64,000 nt of DNA from the NCBI GenBank assembly GCA_001931905.2, contig MSJI02000919.1, positions 1 through 64,000 of the forward strand, in the 5' to 3' direction. Below are positions 1-64,000 of the stretch, one piece after another; the stretch's first letter is position 1, and the number at the start of each line of letters is the position of its first letter. The notes beneath the pieces are model-generated. The model ran no database searches. It was not told the origin of the DNA and saw only the letters and a list, made by a program, of their open reading frames with translations. Made by a program: the position numbers and the translations under genes. The DNA is from Cladosporium sp. IMV 00045. Taxonomy: Eukaryota; Ascomycota; Dothideomycetes; Cladosporiales; Cladosporiaceae.

Positions 1-1252
1 AGAGTCCGACCGGCGGTAGCGATGGTCTTGGCCTGTGGTAGAACGGATATACAGGGAGAGAGGGCGGAGTTTGGAGTTTGGGAGGGGTGGAGCGAGGTGG
101 CAGAGTCAGCAGGTTGTCGCACTTTGCTTGTCAGCACGTGGATGCTTGGCGCGGTTGTTTGCGTTTGCGTGGCGGCGGTGGCGGTGATAAGGTGCGCGGG
201 GAGGGAGGAGATGTGTTGTGACTTGGCTCTCGGAGAGTCGTCGAGATAGTTGGAAGTGCTGATAACACCAGAGCAAGGTGTGTTGAGGTGTCGTGGGGGG
301 ATATGGATAGATCAGTGCATGTATGTGGATGTTTGGTGGATGTTTGAGCAGTCAGTCGATGGAGGAAGAGGCGGCAGCGACGAATGACGCTGTGGGGGAA
401 GCTCCGTGCTCCTGCCACTTCTGCCTCTTCTGCCTCTCTGCTCTGCATCAGCCCAGACTTCAACTGCCCCACTCACCTCACTGCCGTACGATCTGACCGT
501 AGGTGACTTAATTATTTATTATTGGAGAACAAAAGGAAAAGCTACATGGAATACCACTATTTTCTTGAGTATGGCGATTCTCATCTCTCGCACGTGTCAT
601 CGATCATGTATGCACGTCTGCTTCTTCTTGTCTCGCTCCTCATCAGCGCCCAGTCTCGTGTTTCCACCTCGTACCATACTTCCTCCATGCCGCCAAACCA
701 CCGCGGTCCACGTTCTCGCCCAGACACAGCCAAGAGCACTACCGAAACCGTTGACTTGTACGGACCGAGTATTCAAATCATAAGAACAATTCTTGTGAGC
801 CATGCTTTGGTCCAATACTAATGCATTATTCGGCAGACAAATCAAGTGCATAATTGTTAGATTTTTCGTGATATCCGTAATGCCCTATGGCATCCTTCAA
901 AGCATCACGTCTTGAAGCTTTCTCGACAGTCAAATTGCCGCAAGAATGCCGTCAGCTTGATTTAGCGATCGATCAATCTTTTCTACCACCCAATTGATCT
1001 ACTGGATTCTGAGTTGAATTCAGTCACTCTCACAAGTATGACCGTGTCGAAAAATACAATCAAGTCAAGACTACCATGTCCATGACCGACGCGTGAATGA
1101 TTTACCTCATCAGCCAATCAACACCCTGAATCTCTCCAGCTTTTGATCTTGGTCTGTGCCCTCCATCGAACTTCCGACCTCCAATGGTCATACTCCCAAT
1201 GCACGCGCATGAATTAAAGCATATGGAGGTGCCATTCCATATCAGATCTTAA
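1..1252. other. Intergenic, no gene recognised
   Basis: I see only short, low-complexity reading frames on both strands and no family resemblance. The last few hundred bases presumably hold the promoter and 5' leader of the COX10 gene. An unseen gene may end to the left of the window. Confidence 0.5.
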
Positions 1253-2767
1253 ATGTTTCGACCGCCCTACGCTCCCAGGGCGCACGCCATTCGCCTCGAC
1301 GATGTATGCACCCGCTGTGCCAGCAGACTGCTGCAAAAACCAACAGCAGCACGATCATTTTCCGCGACTTCCACGGCAAACCAGATAGCGGCGGGCAAGA
1401 AGAGCAGATCACTGGAGCAGACGTATTTCTGGTCGAATGCCCTGAGGAATAGACAAGAGTTGGGGAGAGTGGGAGGAGGCAATTTCTGGTCGAGATCATA
1501 TGCGCCGGACATCAACAACAAGAGAAGAGCGCAATCCACCGCGGCCTTCTCGGCGACACATACACCGGCCGAGTCGCATCCACAAGTTGCAGAAGAAGCA
1601 CCCCACAGGCGACGGAAACGATTGAAGGAGGCCGCAGAAGCGGCAGCCATACCATCAGCAGACCAACAACTGCCACCAGATGCATCTTCAACCCTCTCAC
1701 GAGCGGCATCGGAAGCGCCCTCCAAATCACTCAAACGCACCATCAACACCTTCCTCGCCCTCTCCAAGCCGCGCCTAGCCTTCCTCATCGTCCTAACCAC
1801 AACCGCCTCCTACTCCATATACCCCGTACCCGCCCTCCTCAGCACCTCCGCCACAGCCGCCCCCTCTCTAAGCACACTAACCCTCGGCTTCCTCACGAGC
1901 GGGACATTCCTCACCATCGCCTCGGCCAACACGCTCAACATGCTCTTCGAGCCGGCCTTCGACGCCCGCATGAGCCGCACGCGCAACCGCCCCCTCGTCC
2001 GCGGCCTGATCAGCAAACGCGCCGCATTCCTCTTCGCCCTCGCCACCGGCCTCCTCGGCACCACCATCCTCTGGAGCGGCGTCAACCCGACCACCGCGCT
2101 GCTCGGCGCCGGCAACCTAGCCCTCTACGCCTTCGCGTACACGCCGCTCAAACGCATCCACCCCGTCAACACCTGGGTGGGCGCCATCGTCGGCGCCGTC
2201 CCTCCCCTGATGGGCTGGTGCGCCGCGGCGAGCCAGTACAGCACGACGAACGCCTCTCTGGCGGACCCCGCCAGCGTCCTCGCCGAAGCGAACGAACTCC
2301 TTTTCACCCCCCAAGCGACGGGCGGCTGGTTGATCGCCGCGCTGCTTTTCGCCTGGCAGTTCCCGCACTTCTTCGCGCTGTCGCACGCCGTGCGCCACGA
2401 ATACGCCAGCGCGGGCTATCGCATGCTGACGTCCACGAACATTCCGATGGCAGCGCGCGTGTCGCTGCGGTACAGTTTGGCAATGTTCCCGATCTGCGCG
2501 GCGCTCAGCTGGTACGAGGTGACGGACGCGGGGTTTCTGGTGACGAGCAGCGTAATTAACGGCTGGATGCTCAGGGAGGCGGTGAGGTTTTGGCGCTTGA
2601 ATGGCGAGAAGGGCAGTGCGAGGGCGTTGTTCTGGGCCAGTGTGTGGCAGTTGCCGATAGTGCTTGTGTTGGGGATGGTGCATAAGAAGGGGCTTTGGGA
2701 GAGGGTTTGGAGGGGGATGGTGGGTGAGGAGGAGGACGGGGAGTGGGAGGAGGTGGATGATGAGTGA
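1253..2767 (+). CDS. COX10: Protohaem IX farnesyltransferase, mitochondrial (COX10)
   Basis: This 504-residue protein is encoded by a single exon. It transfers the farnesyl group of farnesyl diphosphate to haem b, giving haem O, the first step to the haem A of cytochrome c oxidase in the inner mitochondrial membrane. The UbiA-family prenyl-diphosphate/Mg site is plain: an N...N...D...D signature at residues 226-239 (NTLNMLFEPAFDARM) followed by SRTRNRP. A second conserved loop, YTPLKRIHPVNTWVGAIVG, follows in the middle of the domain. Several hydrophobic helices run from about residue 170 to 490. The first 150 or so residues are rich in R, S and A and lack acidic stretches, as expected for a mitochondrial presequence plus linker. 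The ATG at 1253 is the first in the frame. The C-terminus is acidic (EEEDGEWEEVDDE). Confidence 0.96.
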   Translation: MFRPPYAPRAHAIRLDDVCTRCASRLLQKPTAARSFSATSTANQIAAGKKSRSLEQTYFWSNALRNRQELGRVGGGNFWSRSYAPDINNKRRAQSTAAFSATHTPAESHPQVAEEAPHRRRKRLKEAAEAAAIPSADQQLPPDASSTLSRAASEAPSKSLKRTINTFLALSKPRLAFLIVLTTTASYSIYPVPALLSTSATAAPSLSTLTLGFLTSGTFLTIASANTLNMLFEPAFDARMSRTRNRPLVRGLISKRAAFLFALATGLLGTTILWSGVNPTTALLGAGNLALYAFAYTPLKRIHPVNTWVGAIVGAVPPLMGWCAAASQYSTTNASLADPASVLAEANELLFTPQATGGWLIAALLFAWQFPHFFALSHAVRHEYASAGYRMLTSTNIPMAARVSLRYSLAMFPICAALSWYEVTDAGFLVTSSVINGWMLREAVRFWRLNGEKGSARALFWASVWQLPIVLVLGMVHKKGLWERVWRGMVGEEEDGEWEEVDDE

Positions 2768-3853
2768 TGTGATGTGATGTGGATGGGTTGGGCTGTAAGA
2801 GAAGGGGAAGAGATGTTTCGTGTAAAGTGCCCGGATAGATGGGCTGTATTTCTATGTTTGGTTCATTTGTTCATATTATTCCCTTCGCGAAATTCATTTT
2901 ATTAGACGGAAATTGCTGAACAATCTATCACAGTCCCGATCAATGAGCAGCAGCCCGTCGAGCAATTGATACGATCTCAGGCGCGTTCCACACAAGTCAA
3001 TACCCACAAGCTAGGTCACGACAATTCCCTCCCATCGCCAGCAGGAGGAAGTAATCTCGTCCCAGAAACCAAACTCTCCAGAATCGACATGGGACATCAG
3101 CATCGCTTCGCTATCTATCCCAGCGCTTGCGTAGCGGCGGTTCGTGGTCAACCGGGCGGGAATGGAGGTTTGATTCGATGTGGTGGGAAAATGGACCTGC
3201 CGCGTCTCTACGCAAAGAGCGCGGTGGGTCTTGGATGACGACGATGATGGCGGCAGCGGTGGTGGTAATGGTGGTGACTGTGGTGTGCCTCTGTTTGGCA
3301 GGAGGAATCGGCCTGCCCTGGTGAGGAGGTGAGGTCTGATTAAAGTTGGCTTCACTTTCACCTGCTCACTCGTTCCTTCCCTCTTTGGCATGACTTGCGT
3401 TTGTGCTTCATGTGAGAGCTTGGCTCGTTTGACTCTTCATAAGGCGCTCACTTCTGTGCTTTTCGCTTACTTGCTCGCTCGCTCACTACCTCGTCTACCT
3501 CGTCAACTACACAACCCCAACCTCCTTTCCAGCAAAGCCTCGTGGCTGCGAACAAGAATCGATACATCGATACTCGGACTGGAACGCTTCCTCGCTCAAC
3601 TCTGTTCGATACTCGAGGCGAAACTTCACACGACAACTGACAGTAAGTGAACAGCGCGATAAGGTGAACGCTAATTGTACGACTACGCAATCAAACGGGT
3701 CCTCTCCTCCTTCCAACACTTCTGGTTTCAACAGCACTTCTTGTTCGTATTCCGATTTGATCGCACCGCCTCTCAAACACCAGCACAGCGTGAAATTACA
3801 TCTTCGGCCTTACGTCAAACCTCAGCTCGCCGGTCGCTTCATTCAACGTCGAC
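2768..3853. other. Intergenic, no gene recognised
   Basis: This stretch holds the 3' end of COX10 and the probable leader of the F-box gene. A 126-codon frame on the minus strand (3011-3391) is proline- and serine-rich in its middle and resembles nothing I know, so I do not call it. A run of pyrimidine-rich sequence at about 3400-3530 may be promoter. Confidence 0.4.
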
Positions 3854-4798
3854 ATGGCCAACATCGTTCTGTGTGGTGATGTCCTTTCATTCCACATGGC
3901 GTCTCTCGACATGTATTTCCTGGATCTAACTCTCCTCGGCGCCACTGAAAATGATGCCGCCAGCGCCGACGTGGGTTTCAACGCAGGCACTTGCAACATC
4001 GCTGGACATGAGATCGCCAAGAATGACAAGAGCGAGGACGGCTCCGCGAACACAACTGTAGTCACCGCCACATCCGCAGTGCAGGCCGTCATTAACACTA
4101 CCGAACTGGTCGAGCAGATTATCAGTCAACTTCCTATGCGCCAAATTGCCGCTACGCAGAGAGTCGCACGGAACTGGAAGGAAGTCATCGACGGCTCACC
4201 CACCATTCAGGCACTCTTGTGGCTGCGTCCAGCGAAGAGTGGAGTACTCTCACCCGCGCATCGCATCGAGTCTCCACAGGCATCTTGCATGCCTCATGAA
4301 GTGGTGTATCATCGGAAGGTCAGATTGAACCCCTTCACGCAGTGGGTGCACCAAGGGATCGTCTTATTCCCATTCGAGGTGACCGAATCGTTTGAAGTAT
4401 GGCACCCTCAACACCTTGTCTTCTTTTCAGGCGTATTGAACCGCTCCTACGTCTATCAAATCATCGATTCCACAACGCCGGAGGTTGCAGTGCCCGAGTC
4501 ATGGCTTCGCATGTTCCTCACCGACCCGCCGGTGACCACGATCAAGTTGGAGGCTCCGACGAGAATGAGTTATACGGCAAGCCATGCAACGCGCATCGTC
4601 ACTTCTCGCGAGGGAATCACGCTTGGAACGGTCAAGAATGAGATGGACAACATGATCCGCAAGGCACTGCAGCTGGTTCGGATCCCAAGGAAAGTCCGCG
4701 CGAAAGGATGTTTCGCAGAAAAGAAGTATCTCTGCAAGAGCATGGGTCGAGAGCTTCCTAACCTGTGGGTTCAAAGTTTGGCTGAATGCCGAATTTGA
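3854..4798 (+). CDS. F-box domain protein
   Basis: The protein has 314 residues and no intron. Residues about 82-122 form an F-box: TTELVEQIISQLPMRQIAAT, then QRVARNWKEVIDGSPTIQALLWL. This domain binds Skp1, so the protein is probably a substrate-recruiting subunit of an SCF ubiquitin ligase. The LW.RPA segment directly after the box is common in the many F-box proteins of filamentous ascomycetes. The C-terminal 190 residues have no repeat (WD40, LRR or kelch) that I can see, so the substrate is unknown. The start is the first ATG of the frame. An in-frame ATG 14 codons later is an alternative, and neither changes the domain. Confidence 0.85.
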   Translation: MANIVLCGDVLSFHMASLDMYFLDLTLLGATENDAASADVGFNAGTCNIAGHEIAKNDKSEDGSANTTVVTATSAVQAVINTTELVEQIISQLPMRQIAATQRVARNWKEVIDGSPTIQALLWLRPAKSGVLSPAHRIESPQASCMPHEVVYHRKVRLNPFTQWVHQGIVLFPFEVTESFEVWHPQHLVFFSGVLNRSYVYQIIDSTTPEVAVPESWLRMFLTDPPVTTIKLEAPTRMSYTASHATRIVTSREGITLGTVKNEMDNMIRKALQLVRIPRKVRAKGCFAEKKYLCKSMGRELPNLWVQSLAECRI

Positions 4799-5671
4799 TC
4801 TCAACAAGGTTGAGATCCTCTACACCACATATGCCAGTGGCTCACAAGCTTACTCTGAAACATCCTGAGCTTCGTTAGATGTTATCGAAAGCGATTTAAT
4901 CGTTACGATTGAACCAACTGCTGATCACAGAATCGGCCGCATCCAGTACATACAGGTATCCCGACATGGAGGTTTACCACAATCTCCTCAAACCCTGTCG
5001 CCCCATCATCGCACTCGGCAGTATCCCTTGTTACTCTGTTCACCAGCAATACTGTCCTCCACCAACATTACCAAGACTCAAGACCGCCTCCACAACAACG
5101 AAACCCCAAGCTCAAGTCTCCAAAGCAAGCATCACATCAACAATAGAACATAAAAACAAAAACAAAAATCACGATACACGATACGCGATACACGACAAAC
5201 CATCAGCTTCGAGCAAATTCCTGTTTCTTCTGCCATCGATCAAAGGCAGTCTGTAATTCCATCACTCAGTAATCAGCTCACTCAAAATGAAAATGACCTT
5301 TGCTTCTCATAATTTCCTTCGACTTTCCATTTCATCCCTTGCGCGTAGTTCGCAATATCTTCGCTTGAGTACATGTACATGTAATGCAGTAGTACACTTT
5401 TCTTGTGTACAACCCCAGACCAAAAGATCGAGGAAGTGGGGTCTCAGATCGCATCACCAAGATCGCGGATCTGCACCTTGAGATGACGTGCATGACGATC
5501 ACATGTCAAGGCACGCAATGGCGTTCACATACATTGTCAGCTACAATGATATTGTAGCCCATGCTTGCTGCATCATTAAACAAATAAACAAAATTCGGGT
5601 TACTATATTCCTACGCCCACCACCCACTCACCAAAACCAAAACCAAAACCAAACCAAATAGACCAACAAAT
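4799..5671. other. Intergenic with short A/C-rich repeats
   Basis: No gene is recognised. Near 5145-5205 there are short runs of AAAAAC and of a CGATACAC-like unit. Near 5630-5660, just before the DUF4385 start codon, an ACCAAA unit is repeated several times. They look like simple-sequence leader DNA. Confidence 0.4.
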
Positions 5672-6343
5672 ATGCCACCACGCCCCAAACGCCTCAAGAC
5701 CAGCCACAGCGTATCACCACCGTCGTCCCCAAAACCGAACCGAGCCAAAAATTCAGAATCTCAGACAACAAAGATCCCAAAAGAAGAATCCCCCTCATCT
5801 CCCCTCCCAACCCCCTCCCTCCTCTCCCCCCACATCCGCCACTCCTACGCCATCGGCCGCGGCGAGCAAGGCGTTTTGACATTCGAACCCTACAAATCCC
5901 TCCTCCTCCCCCTCTGGCGATTCAAAACCGTGCCCATAGCCACCTCCTCCTGCGCAGCCCTCATGTCAGCGTTCCACAGCTACGTCGAGCGCGGGGATTT
6001 TGTGGGCGCTGATATGAGCCGCAAGTTTGTGCAGATGGGCATGACGAGGGCGAGGAGGTATGCGAATTATAAGGGGGGACGGAAGTACAGGAAGCGGGAG
6101 GGGGAGAAGGTGCAGTTGGAGAGGAGTCGGGGGCATGAGGGAAGGGAGGAGAAGATGGCTGCTAGTGAGGTTTTTAGGAGGGGGTGGGAGGTTTGTAGGG
6201 CTGATGGGGGGTATGCGAGGTTGAGGGGGGAGTGGGAGAGGGAGATGAAGGAGTGGCGGAAAATGGGCAAGGAGGAGGGGGAGGGGGAGGATGTGGGAGA
6301 GGTCAGGGTTAAGAGTGAGGAGGATAGTGATGGAGATGACTGA
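5672..6343 (+). CDS. DUF4385 family protein
   Basis: This intronless gene encodes 223 residues. The core, residues about 52-140, carries the hallmarks of DUF4385, a small family of unknown function shared by fungi, bacteria and phages: IRHSYAIGRGEQGVLTFEPYK, then LPLWRFKT, and then FVGADMSRKFVQMGMTRARRYANYKGG. It is preceded by a Ser/Pro-rich basic tail containing a possible nuclear signal (PKRLKT). It ends with a Lys/Glu-rich helix and an acidic tail (SEEDSDGDD). The family has no assigned activity. The sequence alone suggests a nuclear protein and nothing more specific. Confidence 0.85.
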   Translation: MPPRPKRLKTSHSVSPPSSPKPNRAKNSESQTTKIPKEESPSSPLPTPSLLSPHIRHSYAIGRGEQGVLTFEPYKSLLLPLWRFKTVPIATSSCAALMSAFHSYVERGDFVGADMSRKFVQMGMTRARRYANYKGGRKYRKREGEKVQLERSRGHEGREEKMAASEVFRRGWEVCRADGGYARLRGEWEREMKEWRKMGKEEGEGEDVGEVRVKSEEDSDGDD

Positions 6344-6704
6344 AGCGAAGGAAGAAGCGCGTGAGATTTTACTGGAATGGCTAGCTCTTCTTGTGGGATA
6401 TACATGGTGGGAAGACACCTTCTGCGTGCGTTCATCTCGTCTGCGCTTTGCGAAGAGACGTGTGGGCTTGAACGCATGCAGCGCACGACATTCGACGGCC
6501 GTGAGCAGTCGGGCAGTGCGATTTGCAATGCCAGGGCTTGGACGTGCAGCGGCTCGACTGAGATATGACGAGCTCGCATAGGGCCCGACTATCGTAGTGC
6601 TTGGAGCGACTTGAACTTGGAAGTGCTTGACGAACCTGCTGGAATGGAGAAGGCCGCGCAGGAGGGTTATTGTTGAAGATCAGTCGACGAAATGATCTCC
6701 ATGT

Positions 6705-7242
6705 TCATGACGGGCCTTGGTTCTGAGGAACATCGTACGAATGCATCTGCGACGCATCAGTCAGTATGAAGAAACCACAATAATGTATGCAAGGCATCCT
6801 CAGAACTTACCGCTTCAGCAAAACCAATCCACTCCTCAACACCCTTCACATATATATCCTCAGCCCCCGGCACAACCTCGTGATCCCAAACGACGACATG
6901 CTCAAATCCAGCCGTCTTGTCCAAAATCAACGTCTCAACCTCCTTCGGCGCATCATGGCCTTCCAAGCCATCCTCCTCTTCTCCTGGCACAGGTATCCTA
7001 GGCTTAGGGACGACTTTCTTCTCCGTCTTCTCTAGCACAGCACCTTCATATCCTGTAGGAAGAGAGACTTTCTTCCCCCGTAGCTTTCGGCCTCGGAAGA
7101 AAGATGTGCTGGTGCCGTCTTGCTCGGTCGATGGGTTCCAGTAGCGTTGTGATGCCGTGATGGGACCATTTTGTTTGATTGCGCAGGGGATGATGTTGGG
7201 GGTAAGAGATTTTTCGGTGGAGGTCGAGTAGATGGCGAGCAT
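6705..7242 (-). CDS. RNH203: Ribonuclease H2 subunit C (non-catalytic)
   Basis: The product is a subunit of the trimeric RNase H2, which removes ribonucleotides from DNA and degrades RNA:DNA hybrids in the nucleus. Exon 1 is 7242-6811 and exon 2 is 6746-6705; the 64-nt intron begins GTAAGT and ends CAG. Splicing joins GFAEA to MHSYD, restoring the conserved EW..FAEAMH end of the family; without it the frame runs into junk. The family motifs are NIIPCAIKQNGPI, RYWNP, FFRGRKLRGKKVSLPTGYEGAVLE and, near the C-terminus, VVVWDHEVVPGAED followed by YVKGVEEWIGFAEA. The protein has 157 residues, a usual length for fungal subunits. Confidence 0.9.
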
Positions 7243-8200
7243 GTTTGTGGACGTGATGTTGTCTTGTATGGTAGCTATTATATCAAGGCATTTTTGGGTT
7301 ATCGTGTTTGAGCAGCCAGTTCAAGTTCAAGAAGACGCGACCGCGCGACACGCGAGGCACTTCCGGCATTTCGGAGATTTCCGTTACCGATTTGGAGGGA
7401 CGCCAATTTAGCGGCGATGCAGATTCACATGAGATGCCTTTCACATCGACATCATGAACACCATCAAGCTGGCCTTTTCCAAACCACAAGTACCACCCAG
7501 AAAATACAGCTACATTATAAATACAGACTATCTAAGCTCGGCAGGTCCAGGATGATGCCAGCAATGGACCTCACTTACCGACAGCGTGCCTGCCAAGCGA
7601 TCTCCGAATGCGATCTATGCCCCACTTGTCGAGAGGCGGGGCAAGTTGAGATGATTCAGCCTTCTCCCAATCATCAAGACAACAGTTAATGCCCCGACCG
7701 TCGGGTCAACTTACTGCGGCGGAGAACCTTGCAAGAGCCTAGCGAGTCACCTCTTATCTACTGGACTGTGTGGTTGTAGACGGTCATATCAATATACAAG
7801 ACGACCATTGCTGAATCGACTGCCACAATCGCATGGAGTCGAGTCCGCTTAAAGTCGCCAACGCCATACCGTCTTGAGCGAGTCAATGACGCAGCCATCA
7901 CCAACCGACATGAAGCTTTGGCATGTGGAAGTCCACACAACAGACCGAGATTCGCCATGTCTCTCTATTGCGAGCCAGCTCCCTCGCATCCTACCGGACA
8001 CCTAATCTTTCCGGGCCCCGAGCGGAATGGTGATCTCATGAGCTTCTTCTGATTTTCTTGTCTTTCCCTTCCAATTTCTTGATATCTACAACTCAATCGC
8101 TTTGTTTATTGCACTCGCTCTGCTAGAATTCTCTACACGCCTGCTCATGATCTTTGTCTATAAGATCAATTAGAACATAATTCTTAATCGCCCACCAACC
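7243..8200. other. Divergent intergenic region
   Basis: The RNase H2C gene leaves to the left and the methyltransferase gene to the right, so both promoters should lie here. No conserved reading frame is seen. Confidence 0.4.
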
Positions 8201-9643
8201 ATGGGCGTCCTCTCCCCTCTCACCGACAGCGCCAATGCCTTAGCAAGCTATGCGGGATCATACGCCCTTCCTCCCCTCCTCTCAGTCTCGCGAAGCGCCA
8301 TCCTCTCCCTCTTGAAGAACATCCAAATAGGATCGCTCTCACTCACCGACACCGACGGTAGCCTGACAATATGCGGCAGCCCGCGCAGAGTCGAAGGTCA
8401 AGACCAGAAAAATGTCTACACCATACCTCATGTAGAGCTTCGCGTGCTGAACGATCTCTTCTGGGTTCGCCTGCTCTTGTTCGCAGACATGGGATTCGCA
8501 GAGAGCTACATGCTTGGAGAAGTCTCCTGCCCGGACATCACAGCCTTCTTCAAGCTGTTCATCCTCAACCGCGCCTACCTCTCCAATGGCTCGACATTCA
8601 CCTCCGACCTCGCCGGTAAAGTGGCCGGTTTCGTCCGCAGCACAAACACCCTCACCAATGCCCGTCTGAACATCTCCGCGCACTACGACATCTCCAACGA
8701 TATGTTCGCCGCCTTCCTCTCCCCCGACATGACCTACTCCTGCCCCATCTGGCTTCCCAAAACCGACCCCGCGAGCTTTTCCGAAACCCTTGAACAAGCA
8801 CAATACCGCAAACTGCAACGCTTCATCGACAAAGCCAACATCAAGTCCACCGACCACGTCCTCGAAATCGGCACTGGATGGGGCAGTTTCGCGATCCTCG
8901 CCTCCTCCCAGACCGGCTGCCGCGTAACCAGCCTAACCCTCAGCGTCGAGCAAAAAGAGCTCGCCGAAACCCGCATCGCGGCCGCAGGCCTGTCGGACAA
9001 AATCCGCGTCCTCCTCTGCGACTACCGCAGCCTTCCCCTCCCCGCCTCCGAAGCGGAGAAGTTCGACAAAGCCGTCTCCATCGAAATGCTCGAAGCCGTC
9101 GGCGCCGAGTACCTCGAAACCTACTTCCGCTGCATCGACGCGCAGCTGAAACAAGCCTCGGGAGTAGCAGTCTTCCAGTGCATCACCATGCCCGAATCCC
9201 GCTACGAAGCCTACCGGAAGTCAGACGATTTCATCCGCCGCTACATATTCCCCGGCGGGCACTTGCCCACCGTCACGCAGCTTTTGGACGCCGTGCGAGC
9301 GGGCTCCACACCGAAAACCGCCGGCTCGCAACCTCGCCTCATCCCCGAGAGTGTCGAGAACATCGGCCCGCACTACGCGAAGACTCTGCGCCTGTGGCGG
9401 CAGGGTTTCATGCAGAATTTCAACGCGAAGATCCGGCCTGCGCTGCTGGCGGAGCATGAGGGTGAGCGCAAAGAGACAGGCAAGGGCGGGATGAGCGAGG
9501 AGGATGTGGATGTCTTTAGGAGGAAGTGGGAGTATTACTTCGCGTATTGCGAGGCGGGGTTCGCGACGAAGACGCTTGGCGATGTTATATTCACGGTGGG
9601 GAGGGAGGGGGCGCTGGGGATGATGGAGGGTGTGCCGCTTTGA
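8201..9643 (+). CDS. Cyclopropane-fatty-acyl-phospholipid synthase-type methyltransferase
   Basis: This is a 480-residue, intronless SAM-dependent methyltransferase of the mycolic acid cyclopropane synthase family. Enzymes of this family methylate the double bond of lipid-bound fatty acyl chains; fungal relatives may make cyclopropyl, methyl or similar lipids, so the exact product is open. Visible motifs are the family signature AHYDISNDMFAAFLSPDMTYS (about 160-180), SAM motif I LEIGTGWGSFAI (221-232), a post-I region ending TSLTLSVEQKELAE, and SIEMLEAVG in the carboxylate site. The N-terminal 150 residues match the lipid-binding half of the family. There is no signal peptide. The gene is convergent with REX4. 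Confidence 0.9.
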   Translation: MGVLSPLTDSANALASYAGSYALPPLLSVSRSAILSLLKNIQIGSLSLTDTDGSLTICGSPRRVEGQDQKNVYTIPHVELRVLNDLFWVRLLLFADMGFAESYMLGEVSCPDITAFFKLFILNRAYLSNGSTFTSDLAGKVAGFVRSTNTLTNARLNISAHYDISNDMFAAFLSPDMTYSCPIWLPKTDPASFSETLEQAQYRKLQRFIDKANIKSTDHVLEIGTGWGSFAILASSQTGCRVTSLTLSVEQKELAETRIAAAGLSDKIRVLLCDYRSLPLPASEAEKFDKAVSIEMLEAVGAEYLETYFRCIDAQLKQASGVAVFQCITMPESRYEAYRKSDDFIRRYIFPGGHLPTVTQLLDAVRAGSTPKTAGSQPRLIPESVENIGPHYAKTLRLWRQGFMQNFNAKIRPALLAEHEGERKETGKGGMSEEDVDVFRRKWEYYFAYCEAGFATKTLGDVIFTVGREGALGMMEGVPL

Positions 9644-10127
9644 GTGTCTTGTTGAGGTGGTGGGGAAGAGAGGCATGAAGAGGGTTAGGTGGGGTTTCCT
9701 TCGAGGTGGGTTTCTTTCTGGAATGAAGGATGGACGAGGATGAGGAGGTCTTCGAATAGAGAGGGTTGAACTTGGTCAGCTCTACAGTTTTAGAATATAG
9801 AGCACGTTTGTGCGGCGGCTTTTTCGAGACGTTTATGGAATATACCCTTTTGCTTGCGAAATGGTTTCTTGACTGTTTGATCGGATGAAACTTGCGGTGA
9901 TCTGAGTTCTGTTCGTATGGTTTGTTGAGCGATCGAGTCAACCGAATCGTTAAGTAGTCCTTGAGAAGCAGTGGCTGTCGACTGCTTGTCGTTGCGACCT
10001 TGATATTATTATGTTATCTTGATGCTCTCATTTTCTCCGGCAGCCTTTCTCTTGCTCTTCTTTTATCGTTCTTTGACTGCGAGGAACGACTCTTTCACAA
10101 CACCGGCACATCTCAGCTTACAGTCAA
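9644..10127. other. Convergent intergenic region
   Basis: This is the shared 3' region of the methyltransferase and REX4 genes. No gene is seen. Confidence 0.4.
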
Positions 10128-11330
10128 TCACTTCCTCTTAGTCCTCGACTTCTTCTTCTTCTTCTTCCTCTTCTTGTCCGGCGCCGCCTTCTTCTTTTTC
10201 TTCCCCGCAGCCTCCCCACCGTTCAAAATAGCCTGATACTCATCCTCCTCGTTCTCCTCATCCTCCTCCTCTTCGCCCTCCAACAACTCCAAATCATCCT
10301 CATCCTCCTCGTCCTCATCCTCACTCCCACTTTCAACATCCTCACTCTCCTCCCTGCTTCCCTTCCCCTTCGCATTCTCCACCCTCCTCTTCGTCCCATA
10401 GACCTTCCTATTCTCCATCTCAAAACCCCCCTTCTCCCGTCTAAAAAGCGCCATAGTCGCCCTCGCATCTTCAACACTACTATGCTCCCCCACCTGAATC
10501 GTCAAACCCAACACACTCCTCGCCAAATTCCTCAGCGCGGGCGGCTTGCCTTTGCTCTCCACCCTAAACGGCGCATAGCGCGACGTATCCCTCACATCCC
10601 TACGGGGATGCGTCAGCTGCAGCGCCTGCATGTCCTTCTTAAGCGCATGTCCAATCAGGATCTTATCCCTGAGCAAGTCCGCAATGGCACTCTGCACTTC
10701 GGCGAAAGGCCGCGCGTACTCCGGCCGCAAGTGCCAGGGCGTCACGCCGGAGACGTGCGTGCGGTAGTCTTTGACGGCCGCGCCGGGGGGAGGTTGCACG
10801 AAGGAGTCGTAGATTTGCTCGCCGTGGAAGTTCACCACGGAGACGCGCGCGAGCAGGTCGTCGCTGTGCGGCGGCGGGCCGTGTCCGACCATTTCGCAGT
10901 CGAGGGCGAGGAATTTGCCCGCGCGGTGCGTGGGGTGGAGGCCGTTGTTGATGATGTCGGAGGGGGAGGAGGTGGAGTGTGCATTTTGGGTAGGTTTGGA
11001 GTGGGAGGTGCCGTAGGCGGCGGTCAGGTCGGCGGCGGGGATGTCGTGGGTGGTGAGGAGGGTGGAGTGTGGTTTGGTCGTGGGAGGTGAGGAGGTGGTG
11101 GAGGTGGAGGTGCCCATTTTGCGCTTTTTGGCGGCGTTGAGGGTCGATTTGGTGTGGCGGGGTGGGAGGTAGGTTGGTTTTTCTACGGGTCTCTTGCGTT
11201 TTGTGCTGGTGCCGGTGTTGTTGCCATTGCTCTTCTTGGAGGAGGAATCGTCTGGTTTCTTGTCGGCCTGGAGTTGGGCCTGCAGCTTTTTCCAGTTGCT
11301 CGACACGTTGCCTGATGGGATGCCGGGCAT
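10128..11330 (-). CDS. REX4: RNA exonuclease 4 (REX4), DEDDh family
   Basis: This 400-residue, intronless gene encodes a 3'-5' exoribonuclease; REX4 acts in the nucleolus in rRNA processing. The exonuclease domain starts at FLALDCEMVGHG (catalytic D144 and E146) and continues through RVSVVNFHGEQIYDSFV, DYRTHVSGVTPWHL and ILIGHALKKDMQAL (third acidic residue) to HSSVEDARATMALFR (the DEDDh histidine and last aspartate). The N-terminal 130 residues are basic and low in complexity (KRKRPVEKP, KKRKMG), suiting a nuclear or nucleolar signal. The last 100 residues are strikingly charged: a long Glu/Asp run followed by a Lys/Arg run ending KKSRTKRK. This acidic-basic tail is longer than in yeast REX4. 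It starts back-to-back with the AAA ATPase gene. Confidence 0.93.
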   Translation of the reverse strand: MPGIPSGNVSSNWKKLQAQLQADKKPDDSSSKKSNGNNTGTSTKRKRPVEKPTYLPPRHTKSTLNAAKKRKMGTSTSTTSSPPTTKPHSTLLTTHDIPAADLTAAYGTSHSKPTQNAHSTSSPSDIINNGLHPTHRAGKFLALDCEMVGHGPPPHSDDLLARVSVVNFHGEQIYDSFVQPPPGAAVKDYRTHVSGVTPWHLRPEYARPFAEVQSAIADLLRDKILIGHALKKDMQALQLTHPRRDVRDTSRYAPFRVESKGKPPALRNLARSVLGLTIQVGEHSSVEDARATMALFRREKGGFEMENRKVYGTKRRVENAKGKGSREESEDVESGSEDEDEEDEDDLELLEGEEEEDEENEEDEYQAILNGGEAAGKKKKKAAPDKKRKKKKKKSRTKRK

Positions 11331-11691
11331 GTTTGATGAGGCTGTTGTTTATATTTGCATCTTGCTTTTCCTGGGTGCGAGAAGGATTGGAAGGGTTGGT
11401 GAAGAATTAGTTAATCGATTAATTAATTAAAAGAACAAAAGCACAGAACATGTGAAGTTTTCTAGAAGCGCAAGCCCCATGCTCAGCCCGGCGGGTCACT
11501 CGCAGCCCTGGCGTCATTCAGCCAAGACTTGATCCATCCTCCATGCTCGATCTGCCCGCCAGAGACAGACAGAGAGAGAGAGACAGTGAGTGAGAGATCA
11601 ACATCCACTCCCAACCTCCAACAACACCCTCTTCACTTTCCCTTTCCTGTGTAGAGGCTATGATCACATTCAGTACAATTCACCGGCGAAC
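11331..11691. promoter_or_regulatory. Bidirectional promoter region, REX4 / MIT-AAA ATPase
   Basis: The two start codons are 361 bp apart and point away from each other. A GA-rich microsatellite sits at about 11561-11597. The role is inferred from gene orientation only. Confidence 0.45.
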
Positions 11692-14474
11692 ATGAATCTT
11701 CGAAAGGCGCCGGCGTCTTCCATGCAAAAGACCTACGACGAATGCTATTTGACTTGCTCCACCGCAATCTATTTTGAGGGACAGGTGCGTTACATTTTCA
11801 ATCTGTGAGTATGTACGTCCAACTGACAAGTTATTCAGAACAACGAAGCCCAGGCACTCCGTTCATGGCAAGAAGCCCTGGACCAAATCTACTACCACAA
11901 CGCCTACCGAGTGCCCAAGAGTTATGTCGCTAGGACCGAGACCGAAAAGGCGCTGCAGGACTCGCTGCGGAGCATGGAATTGCAATGCAAGGAGCGCGTG
12001 GATTTGCTTCAGACCTTGAAGAAGAGCAGGGATGACGCGGAGGAAGAGTTCAAGGCAGCTGCACCCGCTCAAGACGGGCCTTCCAAACTGCGCAAAGAAT
12101 CGCCCGCCGGCACGCCGAAGCCGCCTGGGGAGAAAACATGGCTTGGAGGCGACACCATTCCACCTGCGACTTATTCCGACATCCCTCGACCTGCGCCTCC
12201 CGTGTCGCGACCCGCTCCTTTACCTCCACGACCCAGTTACAGGAGCAAGAAATCTTCCGCTGAGGATATGCCCTCGACGAACAACAGTGCTGCAAACAAC
12301 TCTTCGTCGAATCTACTTCCACCGGGCGATCAACCGCGGAGAGGGTCTAGGACGCCCAGTCCGGAAAAGAAAGGCGGAATGCTCAGGACGCTGCGCAAGG
12401 AAGGCAAGGAGCGGAAGGGTTCTTCGTCCTCGGGGAAAATGATGCCTACGCTGCGTGGTAAAGCACCAGCAGCCGCGGCTACGGCAGCGACACAGGTCTG
12501 GTCTGGTCAACGATTGAGTGCAGGAAATGCTGAGCAGGCCCATCCTTCCGCTAACAGCGGCTCTTCGAACAACAATACCACTTGGGACCCGTATACGCGA
12601 TCTCTGGTAGACTCTGCGCCTGCTCGACACTCAGTGGATTTGCCTGAAAGAAGAGCGCCAGACAATACGTTTGCTAGGCCACCCAGCCCCCGAGATTATC
12701 TCAAGGCGCGACACAGCAACACCTCGCTCGAGGATTCTCAACGATCGAAACCCGCCAATTCACCATCGCCATATCCGGACTATCCTGTACAAATGAGCCC
12801 GTTTGCGAGGGAGGCATTTTCACGTAGCGAGGAATCTTTGGAACACTCTAAACCGCCACCTCCGCCACCACATTCAACTCCTTTATCTCCTCCATTACCG
12901 AAGAGTGTTCCGCCGCCCGTGGAAAAGAAACCTGCGCCCCGTACAATGGCCCAGGCTGGTCTAGGCCAGCCAATGCCATATCTGAAGGAATTCCCAAATC
13001 ACCCTCCAGCAAAGCCTCGAAAGCCACCAGAGATTGCGATCCAACAAGCAGCGAATCTGGCGGTAACGGAGAACTCAGCGGGGTTTAAGCGCCCTGGACT
13101 GCAGAGTCGACCAACACCTCCCATACCACGGCGCGCAGTAGCAAGAGCAGCTGGCGTTGTTAGTGCCACCGCCCAACGGCAGCAGCTTGACAGCGTCCAG
13201 AGCAATCTCAACGAAAGAAAGCGAGCCGATCCTGAGAAACCATTAGAAAACGAGCCTGCAGTAAGGAAATCGGCTGTGAAGAGAGCTGCGCCAAAAGTTA
13301 AAGCAAACAACATGCCCACGAAAACGATCACGCCTCCAGCCAGCGACGAGTCGCACGAATCAGACGAAGCTGGCGAATCCTCCTCTGCCGCGCAAGCACA
13401 ATCAAGCGAAGAGCAAGAATGGGACAAGCGAATCATGAAAATCATGAAGAACCTCCCCAAAGGCGTCGACGAAGCAGCCGCGAAGCAAATCTTCAACGAG
13501 ATTGTGATCAAAGGCGATGAAGTGCACTGGGACGACGTGGCGGGTCTCGAGATCGCCAAAAGCGCCCTCAAAGAGACCGTCGTCTACCCCTTCTTGCGTC
13601 CCGACCTCTTCATGGGCCTGCGCGAACCCGCGCGCGGTATGCTCCTCTTCGGCCCACCAGGAACGGGCAAAACAATGCTGGCCCGCGCCGTCGCGACGGA
13701 GAGCAAGAGCATTTTCTTCGCCATCTCCGCCAGCAGCTTGACGAGCAAATTCCTGGGCGAAAGTGAAAAGCTGGTCCGCGCCCTCTTCGCCATCGCCAAA
13801 GAACTCGCCCCCAGCATCATTTTCGTCGACGAAATCGACTCCCTCCTCGGCTCCCGCGGCGGCAGTTCCGAGCACGAAGCCACGCGCCGCATCAAAACGG
13901 AGTTTCTCATCCAGTGGTCGGATTTGCAGAAAGCCGCCGCAGGACGCGAGGAAAGCAACAAGGAGAAAGGCGACGCGAGCCGCGTCCTCGTCCTCGCTGC
14001 TACCAACCTCCCCTGGGCCATCGACGAGGCCGCCCGCCGCCGCTTCGTCCGCAGACAGTACATCCCCCTGCCCGAAGACTGGGTGCGCGAGCAGCAATTG
14101 CGCACCCTCCTCGCGGCGCAAAAACACGACATGGACGACGCGGAACTGGCGGAGCTCGTGCAGTACACTGATGGTAAGCGCAAATTCAAACCTCCCCTCC
14201 CCCCTCTTTCCCTCCCAAGTAATCTTTCGCTAACACCAACGTCAACAATACAGGCTTCTCCGGCTCCGACATCACCGCCCTAGCGAAAGACGCCGCCATG
14301 GGCCCTCTGAGGTCGCTCGGCGAGAAACTCCTGCACATGTCGCCCGAGGACATCAGACCCATAGGAATGCAGGATTTCCGCGCGAGTCTGACCAACATCC
14401 GGCCCAGCGTGAGCAAGCAGGGGTTGAAGGAGTTTGAGGACTGGGCTAGGGAGTTTGGCGAGAGGGGTGGGTGA
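11692..14474 (+). CDS. MIT-domain AAA ATPase (Sap1/fidgetin/spastin-like)
   Basis: Exons are 11692-11784, 11839-14173 and 14254-14474, giving 882 residues. The introns (54 and 80 nt) begin GTGCGT and GTAAGC. Exon 1 supplies the start of an MIT helical bundle (about residues 10-85: [16 protein letters not shown] joined to [20 protein letters not shown]), which binds ESCRT-III-type tails in related proteins. A long Pro/Ser-rich linker with several poly-proline patches follows to about residue 540. The AAA module has Walker A GPPGTGKT at about 636, Walker [10 protein letters not shown] at about 691, sensor residues at [17 protein letters not shown] and, after intron 2, [20 protein letters not shown]. 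It belongs to the meiotic-clade AAA ATPases (katanin, spastin, fidgetin, Vps4, Sap1). The linker and the MIT domain favour the Sap1/fidgetin-like fungal group, but the precise substrate cannot be read from the sequence. Confidence 0.9.
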
Positions 14475-15286
14475 TTTTTTGGTTTTGTTTTGCTTGTATG
14501 AGACGATGAGGAAAGGGTGCGGTGGGCGGGGGATTGTTGTTCTTGGGTTTGGGTTGGGTATTTTCTGTTTGCGGTTTCTTTTGGGGTGTGCATTGGGAGA
14601 GGACAATTTGGTTTTCTCGTTTGGGTTGGGTTGGATTGGATTGGAATTAGACATCTCATCTTGGGGTATACCCGACCAGGGAGAAAAGGGAGGATGGGAG
14701 GGGAGGCATTTTCCGGGTTTTACGAATTTCTCGTTCTTTTTTCTCTCCTCCTTTTCGTATGCTTGTTTTCTTTTCACGATCTCTTCTTTCACGTCTCTCT
14801 TTTTTGAGTGTTTTCCCTTGGGCAATGTAGACTTCAGGCTCAGTCAACAACGACAGAAGTCTTTCTTTTTCCTGATGGTCTTCCGCACTTGGAGGCGAAG
14901 TTGGTATAAGCGGAAGCCCTACCGGATATCGGGGCGCGGCCCGCGATGCATAAAACTTTAGCGTAGCTTAAAATAACCTGATTCAGAAAAGCTCTACCAT
15001 ATGCGTCCATCCTGGAAAGGATATCGAAGTGGACACTACAATTTGTTTGAATTGATTGAGCCCATCTCTGCGAGCGACTGCATAATTTAGCAAAGAACGT
15101 TTTTTGTCCAGGACTGGTCCCCATCTATCTAGTAACGTATGTACAATTCATGCCCGTGGAAGATGTGAAAACTGGGAGTGAGAGGAAAGGAGAAAAGAAA
15201 GACGAGACGCCACCGTTTCCGCCAACAAGAAGGCCGCACACAGCTGGTAATGAAATGACAATACGAAAAAGTCGACGATCTGCTTA
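14475..15286. other. Convergent intergenic region
   Basis: This is 3' flanking DNA between the AAA ATPase and the multicopper oxidase. It is T- and G-rich on the plus strand at 14475-14650 and shows no gene. Confidence 0.4.
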
Positions 15287-17435
15287 TTATCTGCGGGAGG
15301 GAGCAGCAGTCGTGACGGGCGAAGCAGAGGCTTTCACCACGGTCTGCCAGGTAGATGTCGTGGTGGCGCGGGCTGCACGAGGGAGCAAGTTGCCGATACC
15401 CAGGTCGGAATGGAGATCCACGTTGCCCAACAAACCATCGAAGCCCTGAACAGCCTCCGATGTAGTCGATGAACTGAAACCTGAGCCGGCATTTGACGGA
15501 GCAACGGATCGTGTTTGAGTGACAGAAGTAGTCCTTGGATCTCTATTGTCACCATTTTCGGCGTAGTAGCTCTTGTGGGCGGCGATGAGAGATGAGGCGG
15601 GTTGGTATGCATTCAGACTCCCAAGGGAGCGAACGGCCGAATGTCTAGCATCCTCTCCATAGGCTTCCTCAGTGAAATCAACGGCAGAGTACTCCTTGTT
15701 CTGTGGATCGTCGAAACCTTGCGTGTCTTCGAAGTCGTAGCCAAGCTCGGTCAGGAGGGTGACATTGAAGGCTGCCATCATCTCATGGTCTTCATGGACT
15801 AGATTGTGACAGTGGAACATGTACAAACCGTTCCAGGGGCCGAAATATGCTAAAACATGGACTGTTTCGCCAGGCTGAAGGAAAACGGTGTCCTTGAGAC
15901 CGGCGGTCTCATAGGGGAGCAAGCCCCGAGGACCACCAGAACGAGAAAGCACGCGCAGCGAGACGAGGTGAATGTGAACAGGATGTACCCCGCCGCCTCC
16001 GGTATGTCGGAGTTCCCATAATTCAACTGATCCTTGAGGCGGACGAGCCAGGATTCGAGAATTTGGGTCGCTGAACGCAACACCATTGATAGTCCAAATG
16101 GCATCGCCGCCCTGTTGGAAGTTGAAGACTTGGTCAACCTCAGTTTGGTTCTCCTTCTCTGGGAAATCGACATCAGGATTCAAGGTGTCAGGGACAGGGC
16201 CGTTGTTGCTATCATCGGAGACGCTGTTTCCAACAACGAAGCGCATGACTTTATCGGTATTCTCGAAGTCCTCGATGGCGGGGTTTTGAAGCTTGTTTGC
16301 GAGTGTAATGTTCTGACCTTGGACGCCGGAGAAATCGACCACGATCTCGTAGCGCTCGCCCATGGCAATGGTAAGGTCGTTCGTGGTCACGGGATGGCTG
16401 AACAGACCGGAGTCAGAGGCGATGACCTGAAAGTCGAGCCAGTTACCGTCTTCGTCAACGAGGTATAGATCGTAAGGGCGACTGACGGACATGTCGTAGA
16501 TCCTGAATCGATACCGCCTTGCCTCAACTTCGAGAAAAGGCCAAGGCATCTCGTTGACTTGAATGAATTCGCCAACAAAGTTTGTGTCAATGCCCTCGAT
16601 GGATAGCAGCTCGCCGTTGTCTTGGTAGGTCTTGTCCGAAAGTGCAAGAGGAACATCATACTTTCCGCTGGGCAGTCCCAATTGTTCCTCTGCAGGGTCT
16701 TCTATGATGTAAACACCAGCTTGTCCGTAGTAGGCGTTGACGGCTGTATGATGTTCTGCATGGTCATGATACCAAATTGAGCGAGCCCCCTCTGAGTTGG
16801 AATAATAGTAGTCCTTGTACTGGCCAACCTCCATCTCATCAGCTGCCCATCCATCCCATACAGAATGAGACGCTGATCCGTGAAGATGCATGACTGAAGT
16901 GCGCTCCCCATGGTTCAGAACTCTGACCACAGTCTCGCGGCCCGCTGTAACCTTGAAGGTAGGACCAGGAGTTGTCCCATTGTAACTATAAGTCGGTCAG
17001 CTTTTCTCCCTGGATGAAGGGCAATCGATGGTGGTACCACACATACCCGATCAGTTTTGTAGGCCCACGGTCCGGGAACAGCTGTGACTTGAATTCTTCG
17101 ATAGTCAACTGGTAATAGTCGATAGGAACGCCGTTCACCTCTTCCGTAAAGATAGGAACTGCGATTTCGGGGACTGGCAGAGGGTTTGCGAAGACGTAAG
17201 GATATTCAGGGCTTTGGCCTTCGTTGCCTTCTCCTCGCCACCTGGGCCGTCCTGGAACGTTGATGCGATCCAACACTGGGCCAACAACAGGAAGCTTGTC
17301 CAGCAGGCGTCTGTTGGTAAAGCGATCAGAGAGGCGGCTAGCGCGGTTGCTGAGCCTGTCTGTCAGACCAAAATCAAGGCGCTGACCCTCAGTCGTGGCC
17401 GCCAAAGCGAGGGATATCCACGAGGTGTAATGCAT
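15287..17435 (-). CDS. Secreted multicopper oxidase, bilirubin-oxidase-like
   Basis: Exon 1 is 17435-17047 and exon 2 is 16985-15287, with a 61-nt intron (GTATGT...TAG). Splicing restores IGYNGTTPGPTF, the usual start of the first cupredoxin domain. The protein has 695 residues. The ATG at 17435 opens a signal-peptide-like stretch (MHYTSWISLALAATT). All copper ligand motifs are present: HLHGSASHS (H163, H165), WYHDHAEHHTAVNAYYGQ (201 onward), HPVHIH (464-469) and HCHNLVHEDHEM (521-532) with an axial Met. The ASHSVWDGWA context and NLVHEDHEMMAAFNV point to bilirubin oxidase/CotA-type enzymes, not true laccases. A Ser/Thr-rich tail of about 150 residues ends the protein. Likely role: extracellular oxidation of phenols, pigments or bilirubin-like tetrapyrroles with reduction of O2 to water; the natural substrate is not deducible. 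Confidence 0.92.
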
Positions 17436-19603
17436 GGTGACACCCCAAATCAAGGATGATTGAAACGATCGACGGTAAGAACGAGTGATGTCCAGATGAA
17501 CTCAAAAGAGTGGTGTGAGACAATATGAGCGAGTATCCAGGGAGAAGGAGGTGCTATAAGAACAAAGTCGTACAATACAGAGTACCCACTACAGGATCAA
17601 CTGTTGTTTGGACCGGCACCTAGCTGAAAAGCTGGGTCCAAAAGTAGCAATAGCCATCGTGTCCAAGACGCGCAGCAAGGGTTCTCTGCGATTCATGCCA
17701 GGCCAGTGCAGGACGGTATCCTCACGAAACTTGGCTTGTGACGAGGCTTGGTCCGTGTAGGGTCGGGGGGCCAGGAGGATGGAGCCTCACCCCCAGGACG
17801 AATCGCGACAGACAGGCGTTCATTGGCAAATGCTCAGCCTTGAGATCTCGTCTGACGAGACTCAGACGCTCGCAACCGGCCGAGCACACCACTTGGTGCC
17901 TTGGGAGTAGAATGTCATGTAGTCATTCGGAGGATTATTTACCTTGGCCTGCAGGGTGTAAGTATAGCACAGATCGTATCGTTTGGCTGAAGGTGCCGCG
18001 CCGGCGGTCTAGCAGTAGACCAAAGCATGTGAAGTCATGGATAAAAGGATCGACATTAAGCATGGAGGGTGATGAAACGGGGGACCGCAAGCTTGGCTCA
18101 CGCTAACTAGGATCTGGCCTTGACCTTGGGAGACGGGATGTCGAGGTTGTAGAGACTGACTGCCACATTATTGATGCAATTGTGTCCGTCTTCGCCCCAA
18201 ATGTACGCTGCTGATGCTGGCCTTGCCCATGCTTATGGCTGTTTGCTTCAAGCCGGCTTCTCACGACCAACGATGTGGCCAGGCACTGTGCAGCCCTACT
18301 ACTGGCGCAGTGATTGATGCAAGGTTGAAATCTCCCTTGAACATGCATATCAGATTAATAGTCCGTGCGACGAGTTAAGCAAATGTCTTGGGGGCGAACG
18401 CTATCAAGAGTGGTGAACAAACGTCTACCACTGATAACGGTCAGCTCTTTCGTATGCACATGCAGGCAGCTGAGCCTCGATGGGCGATGCAGTCATCTTC
18501 GTACCTGCTTAGCTCCCCTCCCAATCTTCATCGCAACCAGGTCACAAGCCATGTTCGAAGCTGGCAAAATTATGAAGAATGTGCTGGACATTCGTGTGAA
18601 CGAGGCTGAGAGGCTTTCAAAGCCCCATCCGCCAACGCCCAGGAGCTACGAGCGAAATGCTTGGCCAGTGTCAAGGCGTCCCAGTACTATTGACCGTGCC
18701 GTCGGGTATTGATATGTAGTCCGCCAGTAAGACCTTTGGGTATCTGTTCATCTGGCAAAAATTTCAATCACATGTGCTTGGATCTCATGGCACAAGGATC
18801 AACAGGAACGGTGTACGTATCAAGAATTCAATCTGCTCGGAGAATTTCTGCCATGCAGGACAGCGCCGTGACAAGGCTGAGATGACACTCAGCCGCAACG
18901 CAAGCTGCAGAACATGAATGACAGACATACATATGCCTGCATAAGGAGACGAAATGCTTCGAAGAAACCCTTGACGAACCCTGGGCAGCAGCAACCGTCG
19001 CCGTCTTCGTGCAACGTGTGTACAACGTCGGAACGGCCATACTGCAACGCCGGTGCATCCTTCGTGAGGAGCTTCATTTGTTCAGCAGCACTTCATGCTA
19101 CGTATAGGCGATCTCCTACCAGGCGTTCTCACCTCGTATGTCTGTCAGCAATATCTGGCCGTTTGCGGCATGCCCGTTCCTGGAATTTCCTGCAAGGCCG
19201 GCCGTCAAAGCCTTTCCCATTTCCCAAATGGCCTAATCCAGACAACCAGCGATTCCAAGCCCCAAAGGGAAGTAGGTGTCCCAGCTATGGACTGCGCCAG
19301 CGATTTTGAGCTCCTTCGCCTTGGTGTTAAGTAAAAGTGGCAACCATGTCGCTTTCCATGCTGCCTCTTTCAAAGCCTCGGCGCCGCTTCATGGCCTTGA
19401 CCTGGCTATTTACAAACCTGCCCAGAGACGCACGCGTGGATATTCCCAGTAAGATCAGATATCGACCCCCCGTGTGGAGATTGGCGAGCCCTGGCCTTGG
19501 TATTTTGCAGATCCCCGGCATGGCATGCAAAACACGCTACGGACTTTCTGAAATGGCGCCATTGGCGCCACCCCAGCCACTTGGCAAAAGCACGATATAA
19601 CCG
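17436..19603. other. Long intergenic stretch before the transposon block
   Basis: No recognisable gene occurs in 2.2 kb. Reading frames are short and overlap on both strands. Base composition is ordinary and CpA/TpG are present at normal density, so RIP has not spread here. The first few hundred bases should include the promoter of the multicopper oxidase. Confidence 0.45.
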
Positions 19604-19778
19604 TCTGCAAAATGTGTGGTGCAGGTGGTCAATGCTTAGCCGGCTTTCCAGCTTTATATGGGGATCCTCATACAAACGTGGAAACCAGCTATAGCATCAC
19701 CTCGTCGTCGCCCTAAATAGGACCCTATCGTTAATCTAGTAGTAGTATAGGCATTTAAAGGTATTATTAGCTATTTAC
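19604..19778 (+). repeat. Left inverted arm of the transposon block
   Basis: This matches the reverse complement of 28733-28923 along its length with small gaps. Shared stretches include CTTAGCCGGCTTTCCAGCTT, GATCCTCATACAAACGTGG and TATTAGCTATTTAC. The outer 100 bp keeps CpA and TpG, while the inner part is RIP-altered. The true transposon end may be inside this arm; no target duplication was fixed. Confidence 0.8.
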
Positions 19779-19849
19779 TAGTATTATTACTAGTCCTATA
19801 GCTCGCCTAGCGCCTTACGTTACTATATAGATATAGTACCTACTCGAAG

Positions 19850-20830
19850 AAAGCTACTCTTAATTAGCTATCGCTCGCTAGCTCTTATTATATAGGAATA
19901 CTATCCGAAGGATAGATCGCAATCTTAATCTATTTAATAGCCCTTACGTACCGATAGGAGGCGTTATAAAAGGATAGCTACGCGCGCTTACGCTAGCCTA
20001 AGAGGATATACCTACTTCTACTCCTATACTAGTACTAGCTACTAATATAGCTAGTTTATCCTTACTTATCTTAATAACCGACTAATAGTATACCTCGATA
20101 AGGTAGCCCTAGCTATCTACGACTAATTCAAAGTTTATCTATATAAGACTACTATAGGCTATATCCTTAAGAAGCGTAGTTAGTCTCGAAAGGTATTAAA
20201 ACGATAAGCGCTTAAAGCTAATACTACGCTCTAAGCGATATTTATAACAAAGATAGCCTAGTATCTAGTAGATAGGCTAGTATTCTTAGATAAGAGTATA
20301 TCTAACGAGCAAATAGGATATAAGAAGCGTAGGTAGTCGCTCGTAAGAGTCGATTACATAGATTTAGTATTAATAAAGTAGTATATATAGTAGAGTATCC
20401 TACTAGCTCTTATAATTAATAGCTATTTACTAGAGCTCTTAATCCTATAGGCCGGTATTAACTAAGCGGTATTTAATTAGTTTATCGCTAATTATATACT
20501 ACTATACCTTAATATAGGTATAGTAATTATACTAGATAATACCTCTATCTATTACGACCTATTATTAAGAGCGATAGTCGAAGTAGCTAGCTACTAACTA
20601 CTATATCTACTACTATATTCGCCGGATTTAAACCTAATTAAATAGACGTTTAATATACTAAAAGCGTAGATAAAAAGGAATATAGTAATAGTAGTAGTCT
20701 TTAGGAATTTTAGCGCATTTCTATCGTACGCTATATAGGAGGTAATAGGTAATATTCGAGGTTATTATTATAAGAGCGGATATAGGTTTTAAGGCTCTAA
20801 ATTTAACTAAGTTAATTATTTAAAAGTTAA
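19850..20830 (+). pseudogene. Relic Tc1/mariner-type (DDE_3) transposase
   Basis: Reading through many stop codons on the plus strand, the DDE_3 transposase pattern is still visible. There is an FLDKS block near 20282 (first catalytic Asp), LDNTSIYY near 20532 (second catalytic Asp followed by Asn), and YSPDLNPI near 20615 (the segment before the third catalytic residue), then a TFNILKA-like helix. In living members these read FLDES, MDNASIH and YSPDFNPIE. Nearly all stops are TAG or TAA where CAG, CAA or TGG would be expected, as RIP predicts. The protein is dead. Confidence 0.8.
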
Positions 20831-21722
20831 TATTACGATTACCTAATTAGGATTAGTAGGGTACGAAAACACAGAAATAATACGCTAAAACCTAGAGCTA
20901 AGTAGGCTAGCTACTTCTAGAGCGAAATTATAGAGATTATAGAATATTATTATTATTACTTTAAAAGTAGGTAATTACTATGCAACTAGTATTATAGATT
21001 TTTAAGGTATTATTTAATAAGTATAAAGAGTAAAGTAAGCGCTTTTTAATAGTTTAAACTACGATAGAAATAGAGTAATAATACGTATATAGTAATATTA
21101 CAAAGTAAGCTATAGAAATACTAAATTCCTAGCTAAATTCCTAGTATCTAGCCTCGAGTAGCTACTCGCTTACTTATAAAGCTATTAATATATTACTTTA
21201 TCCTTAACTAATACCCTTTTATTAACCCCTTTTTATGCTATTTAGCTTTCGTTAAAGTAGTAATATCTTATAGAGTATAGTCCTTAGTAATAAATAGGTC
21301 TTTTAGGTAGTCTAAATTAGCTAGGCGGTTACGCTAATCGACCTTTAAAGCGTACTAGGCGAAGCAATCTAGTACTAGCTAGTCTAGAGTAGTTTAAGAG
21401 CTATCTAATTAAATATACTCCTATAGAAGGCTCTAGTAGCCTTACTACTATAATATAAATAATAAGGAGTTATAGCTAAAGAAGAACTAAAGCGTAATAG
21501 TAATATACTAGCTTTAGAGACCTCCTATTAGTGCTAGTAGCTGCTCGTAGGCTAAACTAACCTCTCCTATACTACCTATTCGATAATAATTATATTTATA
21601 GTAGTACTCTTTTACCTCTCTTACGTTCCTTATTATTATAAAGGTCCTAATCGATAGCTAATTAAGATTACCTACGCTAGCCTAGATATCCTAGTTCTAG
21701 GCTACGATAATATCTAGATAAA
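20831..21722. other. RIP-degraded filler of unknown origin
   Basis: This TA-rich sequence lies between the transposase relic and the left LTR. I recognise no protein pattern in it. It may be the rest of the DNA transposon or another inserted fragment. Confidence 0.4.
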
Positions 21723-21925
21723 TGTAATAGGGGTAATAGCTAGTAGTAGGAAGTTAACTAAGAGGTAGGCTTCTTAGGTATAAATAATAGAGAGTAGTAA
21801 CAATCTAACTAATCGATATACTTAGATAGTAAATTTAAGTACTAGCTTTATTACTTAGATTAAGTATAAGGCTTCTATAAACTATAGACTAACTCTAAAT
21901 CTATATACTAAAGAGACTCGTAGCA
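21723..21925 (-). repeat. Left LTR (3' LTR) of the Gypsy element
   Basis: About 200 bp match 28311-28515 in the same orientation, beginning TGTAATAGGGG and sharing GGAAGTTAACTAAG, GGTAGGCTTCTTAGGTATAA and TACTAGCTTTATTACTTAGA. It is the 3' LTR because the coding relic reads on the minus strand. The outer edge is uncertain by about 10 bp. Confidence 0.8.
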
Positions 21926-22256
21926 TTAATCTATAAAGAGGATAGATTAGTCTAATCTATATACTAGATTAGTTTGCGTCCTAACTTTAGGTTAGTTAAG
22001 TTGTTACCTTAGGTACTAACTTAGATTAGTCTATAACGTAGGGTCGTAACCTAGTTATAGCGATTACGTAGAGAGGCTTCTATACTCCTAGGAGTATTAT
22101 ATTATCCCTTTTCTAGCCTAGCGTTATCCTAACGCTTATCTATAGCTAGAACTTTATTAGTTAACTTGCTTCCTTTCTTTATGTTTCCTAATAGCTTCTA
22201 CTACTAAATATAAACGCTTTCGACTTACTACTAAAACCGCTACTACTAGTACCGAA

Positions 22257-22820
22257 ATGCCTCTCTATACCTACTATTAAAACGCTAAAGTTAAGCCTAG
22301 TAAGACTCGCTCTAAATATATCGTTAGCCCTAAATCGGGACGCTATTTAGAGTGTATTCGGAAAGGGTACTATAAAGAATGTAACGTAAAACTTTTTATC
22401 CCTAAGTAGGAGAAGTTTCGTAACATGCGTAAGCGTCTTAGTAAGGAGCTAGACAACGCTAATAAGGAAGAAGTGCGCTTATTAACTGCGTAATAAGATC
22501 TTCTATAGAAAATTTCTTAGGATAAGACTAAGAAAATCTATCTTCGTAAGTAGCTTTAGCTAGTAGAGAATCGTACTGAAAATGCTATTTCCTAAGAACT
22601 AGATAAACTAGAAGCTATAGAATCTATAGAAAACAAATTCCTTCCTTCTTTCGAACTCTTAGGTATAGAAGTATCTAGCCTTTTTATTAACTCTAATCCT
22701 TAGAGTATATCCCTTTTAGATTAGGTAAGTCTCTACGACCCTACCTTCCTATTAGAGGGTTTAGAGTTATATAGTTCTTTAGTAGGAGTCTCTAGCGCTT
22801 CCTTAGAAGAAACTCTTTAA
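22257..22820 (+). pseudogene. Accessory ORF relic on the strand opposite to the Gypsy polyprotein
   Basis: From an ATG at 22257, a plus-strand frame reads through RIP stops for about 185 codons. It gives a charged, helical protein: TRSKYIVSPKSGRYLECIRK, then KFRNMRKRLSKELDNANKEE, then many E/K-rich turns. It lies just inside the 3' LTR and is antisense to the polyprotein. I do not recognise the family. The coherent frame and composition argue that it was once a gene carried by the element. Confidence 0.6.
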
Positions 22821-22899
22821 TTAGCCTTAGCGAATTAAAGTTCTTCTTAGGTTCCTACGTGTTTTCTATATAGTTATATCCTATCTATTTAATAAGATA

Positions 22900-25800
22900 C
22901 TATTTCTAACTTTATATAGTTCTTTTATTAAGGATCCTTTCTACTTTATAGGAAGGTTCTTATATTTCTAGATTAAAGTCTTCTATCTTATCCTATAGCG
23001 TAGCGTCTAGTATTACTAGTTCTAATAAAGATATATAGAATACTAGGTATATACGTATTTTCCTAGGTAGTTCTAGCTTAAAGCTAACTAGTCCCTTTTA
23101 TTATCGAATTTTAAATAGTTCTAGTTTAACTATATCTAGTTTCTTACTTAGTTTATTCAATTTTATATTACGCTATAGGAGATAGACTTTATCCCTTCTC
23201 TTAAAAGTTAGTTCTTTAATCCTCTTCTTATTTACTTATCTTATTATCTACTAACGTATAAATATAAGATCTAAATATAAGTTCTTATATAATATAGACA
23301 TCTATTTTGCTATAAACGCTACTACTAGGTTACTAGCTAATACTTCTATAGTTCCTATTAGTTCTAGTAGATTAAACCCGAAGTTCGCGTAGAAAAGTAA
23401 CGTCCCTATTATTATCGATAGCGACTAGTTATACGTAATCTATGCGAGTAGAAGTAAAGCAATCTAGTTGTCTTAATAGTCGTTAATATAATATCTAAGA
23501 TACTACTCTAGAGTCTAGTTAAGTCTCTCTATTTATCTATCTATCTATAGGTAATACGCTATACTAAGCTTATATTTAATGCCTAATTCCTACGATAGCG
23601 ATATCTAGAAGTTTAATATAAATAGCTTGTCTCTATTAGTAATTAACGTCTAGAGTATACTATAGTTTATAACTATATTCTTTATAAAGATATATATAAG
23701 CTTCTTTACTCTCTAAGTTTCTCTATATAGTATAAACTATCCGAACTTAGTAAACCTATCTATAATTACTAGGATGCTATTATAGCTTTCTCCTATAACT
23801 AGATTAGTACTAGCTAGTAGCTTTATAATAAAGTCTATAGCTACTAATTCCTATAGTTATTAGGGAACCTATAGTAGCTATAGTAACCTATATAGCGTAT
23901 AGTAGTTATACTTATTCCTTCTATAAATAGAATAGCTACGTATATATTCCTTAATTATACTCTATATCTTTAGGAAGTAATATGTCTTCTTAAGTATCTC
24001 GAGTATCTTTACTATACCTAGATATCCGAGGACTAGACTATTATACTATGCTATTAGTAACGATTTGCGTAGCGTTAGTAGTATATAGGTCTAGCTTTCG
24101 AACTCCTAGAGTTTTATCTTCTAGCTATAAGTAAACCCTAGATACTCTTCTAGTCTTACTATAGCTCTTTAGTATATACTATCCTAGAGTTATTCTTTTT
24201 ATATCTTATTATAGACTAAACTTAAGTCTATAGTAGAAGTAGTAGTAATCTTATTAACTTAAAGGGTTCTATTAGAATTCTATTTTAATAACTAGAACGA
24301 CTAAAGCTTATTTCCCTTTATATAGTCCTATTATCTACTTATAGCGTCTACCCGGGCGTTCTTAGATCCCTTATAGTAATATATCTATATCTTAAAAGTT
24401 ATTAAATCCTAGTACTACTAAACTTATCGTAGAGTAAAGACTTTAGTTATTATAAACTTAGTTAAGTTCTTATAATCTAAGATAACTATGATTTCTTCTA
24501 GATATCCTTTTAGGTAGATTCGCTATTATTAATAAGCTTCGATAATTATAAGGAGTTCCTTATTATAGATTTCATAATTTATCTTAGTAGGCGCTATCTT
24601 CCTCGATAGGTAGGCGACTAGTCTAAGCTTCCCTTTCTTATTAGACTAGCTTAGATATGCTCTAATAGTAAAGTTAGATATATCTATTTCTACTATAATA
24701 TTCTTCTTTAAGTCGTAAATTATAAAGATAGGTTTTATAGAAAAGCGCGTTTTTAGTTCCTAAAATGCAGCTTTAGCCTCTATTATCTACTTATATCCTT
24801 AATCTTTCTAGGTTATCTATATTAGGGGTATAGTTATCTTAGAATAATCCTAGATAAACTATTAGTAGAAATTAGCAAATCCTAGGAATAATTAAACCTC
24901 CTTAACTATAGTTAGCTTTAGCTAACTAGTTATAGCTTTAATCTTCTTTTTATCTATTTTTAAACCTTCTCGCGATATAATATATCTAAGGAATTTAACT
25001 TCTAGTTTATAGAACTCGGTTTTTTCTAGCTTAATACGCATATTTGCGTTCTTTAAAGCCTAGAGAACTTTTTATATATGCTATATATAGTCCTTATACG
25101 TCTTAGAGTATACTAGGATGTTATTTAGGTAGACTACTATAAAGACGTCTAGATACTTCTATAATATATTATTAATATATGCTTAGAAAGTAGCTAGTGC
25201 ATTAGTAAGTCCGAATAGCATAACTAGATACTCGAAAAGTCCGAATCGAGTTCTAAATGCTATTTTCTATTCTTCGCCTTCCTTAATTCGAATTCGGTTA
25301 TACGCGCCTAGAATATTAAAGGCTATAAACTATTAAGCTCCTTATAAGCGATCTTATAGCTTATAGATTAAGAGTAAAGAGTAACTGTTTTTTATAGTTA
25401 TATTATTTAATCCTCTATAATCTATATATACTCGATAATTATTTCCCTTAGGAATAAGATATAATAAGTAGCTAGCTAGTAAATTAGATTCTCAAATATA
25501 TCTCTTTTAGAGTCTATTATTAACGTATTTTCTAATAATCTCTGCCTTTTTAGTAGTTATTAGTCGTAATAGTTCCTTCTTTAGTTGCTTACCTTCTTAG
25601 ATCTTAATCTTATAGTCCTAAGGTTAATATGCTAGTAACGCTTCCTTATTAGATTCCTTCTCGAATAACTATTAAAAATCCAAATATTCTAGAAGTATAG
25701 TAAACTCTGCTTTTTTCTCTTCTATTTTCTTATAATATAGAACCTAAATCTATTCTAGTATTATTTATACTATTTAGAGCAATTCTTATACTAATATTAC

Positions 25801-28200
25801 TTCTACTCCGATCTTACCTAGCGCGTCGTATACTATAGGTAGAGGTATCGGGTCGAGTCCTTCGAACTAAATAATACTCTTTCCCTAGTTTATTATTAGG
25901 TTAGATCCCTTAAGCTAAGGTAATCCTAAAACTATATTAAATCCGGGAGTATCGGTAATATTAAACTAGAGCTTCTCTAGGTAGCGTCCTATCTATAGAA
26001 GTATCTTCTTAGTTTCTTATATAATTATGCTATTATTATACTTAACTGTCTTCCTATCGAACGCTCTTAATAAGAAGGGCTCTACCTTATAGGAAAGAGG
26101 TATTATATGCCTCTTTATATACCCTAGCGTTATAAAGATTCCTATGTATCCGGAATTAATTAAGGCGATAGTACGAGCTATACCTATTATTACCTAAACC
26201 CGTAGGTTATTAGCGTAACGAGCCTTACCTACTAATACTATTCGTTATAGCCTAAGTAAATCCTACTAAGGTCTATCTTCTAGAGGATCTAGGAGTTTCC
26301 TAAACTCCTCTTATAACTCTATTATAGGGTCTTAGGTATTAGTAGTCTTAGTTAGGTCTACGAGACTTATAGTACGTATCGAGTTATTACTAGTTCTTCG
26401 AATATAACTTCGGATCGTGATATACTAGGTAGCAGCTAAATTCTTAGATCCTTTTGCTTATTATACTCTTCTTAGTAGTCTACCTATATCTATCGTACTC
26501 TACCTCTAATATAGAGTACGATATAGATCTCATCCTACGTAAAGTATAACCCCCTAGTCGTAAATTAACTTTCTAGTAGTAGTATCTCTTATATAATTCG
26601 AGAATAGTCTATACTATAAGGTTCTATTAGCATATTCTATAATATCCTCTAGATCCCTTAGTACTAATCTAGGAGTAGTCTCTTATAGACATATTATACT
26701 CCCTAGTACTATAGGAAAATGCAGCCTTACTACGCGATTAGCGTTCGTAATATAGCTAGTATTACGTCTCCTACCTAGAAGGTCTACGAGAATTCTTCTC
26801 GAGATACGCTTCTAGTAGCGTTTCTTATCGATTCTATTCTACTTTCCTACTTAGCATTCTTACTCTCGGAATTGCTTTCTATACTACTATCCTTAGGCGT
26901 TCTATCCTAAATAGTTATTAGAGCGAGTTATCGTTCTTCCTACTAATAGGCAGGTCCTCTCTAAGCGTAGTAGATACTTTATCGTTAGTAACTTAGGAAA
27001 TATCCTAATCTGTTTTTATTATTATAATAAATAGTATAGCTATTATCGTAGTAAGCTATCTAGGATATTAATCTATAATTATCCTAATCCTTTAGAGCGC
27101 TAGTTCCTATAGTATTATATACGCTACGCTCTTATTCCACGTCTTCGTAGGTCTAATTATAGGTAGTAGTAATTATTACTAGCCTCGGAGACTCCTCCCC
27201 TATACTTATTCCTTTAGTTGCCTTAAATGCTTCCTGCCTTCTAGATTTCTATAGGTTATAACTCTACTTCTAGGCCTTATATTTGTTCTTAAAGTATCCC
27301 TTCTTACTATAGCTATAATACTCGACCTATAACTTATCCTTAGACTTCTTTAGGCCTTTCTTCTAGCTTTTAGAACCTAGCTTGCCTTACGTAGCGTTAA
27401 GTTGCATTTTCTATAACCTATAATAGTTGTCTCTCTATTTAGGAACTTCGCGCTTAGCCTTACTATTAGCTATACCTTTCTGCGAATAGTTTCTACTCTT
27501 TTCTAGCTAAAGTTCGAAAATCCGGTTATCGATCTTAATAGCTAGTTCTGCCATTTCCTTTAAGGTCGATAGTTAGTTATATCGAATTGTGATTTCCTCC
27601 CTAACTCTATCCTTTAATCCTCTATAGAACTAGGAAGCTAAAGCTTCGTTATTCCATTCGATCTTAGATACTAGGATCTAAAAATCCGTATAGTATTTTA
27701 CCGCTAACGTCCTCTAACGTAGGGCCCGGATGTCGCGTTCGGCTTTAATAGCCTCGTTACTATTATCGAATACTTCCTCTATTTCGTCGAAAAGGGACTT
27801 ATAGTCCTTAAATAACTTCTTTATGTATTCCTTCTATTTAGATCCTAAATGCTATAGGAAATCCTTAAAATGCGGGTAGACCCAATCGTAGGCTAGTCTA
27901 CGTAGGAATGACACGATATATAATACCTGCTTCCGTTCCGAACTAAGCTTATTTCCTCCTATCTTAATAGCGAAGAGGTACTGCATTCGGAACGCCTTAA
28001 ACGTTCCCCGAGCTCTAGTAAACTCGGCTAGTATATTAACCTTAATCCTAGAAGTATTACCTACCGGAGTAGTAGTTACCGATAGGGGTTATAGGGCTAT
28101 ATTAGATTCGATATGGAAATTATCGACCTACTAGGTAATAGTATCGATCGCTTCTACTTATTCGTCGGGAGTTAGCTCTAATCTAACTTCGGATAGTATA
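22900..28200 (-). pseudogene. Relic Ty3/Gypsy gag-pol polyprotein
   Basis: On the minus strand, from right to left, I can follow a gag segment at about 28050-27550 (FKAFRMQYLFAIKIGG, then LRRLAYDWVYPHF), a zinc-knuckle position near 27270-27320 whose Cys and His codons have become Tyr, and a reverse transcriptase active site at 25131-25108 reading YLNNILVY where YLDDILVY is normal. Next is an integrase core near 23680-23560 (NRDKLFILNF, then ELGIKYKLSIAYY). Stops are frequent. The order gag, RT, integrase assigns it to Ty3/Gypsy. The D to N changes in the catalytic pair and the Cys to Tyr changes are C-to-T transitions of the RIP type. It is inactive. Confidence 0.85.
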
Positions 28201-28310
28201 TCTTCTTCTTTAGAGGTAGCTTCGCTAGATAATCGTTCGTCTTCCTTAGATATATACTCTATCTAGGACCCTAAGTCGCCTCTCGGTGCTTCCGAGAATA
28301 GTGCTTAAAA

Positions 28311-28515
28311 TGTAATAGGGGTGATAGCCGGTAGTAGGAAGTTAACTAAGGGGTAGGCTTCTTAGGTATAAACGATAGAGAGTAATAACGATCTGGCTAA
28401 TTAATATACTTAGATAGTGAATTTAAGTACTAGCTTTATTACTTAGATTAAGTACGAGGCTCCTATAAACCGTAGACTTAACTCTAAACCTATATACTAA
28501 GGAGACCCGTAAGAG
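28311..28515 (-). repeat. Right LTR (5' LTR) of the Gypsy element
   Basis: This is the partner of the LTR at 21723-21925. It is less mutated, keeping for instance GGTGATAGCCGG. It ends near GTAAGAGATACA, whose reverse complement begins TGT, fitting the TG...CA rule. The gag frame starts to its left on the minus strand. Confidence 0.78.
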
Positions 28516-28732
28516 ATACACTCTACTCTATCGTGAGGAGAGTAATAGAGTAGTAGAGCATATAGAGCAGTAGAGCACATCACGTGATCTGTAACCTACT
28601 CTGAAGCGGGCTGCACTGGTAACCGCAGAGCAGTCTTCCCGCAACGCGCTGCGCGCGTTCCTACCATCCTGTGGTTATTATACTAGGGTTATTATAAAGG
28701 GCCGTAAGGCTCGCTTAGCGCTAGACCTCATT
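28516..28732. other. Non-RIPped spacer between LTR and right arm
   Basis: CpA and TpG are abundant here, in contrast to the block to the left. It contains a palindromic ATCACGTGAT at about 28579 and a GC-rich stretch with CGCGCTGCGCGCG. It should be the surviving right interior of the outer DNA transposon. Confidence 0.45.
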
Positions 28733-28923
28733 GTAAATAGCTAATAACACCTTTAAATACCTATACCACTACAAATTTGACGATAAGGTCTTATTTAGGG
28801 GTCGATAACGAGGTCAAAAGTGTGATGCTAGTGCTAGTTTCCACGTTTGTATGAGGATCCCTATATAAAGCTGGAAAGCCGGCTAAGCCTCGCATTGACC
28901 ACCTGCACCAGACATTTTGCAGA
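28733..28923 (-). repeat. Right inverted arm of the transposon block
   Basis: This is the reverse-complement partner of 19604-19778. It is less mutated than the left arm. It has insertions of a few bases, such as GCGAGG and ACTTTTGA, relative to the left copy. Confidence 0.8.
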
Positions 28924-30237
28924 TGATTGTATAGAGCAGATCTGCCGAATCGACAGGGTTCACGAGTCAGAATGTCCGGTTGCGAGTCCAAAGGTTAACA
29001 AGAATCGTGAATTGAGCCATTTGTTTGTGAATTTTGGGTTCACATTTCGAGCCAACGATGCAGACGAAACGGTGCATGTTGAAACGTGTCGGAACGTTTG
29101 CTGAAGCAACGGTCATACCAGGGTTTCGGCTTTCATATTTGCAATGCAGAACTCTACCATCGACGTGACTTCAGTCTTCGGAGTTCTGTTTCAACAAGCC
29201 AGCAAGATCATCGACGATGATGAAATTAAAGAGTCGCACGATCCTACCAACACGCCATCTCATGATCACCTGCCTTTCTCCCACTACGAGGAACTATCGT
29301 TTCAACATTCTCCGAAGCGCAGTCCACTTGTCTTCACGATGTCTAAACATGATTCGGCAACGACAAAATTGACGACAATGTGATGCGACCACTCAGCAAC
29401 TTTGGTGAGACATCGAGAAGTCCTGATTCCTTTCCACCGTTCACTTGCAGTGTCTCTTCCTGATCGCACAATTGGCGCAAGGGATCTTGTGAAGAGAAGG
29501 TGCGACAGCTTCATCCATATTGGTCTCTCCGGCAGGGATCTGATGCCCGACTGTCTCTGTTTTTCGGTCACACATCAAAAGGCGTATGCTCGTACCATCA
29601 GCTTTCGCATAATATCAGCAAGGCTCCATGGTGGGGATCATAGGCGCAACGAGCGAGTATCTCTGCCATCACCGTGCTCGTGTCATCGGCTCCAGCGCTC
29701 TCAGAAAACCGATTTGCCCTTGGGAACCTGGCCAACGAGATCGAGTCTTCCCACGACCCACGTGCAGGTATCATCGGTCATAGCATACTAAGCAAACCAT
29801 CTTACCACTAAGAAGAGAGTACGGTTAACGTGAGCATGACTGATCTTGAGATGAATTTGATGGTATTGATGATTCAACATACCGTCGATTGGTATCAGCG
29901 CTGATAGAGAAATGGGTACAGACTCCAACCAAGAAATGTCGCAGCATCGACCCAAGATTGCTGCCAAGACCGAGGGTTAAAACCATGACAGTCCGCGTCT
30001 TAGAGCGAGAATGCGAGAACCCAACAACAATGCGTTCCATGATATAAGAAAGAGTAAATGAAGAGTAAATGAAGAGTAAAAATCCCACCATCAACGAAAA
30101 TCATAGAAGGAAAATAGAAATCGAATCGACAGTTCTGCCCAGAAAGTAAGAAAGAGAGAGCGACCAACAGCAGGGTCTATAGAAAGAGAATCAAAACGCC
30201 ATCAAGTATTTCATCCCGCGAAATGAGGGTGGACGAT
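28924..30237. other. Intergenic, no gene recognised
   Basis: Normal composition resumes. Short frames such as a plus-strand one at 29144-29383 resemble nothing known to me. I see no splice pattern that joins them convincingly. Confidence 0.4.
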
Positions 30238-30639
30238 CCATCTTCCGTAGACCGAAGATGGGGCCACCAACAGCGTATTTCTGGGCGAGCCATCTTCCAT
30301 AGACCGAAGATGGGGGCCTACCGAGTGTGGCAGAAACCACAAACAGTCAATTTGAGGGGGACGAGCCATCTTCCATAGACCGAAGATGGGGCCACTGGCC
30401 TGCAGATGGACGAACCACCAAACAGGGGATTTGAGGGGGGCGAGTCACATTCCATAGACCGAAGATGGGGGCGTACCTGAGGATGGGCGAACCACCAAAC
30501 AGGGGATTTGAAGAAAACCTGAAGATGGGCGAACCACCAAACAGTGAAATGCCGTAGACCGAGGATAGGCGGCCATCAACAGCGTGTTTCATGCATGAGT
30601 TGAGGGTGGGCGAGCCATCTTCCATAAGACCGACGATGG
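30238..30639 (+). repeat. Irregular array of hairpin-forming repeats
   Basis: A 24-nt unit, CCATCTTC-CATAGACC-GAAGATGG, forms an 8-bp perfect stem with an 8-nt loop. Clear copies occur at 30238-30261, 30290-30313 and 30366-30389. Weaker copies lie at about 30445-30468, 30546-30565 and 30614-30639. Between them a second unit, GGGCGAACCACCAAACAG followed by GGGATTTGA, recurs at least twice. The spacing is irregular (52, 76, about 79, about 100 and about 68 nt), so it is not a simple tandem satellite and not a CRISPR array. Related fragments such as CAACAGTGG and GCGAGCCAACAGTGG continue to about 30880. Function unknown. Confidence 0.75.
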
Positions 30640-31649
30640 GCGGCCACCAACTGAGCTGGGATCACCAGGGAGATTGGGTTTTTACCGAGTCTGGCAGAGC
30701 CACAAACAGTCACATTGGGTTTTGAACTGAGGCTAGAGGATCACCAACAGCGCAGTTTCATAAACTGCGTTTATTGGCAACTGAATGCGCGAGCCAACAG
30801 TGGGGTTCATGAAGTGAAGTGGAAAGCCACAGGCAGTTCGTTTGTTCGTGGCTGAAGGCGCGAGCCAACAGTGGTTTTCAATGTCCAGCGCCAAGTTGGG
30901 ATCCGCTGGCGATCTCACGAGAGCACAATGATCTGCTTGTCTGTTAGTGAGGTTCTCCAATGCCCTCAAGTCTTTCTCTGGAAGCGGAAGTGTTAGTTGA
31001 ATCCTTGCAGCAGGGTTATATCACGCGACGGCGAGCCGCGGTCTGAGTTTGGTGCTCTGCTCTCTTAGGTGATCCTCTGGATCTCCAGCGTGGTGTCCGG
31101 CGTAGATGAGATAAAGAGTGAAGGGTTTGAAGGGGTTTGCGACTAGGTGAAACATGATGCGCTTAGTCGTTGTTGGATGCGCTCGGTGGTGATGGTGTTT
31201 GTGTTTGGGGGCAAAACGAACGACTTGTTTACTAAGCGAGATCTTGGCTGACAGGGAGGGACGGGCTGTTGTCCTTGGCTCCTCTGATAAGAGATGTGTT
31301 ATCAAGTACACTTCTCTGTATAAACCGACCTCCGAACACTATTCAAGGCTTGTACTTGACAGCGACTTTGACAAACACATGACTGAATTCCAGCATCCCG
31401 CTACACCATTCAAATCGTTCAAATTGAGAGTAGTGCCGATTTGATTCGACGAACCCACATCGGAACTCGATGGGATTGACAGATGGATCTGCCTGTATCA
31501 TCAAATCGACGATTTTTTGCTCATGTCTAATTGCTTCGTGACCTGTCCTTCTCCCAGGCGATGTGACGTGACAAGCCATTTCATTCTTACCTAGCACACT
31601 CAAACAAATTTAAGATTGTGGGAGACGCTGTAACGATCTCTCATAACTC
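30640..31649. other. Intergenic with decayed repeat fragments
   Basis: The first 250 bases still show pieces of the repeat units to the left. A 96-codon minus-strand frame at 31021-31311 has no recognisable domain. No gene is called. Confidence 0.4.
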
Positions 31650-32379
31650 TCATCTCAAAGTCGTCTTCGCACAAGCCTCTCTCAACTCCCTCTCAATCGT
31701 CTTCTCCGCCGAAGTGCCCAAACACAGCATAATGGACACAGCAACGCAAGCAATCGCACCAAAGATCGCACTGCAGAGCGCGAAAAGGATCATGCCCTCA
31801 CCGCCAGTCTCAGTCACCAGCAGGGTGACCATGACCGTCTCCCAGACGCTGGCGAAGAGGGTGAAGAAATCTGCAGATATGCCTGTTAGCGAAATACATC
31901 ATCTGTGAAGAAACACAATAAGAAACAGGACGCAACTCACAAACCTTATACCTAACAACAAACTTCCACAACGCCACCCTCACCTCGCGGAAAAGCACCC
32001 ACCCGTCCTCCCGTCCAAACACCTCAAAGAACATGCTCGGACTATACTGGCGCAGCTCCAGCCCACTGCCGACGGTCCAGCGAGCGGCGATGTCGCGCGC
32101 GTGGTCTTGTGAGAACCCACGCTGCTTGACGAGCAGGTAGGCGAGGGAATCGCGGATTTCGTCGGGCCGTGCATGTCTCGCGGGGAGTGACGGGGTGTGC
32201 GAGTGAAGTTCGTCGTGGCTGGAGGTTGGGATTGGGTCTTCTTCTGAGAGGGAGGAGCGGTAGAGGGGAAGGCCTTCTTCTTCGAATTCGTCTGGTGACA
32301 TGGGGTTTTCTTGCTTGGTTGGAGAGAGAGGGAAGATTGGTGGTGATGATGCTCGGTAATCCATGGTGATGTTGCTCAT
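31650..32379 (-). CDS. Small membrane protein of unknown function
   Basis: Exon 1 is 32379-31941 and exon 2 starts at 31870 and ends at 31650, giving 219 residues. The donor is GTGAGT. The acceptor is either at 31871 (CTGCAG) or 12 nt upstream (AACAG); both keep the frame and differ by four residues. The N-terminal half is acidic and Ser/Pro-rich and probably disordered. A middle part (about 70-145: RPDEIRDSLAYLLVKQRGFS, then DGWVLFREVRVALWKFVVRYK) looks folded. Residues about 150-198 are hydrophobic with one strong membrane helix (GMILFALCSAIFGAIACVAV), and a short charged tail follows. I do not recognise the family. An upstream in-frame ATG could add about 36 residues. Confidence 0.65.
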
Positions 32380-33011
32380 TTCGACTTTGTTTTGGATGAG
32401 AGTGATGTTTGGTGGAGAGATTGTGAGTGTGTTTCGAACAGCTGGATGGCGAGAGGTCGCGTATATGTATTGAGAAGCGAGCTCCATTTGTAAGGTTATG
32501 TCCCGTCTTGCTACAAATGTGCAACCATTGAGTGGCTCCGACGACCTCCGGAACGGTTTCTGGTGTGAGAGAAACATTGGCCAGCCTAATATTGATGAGT
32601 AAGATGTTTCTCAAAGTCAAAGCCCGAATAAAGTTCTGAGTAGCTGGGCCATATTTCGAAGTCAATTGTTGATGTCGTGAGGTCGAAGTAGTGTGAAGGC
32701 CCTAGAGAATGAAGATAGATTGTTGTAGTCATGTATCAATATATAAACCGCCCGCTTCAGGGGCTCATTTCATGAAAAGAAAACCAAAACATAGGGTATA
32801 ATGCCACTCTTGCGAAGAGAGTGCAACGTAAAAGAAGAACCCGACAAATGAAACATTAAACCCTCCCTCGCTTCGCGCGGTGAAGCCTTTCCTTCCTTCA
32901 TCTTGTCCTTGTCTTCCCTTCTTTCCTACCAGACCCAAACGCCATCGCTTAAATCATGACAAGCAACAAGCCCAGTTGTACTTGTAGATGAGAATGTTCC
33001 CCGAAATGTTT
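32380..33011. other. Intergenic region
   Basis: This holds the promoter side of the small membrane protein and the 3' flank of the RGS-LOV gene. No gene is seen. Confidence 0.4.
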
Positions 33012-36000
33012 CTACCTCGTCCTAACGCTGAAGCTTTGACTCTCGCCGGTATCCCTCCTGATGTTTTCCGGTCGGTTGTATTGGCCGGCGACGTGCCCTG
33101 AGAGTGCACTCAAGTTCGCGCCATCCCCATCACGGTTTGTCATGCTCTGCGCACGAGAAGATGCTGGGCTCTTCTGTCCGGCATGCAAGCTAAACTGTGA
33201 TGCAGACGGCGGGTACTCGCGCGAAGAAGTCAGCGGGCCGGTGAGAGAAGCGTTCGAAGGCCTCCTGTCAATTGAAGCGGCGCTGCTGTGTACATTGTGG
33301 TTTGGGTAGTTGTTGAAATAATTCGCGCTGTTGGGAGCATTTGCTCCACTTCCAGCTCCTCGACGCTGTGTATCAGCGTCGTACGCGTTCAATTGGCGAC
33401 GTTCGTTTTGGCCAGTCGTGCGGGCGGTCGGAGGCTCCCAGTCTTTACCACCAATGCTTGTGGCAACAGGCGGCGCAGTACGGAACCGACGGTTCGCGCT
33501 GATGCTTTCGCGGCTTCCTTCTTCATCAATCAACACGACCATCCAGACGCCAACCGCGCCCGTATGGCCGATCAATGGTGTGCAGTGGATCCAACGAGGG
33601 CGACCCTCACCCTCACCATCCTCATCCGGGCGTGCCAGCCAACGGATCTTAGCGGTCACACCGCGACCTTCTTCCAAAGCGGCAGAGAGGTCGGCACGAA
33701 CACGTGGAGAGCCACCAATGCGGTGAAGGAAAGGTGATTGCAAGATACCAGGCACTCGAAGAGACGGCGAGGTGAACAAGATGCGCATAGAGGGTGCAGG
33801 GCGAATAAGGAGGTACTGCCACAGTGTTAGCTTGCCGATCAAAATGCATGGTTTGCAAGAGTACAGCCTGCAAAGAAATCTGGTGAGAACTCACGTTTTG
33901 ATAGACGCCTGCGAGCTTGCCGTTGACGCGGTCCTTGTCGACGGGAGGAACTCCTGGCGCAATTCTCTCCGTCTGCTTGTCGAGAATTTCCTGGCTTGGG
34001 TCGGACAGCATAAGTCGAGGGCGGCCACGATCAGCGCCACCCTTGATGCTTTCCGCATCTTCATTGTCGACGTACTCCCTATGCATGCTTCCTCCACGAC
34101 GGCGGACAGTGTCAAGCTCGACTCCGTTAAACATCTCAGACAGCTCCTGGAACTCGTCCTTCTTCTTCGATTTCTTCTTCTGAGCGTTGTCAACAGATTG
34201 CTCGATCTCTTCCTCCACCAGCTTCGCAAGACCCGGTAGCTCGCTGCAGGTCTTGAGCAAGCCACTGACGTCGACCTGTGCGCCAATGAAGTAGCGAACA
34301 GTTCCCTTGCTGTCCATGAGAGGTGCTATCATCAACAAGTTGAGGAAAGGACTTCCATCTCGTCGGTAGTTGACAAAGACCTCGCTTTGTTCTACACCAC
34401 TCTTGCATGCCTCAGCGAGCCTGCGAGGGGAGTTCGGGTCTGTTCGGGGTCCTTGAAGGAAACGGCAGTTGCGGCCGATTGAGTATGACATGCCGTATTG
34501 CGTAGTCCGCGAGAACTCCTCAGAGGCGAAAACAATAGGGTTGTCAGGGCGCGAAGGATCGGTCAGACAGAATACTTCCGCAAGGCCTTCGCTGGCCTCC
34601 CTCAGATGAGGTGCCAGTGTACCTGTGATGCGCCTGGAAATGCTGGTCGAAACAACCTGGATATATGTAAAGGTGATGTACGCAGGCAGATCCTCCCTGA
34701 CAAGAATTTCGAACGCCTTGTTCGCCTTTTCTTCGAGAGATGCATTATTCGTCTGCTGTACAGCCTCTTTGGTAAAGTCGCAGGTTGTGATAGGCTCAAG
34801 TGCCTCCGCGACGGCATTAGCATACTTGATGGCACGGAGAGCCTTGAGTGCGTCCAGATAGTAAATCAACACAGGAATACTTTGCGGCCGGTGAGAATTA
34901 AGAAATCCAGTGAATTTCTGCAGGAGTTTGGAGTTGTTGAAGATCTCTTTGAGATGCTCCTTCGACAGCAACAGATCGGCCTGCTTCTCGAGTGCGTACA
35001 TGCCGACATTTCCCGCCTCTTGCGGTGGCTCAACTAAGTCAAATGATCGTGGGTCATCCTCAATGAGAGGCTCGAGTGCATGCGCATCGTTCGGGTCGAG
35101 ACCCTTATTCTGCAAAGGCGGAAGAGTATGGACAGAGGTAGCAGTGGTGTCCAACGAGTCTCGAGAGTCCCTGCTGCTACCATCGCCGACGCCATAGTGA
35201 CGATCGGTCATCGCGTCTGGGCTGGAGGGTTCAGATTCTGGGATAGTGGAAGAGGTTGACTTGCGTGGAGCTTCGGGCATGCGATGGAGGATCTCGTTGA
35301 TACTGCTGTCGGCGTTGCTGGGTTTAGCAGTGTTGCTTTGTCCGGAGCTGCTGTCCTGATGTTAGCGATGTCCTTTGACATGGCATTGGCTTTCCACCAT
35401 TGTCGCCAGTGACGCTTCTTCAAGAATTCAAAGCGTCGCATGGGTCCAGAGCGGTTGATTGTAGCTCCACATCTGGATCATGCCGAAGAGAAGAACAGCA
35501 GTGATGGTGACAAGACATACCTAGTCCTTGGTGGAATGCGTAAAGTCTTAGGAACGTCACCTCCGGCCTTGGGTGACGAGGGCTGAGACAAGTTCGAGTA
35601 CGACGGTTTCGCGTAAATGCTGGTAGGAGACAATGGACGGGATGACAAGGGCTGAGAAGACTGTCGTCTATCCTGAAAGTCCTGTGCGACCGGCCTTGTG
35701 GGGTGATCCGAAGATGCGTGAATGTCGTCAAGGTTCGAAACACCGTAAGCAATGTCGGCCTGGTCCGGGCGACGCTGCTGCTGTTGCTGTTGGTGGAAGA
35801 TGTGATCCTGAATACGGGACGTAGGACGAGTTATGGTAGAGTCAGAGGCCTGCCGTATATCACGGCGGCCGCTGGCAGTCTGGTGAGGATACTGTGCAAA
35901 GAATTGCGTCAGTTATAAGGGAACCTTCGAGCTCCGGACAACGGCTACTACGTAAACCCAGGCATTTTATGGTACGAGCGTGGGCCACGCGAGCGCGGAG

Positions 36001-36657
36001 TACGGGACGAAAGACATGAGGATGTGTGAGTGGTCGTAGGTGTGATGAGACCGGAGTCCGTGCCCTCTATGACGCAGAAGCCACTACCACCTGCAGCCAA
36101 TGAACCAGAAAAAGCTCTGGCGAGCAGAGATCACCGATTCGCCAATCGACTGATTGATATAGGAAAACCGTGATCCCCTGGCGAGCGTCGATGAACGGTG
36201 ACTTCTCGCACTTACACCGGCTTCGCCTTAAGCGAGCCTCTGGTAGATGCGTGTCTTGTGATGCTGAGCCACACTGTTCAAGGCCATACGGACGGACTGA
36301 AGGAAATTAGGAAGAACGTACCAGTCGATACACAGGTCCCATCGTGTCGGTATAAGATGATTGCTCGGTGTAGGATGGTTGCTCCGCAAGAAACTCGGCC
36401 AGATCGTCTTCGACAAAGGCTGCTTCTGAGCTCTGAAAGGAGCGCCTCAAGGAAATGCGCCGGGCATCCGCTCGTGCTCCAGCTTGGCCGACAGACACGG
36501 CAGAGTCGTGTTTGGGGAGCAGAGAGCGGCGTTGTTGTTGCTGGAGGCTGTTGCTGCTAACGCTGCTGCTCGCCGAGTTGCGTGCTGAAGCCATCGAGGA
36601 GAGAATCAAGGGTCGAGGCTCTACTTGAAAGGCGACTGAGGATCGCTTCTGGTGCAT
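33012..36657 (-). CDS. RGS-LOV blue-light photoreceptor (BcLOV4-like)
   Basis: Proposed exons are 36657-36322, 35891-35521, 35350-33895 and 33815-33012, giving 988 residues. All joins keep the frame; intron 1 (430 nt) is unusually long. Residues 1-350 are Ser/Gln-rich and probably disordered. An RGS domain follows at about 355-475 (LSKEHLKEIFNNSKLLQKFTGFLNS onward) and a LOV domain at about 495-600: NPIVFAS, GRNCRFLQG with the photoactive Cys at about 531, NYRRDGSPFLNLL and FIGAQVDVSG. A lysine-rich segment (KKKSKKK, about 627-633) and an amphipathic stretch come next, then a C-terminal module from about 722. RGS-LOV proteins such as Botrytis BcLOV4 bind flavin and, in blue light, attach to anionic membrane lipids through the basic helix after LOV. 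The same parts are present here, so light-driven membrane recruitment of an RGS domain (G-protein signalling) is likely. Confidence 0.88.
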
Positions 36658-39617
36658 GCGGTAGCAGTCTTTGAAGCAGGGCTGGTGATCTCATCCACCG
36701 CGCCGTCTATATTCCGCGACGCTGCCGCTATATTAGAGATCTTGATCGGGAAGGGGGCACTGGAGGGAGGCGAGGCGTTCAACGGGCCGGCGCAGGTCTC
36801 TCCAGCGATGCGTGAAAGGCTGTTGTCGATCGGGCTGAGTGGTGCTTAAGACAGAACGCATATATGTGCACAAGAAACGCTTCAGGCAAGCTCAGTAGGA
36901 TCGGGATCTTGATTTTCGAGGCAGGCGTGCGCTCGTCCAGGATAATAATGGCTGTCCCCTGATCATCGCGAGACGGAGCACACTCTCCTGCAGCTGTAGC
37001 ACTTCGGCCCGCGTATTCTGTGTGGCCCATCGATCAAGACAGCGCATGCACCTCGACCCTCTCCTGTCATGCACGGCCAATAGGGACCGTATCCGTCACA
37101 CTGTGGAGTGCATACCAGGGGAAGTGGCTCCGCCGTCCAACGGTCTTTGTGGACATCGCGCATGCAGGACGCTCCGAGTCAAACCTGCCGCTTCATGCGC
37201 TTTCATGAAGTCTTCGCACCATCGTATAGTGATAAGGCGGCGAGACTGCAGAAGTACGCCGCAAGCAGAGGCTGAAGAGACTGTTCGAGGAGAGTCGAGG
37301 TGTCGTCGCAATTCCCCCACCCAGTTCATCTCGCTTAGGCAGATCCTCGCGATCCTCGCAGGGGTAGAAACGAGATCAAATTACATACTCAACCCGACAG
37401 CCTGGCACCTGGGCGGTGTCAAGCGCCGGCGATGGTTCACGGTGGTGGTGTGTACGCCATTAGTCGCTAGATTGACACCCCCTCTCTGCCAGCCACCCGA
37501 AAGCCACTGACATGCTTAACGCTACTGCACGCAAATGACATTCCAGGGCGATGGATCGAGTGGGTTCAAGATAACCCAAGCCGATGGTTGAGTTTTGGAA
37601 CAGCTAGACAGCTGGGTATCCATTGTGGGTTCTGACACGTGAGTCCAGAACTGCGTGCGAAGGAAGCGGCTAAAGAGAAAGTGTCGGGTACCGTATCGGG
37701 CCAATGCGCTAAGTGGGCCACATTCCCGTAAATGTTCCCTTCTTCCTTGTCTTTTTTGCTCTTGGGGACTTTCCATCTCTTATTAGTTCAATCTCCAGGC
37801 TGGGGCCGTCGAGAGCTGTCGAGGGGTCTCCTCTTTGGTGCCTAGCCAGGGTTTCGCGAACAATGTTGTGGACAGATTATGGATCTTGATGGGTATCTCA
37901 GGCGGAGGCAGCAGTGACCAGCAACAATGTGTTCGGCGGCTGAGAAAGCTCCATGCCAGCGAGCCAAAGGTGGAGCTCGCATGCCATGCGATTTTCAAGT
38001 GCTGCCACATCGATGCTCTACTTTCACCGGCAGCAAACAACGGCTGGTAGATCAGAAATAAGCTGTTGGATGTAACCGTACGTTCCAAACAGGCGTTTGC
38101 AGCCCTGAGCGGTTGACGCAACGATATAGAATACTACGCTATAACTTGCAACGCTCGCGCGATCATACCGTCGATAAAGCAAACTCCATTGTAGGATAGC
38201 TCCCAACGCTCGATAGCGTGCGTGCAAAGCCAAAGACTCCGGTACAAACAGAGAAGGATGTAAGTTTGGGGACAAGAGACCCTGCAATCGCACACCCTTA
38301 CACATTCAGACCGGCATATCCTGTCCTGAATATCAATAAGACGTCCGCTATATCACTAGACGCTAGCAAAGCATGCCTCTTCATGTCTCTCCCTCCGAGG
38401 CATCGGGTCTGTTTGGGCTCAACACAAGCAGTCCTCCCGAGTAAGGTAATGGCGTCTCCGCTACCAGCCTTCCAGCTCCGATGCAGTAGTGGATTCTGAA
38501 CCATGTCTTTGGAATTGCATGCTGCAGTCCGGAGTTGCACGGTCGTGATATCGCCCTATACTACAACTGCGATATAGCCCTGTGGAGATGGGCTGCCAGA
38601 TCGCTTTGCGTTGGGGACCTTGTGGGGTGGGGTGTATGGGGTTTCGGCTCCTGAACTCTTACACGTTGGTATCGCTGGTATGAACACGATGAGCGAGAAA
38701 TGATGGTGTGTTTGCCGCATCGGCAATGGTCGCAAAGGTAGAAGTCAGTCATCCTCGGGAGAATCACAGACATTGGCTTGCGAAAGAGGGGGTGGAAAGT
38801 CGGTAGCTGGCTCGACGTACGGCTCCTCGAGCGTGCCATTGATGTTTGCATGTCATTGATGTTAGTCCTTGAGAATAATCCGCCGTGCTCATACTCCTGC
38901 ATGAGTACCTCCGACTTGTGCTCATCATCGAAACGCGAAGCTTGCGCGGTCGACAGCCAGGGAAGTGCACGCATACAAGGAAAGAGATATCCCAAGATAC
39001 AGGTCATGAATGCATGTTTAAACCTAGTCCCTACGAGATGGTTCCTGCATGATCATCGATCAGTGGCAATAGGTGATTACAGAAAATACGCAGGCGTAGG
39101 ATCAATTAGAAAGGCTGACAGATTCGTAATGGCCAGCCCCAACCCTAACCCTTCTGCGGCCATCTTTTGATCGGCAGACTTCGGAAAACAGAGCCGCTCC
39201 TCCTGCAAGATGTCCATGGACGTACACAATTGCCTTCGCTTCCCTGTGCCAATACTGCTGGTGATACCACAATCGATCCTCCAATGAACGGGAGCAGAAA
39301 TATTGCCTTGCGTGACCCGATTTTCTTAATGGAAAGACATCGATCTGGTGGTGCTGAAGCCGCTGATACCACCACGACGCCCGCTTCACAAAACGGAAGC
39401 CTTGTCTCGCGACATTCCAGCTTCTTAGCCTTGTAAGAATATTTCATATACGCGACAGGCTCTCCGTCCACCAAATGATTGTCACCCACCGCCAAGCGAA
39501 CCTAGTCAGGAGCCGCCAAGCATGAAAATAAACGTACTCGACATCAGTAGCGTCTAAGACCTCGAGAACACGCTGAATGATGGCATTCATACTCTAGACA
39601 ATGCCATATCCTAGGCG
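36658..39617. other. Long gene-poor stretch
   Basis: Nearly 3 kb hold no gene I can support. On the minus strand at 39145-39495 a frame reads LVDGEPVAYMKYSYKAKKLE and then CRETRLPFCEAG; this has coding-like composition but no start codon or partner exon that I can fix, and it may be a gene fragment. The first few hundred bases should contain the RGS-LOV promoter. Confidence 0.4.
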
Positions 39618-41159
39618 ATGGCGTGTCAAACCCCGTCTTCCTTAGACTTTGCTCTGAGATTGATCGCCTTCTTTGCGTGTGCGCTGTCTTTAGTGATGCA
39701 GAGCCCACGACAAGAGTCGCCCACCCCTATCGTCTCCTCCAAGGCCTTAGAAGAGGTTCGCCATCTGCGAGTGTCAGCAGAAAACCCCGTCACCAGCACC
39801 AACGAACACCTAGACTTCAAACGCTGCGCCGCTCTACACAATGCAATCGTCAAACATGCATGGGAGGCTGGCGGGCAGGATCCTGCCACAATACCGGCAC
39901 GTCCTCTCTGGAACGAAGACTCCATACCCAAGGAGCAACAGATCGCATACATCCAGACTTGATTGAGTACACCAAGCGCTGTTTGTCGATACATGGTTGG
40001 AACTTCTTTCACTTTTCTGGAGCTCTGAACCCCGATGCAAATATATGGGAGTGGGTCGAGGAAGAAGACCCTATTACACTGTACATTACAAATGATTCTT
40101 CTGGACTATCGGGAGCCAGCATTCTGTGAGCTACGATGAAGTTTCACCAAAACTAACACAACTGACCTGGAAACAGCTACGATCAAACCGACCATTACTG
40201 CAAGTTCGACGGACCATGCCATGATTGGGTCAATCCGGACCTACCAACACAATGGCATCGCCTGGAGACACTACTGTCACACTGGATATGCCTAATCGAG
40301 CGCGGCAAGGTTGTAGCTCTCCATCACTCGACGGAAAACGCCGACAGTCGTCGTCCATCCGAAGTTCCACTCATTGACGCTACAACCGGTGCTCGACAAC
40401 AGTGGACAGACCAATAGCCCTGGACAGCAGTACCATACGCAAAACAAGATCTAGTGGACACACTAGACGCATGGCACGATCTCATAATCATCATCAACGA
40501 GAAAATGCCCAAACCTCGGACACAGCCCTTCATAAGACGCGGTCTCTTTAGCCGCGACACCCTGATAGCAGCGAATATCCGTGAGGACAGTTTTGCCTGG
40601 AACTTCTTCACCAATGCGTGGAAACCATCAAGGGCCCGGCCTGAGGCTCGCGACAGACGACCATCTCATCAACAACCCAGCAGCATCCGCCCCGGTCCAC
40701 ATCGGAGTAGAAGATGACGATATCGCCTTTCCCATCCCGTTCCTCGTCGGAAGCAACACGACCAAAATCTGGCAACGTGGCACCAAAGACTTAGATCTTC
40801 AAATACCATGGGGCCTCTACCTAGACCAAATCTATGTCGAGCAAGACTTCCCCGTTGCAGACAGCTGCCGACTCGCCCTGCCGTACCCCCTAGGAGCCAA
40901 CGGATTCGCAATCAGGGCAGATGGCTCACCATCGAATTCTGAGCACGTTCAGGGACAGTTCGAGCTTTATCAGCTCGGACAGCACCCTTTCGTGCCTTGT
41001 CATCGTACGCAGCTTTACATAATTCTGGATGCTTTCGCGCGCCATGTGAAGGATGGGTTGTGGCGGGTCAGTACGGATGGGGTGGATGAGGCTGAGACGA
41101 TTTTCCAGAACGCGGACACCGAGGAGGGAAGGGATGACTATCGAGTCCATGTTCTATAG
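39618..41159 (+). pseudogene. Decayed gene of unknown family, possibly once secreted
   Basis: One protein can be followed across three frames. Segment 1 (39618 to about 39945) starts MACQTPSSLDFALRLIAFFACALSL, signal-peptide-like. A one-base loss or two-base gain near 39945 moves the frame to HPDLIEYTKRCLSIHGWNFF. A 51-nt intron (40126-40176) then joins to YDQTDHYCKFDGPCHDWV. A TAG stop at 40415-40417 interrupts the frame where CAG would fit the context. A second frameshift near 40630 leads to the last segment, ending YRVHVL. I do not recognise the family. The stop looks like a C-to-T change at CpA, the RIP signature, though one event proves little. Assembly errors could mimic the shifts. Confidence 0.7.
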
Positions 41160-41334
41160 CTTTTGCCAAAAATCAGTAAGCAGTGCGCTTTTGCGCATTG
41201 AGATCTGGGTATATCAGCTGCAGTAAACGTTGCACATTTACCACCGCGATGCCTCCTACGATTTTCTGCAAACGTGGAGCAGAGCTGTGTAGATTATTTT
41301 ATGCTTTATGAATTTAATTGTCGGAGGCCTTGAT

Positions 41335-41453
41335 ACATACGACCATAGGTCAGTGAAAACTGGGCATCCCGTCCGCTCTGCCATACATAAGCACTGAACC
41401 GGGCGACTAGTACTAGAGTGGGTGACCATCTGGGAATCCCGCCTGTTGTATGT
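41335..41453 (+). rRNA. 5S ribosomal RNA
   Basis: The 119-nt sequence starts ACATACGACCATAGG and ends CTGTTGTATGT, and its ends pair (ACATAC with GTATGT). Internal parts match fungal 5S rRNA: GGGCATCCCGTCCGCTCTGC, CATAAGC, GACTAGTACTAGAGTGGGTG (the C-box region) and GGGAATCCC. A T-run follows at 41453-41457, the usual RNA polymerase III terminator. It is a lone copy with no rDNA beside it, as is normal for dispersed 5S genes of many filamentous ascomycetes. Confidence 0.95.
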
Positions 41454-41457
41454 TTTT
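41453..41457 (+). terminator. RNA polymerase III terminator of the 5S gene
   Basis: Five T residues follow directly on the 3' end of the 5S sequence. Such runs stop RNA polymerase III. Confidence 0.7.
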
Positions 41458-41946
41458 GCTCTTTAGTCACACCATTGTGAATCCTCTTTTTGCACCGCTT
41501 GAGCTCGTGAGTAGACTGATGTGAAGCGTCGTGTGGTTGACTAAGTTGGTTATCCAAGAGTTTTGGAAGCTAATGAGATGGTGTATCCATCGTGTCCGAG
41601 GCTGTAGATTCGCAAGTACTTGCCGCATTTACGTCCTTTCAGAGACTCAAAATGAGAGCCTTCGATTGTGCTCTCGCAGAATGGCCTTCGCCGTTCGTTC
41701 GTTTACTCAGAGCTTCGCGGGGACGATTTGGATATAGTCTGACGAAGGATTCGAAGGATGCGCTTGTCGATCATGACGACCGATATCAAGGCGCAGCGCT
41801 GACAATCCTTCAGCTGACTGCCATTGCTCAGAGCGCTCTCGTCGACTCGCCGTAAAGACTGACAAGCCTCTCACTACCACTGAGAGCCAACTTAACTAGA
41901 CTATTGCGACTTGTGCTTCAAAGACTTGCAGCAGCGAACCGACAAT
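41458..41946. other. Intergenic between 5S rRNA and AIM6-like gene
   Basis: No gene is seen. The right half should contain the promoter of the AIM6-like gene. Confidence 0.4.
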
Positions 41947-43152
41947 ATGGACACCGAAAGCCAGACTTCGCCGCAGACAGGACCGGTCCACCGATTCATA
42001 CGGGCAGGAAAATTGCCACTCCCAGTGAGAAGGAATCACGTAGTTTCCGATATCCAGAAGATTGCTCTCTTCGTAATATTCGCAGCGTGAGATTCAGACT
42101 CTGTCACAGAGGTGGTTTCTATAAAGTCACTGACACTTTCTGCTAATAGATGTATTGGCCAAATCTACTACATACAAAGAATTCGGACAGGCATAGCTCG
42201 GATTCCCAACGACCGATTTGATATCAGTTTCGGGAAGGGTATCACAAGATCCAACCCGGCAATATGGGAAGACGCACGGCAGTCTTTCATCCACGATGCC
42301 AACCCAGTCCCGGTTCATTCGCACAACGACGAGGAGCGGCGGATACCGTTGTTCGAAGCACTCGGGTCTGGGTGCATCAGCATCGAAGTCGACGTTCATT
42401 TGGTCAAGGGTGATCTGCTCGTTGGCCATTCAGATAAGAGTCTACATCGTGACTCCAATCTACGCTCAATGTATCTGGAGCCCCTGCAGCGCATGCTGGA
42501 AAGGCAGAGTGACGGGCTTACCGGAAGCGATGGTACATGGCGCGGAATTTTCAATCAATATCCCCAGCAGACAGTCGTACTTCTTGTCGATCACAAGAGC
42601 TCAGGACCCGAGACGTTCCAGGAGCTTTACAAGCAACTCCAACCACTCCGCGAGCTTGACTACTTGACCTTCTGGAATGGGACGGAGAAAGTCATGCGAC
42701 AGCTGACCGTCGTTGCGACGGGGAACGCCCCTTTCGAAGCAGTGACTGCACTCTCTGAAACTCATAGGGACATATTCTGGGACGCCCACCTGGAAAGGCT
42801 ACCATCGATAGACGACGACTTCACCACCGACCCTCCTACATTCAAGTACAACCGATCAAACTCTCACTACGCCTCAACGCAATTCCGCAACGCAATCTTA
42901 TACAAGGCGCCTGATGAATCGCGACCGCCGCCTTCCACACCGCAGGGGAGGGATATCTATGCAACGCACGCTGAGCAAGCTGCTGCGAGGGGCTTGTTGA
43001 CAAGATACTGGGACACACCCTCTGGCCCGCCGAATTTGAGGGATATCGTATGGCGTGTCTTGGTCGATGCTAAGGTCGGTTTGATCAATATGGACGATAT
43101 GGGCGAGGTGAGGGATAGGACGCATGGGTGGGGACGTTTTGGAGGACGGTGA
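41947..43152 (+). CDS. AIM6-like PI-PLC-fold phosphodiesterase, membrane anchored
   Basis: Exon 1 is 41947-42086 and exon 2 is 42150-43152, giving 380 residues; the 63-nt intron begins GTGAGA and ends TAG. Splicing creates a short basic N-terminus and one membrane helix (about 39-54, IALFVIFAACIGQIYY), the usual layout of fungal Altered Inheritance of Mitochondria 6 proteins. The catalytic-type domain shows VHSHNDEERRIPLFEAL (H103, H105, N106, D107), then SIEVDVHLVKGDLLVGH and VLLVDHKSSG, the barrel motifs of PLC-like phosphodiesterases. The substrate is unknown for this family. Without the first exon no ATG precedes the domain, which supports the splice model. Confidence 0.87.
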
Positions 43153-43749
43153 TGTAGGGAATGGCATGGCTAGCCTTGCGCGACAAAGGCAGTTGAATCA
43201 AGGTCTGAGTCAATCGGTTAATAGATAATGTCGTCGCCGTTCCCGAAGACAATATCGGGGCTTGCGATTGCACCACGCTGTAGCTTGACAGGAAAGGTCG
43301 TTCACTCTGCGCAACAGCCGGTTTCAGTACACTGAAGCAGCTGATAACAGTACGGTGGTCTTGGAGACACACGATTTCTATGGCCAGGTTCTCAATGGCG
43401 CGGGTCCCTTCTCGCTCTCGCGATGGGATCACGTTTACGCTGAGATAATTAGTTCTCGATGCGCGTTTCTTAGTGGTAAAGTATTTTTCTTAGTATGCTG
43501 TGCCCGATGAGATGAGCACGTTAGTGATGGAAGCACTCAGTCTCGATAACCAGTTCCCCATCGGCATGCCAATTCTTTTCTCGATGTCTATGAAATGGCG
43601 TGGATCGTTCTGCATAGGTGGGATCATAAATCCACCTCTCGTAGCAAATACCTTTCAAATGTATCTATTTATCTGTCGATCGATCCTGCTCGCCCGCCAC
43701 CGTGCGGTTCAGGTGATAAGTAGATTTGTCCATCTTGACTTCTGATCAT
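43153..43749. other. Convergent intergenic region
   Basis: This is the shared 3' region of the AIM6-like and PRMT5 genes. No gene is seen. Confidence 0.4.
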
Positions 43750-46236
43750 CTACATCAAACAACCATTCTTACGGCTAGAGTGCAGCTCCGACATGGCAAC
43801 TCTCATTTTCTTGCCGTTCAGACGGATGAAAACCTCAACCACCCATTCGTACCAGACTTTGCGGTCGTCTGTTTGACGCCACATGCTGACCTCAGCCTCA
43901 GCATTCTCGGGAATACTTATGGGCGTCTAAAATAAATGTCAGTACTCATAACTGTAGTTGGCCGTTCTATCAATGACTTACCTTCAGTGGAAAGAAGATC
44001 GGAAACCAGCTGATCATATCGCAGCTCTTGGCCTCCATGGTCACAGGGTTGGTGCTCAGCTCGACCTTCTCTCTGTTGGAGCTTGCGTACAACACGGACT
44101 CGAAGTAACCAGCGAGGCCGTGGCAAGTTCCGCGGTCTTGAATGGTGAATTTCACCTTGCAAGATCTCGAGTTGTGTTCGTTGCTTCCATCCCCACCCAC
44201 GGCACCGCCGGCTCCTCCATGCTCTGCGCTGCCACCCCTGCGTGCCTCACCTTGTTCGAGGACAGCTTCGGGAACAGGATGCGAGAATACCCAGGCATCT
44301 TGCACGTCCGGTGTGACAGTATCGTTGTCTCCAGGCTTCACAGACAGAAAGTCGAATTGCTGGAACATTACAACGTAGGGGATTTCCCATTTGTCGGAGC
44401 CACCACGGCTGAGGAGATCGTTGTATAAGCGCGGAGTCGCAATCGGAGTCAGGTGCGCGCTGTAGCTTTGCGGGATGTTCACACCGTGGCTCGGGTCAAG
44501 GACATGTTGCACACCGTCAAGGCATTCCGGAGAAAGCTCATTGTCGGCGAAAGATCCAAGCAACTCAGAAACAAGAATGTCGACTTTGCGAACAGTCCCA
44601 TCAACCACAGGGCCCTTCCACGCGCGCATGTCGCTCTTGACAACAGTGACTTTGTTGTCCCAGAGGCGGTCTGTCATATTCCTCCTTTGGAGATGCACAT
44701 ATGCATTTTGGTTCTTCTCCACTACCCACGGCTTGATCTTGACGCCACTTGAGCGACTTGCCAGAAGGGCTTTGGACATAAGGGGACCTCTTCCGGCTCC
44801 GGCAACAGCGACAATGATCTCTTTGTCACTTCCGAGCTTTGCGGCAAGATCCTTGAGTGCAAGAGCAATGGCACGCTCATACCAATCGTATTTGATCGGG
44901 TCTTTTTCAAAGACTTCGTAGGTGACGCTCTCCAAGTTGTCCGACAGGGGCTGTAGTGGGGACTGCATGAAGTCCTGGTAGCCTTGGCCGAACCTTTCAA
45001 TCGGAGCCCGTGGCGGTTGGGTCTGCTGCAGGTGTCGTAGGTAGCGCAAGTGAGGCACAGGGTCATGTTGCACAATAGTCGCGGCTTCTGCTGGAGTAGG
45101 CTCAGGCTTGGGGGCTGCTTCCGGCGAGCCAATAGGGCCGACGTCACCGAGGAGAATCCAAGGTGTCTGACGAAGGCGCATGAATTGAGTCAGATACTGC
45201 TGGTGAGCCTTGGATAGAACCGGGAAGCCCTTTGCGTTGCGAAGGAAGGAGGTGTGAGGGAACACCAAGCTGCGCACAGGTTCGGAGAACCATCTTGACT
45301 GAACGCTTTGTTGAGGGAGTTGGCGTGGAAGCTCGAGAGCTGTTGACCGTCTTGTTAGCTCTAGTCTTGTGCGAATAGTTCGAGGTAGGTGAGATTGTAC
45401 CTTTGCCCCTTGTCTTTGACTCTTGGAAAAGAACTATATCATGGAGTGTCTTATCACATCATTGCTAAGACAAGTGGCAAGATGACAATAGTGAAAAGAT
45501 GAGAGGAACGTTTAGAAATTTGCTTACCGATAGAGACGCGAGAATCGTAGTTGCAGATGGTCCTGAGCGCGTCCCAGTTATCCCAAGAGCTAAAGGGATC
45601 CTCCGCATCATCTTCCTCAGGAAGCACGAATTCTTGCTCCTGCGCGAACTCGGCAAGATGAGTCCCATCACCGCCCTCGTTCTCAAGCTCGCCGACCATC
45701 GGCATCAAGACATGAAGTTGAATGTACGGGCCCATGCCAATAGCTTCAGCGACAGCCCGGGCATATTGAGCGACGTTTGAGCCAGGTAGAGGACCATGCA
45801 TCATGACATGTTGAATGCCACAGAAGGCAGCGTATGCGATTTCGAGATTGAAGACCTGCAGACTGATATTGGCAACCAATGGATCCGTAGAGCCAAGGTC
45901 GATCCATGGACTCGACACAGCAATCAGAGCAGAGTTGCTATCGGCAGGCGTGAGATCAGTATCCTTTGGGGTGAAAGGAGATATCAAAGGCATGGGAATG
46001 GACTCCCGATCGGGTGAGTGAGACAGCTTTTCGACATGCTGCTCCAACTGTGCCACCACCCTAGACTGGAATTCAGTTGTAGAGATCGGCGTTGTGAGCA
46101 TGTCGTATCCAAGGTCCTGGGCGCCTCTCAAGACCTCGCTGGGGCCACCGAATACGGTGCGATTGGTCTCATGTTGGCCAACAAACCATAGCTCCATGGG
46201 CTCTGGCGGTGCAACGTCGTTCACGGTGGGATCCAT
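43750..46236 (-). CDS. Type II protein arginine methyltransferase PRMT5 (Skb1/Hsl7)
   Basis: Exons are 46236-45528, 45339-43982 and 43926-43750, giving 747 residues. The joins rebuild SIALELPRQLP and FFPLKTPISIPENAEAEVSMW, both conserved in the family. The enzyme makes symmetric dimethylarginine on histones, Sm proteins and other targets. The N-terminal 250 residues are the TIM-barrel part. The catalytic part has SAM motif VAVAGAGRGPLM (about 413-424), the double-E loop SELLGSFADNELSPE (about 494-508), and YEVFEKDPIKYDWYE with the Phe (about 380) linked in PRMT5 enzymes to symmetric product specificity. The C-terminal barrel carries a Gly-rich insertion (EHGGAGGAVGGDGSNEH). Intron 1 (188 nt) is longer than the neighbours' introns. 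It is divergent from the WD40 gene. Confidence 0.95.
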
Positions 46237-46491
46237 TGCGATAACACAGCTCCGTGAAGAGCTGCCGGTGAATTAGAGTAGAGAAGATGGTGAATCAGTT
46301 ACATGTACTTTTGCTTGTTTCACCGCACTCGAAAAAAGTATCCAGGGTCCTGTTGCGGAGAGGCTCGACCGAGAATCTTCCGAGGCTTTCCTTCCACGAC
46401 TCCATGCAAAATGAGGTCAAACTTCACTTACATCTGCTTATCCACCACAGCCGCAAAGTGTACCCTGGCGAAAATACAACTCCAAAAGTGA
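46237..46491. promoter_or_regulatory. Bidirectional promoter region, PRMT5 / WD40 gene
   Basis: The two start codons lie 255 bp apart and diverge. No specific factor site is claimed. Confidence 0.45.
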
Positions 46492-47763
46492 ATGATCATG
46501 TCTTCGACATCAACGCAAGACTTGCGAGAGCATCCACTATATGAGGAAGAGCAGCAAACACAACAGGCTGCTCTATTGAACCCTCGATGCATAGCCAGCA
46601 CTAGCGAAGCCTCCAGCAGTCTTATAACTCATAATACACCCAATACTGCATCAAGAAGTCACAGCAAGTATAATTATTCTTTCTTCAAAGAGGCCCAATT
46701 GAGCGCGGATGGCTCCACCATAGTCAGCCACAATGATGACCGTAGCCTGCGCACATTCGTACTCCCCGAAAACCTCGAGGACGAAAACAAACAACCACAC
46801 ACCCTCACTCCAACCACCACCCTCCCCTCACCCACTAACATCCAGAGCTACGCGCTATACCCGGGCTTCACACAATCCGACCCAACCACCAACCTCCTCC
46901 TCTCCGCTCCAACCGACCTACCAATCCGCCTAACCCACTCCACCAACCCCTCAACCCCCCTCATGACCTACCCCTTCATCCACCCCCCAACAGAAGCCTA
47001 CCAATCCCCCCACAGTCTCGCCTGGAGCCCTTTCAACAACCACTTCATCGCCGGCAGCAAAGGCTCCCTCGCCATCTTCGACGCCAACGTCGACGCCTCC
47101 GGCCCCATCGCCACGCACAACAACAACCCGCGCGACCAACGCACCGCAGTCTCCAGCATGCGCGACAGCGGGCTAATAATGTCCCTCGCCATCTCCGGCG
47201 GCGGCACCCTCGCAGCCGGCAGCTCCAACCGCAGCATTGGGATTTTCTCCACCTGCGGCCAAGGGCCGTGCGAAGCTGCCTTCTCCGTAGCACCCGCGCA
47301 CGACGACCCGCTCGCCTCGATCTGCAAAGGCACGGGCGTCACCTCCCTCGCCTGGTCGCCGGACGGCACCTACCTGCTCGCCGCCGAGCGGCAGAGCGAT
47401 GGGATCCACGTCTTCGACGTGCGCTGCCAGCGGCGGCGGCTCGCGTGGCTCGCGGGGAGGAACGCTCTCACGCCGCAGAGGTTGGGGATTTCGACCGTGC
47501 AGGTCATGTCGGGGGTGGAAGTTTGGGCGGGGGGCAAGGATGGGGCGGTGAGGATGTGGCGGAATCCGGGGTGGGGAGAGGGAGTGAGGGGGCCGGATGG
47601 GGTTTTTGAGGGAGTGCATGGGGATCCGGTTGGGAGTGTCGTTTGGGGGCCGGGAGGGAGGGAGATGGTTACTTGTTCGGGGCAGAGGAGGGTGGGTGGG
47701 GAGGATTCGGATGATGAGGAGGAGGGTGGGGGGGATAGTAGTTTGAAGGTGTGGAGTGTTTGA
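46492..47763 (+). CDS. WD40 protein, WDR79/TCAB1-Swt21-like
   Basis: This 423-residue, intronless gene encodes a WD40 protein. The opening YNYSFFKEAQLSADGSTIVSHNDDRSLRTFVL is typical of the WDR79/TCAB1 and Swt21 group, where it forms the first blade. It is followed by PTEAYQSPHSLAWSPFNNHFIAG, LIMSLAISGGGTLAAGSSNRSIGIF, GTGVTSLAWSPDGTYLLAAE and further blades ending SLKVWSV. Animal TCAB1 binds CAB-box small Cajal-body RNAs and telomerase RNA; yeast Swt21 is linked to the spliceosome. The fungal role is therefore probably in small nuclear RNP biology, by inference only. The start could also be the ATG two codons downstream. It is convergent with DDB1, whose stop is 136 bp away. Confidence 0.82.
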   Translation: MIMSSTSTQDLREHPLYEEEQQTQQAALLNPRCIASTSEASSSLITHNTPNTASRSHSKYNYSFFKEAQLSADGSTIVSHNDDRSLRTFVLPENLEDENKQPHTLTPTTTLPSPTNIQSYALYPGFTQSDPTTNLLLSAPTDLPIRLTHSTNPSTPLMTYPFIHPPTEAYQSPHSLAWSPFNNHFIAGSKGSLAIFDANVDASGPIATHNNNPRDQRTAVSSMRDSGLIMSLAISGGGTLAAGSSNRSIGIFSTCGQGPCEAAFSVAPAHDDPLASICKGTGVTSLAWSPDGTYLLAAERQSDGIHVFDVRCQRRRLAWLAGRNALTPQRLGISTVQVMSGVEVWAGGKDGAVRMWRNPGWGEGVRGPDGVFEGVHGDPVGSVVWGPGGREMVTCSGQRRVGGEDSDDEEEGGGDSSLKVWSV

Positions 47764-47899
47764 GCAGGGTTACGTTCTGACTTGATTTCAATTCGGCTTC
47801 ACCTGGTGTGATGCAGGATTGTAAAGATACAATCTACCCTTCGCCGATCCTTAATCTATCCATAGCGCTCTACCGTCACAACACTACGAATGGGCCAAC

Positions 47900-50800
47900 T
47901 CAATGAATCCTCCTCAACCCCTCCACAACCCCCCTAACCTCCTCAACCCCCCTCCCCAACCCCTCCACGGCACTCTCCATCCCTTCCTGATCCAAATCCA
48001 AAAACGCCTCCACCAACTCCCCATCGACAAACCTCACCGGCCCTTCATCGCCCATATCCCTGACCCCCGACCTAAACCCCCTGAAACGATTAAACTTCAC
48101 GCCGCCGGGACTCTTGACCAGCTCCGCCAGCCTCGCCTGCAACCTCATGAGCAAATCCTGCAAATGCGGCGCAATGAGCGCGAAGAGGTAAATACTCCCG
48201 TCGACGGTGGCGAGGAAAGCGCGCGGGACGACGGGCGCGTTAGGGCTAGCTTGCACGTCCACGCGGCGGATGCGATTGACCATTTCGCCCAGGAGGAGCT
48301 CGCTCGTGACGCGCAGACGGCGCTTGTCCTCGGCCGCGTAGGAGGCGACGTCCTGCTCGAGCACGAGCAGGTTGCCCTCGGCGTCGGCTTCAAGGTAAGT
48401 GTTGGGCGCGACGCAGGCGACGGCCGTGCCCCAGACGGTTTCGTAGTGGCGGGCCGCTTCGGCGAGGGTGGAGGGCAGGCCGGAGCCGGAGGGGGAGGGG
48501 GTGTATTCGACCAGGGAGAGGGATTTCATCAGGTCGGTGATGGCGATGGTGGAGTCGGTGACGGTGATGTCGATTGGGGCCGTGGCGGTGCGGTAGGAGG
48601 CTTTTTTGGATAGGAAGGGCGTGCTGGGCGTTTCGTATTCGAAGGCGTAGATTATGACCTGGCGTTGTTGTTAGGGGTCTGTTTTAGATAAGTGGTTCTG
48701 GATTTCTTGAACTTACCGTCTTGATGAGGGCCGCAACAATGTTGCCCTTGCACATGCTCAAGCAGCGACAAGCTCCTCTCAGTGCTTGCTCGGCGACTAC
48801 CTTCAACTGCCTGCTCTCGGTGACCTCGAACACCAGAATTCTTCCACGAGCGCTCTCCGCCGAGTCATCATCAAGGTACGCTGTGCCGACGACAAATCTC
48901 TCAGCAAGACCACCTGCGCCATCGTCAAGTTCGCATCTCATGCAGCTCTCGATCAGCTCGTCCTGGTTCAAGGCGAAAGTATGCAATTCTTGGAAAACGA
49001 CTTCGTCAACCAGTTTGAAATGCGATTGGACTTCTTCGACGCCAGCCTTCAATGTTCTCTTGATGGTGCCAAGGCCAAAGGCCTTCAAACTCGAGCTGTA
49101 CGCGATGCGACGAACGGTCTCATGGACGGGTAGCGTTTCAACATGAGTTGTCCTCTCTTGATCGACGACGGCCAGTTTGAGCTCGCCTGTGTCCGCAGAA
49201 GCAATGGCAATGGCGCCGGGATAGGCTGCACTGTCGAATGGAGAGACACATGTCGTATCTTCCGCCGTGACAGCACTGTACACCATTCTCCCTTCGCTGC
49301 TGTAGATCAATGAGGGGTGTTCGCAGATAGCAAGAACGTTCTGCAACCCGTCCGCGCGTGAGAGTGTGGTGAAGTTGGCTTGCTGGGTTCCGAGGACGAT
49401 ACTTTTGCGTGAGGAGAAGAGCTTGTCCTCCGACTCGACGGAGTATGTGACCACGTTGCCATCAGCAAGGCCGACGAAGAGGGTTGGCGGGCTATTTGGA
49501 AGAATTTTGGCGATCGCCAGCGAGCGAGGTACAGCCAGCGTGTCGTCCTCCGCCACTTGCTCTGTGGCAATGGGCTGTAGCGTGTCCATGTTGAGAAAGC
49601 TGACCTTGCTATCTTGCCAAAAGCCGACCACGCAAGCATTAGGAACTGCAGAGCTCAATGCCACACAGGAGACTTGTTCGCTGGCGGAAAACTCACGCTG
49701 CACCTTTACACTGATACCTGTACCAGCCAAGTCAAGCAGCACAAGCACAGCGCCCTTGAGAGAGACTAGTAGGTGATTGCCAGTCGCGGATACTGATGTG
49801 ATGGACATGCCCTCAGGCGAACGCCAAGTGTCCGTGACCATGCCAGACTCAGAATCGGTCAATTGGATCGCCGAGCCGGTGACTTGCACCGCCCGGCCAT
49901 CAGCCAGGTTACCAGCATACAACGTAGTCTCGGCCAGGTCGAAGCCCTGAAACTCGTCTACCTCCTCGACTTGACCTTCAGCGTCGAAGACAAACACCCT
50001 GGTATGGCTCACAAAGCTGACCACCAAAGTATCGGCCTCCTTAGAAGGCGCGTTAGTACTCGTCAAGCTGAAAATGGCCGATACTGGGGCACCCATTTCA
50101 CCGATGGTGCCTAGATCTTCCAAGCCGACGCCAGAGCGAACGCTTCGTAGACTTCCGTCTTTGAAAGCACCAGAACCGGTCACAATGCGAGCCTGACCGC
50201 TGGAGAACTCGTTCACGGGAGCGTCTGAAGAGCGATTGCCCATATCCATGACTGTAAAGTCCAGAATAGGTGCGATGTTTGCGAACGTCTGCACAACGTC
50301 AAGGCCGCGCTCTTTAATCTGAATAATCTGGCTATCACCCTGGTTGCTGCCGACAAAGATCCGGCCCTCGTCGAGGTAAACCAGCGTTGAAGCTCTTGAA
50401 GTCTCGCCTAGAACGTCGATTTGATGTCCTGCGTATTCGCCCTCTGCATTCTGCTGGATGAAAAGCAGGTAAAGCTTGCCGTAGTCATCGGCCAAGGCGT
50501 ATCGTTGGTCATCCACAGCACACCAGGATACAAAGACGGTCGCTTCTTCCAAAGGCTTTGTCTTTTCAACCTTGTAGTCCCACTCCTCGACGTAGCTAAT
50601 GCTAGTCTCACCCACGACCATGAAGCCATACATTGGTGGCGGCAGAGGAATCAGGTGACTCGCGCCCAGCTCAACCTCCCCCCGAACGTCTCGACCTTTC
50701 TCAAGCTCAGCGCTTGCCGGTTCTTCTTGAGGCCGCAATGAAGGCGTGTATTCCAGCTCTCGTACCTTGATGTGTAGTCTGTGCTGCGGGTCCTCTTCCA

Positions 50801-51395
50801 GCAGCACAAGCTCGGGGTTCGGCAGTTTGGGGCCGGCCTGCCTTTTGTGTAGGAAACATGTGCTTCTGACAAACAGCTCCGGCACACGCACAGGTATGGG
50901 ATCTTCGAGGTGGCCAATCTCATTGTCTGCCGCCTTCCTCTTGCCTTTGCCAGCATGGGCGATGGGTAGGACGTTGACGACGCCCTCGTAACATTCCAAG
51001 GTCATGAATCGATTACTTGGATCAATGTGCACTCTGTCGCCGGTTTGGTTGTCCCTCGCTGCCTTTTCTGCAACATCGACGCAGCTCTTCTCCGTCCGCA
51101 GCTCTTTTGACTCGGCATCCCAGCTTAATGTGAAGTAGTGGTATCTGTCTGTTCCCACGAATAGATGGTCCGTTTGTGACGTGGCCGGGCGCAGCTTGTG
51201 TAGAAGTGTGACCTTCCCGTATATGGTTTTGGAATGCTGGAGAGAGAGCTGTTCTGGTGCCTGCGGGTTTGGCGAGTAGATCTCAAGGCGATTGGCCTTT
51301 GCTACTATGAGGTCGTCGCTGTCCGGGCTGAGAAATGAGATTTTGATGGCGTGCCGCACGCTCGATGGACGATGTATGGGCGCTATGTAGGCCAT
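47900..51395 (-). CDS. DDB1: DNA damage-binding protein 1 (DDB1)-like
   Basis: Exon 1 is 51395-48717 and exon 2 is 48658-47900, separated by a 58-nt intron (GTAAGT...CAG); the join gives ALIKTVIIYAFEYET. The protein has 1145 residues, the usual length of DDB1. It is a three-propeller scaffold of the MMS1/CPSF_A family that links DCAF receptors to the Cul4 ubiquitin ligase and acts in nucleotide excision repair and chromatin regulation. Matching features are MAYIAPIHRPSSVRHAIK, LIVAKANRLEIY, and the CPSF_A domain ending (LASVDG-like FLATVDGSIYLFALI, then RFRGFRSG and FVDGELVEAFLDL). Related proteins RSE1 and CFT1 are longer and differ at the N-terminus, so DDB1 fits best. It is divergent from the RPC37 gene. 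Confidence 0.9.
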
Positions 51396-51843
51396 GGCTG
51401 GTTGTGTATGTTGGGTGTCGGTGTGGAAGTTCGAGTTGTATGTTGCAGATGAGTATCGTCGGTTGGAGGTGAGATGTTGACGTCTGCTCTGCTCTGCTTT
51501 GGTGTGGGTGATCGCTTCCAGGTAAGGACTGTATCAAGTCGCGTCTGCTTGAGTGGGTCTTGACGGAGAGTGTACCTCGTCACAGTGGTTATCCGCCTTG
51601 TTTTGTCGTTAATGTCTGTTTTCAAATTGGTGTTGGTTGATGTTTTCCACTAAACCCGCACCGTCATCAATCAATGATGCGCGTCTTATCGCCGCCGCAG
51701 CAGCCCGCCAGATCAAGCTCAAGCACCTCCACACGAGCCTCGGCTCGCCCGCAACCGTCAAGTGTGAGAACGTCAAACAAAATTCCACCATGTGCTGACA
51801 GCACGACTCGACATCTATTCCCTTGCTTGAGCGCAACCACACC
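51396..51843. promoter_or_regulatory. Bidirectional promoter region, DDB1 / RPC37
   Basis: The 448 bp between divergent start codons contain both leaders. An open frame from 51674 runs into the RPC37 exon 1 region but is Ser/Pro-rich and probably 5' leader. Confidence 0.45.
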
Positions 51844-52996
51844 ATGGCACGTAAGTCGCTTCACACATACCCTGATCGACCTCATGCCCACCATGAGACC
51901 TCATCGCTCACCAACTAACACTCCCACAGCCTCACGAGCGGTCGACGACGACCCAGTAACCGCCGAATACGACGTCTACCTCACCGCCGCGCAACAAGAG
52001 CAAATCTACCTGCTGCACTACCTGAACCGCACACGAGAGCGACCATACAGCCAGCGCTTCGGTGCGCAGCCCGTGGACGTGCGAATCAAGCCCAACTCCG
52101 GCCACTTGGAATTGGACGTCGAGCTCAGCACAAACTACAATTTCAACAAATACCAAGGCCTCAAATGGGGCGACGCAGTGCAAGCGTCGAAAACGATCCA
52201 GAACGACTCAGGAACCTACGGCCCGGCCTCAGGCTTCGGCGTCCCCCGTGGCAAACCGGGCGGCCGCAACCAACTCAAAGACAAAGCGGACATTGAAAAC
52301 CAAGTCGCCAACGACCTGGCCGCCTTCCGCGACGCCGTGGACGAAGACAAAGTGATGCACAAGCAAACCCTCGGCGGGCAGATCTTCCGCCACGACAACC
52401 AAGGCGAAGACATCTCCCAGCCCGTCTACTTCCTCGGCGCCTTCGCCGGAAACCAACTGCACCTCAGCAAAGTGGACGGCACGGTGCAAATGCGGCCTCA
52501 ATTCCACCACATCGACGCCGAAGCGCACCGCAATCGCCTCGCCACATCGCGCGCCACGGCAGAAGCGGACGGCGCAGCCGCGAAACCCGCGCCCGTCGCG
52601 CGCGGGCTGCAGCAGAGCTACAAGGAGATGTCGGACGACAAGGACAAAGACGCGCCGGAGCGGCTGATGCGCAAAGCGCTGGCGGACGCGGAGGAGGAGA
52701 GCTGGGTGCCGCTGGAGTATGTGGACGAGGCGGAGGAGGCGGCCTTCGAGCTTTTCCACGAGAGGATGTTTTTGCACGACGCGGAGCAGGCGCCGCAGTT
52801 GAATAGTGGCATGGATGACGATGCGTTCTTGGATGCCGTCAGTATGCCGAGGGAGGGCAGCCCGCATAGGAGGAGGAAGAGGCCGCCGAGGAAGAGGGAT
52901 GTTGAGCAGGGGGATGTGGGTGCTGAGACGGCGGCGGCGGGGCAGGAAGAGGCTGTCGCGCAGAACGAGGGAGCGCAGGATCGTCTACCCTCCTGA
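51844..52996 (+). CDS. RPC37: RNA polymerase III subunit RPC37/RPC5
   Basis: Exon 1 is only seven coding bases (51844-51850, ATGGCAC). A 79-nt intron with GTAAGT, a CTAAC branch site and CACAG leads to exon 2 (51930-52996), giving 357 residues starting MAPSRAVDDDP. Matches to the Sin-like/RPC5 family are DDPVTAEYDVYLT, QIYLLHYLNR, AQPVDVRIKPNSGHLELDV, YNFNKYQGLKWGDA, and later QPVYFLGAFAGNQLHLSKVD with QMRPQFHHIDAE. RPC37 pairs with RPC53 in a TFIIF-like subcomplex used in initiation, termination and reinitiation by RNA polymerase III. The C-terminus is basic and then acidic (RRRKRPPRKRD). Upstream in-frame ATGs exist without splicing, but the spliced start matches the family's usual short N-terminus. 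Confidence 0.88.
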
Positions 52997-53527
52997 AGGC
53001 GAGCCAATGGAGGCGTCAATCAATCCTGAGTTGTTACGAAAGATCTAATGCGAGAACATTTCCCCACAGCAGCGAATCCATTGCGGCCTCTGATAATCTT
53101 TGGACAAGCTCGCAGTTGTTCACTTGCACTTCACCTCGAGCGGCGATCTCTCACCCGTGAGAGACTTTCCTTCACTTTGGCGAAAAAGCACGAAGGAGAA
53201 AAAGGAGCTTTCCTTGCAATTTCATAATCTCTCACTGGCTACCCTACTCACGCCCGCCACAAGGAAGGAAAAAAAAAGAAAAAAACCAAATAATAAATTC
53301 AAAACCCCGCTTTCGATCGACTTCAAAAGGAAAATCCTCGATCCTTGAAAAACAGCGCGTCTCGCATCATTTCAGGCCGTGAAAGACTCATTGGCAACGT
53401 CATCTCAAGGACAGTCTCAAAGGCACAGAGAGGCACAACACCACCAACCAGCAAATAGCCCTGGTACCCCCTCCTCCGATTCACCAAATCTCTCATTCAG
53501 AGTCTGGATCCGACTTTGGCTTCCTGG
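52997..53527. other. Convergent intergenic region
   Basis: This is 3' flanking DNA of RPC37 and of the repeat-bearing gene on the right. An A-rich run lies at about 53265-53295. No gene is seen. Confidence 0.4.
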
Positions 53528-54418
53528 TCAAAAAAGCCTTGATCTTGCTGGCCTGCCGTGGGAGTCATTCGGGATGAATCGACCCGGAGCCGCGAGTGTC
53601 ACGCTGCTCCGGTCCCGAGTTACCGAAAGACTGCGAGGAGTTTTCCCCTTCGCTTTGTTGGCTGTGAAAGTCTGGTCCCTTACTGGGCCCGGTCCCTCTG
53701 AGTTGCCGAATTTCTGCGAAGCGCTATCGCCCTCGGCTTCATTGTCCGAGAACGTCTGTTTGGGCATCGCGGATTGTTGACCTGGTAGAGTTCGGGGCGT
53801 CACGACGGGATGTACGGTCTCGGGCAGAGCGACGGCTGAGCTCGGATTTCTCACAGCGACCTCCTTGCCAGTGTCGTCGGTCTGTTTGGTTCAGCATACA
53901 ATCACTACGCGCATCACAGGAGAACAGCTTACAGATGTACGCTCAATCCCGAACAAGATCCTCTCTATAACGGTAGGCGCTTGCGTCCGCGCCGGAAAGC
54001 CGGCCTCTCTGTTGGGTCCTTCCGCACTCATGTAGAGATTAAGCGTCTGGCAATCCAGCTGAAGCGAAGCGAAGCTCGAATCTACCTCTTTCTCGCGGAT
54101 GACAAAACCCAGCGCAGCGCGAAGCCTGCGAGTCGCAGAGTCGGTGGGCTTTTGGGATCTGGTCCGGATGATGTCGTGGAGGGCTTGGATCCTGTCTTGC
54201 ACGGCTGAAAGGTAGCGGGCGAGGTCACTGCTATGCAGGTGTTCGCTCACGCCGATTTTTCGAACGGTCAGGCTCAAGATTTCCAGCTGTTGGCTTCTGT
54301 CTCGCAGCAGTGAAGGCCCGTTCTTGACGGCGGCGCGGATGTCGAGGATCGTCGAGACGATGTTGCAGGCGTACGCGAGTATTTGAACCCCGCTCGCGGC
54401 GGCGCCGAGTGCTTCCAT
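53528..54418 (-). CDS. Helical N-terminal domain protein with amyloid-like repeat motif (putative cell-fate effector)
   Basis: Exon 1 is 54418-53933 and exon 2 is 53881-53528, with a 51-nt intron (GTAAGC...CAG), giving 279 residues as read. Residues 1-135 form a helical domain (MEALGAAASGVQILAYACNI onward) like the SesA/HeLo-like N-terminal domains of fungal NLR and cognate effector proteins. The C-terminal half is polar. At 206-223 it carries FSDNEAEGDSASQKFGNS, spaced like HET-s-related amyloid motifs. A second DNA copy of the repeat follows at 53668-53616 but is one base shorter, so its protein frame is lost and the tail to residue 279 is probably not native; an alternative frame stops at 53565. 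Either the gene is frameshifted or a further intron exists. The divergent neighbour has the same motif. The effector role is inference. Confidence 0.65.
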
Positions 54419-54819
54419 TGCTATGAAGATATGAAGGTACTTTGTAGATGGGATGAGGGTCTGCTGTTCTTTTTCGCCCCTCGCACTTCACCGGTCGGGC
54501 AGGGCGGTTTGTGCGACTTGAGACGGACTTTTCATTGGACCCTGCTATATTACATACCGCGGTGGCGCAGCTCAAGGCATCTCGAAGGTGGTCAGCCTGG
54601 CACACATGATACCGGATGATCGTTATCATGAATGGCCGCCTCGTCGATCATCCCGTGCCTTGGCAAGGCGGCATGCTTCTCTGAAGACTGGGTGCATAAA
54701 TCAACCATACCTGGACCATACGCCGCTCGACCCGTACGACAGCCTTTCTTCGTTTTGAACTGTTATAGTTCAGTCATGCATGTTCCTCGCGATCTTCACG
54801 AACGACGAGCGACGTGGAC
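54419..54819. promoter_or_regulatory. Divergent promoter region of the motif-sharing pair
   Basis: The two start codons are 401 bp apart and face away from each other, so the pair can share control. No specific site is identified. Confidence 0.4.
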
Positions 54820-55615
54820 ATGTCGCAGCAACATTTGCAACTAAACGACTTGAGCCAGCAGGGTTTCGAAAGCAACAGTGTCGGCGGTCAACACGCCAGG
54901 CAGCACTTGGGCAATTCCAACTATTCGAGCTCTCACAACGTGATCAACAATTATTACTCCGCCAGTCCACACGGGTCAAACAGAATCCCACAACGCGAGG
55001 ATGCCGAGGAGGACCAGGGTCCCGGACCAGTTTTGGATCGCCAGCACATCGGAGGAAGACACCCCAGCTCCCTCAGGAGCTTCGTCCATTCACGAAGTTT
55101 TCGACGATGGGCGATACCAATCATGATCGTCCTAGTGATCCTTGTCGCAGCTCTCCCGCCTTCGCTGATCCTGACGAACCGAGCGACTGGGTCGTCGGAA
55201 AACGAGTAAGCGTAACCGACTTAAGAGCAGGCGAAGCACAAGCTAAACGATATATAGGGCGGAAGGCTCGTCGACAGACACCACCCGTGATTCCACAACC
55301 GCCGAAGCCTCGCCATCAAGCACACCAACGAACGCGCCCAAAACATCTTCCTCAGGCACAGACACAGCCAGTGATCCATCAAACGCCACGCCAGGAAACA
55401 CTCTCTCTTCCAGCCAGTCCACGATCACAGACTTGACCACAGTCTCCCTCCCAAGCGATGATCCGCGCGCCTCAACGTTTTCCACTTTCGTCTGTCAATG
55501 GGGATGCCCCGGGCGACCTTGCGTCTCCGACCAAGACTGCGGCGAGCAACCGCTGGGCACGACGACGGTCCAGATCTGGTGTGTACAGGCGAACAAGACT
55601 TGCGCTACGCCCTGA
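54820..55615 (+). CDS. Single-pass membrane protein with amyloid-like motif and Cys-rich ectodomain (putative sensor)
   Basis: Exon 1 is 54820-55205 and exon 2 is 55258-55615, with a 52-nt intron (GTAAGC...ATAG), giving 247 residues. Residues 16-33 read FESNSVGGQHARQHLGNS, matching the neighbour's motif at F, N, G, A, Q, G, N and S in identical spacing. The Asn/Tyr-rich stretch after it (NVINNYYSASP) also suits amyloid sequence. A basic patch (SRSFRRW) precedes one membrane helix (about 97-118, WAIPIMIVLVILVAALPPSL). By the positive-inside rule the motif is cytosolic. Residues 130-205 are Ser/Thr-rich, like a glycosylated stalk. The last 40 hold six cysteines (VCQWGCPGRPCVSDQDCG, then WCVQANKTC). 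There is no signal peptide, so the helix is a signal anchor. I know no named family with this layout; wall or damage sensing is a guess. Confidence 0.72.
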
Positions 55616-55834
55616 TGACACCGGAGCGTATTGAACTTGCAAGAGGTGGAGTTTTGAGGCAGTGTATGTATTGTAGAAGAGTATAGCTGAAAGCATGGTG
55701 GGATCCGACGTCCCATATTCGGACAAGCAAGTTTGTCCCTACATGTCAACACGACACCATGCAGAGCCATATGACCGCTACCCGCATTGTTCAAAGATTC
55801 CCTCTAAAGACAAGAAGGGACCGCAATCTACTTC

Positions 55835-57256
55835 TCACCTCCCCTTCTTCCACTCCAACACCCTATTTCCAGCCTCCACCAGATAAAAATCCCCATAACT
55901 CAGTCCGGTGTCGAAATTCTTCGGCTCCGCTTGCGGATTATTGTTACTCGTCGCATGCATCAGAACTCCCTCAAACCCCCTCGACTCGCTCGTGTTGGCA
56001 GGCGTGTCGAGGCCCGTCTCCGCGCCCAGCGCAGGACTGTCCGCGAAACTGATCTCGCCGGCGAGCGAGAGCGAGATGCTCGAGGAGAGGAGGGAGAGGG
56101 CGGAGGCGCGGTAGTTGCGCTGTTTGCCCTTTTGCCTCAGCTTCTTGCTCTGGCGGTGGGCGGAGCGGTCTGGTTTGCTAGAAGCGGATTTCTCAAGCTG
56201 CTCTTGCAGCAAGATCATCCCGCTGGCGGCAATGCTCGCCGCACTGCTATCGCGCGGCGTGACGCCGGGCAGCTCCTCAGCGTCGAAGTCCCAGAACGGC
56301 AGCCCGTCTTCGGGGAGGTGGTCGATGAACCAATCCGCCATGCGGCGGGCGGTGCGCAGGTAGGCTTCGTCGCCGGTGAGAGAGTAGAATTCTGCGAAAC
56401 CGTAAAACCCCCACGCCTGGCCGCGGGCCCAGGTGCTGTTGTCCGCGAGGCCTTGGGCGGTGCGGCAGGTGTAGACGGCGCCGGAGGTGGCGCTGTAGTC
56501 GCAGACGTGGAAGGAGGAGCCGTCGGGGCGGATGTGGTGGGTCATTGTTTTGTCGGCGTGCGAGACGGCGATGGACAGGAGGGTGGTGTTGTGCGTGTAG
56601 GTTGAGGCGCTGCGGGCGAGGAGGGCGAGGTTCATCATGTTGTCGATTATTACTAGGACGGAGTCGGGGTGGGAGCAGCGGGAGAAGGGGGAGGTGGAGT
56701 TTTCGGCGCAGTCCCAGGATCTGATGATGCCGGCGCCGGGTTCGAAGCGGGCGGCGAGGTTGAGGGACATGTTGTGTAGGACTGGCAGGTAGGTGTCTTC
56801 GTTGAGGATTTGCATGGCGCTTTCGAAGGGTTTGGCTAGGAAGCCGAGATCGTGGGTGTTGGTGAGGTTGATGTTGGTCTGCAGAGGGTCTGTCCATGCT
56901 TTTGCCATTGCCAGCCATTCTTCTGGTGAGGGCTCGTGGGGGTAGTCATCTCGGGGTGCTAGATCGATCCTTCTACGGTATGCCTGCCACAATGAGTCCG
57001 GGTAGAATCCAGACGTCCATCCTGATGCGTCTGTTTTGACGTACGCTCCTGGAAGGACGCCATCCTCTTGAGGCGTGTTGTTGTATGCTCCTTGAGTGAA
57101 GTGTGGCCATCCATGCTCGTCTCCCAAGGTCGGAGGTCCGGTCAATGCAATCCGCCACAGACGTGCATATACGTTCTCGGCGAACATTGCGCCGAGTTCA
57201 TCGGGTGCCGCCCAAGAGACTCCGGTACAGTAAAGCAGGAGAAGGTTGGTTCTCAT
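55835..57256 (-). CDS. GH88 family glycoside hydrolase (unsaturated glucuronyl hydrolase-like), secreted
   Basis: This intronless gene encodes 473 residues. The signal peptide (MRTNLLLLYCTGVSWAA) predicts secretion. The six-hairpin barrel of GH88 is visible: SGWTSGFYPDSLWQAYR, THDLGFLAKPFESAM, IRSWDCAENS, HPDSVLVIIDNMMNLALLARSA (with the Asp and Asn around the active site), GSSFHVCDYSATSGAVYTCRTAQG, STWARGQAWGFYGFAEFY and WDFDAEELPGVTPRDSSAASIAASGM. Such enzymes hydrate and cleave unsaturated uronic acids from fragments made by polysaccharide lyases. A lysine/arginine-rich stretch (KKLRQKGKQRNYRASA) interrupts the C-terminal part where the family is usually continuous. The end NFDTGLSYGDFYLVEAGNRV is conserved. 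Confidence 0.9.
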   Translation of the reverse strand: MRTNLLLLYCTGVSWAAPDELGAMFAENVYARLWRIALTGPPTLGDEHGWPHFTQGAYNNTPQEDGVLPGAYVKTDASGWTSGFYPDSLWQAYRRRIDLAPRDDYPHEPSPEEWLAMAKAWTDPLQTNINLTNTHDLGFLAKPFESAMQILNEDTYLPVLHNMSLNLAARFEPGAGIIRSWDCAENSTSPFSRCSHPDSVLVIIDNMMNLALLARSASTYTHNTTLLSIAVSHADKTMTHHIRPDGSSFHVCDYSATSGAVYTCRTAQGLADNSTWARGQAWGFYGFAEFYSLTGDEAYLRTARRMADWFIDHLPEDGLPFWDFDAEELPGVTPRDSSAASIAASGMILLQEQLEKSASSKPDRSAHRQSKKLRQKGKQRNYRASALSLLSSSISLSLAGEISFADSPALGAETGLDTPANTSESRGFEGVLMHATSNNNPQAEPKNFDTGLSYGDFYLVEAGNRVLEWKKGR

Positions 57257-59637
57257 GGCTGCAATTGCGTTGGTTGATAGAATGAGATGTCTCTCGAAAC
57301 ACCGTGACTGCCATTGCAGGCATACGACCTCATCGATCTAATATAAAGACAGCGAAAACAATCATCGAGAGATCTGCAATTCGAGCGCAACCTTCTCCGC
57401 ACTTTGATTCAAGAGAAGGCATGTTTATTGATGGGATATTTCTGAACCACAGCATGCTTCTTGGATATTCGGGTGAACTGAGTCCGCAGGTCAGCACTTA
57501 GGCCTTTTGATAACTTCCATTCCCATTTCATAAGTCCAGGCGAGAAGGTAACAGGCAGTACGGGTTGTGAGGCTTTGAATTGAAGGCAAGAAGTTGACTC
57601 GCCTGGAAGAATTCAGCGGCAGCTCCGAACAACTTAGACCTCGATGACATGCCAGACCAGGACTCTCATCTCGACTTGCTAATGCCTGTTCCTGAGCAAT
57701 AAAGCAATACTCCGCATCGTTCTCGTGTTCCGCGGACATGCGAGCGTCGGTGGCTGGTCTCTCTCGGCGTAGACTTGGCCATTGAGCACAGCGTCTCGCT
57801 GACAGCAGCAGACGAGAATGCCATGCAGCTTGAGAGTCCACCCAAGACGCATGATTATTCATACCAGATGAACGCAAGCGGATACCGCAGCAAGCATGTT
57901 CCTGGCGATCATGCTAGAAGTGACCAGGAACCAGTAAGCAGTACGACGTTCACCTACATGTACTTCCTACCTTCTGGAAGCACACGCGACCCGGCAAACG
58001 GCTTCAGTTGACTTTTTGAGGCTTTCGGCACGTCATACTTTGGAGGTATGACGATGGATTCGTATACTGTTGTTAAATATATACACACGTACCGAGCATG
58101 TATAATCTATTGAAGTTCCATCACTCAAATACATTACCTAGGTAAGCATTGTAGGAGAAACAGAACCCCCTCCCTGCCGTACCACCACCCAAGGGCTCGC
58201 TTAGGCCATCTCCGCGACACCGAACAACACCCGATCGTGAGTCTGCAGACGCCCCAAAAATCCACCTTCCACATCCAGGTCCACGGAAGAGGAGAGGGCA
58301 TCACATGCACACATGCGGTAAAGCTACTTCCCCCCGACATCCGCGCGTGAGTTTGCTGTGGAATCTTGCGCAAAAGACCACATTCCATTTTCGGCGGTCA
58401 GGCATCGTGACATGCTTTCTTTTTTTGCTCTTACTCGCTCGCTCTCGCTCCGCCAAGTGCCGCCGTCCCTCCGTCCACCGCCGCTGGGGGCTGTTTCTGC
58501 AGGCGCCGTGTGACCTTCGGGAAATCGTACGAGGTCTCTCGGGCGTTTGTCTTGACCGCGTGCATGTAGAGATGTGCTGGCTGCTTATAAAGAAGTGGCA
58601 TGTGGCTCATGGGTAGGTGGAGGTTTTGATGCTTTTCTTTCTCGTTCTGTTTGTCGCTCCATACCAAGGACACTTTGCTTCATCCTCAATAACATCGACA
58701 TCACCTCGCCAAAAACAAAGCCATTTCTTGTGAAATCAAATACGACACGCATCGCCGCATACGAATGTCCGCCAGTGACAGCATTGTTCTCGGATCACAC
58801 TGCCGTTGCCAACTACTATCGTCGGAACAATGCTGCCCCTAATCCCCGTCGTGGTCCTGGCCTACGCCGCTCTCTACCTCTTCACCTGAGATCAGCCATC
58901 ACTTCTATACTCTGGAACATGACCACGAAGTAAACTACGAAACATGACGTAGCACCACCGCTACCACCACCACTACCGCCATAGCAAGGCCATTCCCGGT
59001 GCCAGATCCCACGCGACACATCCCACGCGACACATCCCATCCACGCCACTCCCGCACAGCCCTCGACAGGACATTATCAGCCGCTGCCACCATTGCTTCA
59101 CCATGAGCACTGCGAGTAAGATTCTCGATGTGTAGGCACATCCAGGATGTCCCTAGTGGGCGGACCGAAATCTGCACGCCGGGCCGGGGAAGGTGGTATG
59201 CTGCTCTGCCATCTCGCCGCCGGCAGATCTGTCTTGCAGGCCTTGAAGGTGCTTGGCGCCACTACCATGGAGGATCGAAGGTCATTCGCACCGCGCACGC
59301 TGTTTGGCGTGATGATGAAGTTGAGCTACGGGGCTCAAGATGTGAAGAAGGAAATCGGGCGTGAGAAGTGGCGCTCTACGGAGCAAGCTCAGGCATGTTC
59401 GAGCTACGTTTCCGTGATCAAGAGCTCGTAACGTGCATGCATGCATGAGATGGGTGACGAGAGCGGCTTGATATCTTTGGCTGCAAGAAGACGAGGAAGA
59501 AAGGGAGAGTTGCTCGAGGAGTCGTGTTGATTGTTCGTGGCTATTTATGTTTCATTCATATGCTACGAACAATGCATTTTTGCTTTCTCACCCTCACACG
59601 TTTCATCGTGCTGCGAGAGCGAGGTCAAGCGCTGCGT
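57257..59637. other. Gene-poor stretch
   Basis: No gene is supported over 2.4 kb. Short frames on both strands near 57775, 58305 and 59147 show no domain. The left end contains the promoter of the GH88 gene. Confidence 0.4.
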
Positions 59638-61627
59638 TTACTTGTGGAAAGCCGCCTTGACCAGCTGGCCGAAGTTCTAAAAAAGATATCAAACGTTAGC
59701 CCAGATCAACCCAAGAGAACAATCAAAAAAACCAACAAAAAAACTCACCGGAGTGCCCCAACCAGTAACAGCATCCCAGCCCTTCTGCGCCGGGAAACCC
59801 GTCGTATTACACCCATAACTCGACCCGATCGTCACATCCGTGAAAGTCTTGTAAGCCTTTCCATAAATCCACGGATTCAAGAACCCCAGCGGCTTCTTCC
59901 CCTCAGCGAGCAAAGCATCATTAACAAGCGCAATGACAGCCGCGAACGTTGGGCTGGAAGCCGACGTGCCGCCCACGGTGCGGACGCCGCCGGCCCAGAC
60001 GATCACGTCGTGGTTGCCCTGGGCTGCGACGTCGGGGTAGGCGCGGCCGGTTTTGTTGTACAGCCCGTCAAATTGGCCGGAGAGGCTGCGGATGTAGGTG
60101 TTGACAGTGCTTTGCTGGTAGGTGGGCGCGGAGAAGTAGTTGCTGAAGCCCGCGCCGGAGGCGAAGCGCTCGACGGCCGTTTCGGGGGCGAAGTTGGCCG
60201 TGCCGCCGACGGAGGTTACCCACGGGCAGGAGGTGGGGAAGTTCTGGTTGGGGTTCAGGTTAGCATTGGATGGGTGGTGGGAGTAGGGAAAGGTGGGATT
60301 GAGGACGACTTACAGGCAAAAATTGGGTGTGGTTGCGGCCGTCGTTGGTCAGGCAAGTGCCATCTGCACCAACACCGGCATCACCAGAAGAAACGAGGTA
60401 TGAGATGCCACGGGCACCGAGCTGGGCGAAACCGGCGCAAACACGCTTGGCGTAGGAGTATGGGATGGTCTGCTCGTCATCGCCGTATGAGCTGCTGATA
60501 ACGTACGGCAGGTCGTCCTGCGCTAGCGCGTAGTTGAGGAATTCGAGGTATGGCTCGTTGGTGTTGCTCGGCGTGCTGATGCTGGGCTTGAACGGTGGCA
60601 TACCGCCGGTGTTGTAGGCCTTCATCTTGGTGGGATAGCTGATGCCGAGGACAAGCTGGGCGTCGAGATTGCCCTCAACGTCGATTCCAGACTCCCGCAC
60701 TTGCGAGACGTTGGGACCCTGGTAGTTGGCTCCGTTGTTGATGATCTCGAATTCGAAGTCGTTCGCTGCACCAGCGGCTTCTGGGCGGAAGGCCTTGAGG
60801 AACTGAGCAGCATCGTCACGGCGGCTGGTCTCGTTTAGGTAGTTGTTGATACCGATGCTGTTCTTGTCCACAGCCTTCGCCTTGTAGTCAATGGTGCCGT
60901 AGAGAGTTCTCAGGCAGTCGAGCGTGGTGAAGCTGACATTGCAGAATGATGGGTCGCTCACATCGCCGCCTTTGCCGTGGTGTTCGCCATACTGGTGCTT
61001 GCCAGTGTGCTCCCACCATGACTGGGTGCCTTCTTCCTGGTTGTCCAGGACCGGGCCGGAGTTCTTAGCCACGGCCTCGCCTCTGGGCTTGAAGAAAGAG
61101 GTGGTGGGTTGCACGACTTCGATATGCTCGTGCAAGTGAGCAGGGAGAGACCACTCAGGCGCGCGGGAAACAGAGTGGCCATCGCGGTGCTCAAACTTTG
61201 TGTAACTGGTCTTGAGGAGCTCTTCGGCCTTCTCAATGGGGACCACAATGGAGATCCAGTCTTTGGCTGGAGAGTAGTCGATGTCGTCAACGCCGTGCTC
61301 CATCAACCAACTGTGGACTTGAGAGATGCTGTCATCATGCGGACGAACAATATCCGCGATCTCAGCAGCAGTGAGGTGCTGGCCGTATCTCTCATGGCTT
61401 GGATCCGAGACCTCGATGAGGTGACGCTCGACGAGACCTTCGTTGCGCTGCTTGAGGCCTATCTGCAGGTTGATAGAGTCTCTTTTGTTGGCCGGGCCGG
61501 TTGCTGTCCAGGCTTGAGGAACAGCGTGGCGCTCCTTGACAACATAGTTCTCAGAGGATGTGGTTGGAAGCGCTTTGACGCCGACGAGAGCAGCAGCAGC
61601 ACAGAGGGCAACCTTGAGGCTCGCCAT
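59638..61627 (-). CDS. Sedolisin (S53) tripeptidyl peptidase, secreted
   Basis: Exons are 61627-60314, 60243-59749 and 59676-59638, giving 615 residues; the introns (70 and 72 nt) begin GTAAGT and GTGAGT. The last exon adds only NFGQLVKAAFHK, completing the family's WGTPNFG end. There is a signal peptide (MASLKVALCAAAALVGVKA), then an activation prodomain (about 25-195) and the S53 catalytic domain. The catalytic residues are E318 and D322 in DVEGNLDAQLVLG and the Ser of GGTSASSPTF (about 532). SYLVSSGDAGVG contains the oxyanion-hole Asp, and DVTIGSSYGC contributes the calcium site. It should remove tripeptides from protein N-termini at acid pH outside the cell, a nutritional or host-degrading role, like SedB/SedC-type enzymes of Aspergillus. 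Confidence 0.94.
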
Positions 61628-62871
61628 TCTCCAAGAGTCGCGCCGGCAAGCGTAATGAAGAAGTGTGGTTGTGAAGGAAGCTCAATGGCAGATAGAAGGC
61701 GGTTGTGAAGACGGCCACCAGTATTTATTTCATGACCAAGCTCTTCCAAGCTTGCTCAAGCTCTCTCGCGCAAGGCAGGCAAGACCGGCACCACAAGGCA
61801 GGGCACGCGATCGGCTGGTGTCAAGCAAGCGAAGCAAAATGCTTAGCATATTGTGGTAGCGTTGCATATCGCATATAGAGTGTCGGCGATCCCGCCGGAT
61901 AAGGAAGGTGTCACTATAGCCCGAGTCTCTTATCGCGGTGTTGATCGTTGGGGTCGAGCAAATTCGCCGAAACAAAATCTACAACACCATCTCCAGCTGG
62001 CATTCAATAACTCTGCTACTATAATCACATAAAAGATACTTTGCGGTAACATACTCGAGACAAAAGCAAGATCAGATCAATCAAGCAGCAAGGAACGCGA
62101 TAGATCATGCAGGAGGAATAAAGCCTGCCCTGACCACCTCCAACGGTGGCCCACAAACGGAACGTTTGTGGCGGGTCTTCACCCTTGAGCCGGACTGGGA
62201 TCCAAGCTTGTCTGATACCGAGGTTCGCGAGGCAACATTCCTCACCTTCCCATCGAGGATAGATGGGGTGACATGCGATACGACCTGCCTCTTACATATC
62301 ATCTAGCAAAAGCGAGAGTGTCGTACAATACATATTCGATATTGGTCCTAGGCCACCTGCAGTCCACCACTTGCGACAATGGACAAAACCATGAGGAAGG
62401 TCGCTACGAACATAATATACGAGGCTTGTTAGTGAGAGTGGATTTCATGTTCCTGGAGCACACAACTCCTTCCTCTCTTTTCCTTTTCGACTTTAGCACC
62501 GAGCATTAATGCTCAAGTACTGTCATGCACCTTGACAAGTTCCTCGAATGACCAAGACGAACGACAGAATATGAATGCTCCCCATGCTCATCATAAAATC
62601 CTCCCGACCCATTGCTAGATGCCCAATAATCTCGAGATATACTGCTCTACACATACCAGAGAAAAATCTGGATCAATCCTTTCACTCTTCAAACCACATC
62701 CATGTGCACGCACTCCAGATGTCCTCCTCTTCTCTCCAAGAGATGACGTCAAGGTGAACAAATGAGACGAGACCTTGGTGATGAAACAGAACTTGTGCTT
62801 ACATGCCACAGGTAGAGTACTCACAGAAACTGTATAAAAACAAGAATCCCCGCCTACAAACTTCAAACAAA
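61628..62871. other. Divergent intergenic region
   Basis: The sedolisin gene leaves to the left and the GFA gene to the right. A TATA-like TATAAAAA lies at about 62833, some 40 bp before the GFA start codon. No other gene is seen. Confidence 0.45.
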
Positions 62872-63356
62872 ATGCCCACAACAAAAGGTCGCTGCCTCTG
62901 CGGCCAGGTCCAAGTACGCCCTCAACCATCAAGGTGGCCATCCGTTCCCTCCATCATTACGAACTGACCCACCCCAACCCACAGGTCAAAGTAACCACCC
63001 CTCTATCCTCAGTCTCCAGCCTCATCTGCCACTGCGCAAACTGCAAACGTCGCTCCGGCGGCGTGGCCTCCTACGCCTTCATGATCCCCAAGCAGCACGT
63101 CGAGATCTCAGGCGAGAGCCACGTCAACCACAGCGATCCGCACACGAGCTCCGGCAAGCCGATGCAGAGGAGCATGTGTGCTGCCTGCGGCAGTCCGGTG
63201 CGGATTATTGAGGGCCATGCGCCGGATGTGTGGTGTTTGCAGTATGGCCTTTTCGCGGATGAGGTTGAGTTGCCGAAACCGAAGTTGGAGCTGTTTAGGA
63301 GTAAGGCTTGTGCTTGGATGGGGGTTGTGGGTGAGGATGTGAAGGAGACGCAGTGA
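62872..63356 (+). CDS. GFA/CENP-V domain zinc protein
   Basis: Exon 1 is 62872-62913 (14 codons) and exon 2 is 62985-63356, with a 71-nt intron (GTACGC...CACAG), giving 137 residues. The zinc-binding cysteines of the glutathione-dependent formaldehyde-activating fold are all present: CLCG (C8, C10), ICHCANCKR (C29, C31, C34) and MCAACGSPV. Also typical are QVKVTT before the second pair and KPMQRSMC. Exon 1 supplies the first cysteine pair, which confirms the splice. Family members are small cytosolic proteins; a few act on glutathione-formaldehyde adducts or in pathway-specific steps, but most have no proven activity. Confidence 0.9.
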
Positions 63357-64000
63357 GGAGTTCTGTAAGATGGTCTTCTGTCATGTCGCTTTTGTAGACC
63401 GAGCTTCAAAGCGAACGAGGAGCGATGAGGCCTTTGCCACGGGGAGCTACGGTATACGATATGCTATGGAAGAGGTCGGAGCCGGCCGCATGAGACCTTT
63501 GAATTAAGTGCTCGAGGATGGATGTATGCTAAAGGATTTTATGCGTTGCAGTAGCTCTAAGCACTTCAGCCTACTAGGAGGTATTTCAGAGGCCGCAGCT
63601 TGAACATAATGACACTCCAGCTCTTTCTATAAGCGAGTTCCTTCTGGCAACATGAGAGCACAAGCTATTGTTGCCGAGTCTCGCACAATAAGCTTGAATC
63701 CCTCAGAATCGTCCCACGATCCCCTTCAAATCATCCAGCAACCACAGCAGAACAAATAGCCCAGAGCAAAATCATAACTCAACACCGGCTTTCCCAATCC
63801 ATCAATCGACGCACATCTGCATCCCCCCGCAAAGCACCTACCATTCCCCCACAGTCTACCAAGACAAACCCCGCGCCATCCAATCCTCCCAAGCCTTCAA
63901 TCACCACAGACATTCGCGGGCGTGTGACCACTTGACCATCCCCCTCAAACAACAACGCGCGCCGCCTTCGCTAGCAAACAATCCCGAGGTTCTGAGAGCG
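63357..64000. other. Intergenic, no gene recognised
   Basis: This is 3' flanking DNA of the GFA gene and unassigned sequence to the window edge. Confidence 0.4.

What the first reader, a model, noticed from the sequence alone, without database searches (positions are those of the whole stretch)
53528..55615. Divergent gene pair sharing an amyloid-like motif: a possible membrane-sensor/effector signalling system
Two adjacent, divergently transcribed genes encode unrelated proteins that share one 18-residue motif with identical spacing: FSDNEAEGDSASQKFGNS in the SesA/HeLo-like protein and FESNSVGGQHARQHLGNS in the membrane protein (F, N, G, A, Q, G, N, S all aligned). In known fungal amyloid signalling, an NLR carries the motif at its N-terminus and a neighbouring effector carries it near its C-terminus, so that the receptor templates the effector fold. 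Here the NLR is replaced by a single-pass membrane protein with the motif on the predicted cytosolic side. I know of no described system of this kind.
Basis: partly seen in the sequence, partly recalled or inferred. Interest (0 to 1): 0.86.

Follow-up and report, generated by a model that had tools for sequence, protein, structure and literature searches.

The report
Fungal membrane-receptor amyloid death switch
Two neighbouring fungal genes, one for a likely cell-surface sensor and one for a likely cell-death protein, share a short amyloid-type motif, which suggests a sensor in the outer membrane that switches on cell death directly; in known fungal systems of this kind the sensor is an internal immune receptor.

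Summary
Two divergent, spliced genes share a ~20-residue motif. Its core A-x-Q-x-[LF]-G-N occurs 77 times in the 49.9-Mb genome; I read 76, and only these two, 1.2 kb apart, carry the rest of the motif. Two copies on the effector and one low-charge copy on the receptor is the published layout of HET-s-related (HRAM) amyloid pairs. The effector's N-domain is remotely SesA-like (profile-profile probability 88%) and starts with a hydrophobic helix. The partner is a predicted N-in/C-out single-pass protein: motif, Arg-rich flank, one TM helix, Ser/Thr stalk, six-Cys tip. Three further relatives keep the motif, and a close relative probably keeps both genes on one contig with an altered tip. No NACHT match lies on this 190-kb contig. 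Best reading: a surface receptor that templates a pore-forming effector by amyloid seeding, analogous to insect PGRP-LC/Imd, with the membrane protein in the NLR's usual place. No search here found such a fungal system described. Amyloid formation, toxicity and ligand are untested; the effector tail was found in no other genome and may be broken in this assembly.

The parts
53933..54418 (-). SesA-like effector gene, exon 1: 162 aa, helical N-terminal domain starting with a hydrophobic helix
   Evidence: (low-confidence model, helices 2-33, 35-57, 64-88, 95-132)
53882..53932 (-). 51-base GT-AG intron of the SesA-like gene
53528..53881 (-). SesA-like effector gene, exon 2 as read: motif-bearing tail
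53699..53758 (-). effector motif copy 1 (r1): QTFSDNEAEGDSASQKFGNS
53675..53698 (-). 8-residue loop EGPGPVRD between the two effector copies
   Evidence: sequence (frames); published loop range 6-18 residues
53616..53674 (-). effector motif copy 2 (r2): first part in frame with copy 1, remainder in a shifted frame (ORF 53565-53723)
   Evidence: local DNA alignment 26, shuffle maximum 15 of 1000
54820..55205 (+). membrane protein gene, exon 1: cytosolic N-terminus with motif, Arg-rich flank, TM helix
54859..54918 (+). receptor motif copy (r0): QGFESNSVGGQHARQHLGNS
55111..55173 (+). single predicted transmembrane helix, residues 98-118
   Evidence: best 19-residue Kyte-Doolittle mean 2.65, next outside 0.39; charges +5/-0 before, +1/-4 after
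55206..55257 (+). 52-base GT-AG intron of the membrane protein gene
55258..55483 (+). Ser/Thr-rich extracellular stalk (about 46% S/T)
55484..55615 (+). six-cysteine ectodomain tip, variable between the window and P0001 (13 of 43 residues against 5 of 75 in the stalk)
54419..54819 (.). 401-base region between the two start codons of the divergent pair
   Evidence: gene models

Best explanation
A two-gene amyloid signalling unit of the HRAM type in which the usual NLR receptor is replaced by a type II (N-in, C-out) single-pass membrane protein. Inferred steps: the Cys-rich tip on a Ser/Thr stalk meets a ligand or a non-self variant at the cell surface; receptors cluster; their cytosolic motifs (r0) stack into a short cross-beta seed; the seed templates the paired motifs (r1, r2) in the tail of the neighbouring SesA-like protein; its N-terminal helical domain then inserts its hydrophobic first helix into the membrane and kills or walls off the cell. 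Shown by sequence: motif sharing, two-plus-one copy number, gene arrangement, membrane topology signals, remote SesA homology, motif retention in three more relatives. Not shown: amyloid formation, templating, toxicity, ligand. In this assembly copy 2 is split between two frames, so this copy of the effector may be inactive, or the assembly may carry an error.
For: The extended motif is seen only in these two adjacent genes among 76 of 77 genome-wide core matches. Duplicate copy in the effector tail. Layout matches the published HRAM rules: two copies on the effector, one on the receptor, loop of 6-18 residues, conserved Gly 19, receptor copy poorer in D/E/K (1 against 5 here). Receptor motif kept in P0005, P0006 and P0007, 2 of 20 positions varying; P0001 compatible with 20 of 20 motif residues, its single wrong-frame difference there falling, by the smallest change, on a third codon position of the true frame. 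Topology. SesA homology by profile-profile, probability 87.7, against 5.5 for HeLo-like. No NACHT match on contig C915 among 70.
Against: The hydrophobic pattern of HRAMs (positions 5, 8, 10, 16, 18) is only partly met and needs a one-residue gap. PF11558 is not matched by either protein at E 10; its best match elsewhere in the genome is 16.2 bits against a cut-off of 32.2. The window's N-domain is below Pfam's SesA cut-off (14.0 against 26.3 bits), is not among the 17 genome matches to SesA at E 0.001, and its relative P0003 shows no SesA match. Fold search of the low-confidence model found nothing at E 0.001. The effector tail is frame-broken here and unseen in other genomes: the search that included it returned 3 proteins, all receptor relatives (short exons may fall under its length limit). 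Identity count of the motif alone is within chance. Frame-agnostic search of the tails of P0003 and P0004 found no clear motif (best 55, against 107 for P0001).
Confidence: 0.6

Rival explanations
1. The membrane protein is an anchor or brake, not a receptor: its motif captures the SesA-like protein or its fibrils at the membrane and limits or localises its activity.
For: Same motif sharing and topology; a fly protein, Pirk, shows that motif-bearing partners can be inhibitors (PMC9496462 passages).
Against: The six-Cys tip with concentrated changes (13 of 43 against 5 of 75) is more than an anchor needs; the receptor-side charge pattern fits a seeding copy.
Confidence: 0.15
2. The effector's real partner is an NLR elsewhere in the genome and the membrane protein borrowed the motif secondarily.
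For: 70 NACHT matches at E 0.001 in this genome, a lower bound. NLRs are the known partners: 98 of 155 HRAM effectors have one next door.
Against: None of the 74 other core matches read carries the extended motif (nearest is L074 with two of four residues), and none of the 70 NACHT matches is on this contig. A diverged NLR motif, a motif split by an intron, or an NB-ARC receptor would be missed.
Confidence: 0.12
3. Chance likeness of two low-complexity, Gly/Asn/Ser/Gln-rich segments in neighbouring unrelated genes.
For: 8 of 18 identities is reached by 165 of 1000 shuffles.
Against: Duplicate copy in the effector, genome-wide specificity, conservation in three further relatives of the receptor.
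Confidence: 0.08
4. A decaying unit: a former amyloid pair whose effector has lost its second motif copy by a frame change, leaving the membrane gene with another role.
For: Frame change inside copy 2; a degenerate relative of the effector lies on contig C662 with two stops.
Against: Effector N-domain is 99% identical in P0002, whose cluster lists 8 member sequences, and the receptor motif is conserved; an assembly error beside base runs is possible.
Confidence: 0.05

Closest known systems
HET-S/NWD2 and other HRAM NLR-effector pairs of filamentous fungi (HRAM1-5; e.g. HELLF/FNT1, HRAM5)
   Same: Adjacent genes; two motif copies in the effector C-terminus, one in the receptor N-terminus; conserved Gly near the motif end; helical HeLo/SesA-class effector; Gln at position 3 (described for HRAM2) and 16 (described for HRAM5) if a one-residue gap is allowed
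   Different: Receptor is a single-pass membrane protein, not an NLR; hydrophobic positions 8 and 10 not both met; no PF11558 match
Insect PGRP-LC/Imd cRHIM amyloid signalling
   Same: Sensor with an amyloid motif in its intracytosolic part and an extracellular sensing domain; the adaptor carries the same motif class (PMC9496462 and PMC9531809 passages; that PGRP-LC is a type II, N-in membrane protein is recalled)
   Different: Different motif family, no sequence relation shown; output is NF-kappaB signalling, here a predicted pore-former
SesA domain proteins (PF17107)
   Same: Profile-profile match over 110 of 130 columns to SesA domains of the same genome, probability 87.7
   Different: Single-sequence score under the curated cut-off (14.0 against 26.3 bits)
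NACHT plus HeLo-like divergent pairs in this same genome (contigs C627, C882)
   Same: Divergent neighbours with about 0.8 kb between the domain matches
   Different: There the partner is a NACHT protein; their HeLo-like tails do not show this motif by eye

Membership tests
HRAM (HET-s-related amyloid motif) pairs | Two imperfect ~21-residue repeats in the effector C-terminus joined by a 6-18-residue, often Gly-rich loop | tested here: met
   Copies at 53699-53758 and 53616-53674 joined by EGPGPVRD; caveat: copy 2 is split between two frames here. Definition from PMC4518210
HRAM (HET-s-related amyloid motif) pairs | Single motif copy in the N-terminus of the product of the adjacent gene, poorer in D, E, K | tested here: met
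   r0 at residues 14-33 of the neighbour; D+E+K 1 against 5 in r1; the paper describes this for NLRs
HRAM (HET-s-related amyloid motif) pairs | Gly at position 19 | tested here: met
   Aligned G in r0 and r1; also in the shifted-frame part of r2
HRAM (HET-s-related amyloid motif) pairs | Hydrophobic residues at positions 5, 8, 10, 16 and 18 | tested here: inconclusive
   F at 5 only with a one-residue gap, L/F at 18; position 16 is Q (described for HRAM5); 8 and 10 not both hydrophobic (own reading)
HRAM (HET-s-related amyloid motif) pairs | Pfam PF11558 match | tested here: not met
   No match at E 10. Not a requirement: only 38 of 155 two-repeat proteins match it
HRAM (HET-s-related amyloid motif) pairs | Forms beta-solenoid amyloid and cross-seeds | not testable with these tools
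   Needs fibril experiments
NLR-effector amyloid signalosome | Receptor has a NACHT or NB-ARC domain | tested here: not met
   The neighbour has no Pfam match above cut-off (best DUF1180, E 0.17) and 0 of 70 NACHT matches lie on this contig; NB-ARC was not searched genome-wide
SesA domain (PF17107) | Score over the curated cut-off | tested here: not met
   14.0 bits (window) and 21.1 bits (P0004) against 26.3; P0003 no match
SesA domain (PF17107) | Profile-level homology along the domain | tested here: met
   hhalign probability 87.7 to seven SesA domains of this genome, against 5.5 for three HeLo-like domains; low-confidence model is all helical
Type II membrane receptor | One TM helix, positive charge on the N side, glycosylatable Cys-bearing C side | tested here: met
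   by simple hydropathy and charge counts, no dedicated topology program

The most novel reading that the evidence does not exclude
A fungal cell-surface receptor with a rapidly changing Cys-rich tip directly seeds a pore-forming effector by amyloid templating, with no NLR: a one-step outside-to-death switch, possibly an allorecognition or microbe-recognition locus, and a candidate kind of activator for some of the 57 of 155 published HRAM effectors for which no adjacent NLR was reported.
Probability: 0.4. Interest if true: 0.9.

Novelty: new variant of a known kind. Interest (0 to 1): 0.75.

Why it matters
In the papers seen here, fungal amyloid death signalling is described with NLR receptors that sense inside the cell. 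Of 155 HRAM effectors in PMC4518210, 98 had an adjacent NLR, leaving 57 (my subtraction) without one reported. A membrane receptor using the same motif logic would give fungi a direct surface-to-pore pathway, would parallel PGRP-LC/Imd in insects, and makes a testable prediction: look beside NLR-less HRAM effectors for single-pass proteins with an N-terminal motif.

Tried and rejected
Pfam on both proteins and on the shifted-frame ORF: nothing above cut-off. PF11558 across the genome: two weak matches, best 16.2 bits against a cut-off of 32.2. PDB sequence search with the effector tail, the receptor N-terminus, the motif profile A5 and the SesA-like profile A3: no meaningful relative. The low E-values come from eight weak stretches in a repetitive protein (Tako8) and are rejected. 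Own-genome search with the first 60 residues of the membrane protein found only itself.

AlphaFold of the effector N-domain (mean pLDDT 55.3) and of the membrane protein's exon 2 (52.7): too low to read a fold. Foldseek gave no match at E 0.001 or below.

Reading hidden frames of P0003 and P0004 for the motif: no clear motif (best score 55, against 107 for the true motif in P0001). The C662 relative of the effector is a short fragment with stops. 14 core-pattern matches were fetched with wide context and 60 with narrow context; none carries the extended motif; 19 of the 76 read have a stop inside the 20-residue stretch. One of 77 (C373:23614, whose 21 bases are identical to C373:12263) was not fetched.

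Rejected: an intron to explain the frame change (it lies inside a 20-residue copy), and sigma or PUASM class (the published PUASM pattern FxGxGxQxxGxGxF, does not fit by eye; the sigma motif was not tested).

Full report
What is there. The window is from a genome of 49.9 Mb in 954 contigs, on the 190-kb contig C915; that it is fungal is inferred from the introns and gene content. At 53528-55615 two genes diverge, with 401 bases between their start codons. On the minus strand is a SesA-like gene with one 51-base intron; on the plus strand a membrane protein gene with one 52-base intron. In the stretch 51500-58500 that I listed, the neighbours are a 451-residue plus-strand ORF at 51641-52996 and a 500-residue minus-strand ORF at 55835-57337.

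The shared motif. r0 (QGFESNSVGGQHARQHLGNS) sits at residues 14-33 of the membrane protein, and r1 (QTFSDNEAEGDSASQKFGNS) in the tail of the SesA-like protein. The identity count by itself is not remarkable (8 of 18 in 165 of 1000 shuffles); the substitution score is (1 of 200). Across the genome the core A-x-Q-x-[LF]-G-N has 77 matches, against 24 for the reversed pattern. I fetched 74 of the 75 others. Only the two genes here carry F, N, G and S at the further positions; two others carry two of the four, 15 carry one and 57 none. The nearest other is L074 (C141), with F and G and an upstream score of 14 against 65 and 62. The expected number of further core matches within 1.2 kb either side of a given place is 0.004. 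Because the core was taken from this pair, this is a specificity measure.

The second copy. Downstream of r1, after EGPGPVRD, the effector tail repeats QTF..N.A in frame and then continues as EGENSSQSFGNSG in another frame. The two DNA copies align with score 26, against a maximum of 15 in 1000 shuffles. The tail is thus a two-copy tail whose second copy is split between two frames in this assembly. Whether this is a real change or an assembly error cannot be told here. The repair itself was not attempted.

Comparison with HRAM rules (PMC4518210: passages, parts 1 and 2 of 5 of the text). Two repeats in the effector, one in the neighbour's N-terminus, a loop of 6-18 residues often rich in Gly, conserved Gly 19, receptor copies poorer in D/E/K: met. 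Hydrophobic positions: partly met, with a one-residue gap. Q at 3 and at 16 recalls what the paper says of HRAM2 and of HRAM5. PF11558 is not matched, but only 38 of 155 published two-repeat proteins match it.

The effector domain. Pfam SesA scores 14.0 bits, below the cut-off of 26.3; the relative P0004 scores 21.1 and P0003 has no SesA match. The window gene is not among the 17 SesA matches in the genome at E 0.001. A profile of the window protein with P0003 and P0004 aligns to seven SesA domains of this genome (8 loci held of the 17 matches; L003 left out because it holds a stop) with probability 87.7, against 5.5 for three HeLo-like domains. In all three sequences the first helix is more hydrophobic than any window starting after residue 26, as expected for the HeLo class, whose activity is described as relying on an N-terminal helix with transmembrane propensity (PMC10197012 passages). 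AlphaFold gave only a low-confidence helical model.

The membrane protein. It has one strong TM helix (19-residue mean 2.65, next 0.39), five positive charges and no negative one in the 20 residues before it, one positive and four negative in the 20 after, a stalk of 46% S/T, N-glycosylation sequons at residues 171 and 241 on the C side (and one at 34 on the N side), and six cysteines. This predicts N-in/C-out. No paralogue was found in the genome: the two further matches have E 3.15 and 4.86, and its first 60 residues match only themselves.

Relatives. Searches found 1, 3 and 3 proteins, all from one source without names. P0005, P0006 and P0007 are exon-1 relatives of the membrane protein; 2 of 20 motif positions vary, neither among the residues shared with the effector, and 9 of 37 positions vary in the juxtamembrane stretch. 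One search also held two pieces of the effector tail and returned no relative of them; short exons may fall under its length limit. P0001 and P0002 are listed with the same contig data (2 contigs, longest 5780), which suggests that both genes lie together in a close relative; I could not read that contig. P0002 is 99% identical to the effector N-domain. P0001 reads exon 1 in a wrong frame, but its residues are compatible with all 20 motif residues. From nt 54780 to 55010 it differs at 1 of 77 codons, by the smallest change on a third position of the true frame; from 55011 to 55169 at 14 of 53. In exon 2, true frame, it differs at 5 of 75 stalk residues and 13 of 43 tip residues (Fisher p 0.001). 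That is one pair of sequences and no dN/dS, so diversifying selection is only suggested.

NLRs. 70 NACHT matches at E 0.001 (a lower bound), none on C915. The genome also has NACHT/HeLo-like divergent pairs on C627 and C882. None of the 74 other core matches read carries the extended motif. NB-ARC receptors and diverged motifs were not tested.

Literature. Six searches and passages of PMC9815663, PMC7889193, PMC12881547, PMC12261475, PMC10197012, PMC9496462 and PMC9531809 show amyloid motifs in fungi on NLRs and effectors; no passage seen names a fungal membrane receptor carrying one. The library holds open-licence papers only. The nearest functional parallel is PGRP-LC/Imd.

Verdict. A real motif pair with the layout of HRAM signalling and a membrane protein in the NLR's place. 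The mechanism (surface receptor seeding a pore-former) is the best reading at 0.6; every biochemical step is inferred.

Noticed in passing
G000 contigs C627 (47668-49285) and C882 (38939-40554); loci L054, L055: Two closely similar divergent NACHT / HeLo-like pairs, the classical arrangement, in the same genome; their HeLo-like proteins end in a Gly/hydrophobic tail that may be another amyloid-type motif (by eye).
   Followed up: partly
G000 contig C662:25847-26029 (L018): Short degenerate relative of the SesA-like effector with two stops inside, in a stretch that also has a run of N.
   Followed up: partly
window 55484-55612 against P0001: Ectodomain tip differs at 13 of 43 residues while the stalk differs at 5 of 75 and the effector N-domain by about 1%: possible recognition polymorphism.
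   Followed up: partly
window 55011-55127 against P0001: Differences to P0001 begin abruptly at about nt 55011 after about 230 bases with one differing codon, which may mark a recombination edge between alleles.
   Followed up: no
L074 (G000:C141:33400-35000), ORF at about 34167 (+): Nearest other partial likeness to the motif in the genome (AGFVVKFAEGDVARQVLGNL, two of the four further residues) in a 52-residue ORF; more hydrophobic than the motif here; a NACHT match lies about 12 kb away.
   Followed up: no
window 55835-57337 (-): 500-residue ORF that looks like a secreted glycoside hydrolase of the unsaturated-glucuronyl type; recalled likeness, not tested.
   Followed up: no
G000 contigs C322 and C385 (L052, L053): Two near-identical proteins with a HeLo-like (PF17111) start and a long C-terminal part; on C385 a NACHT match lies about 2.3 kb away.
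   Followed up: no
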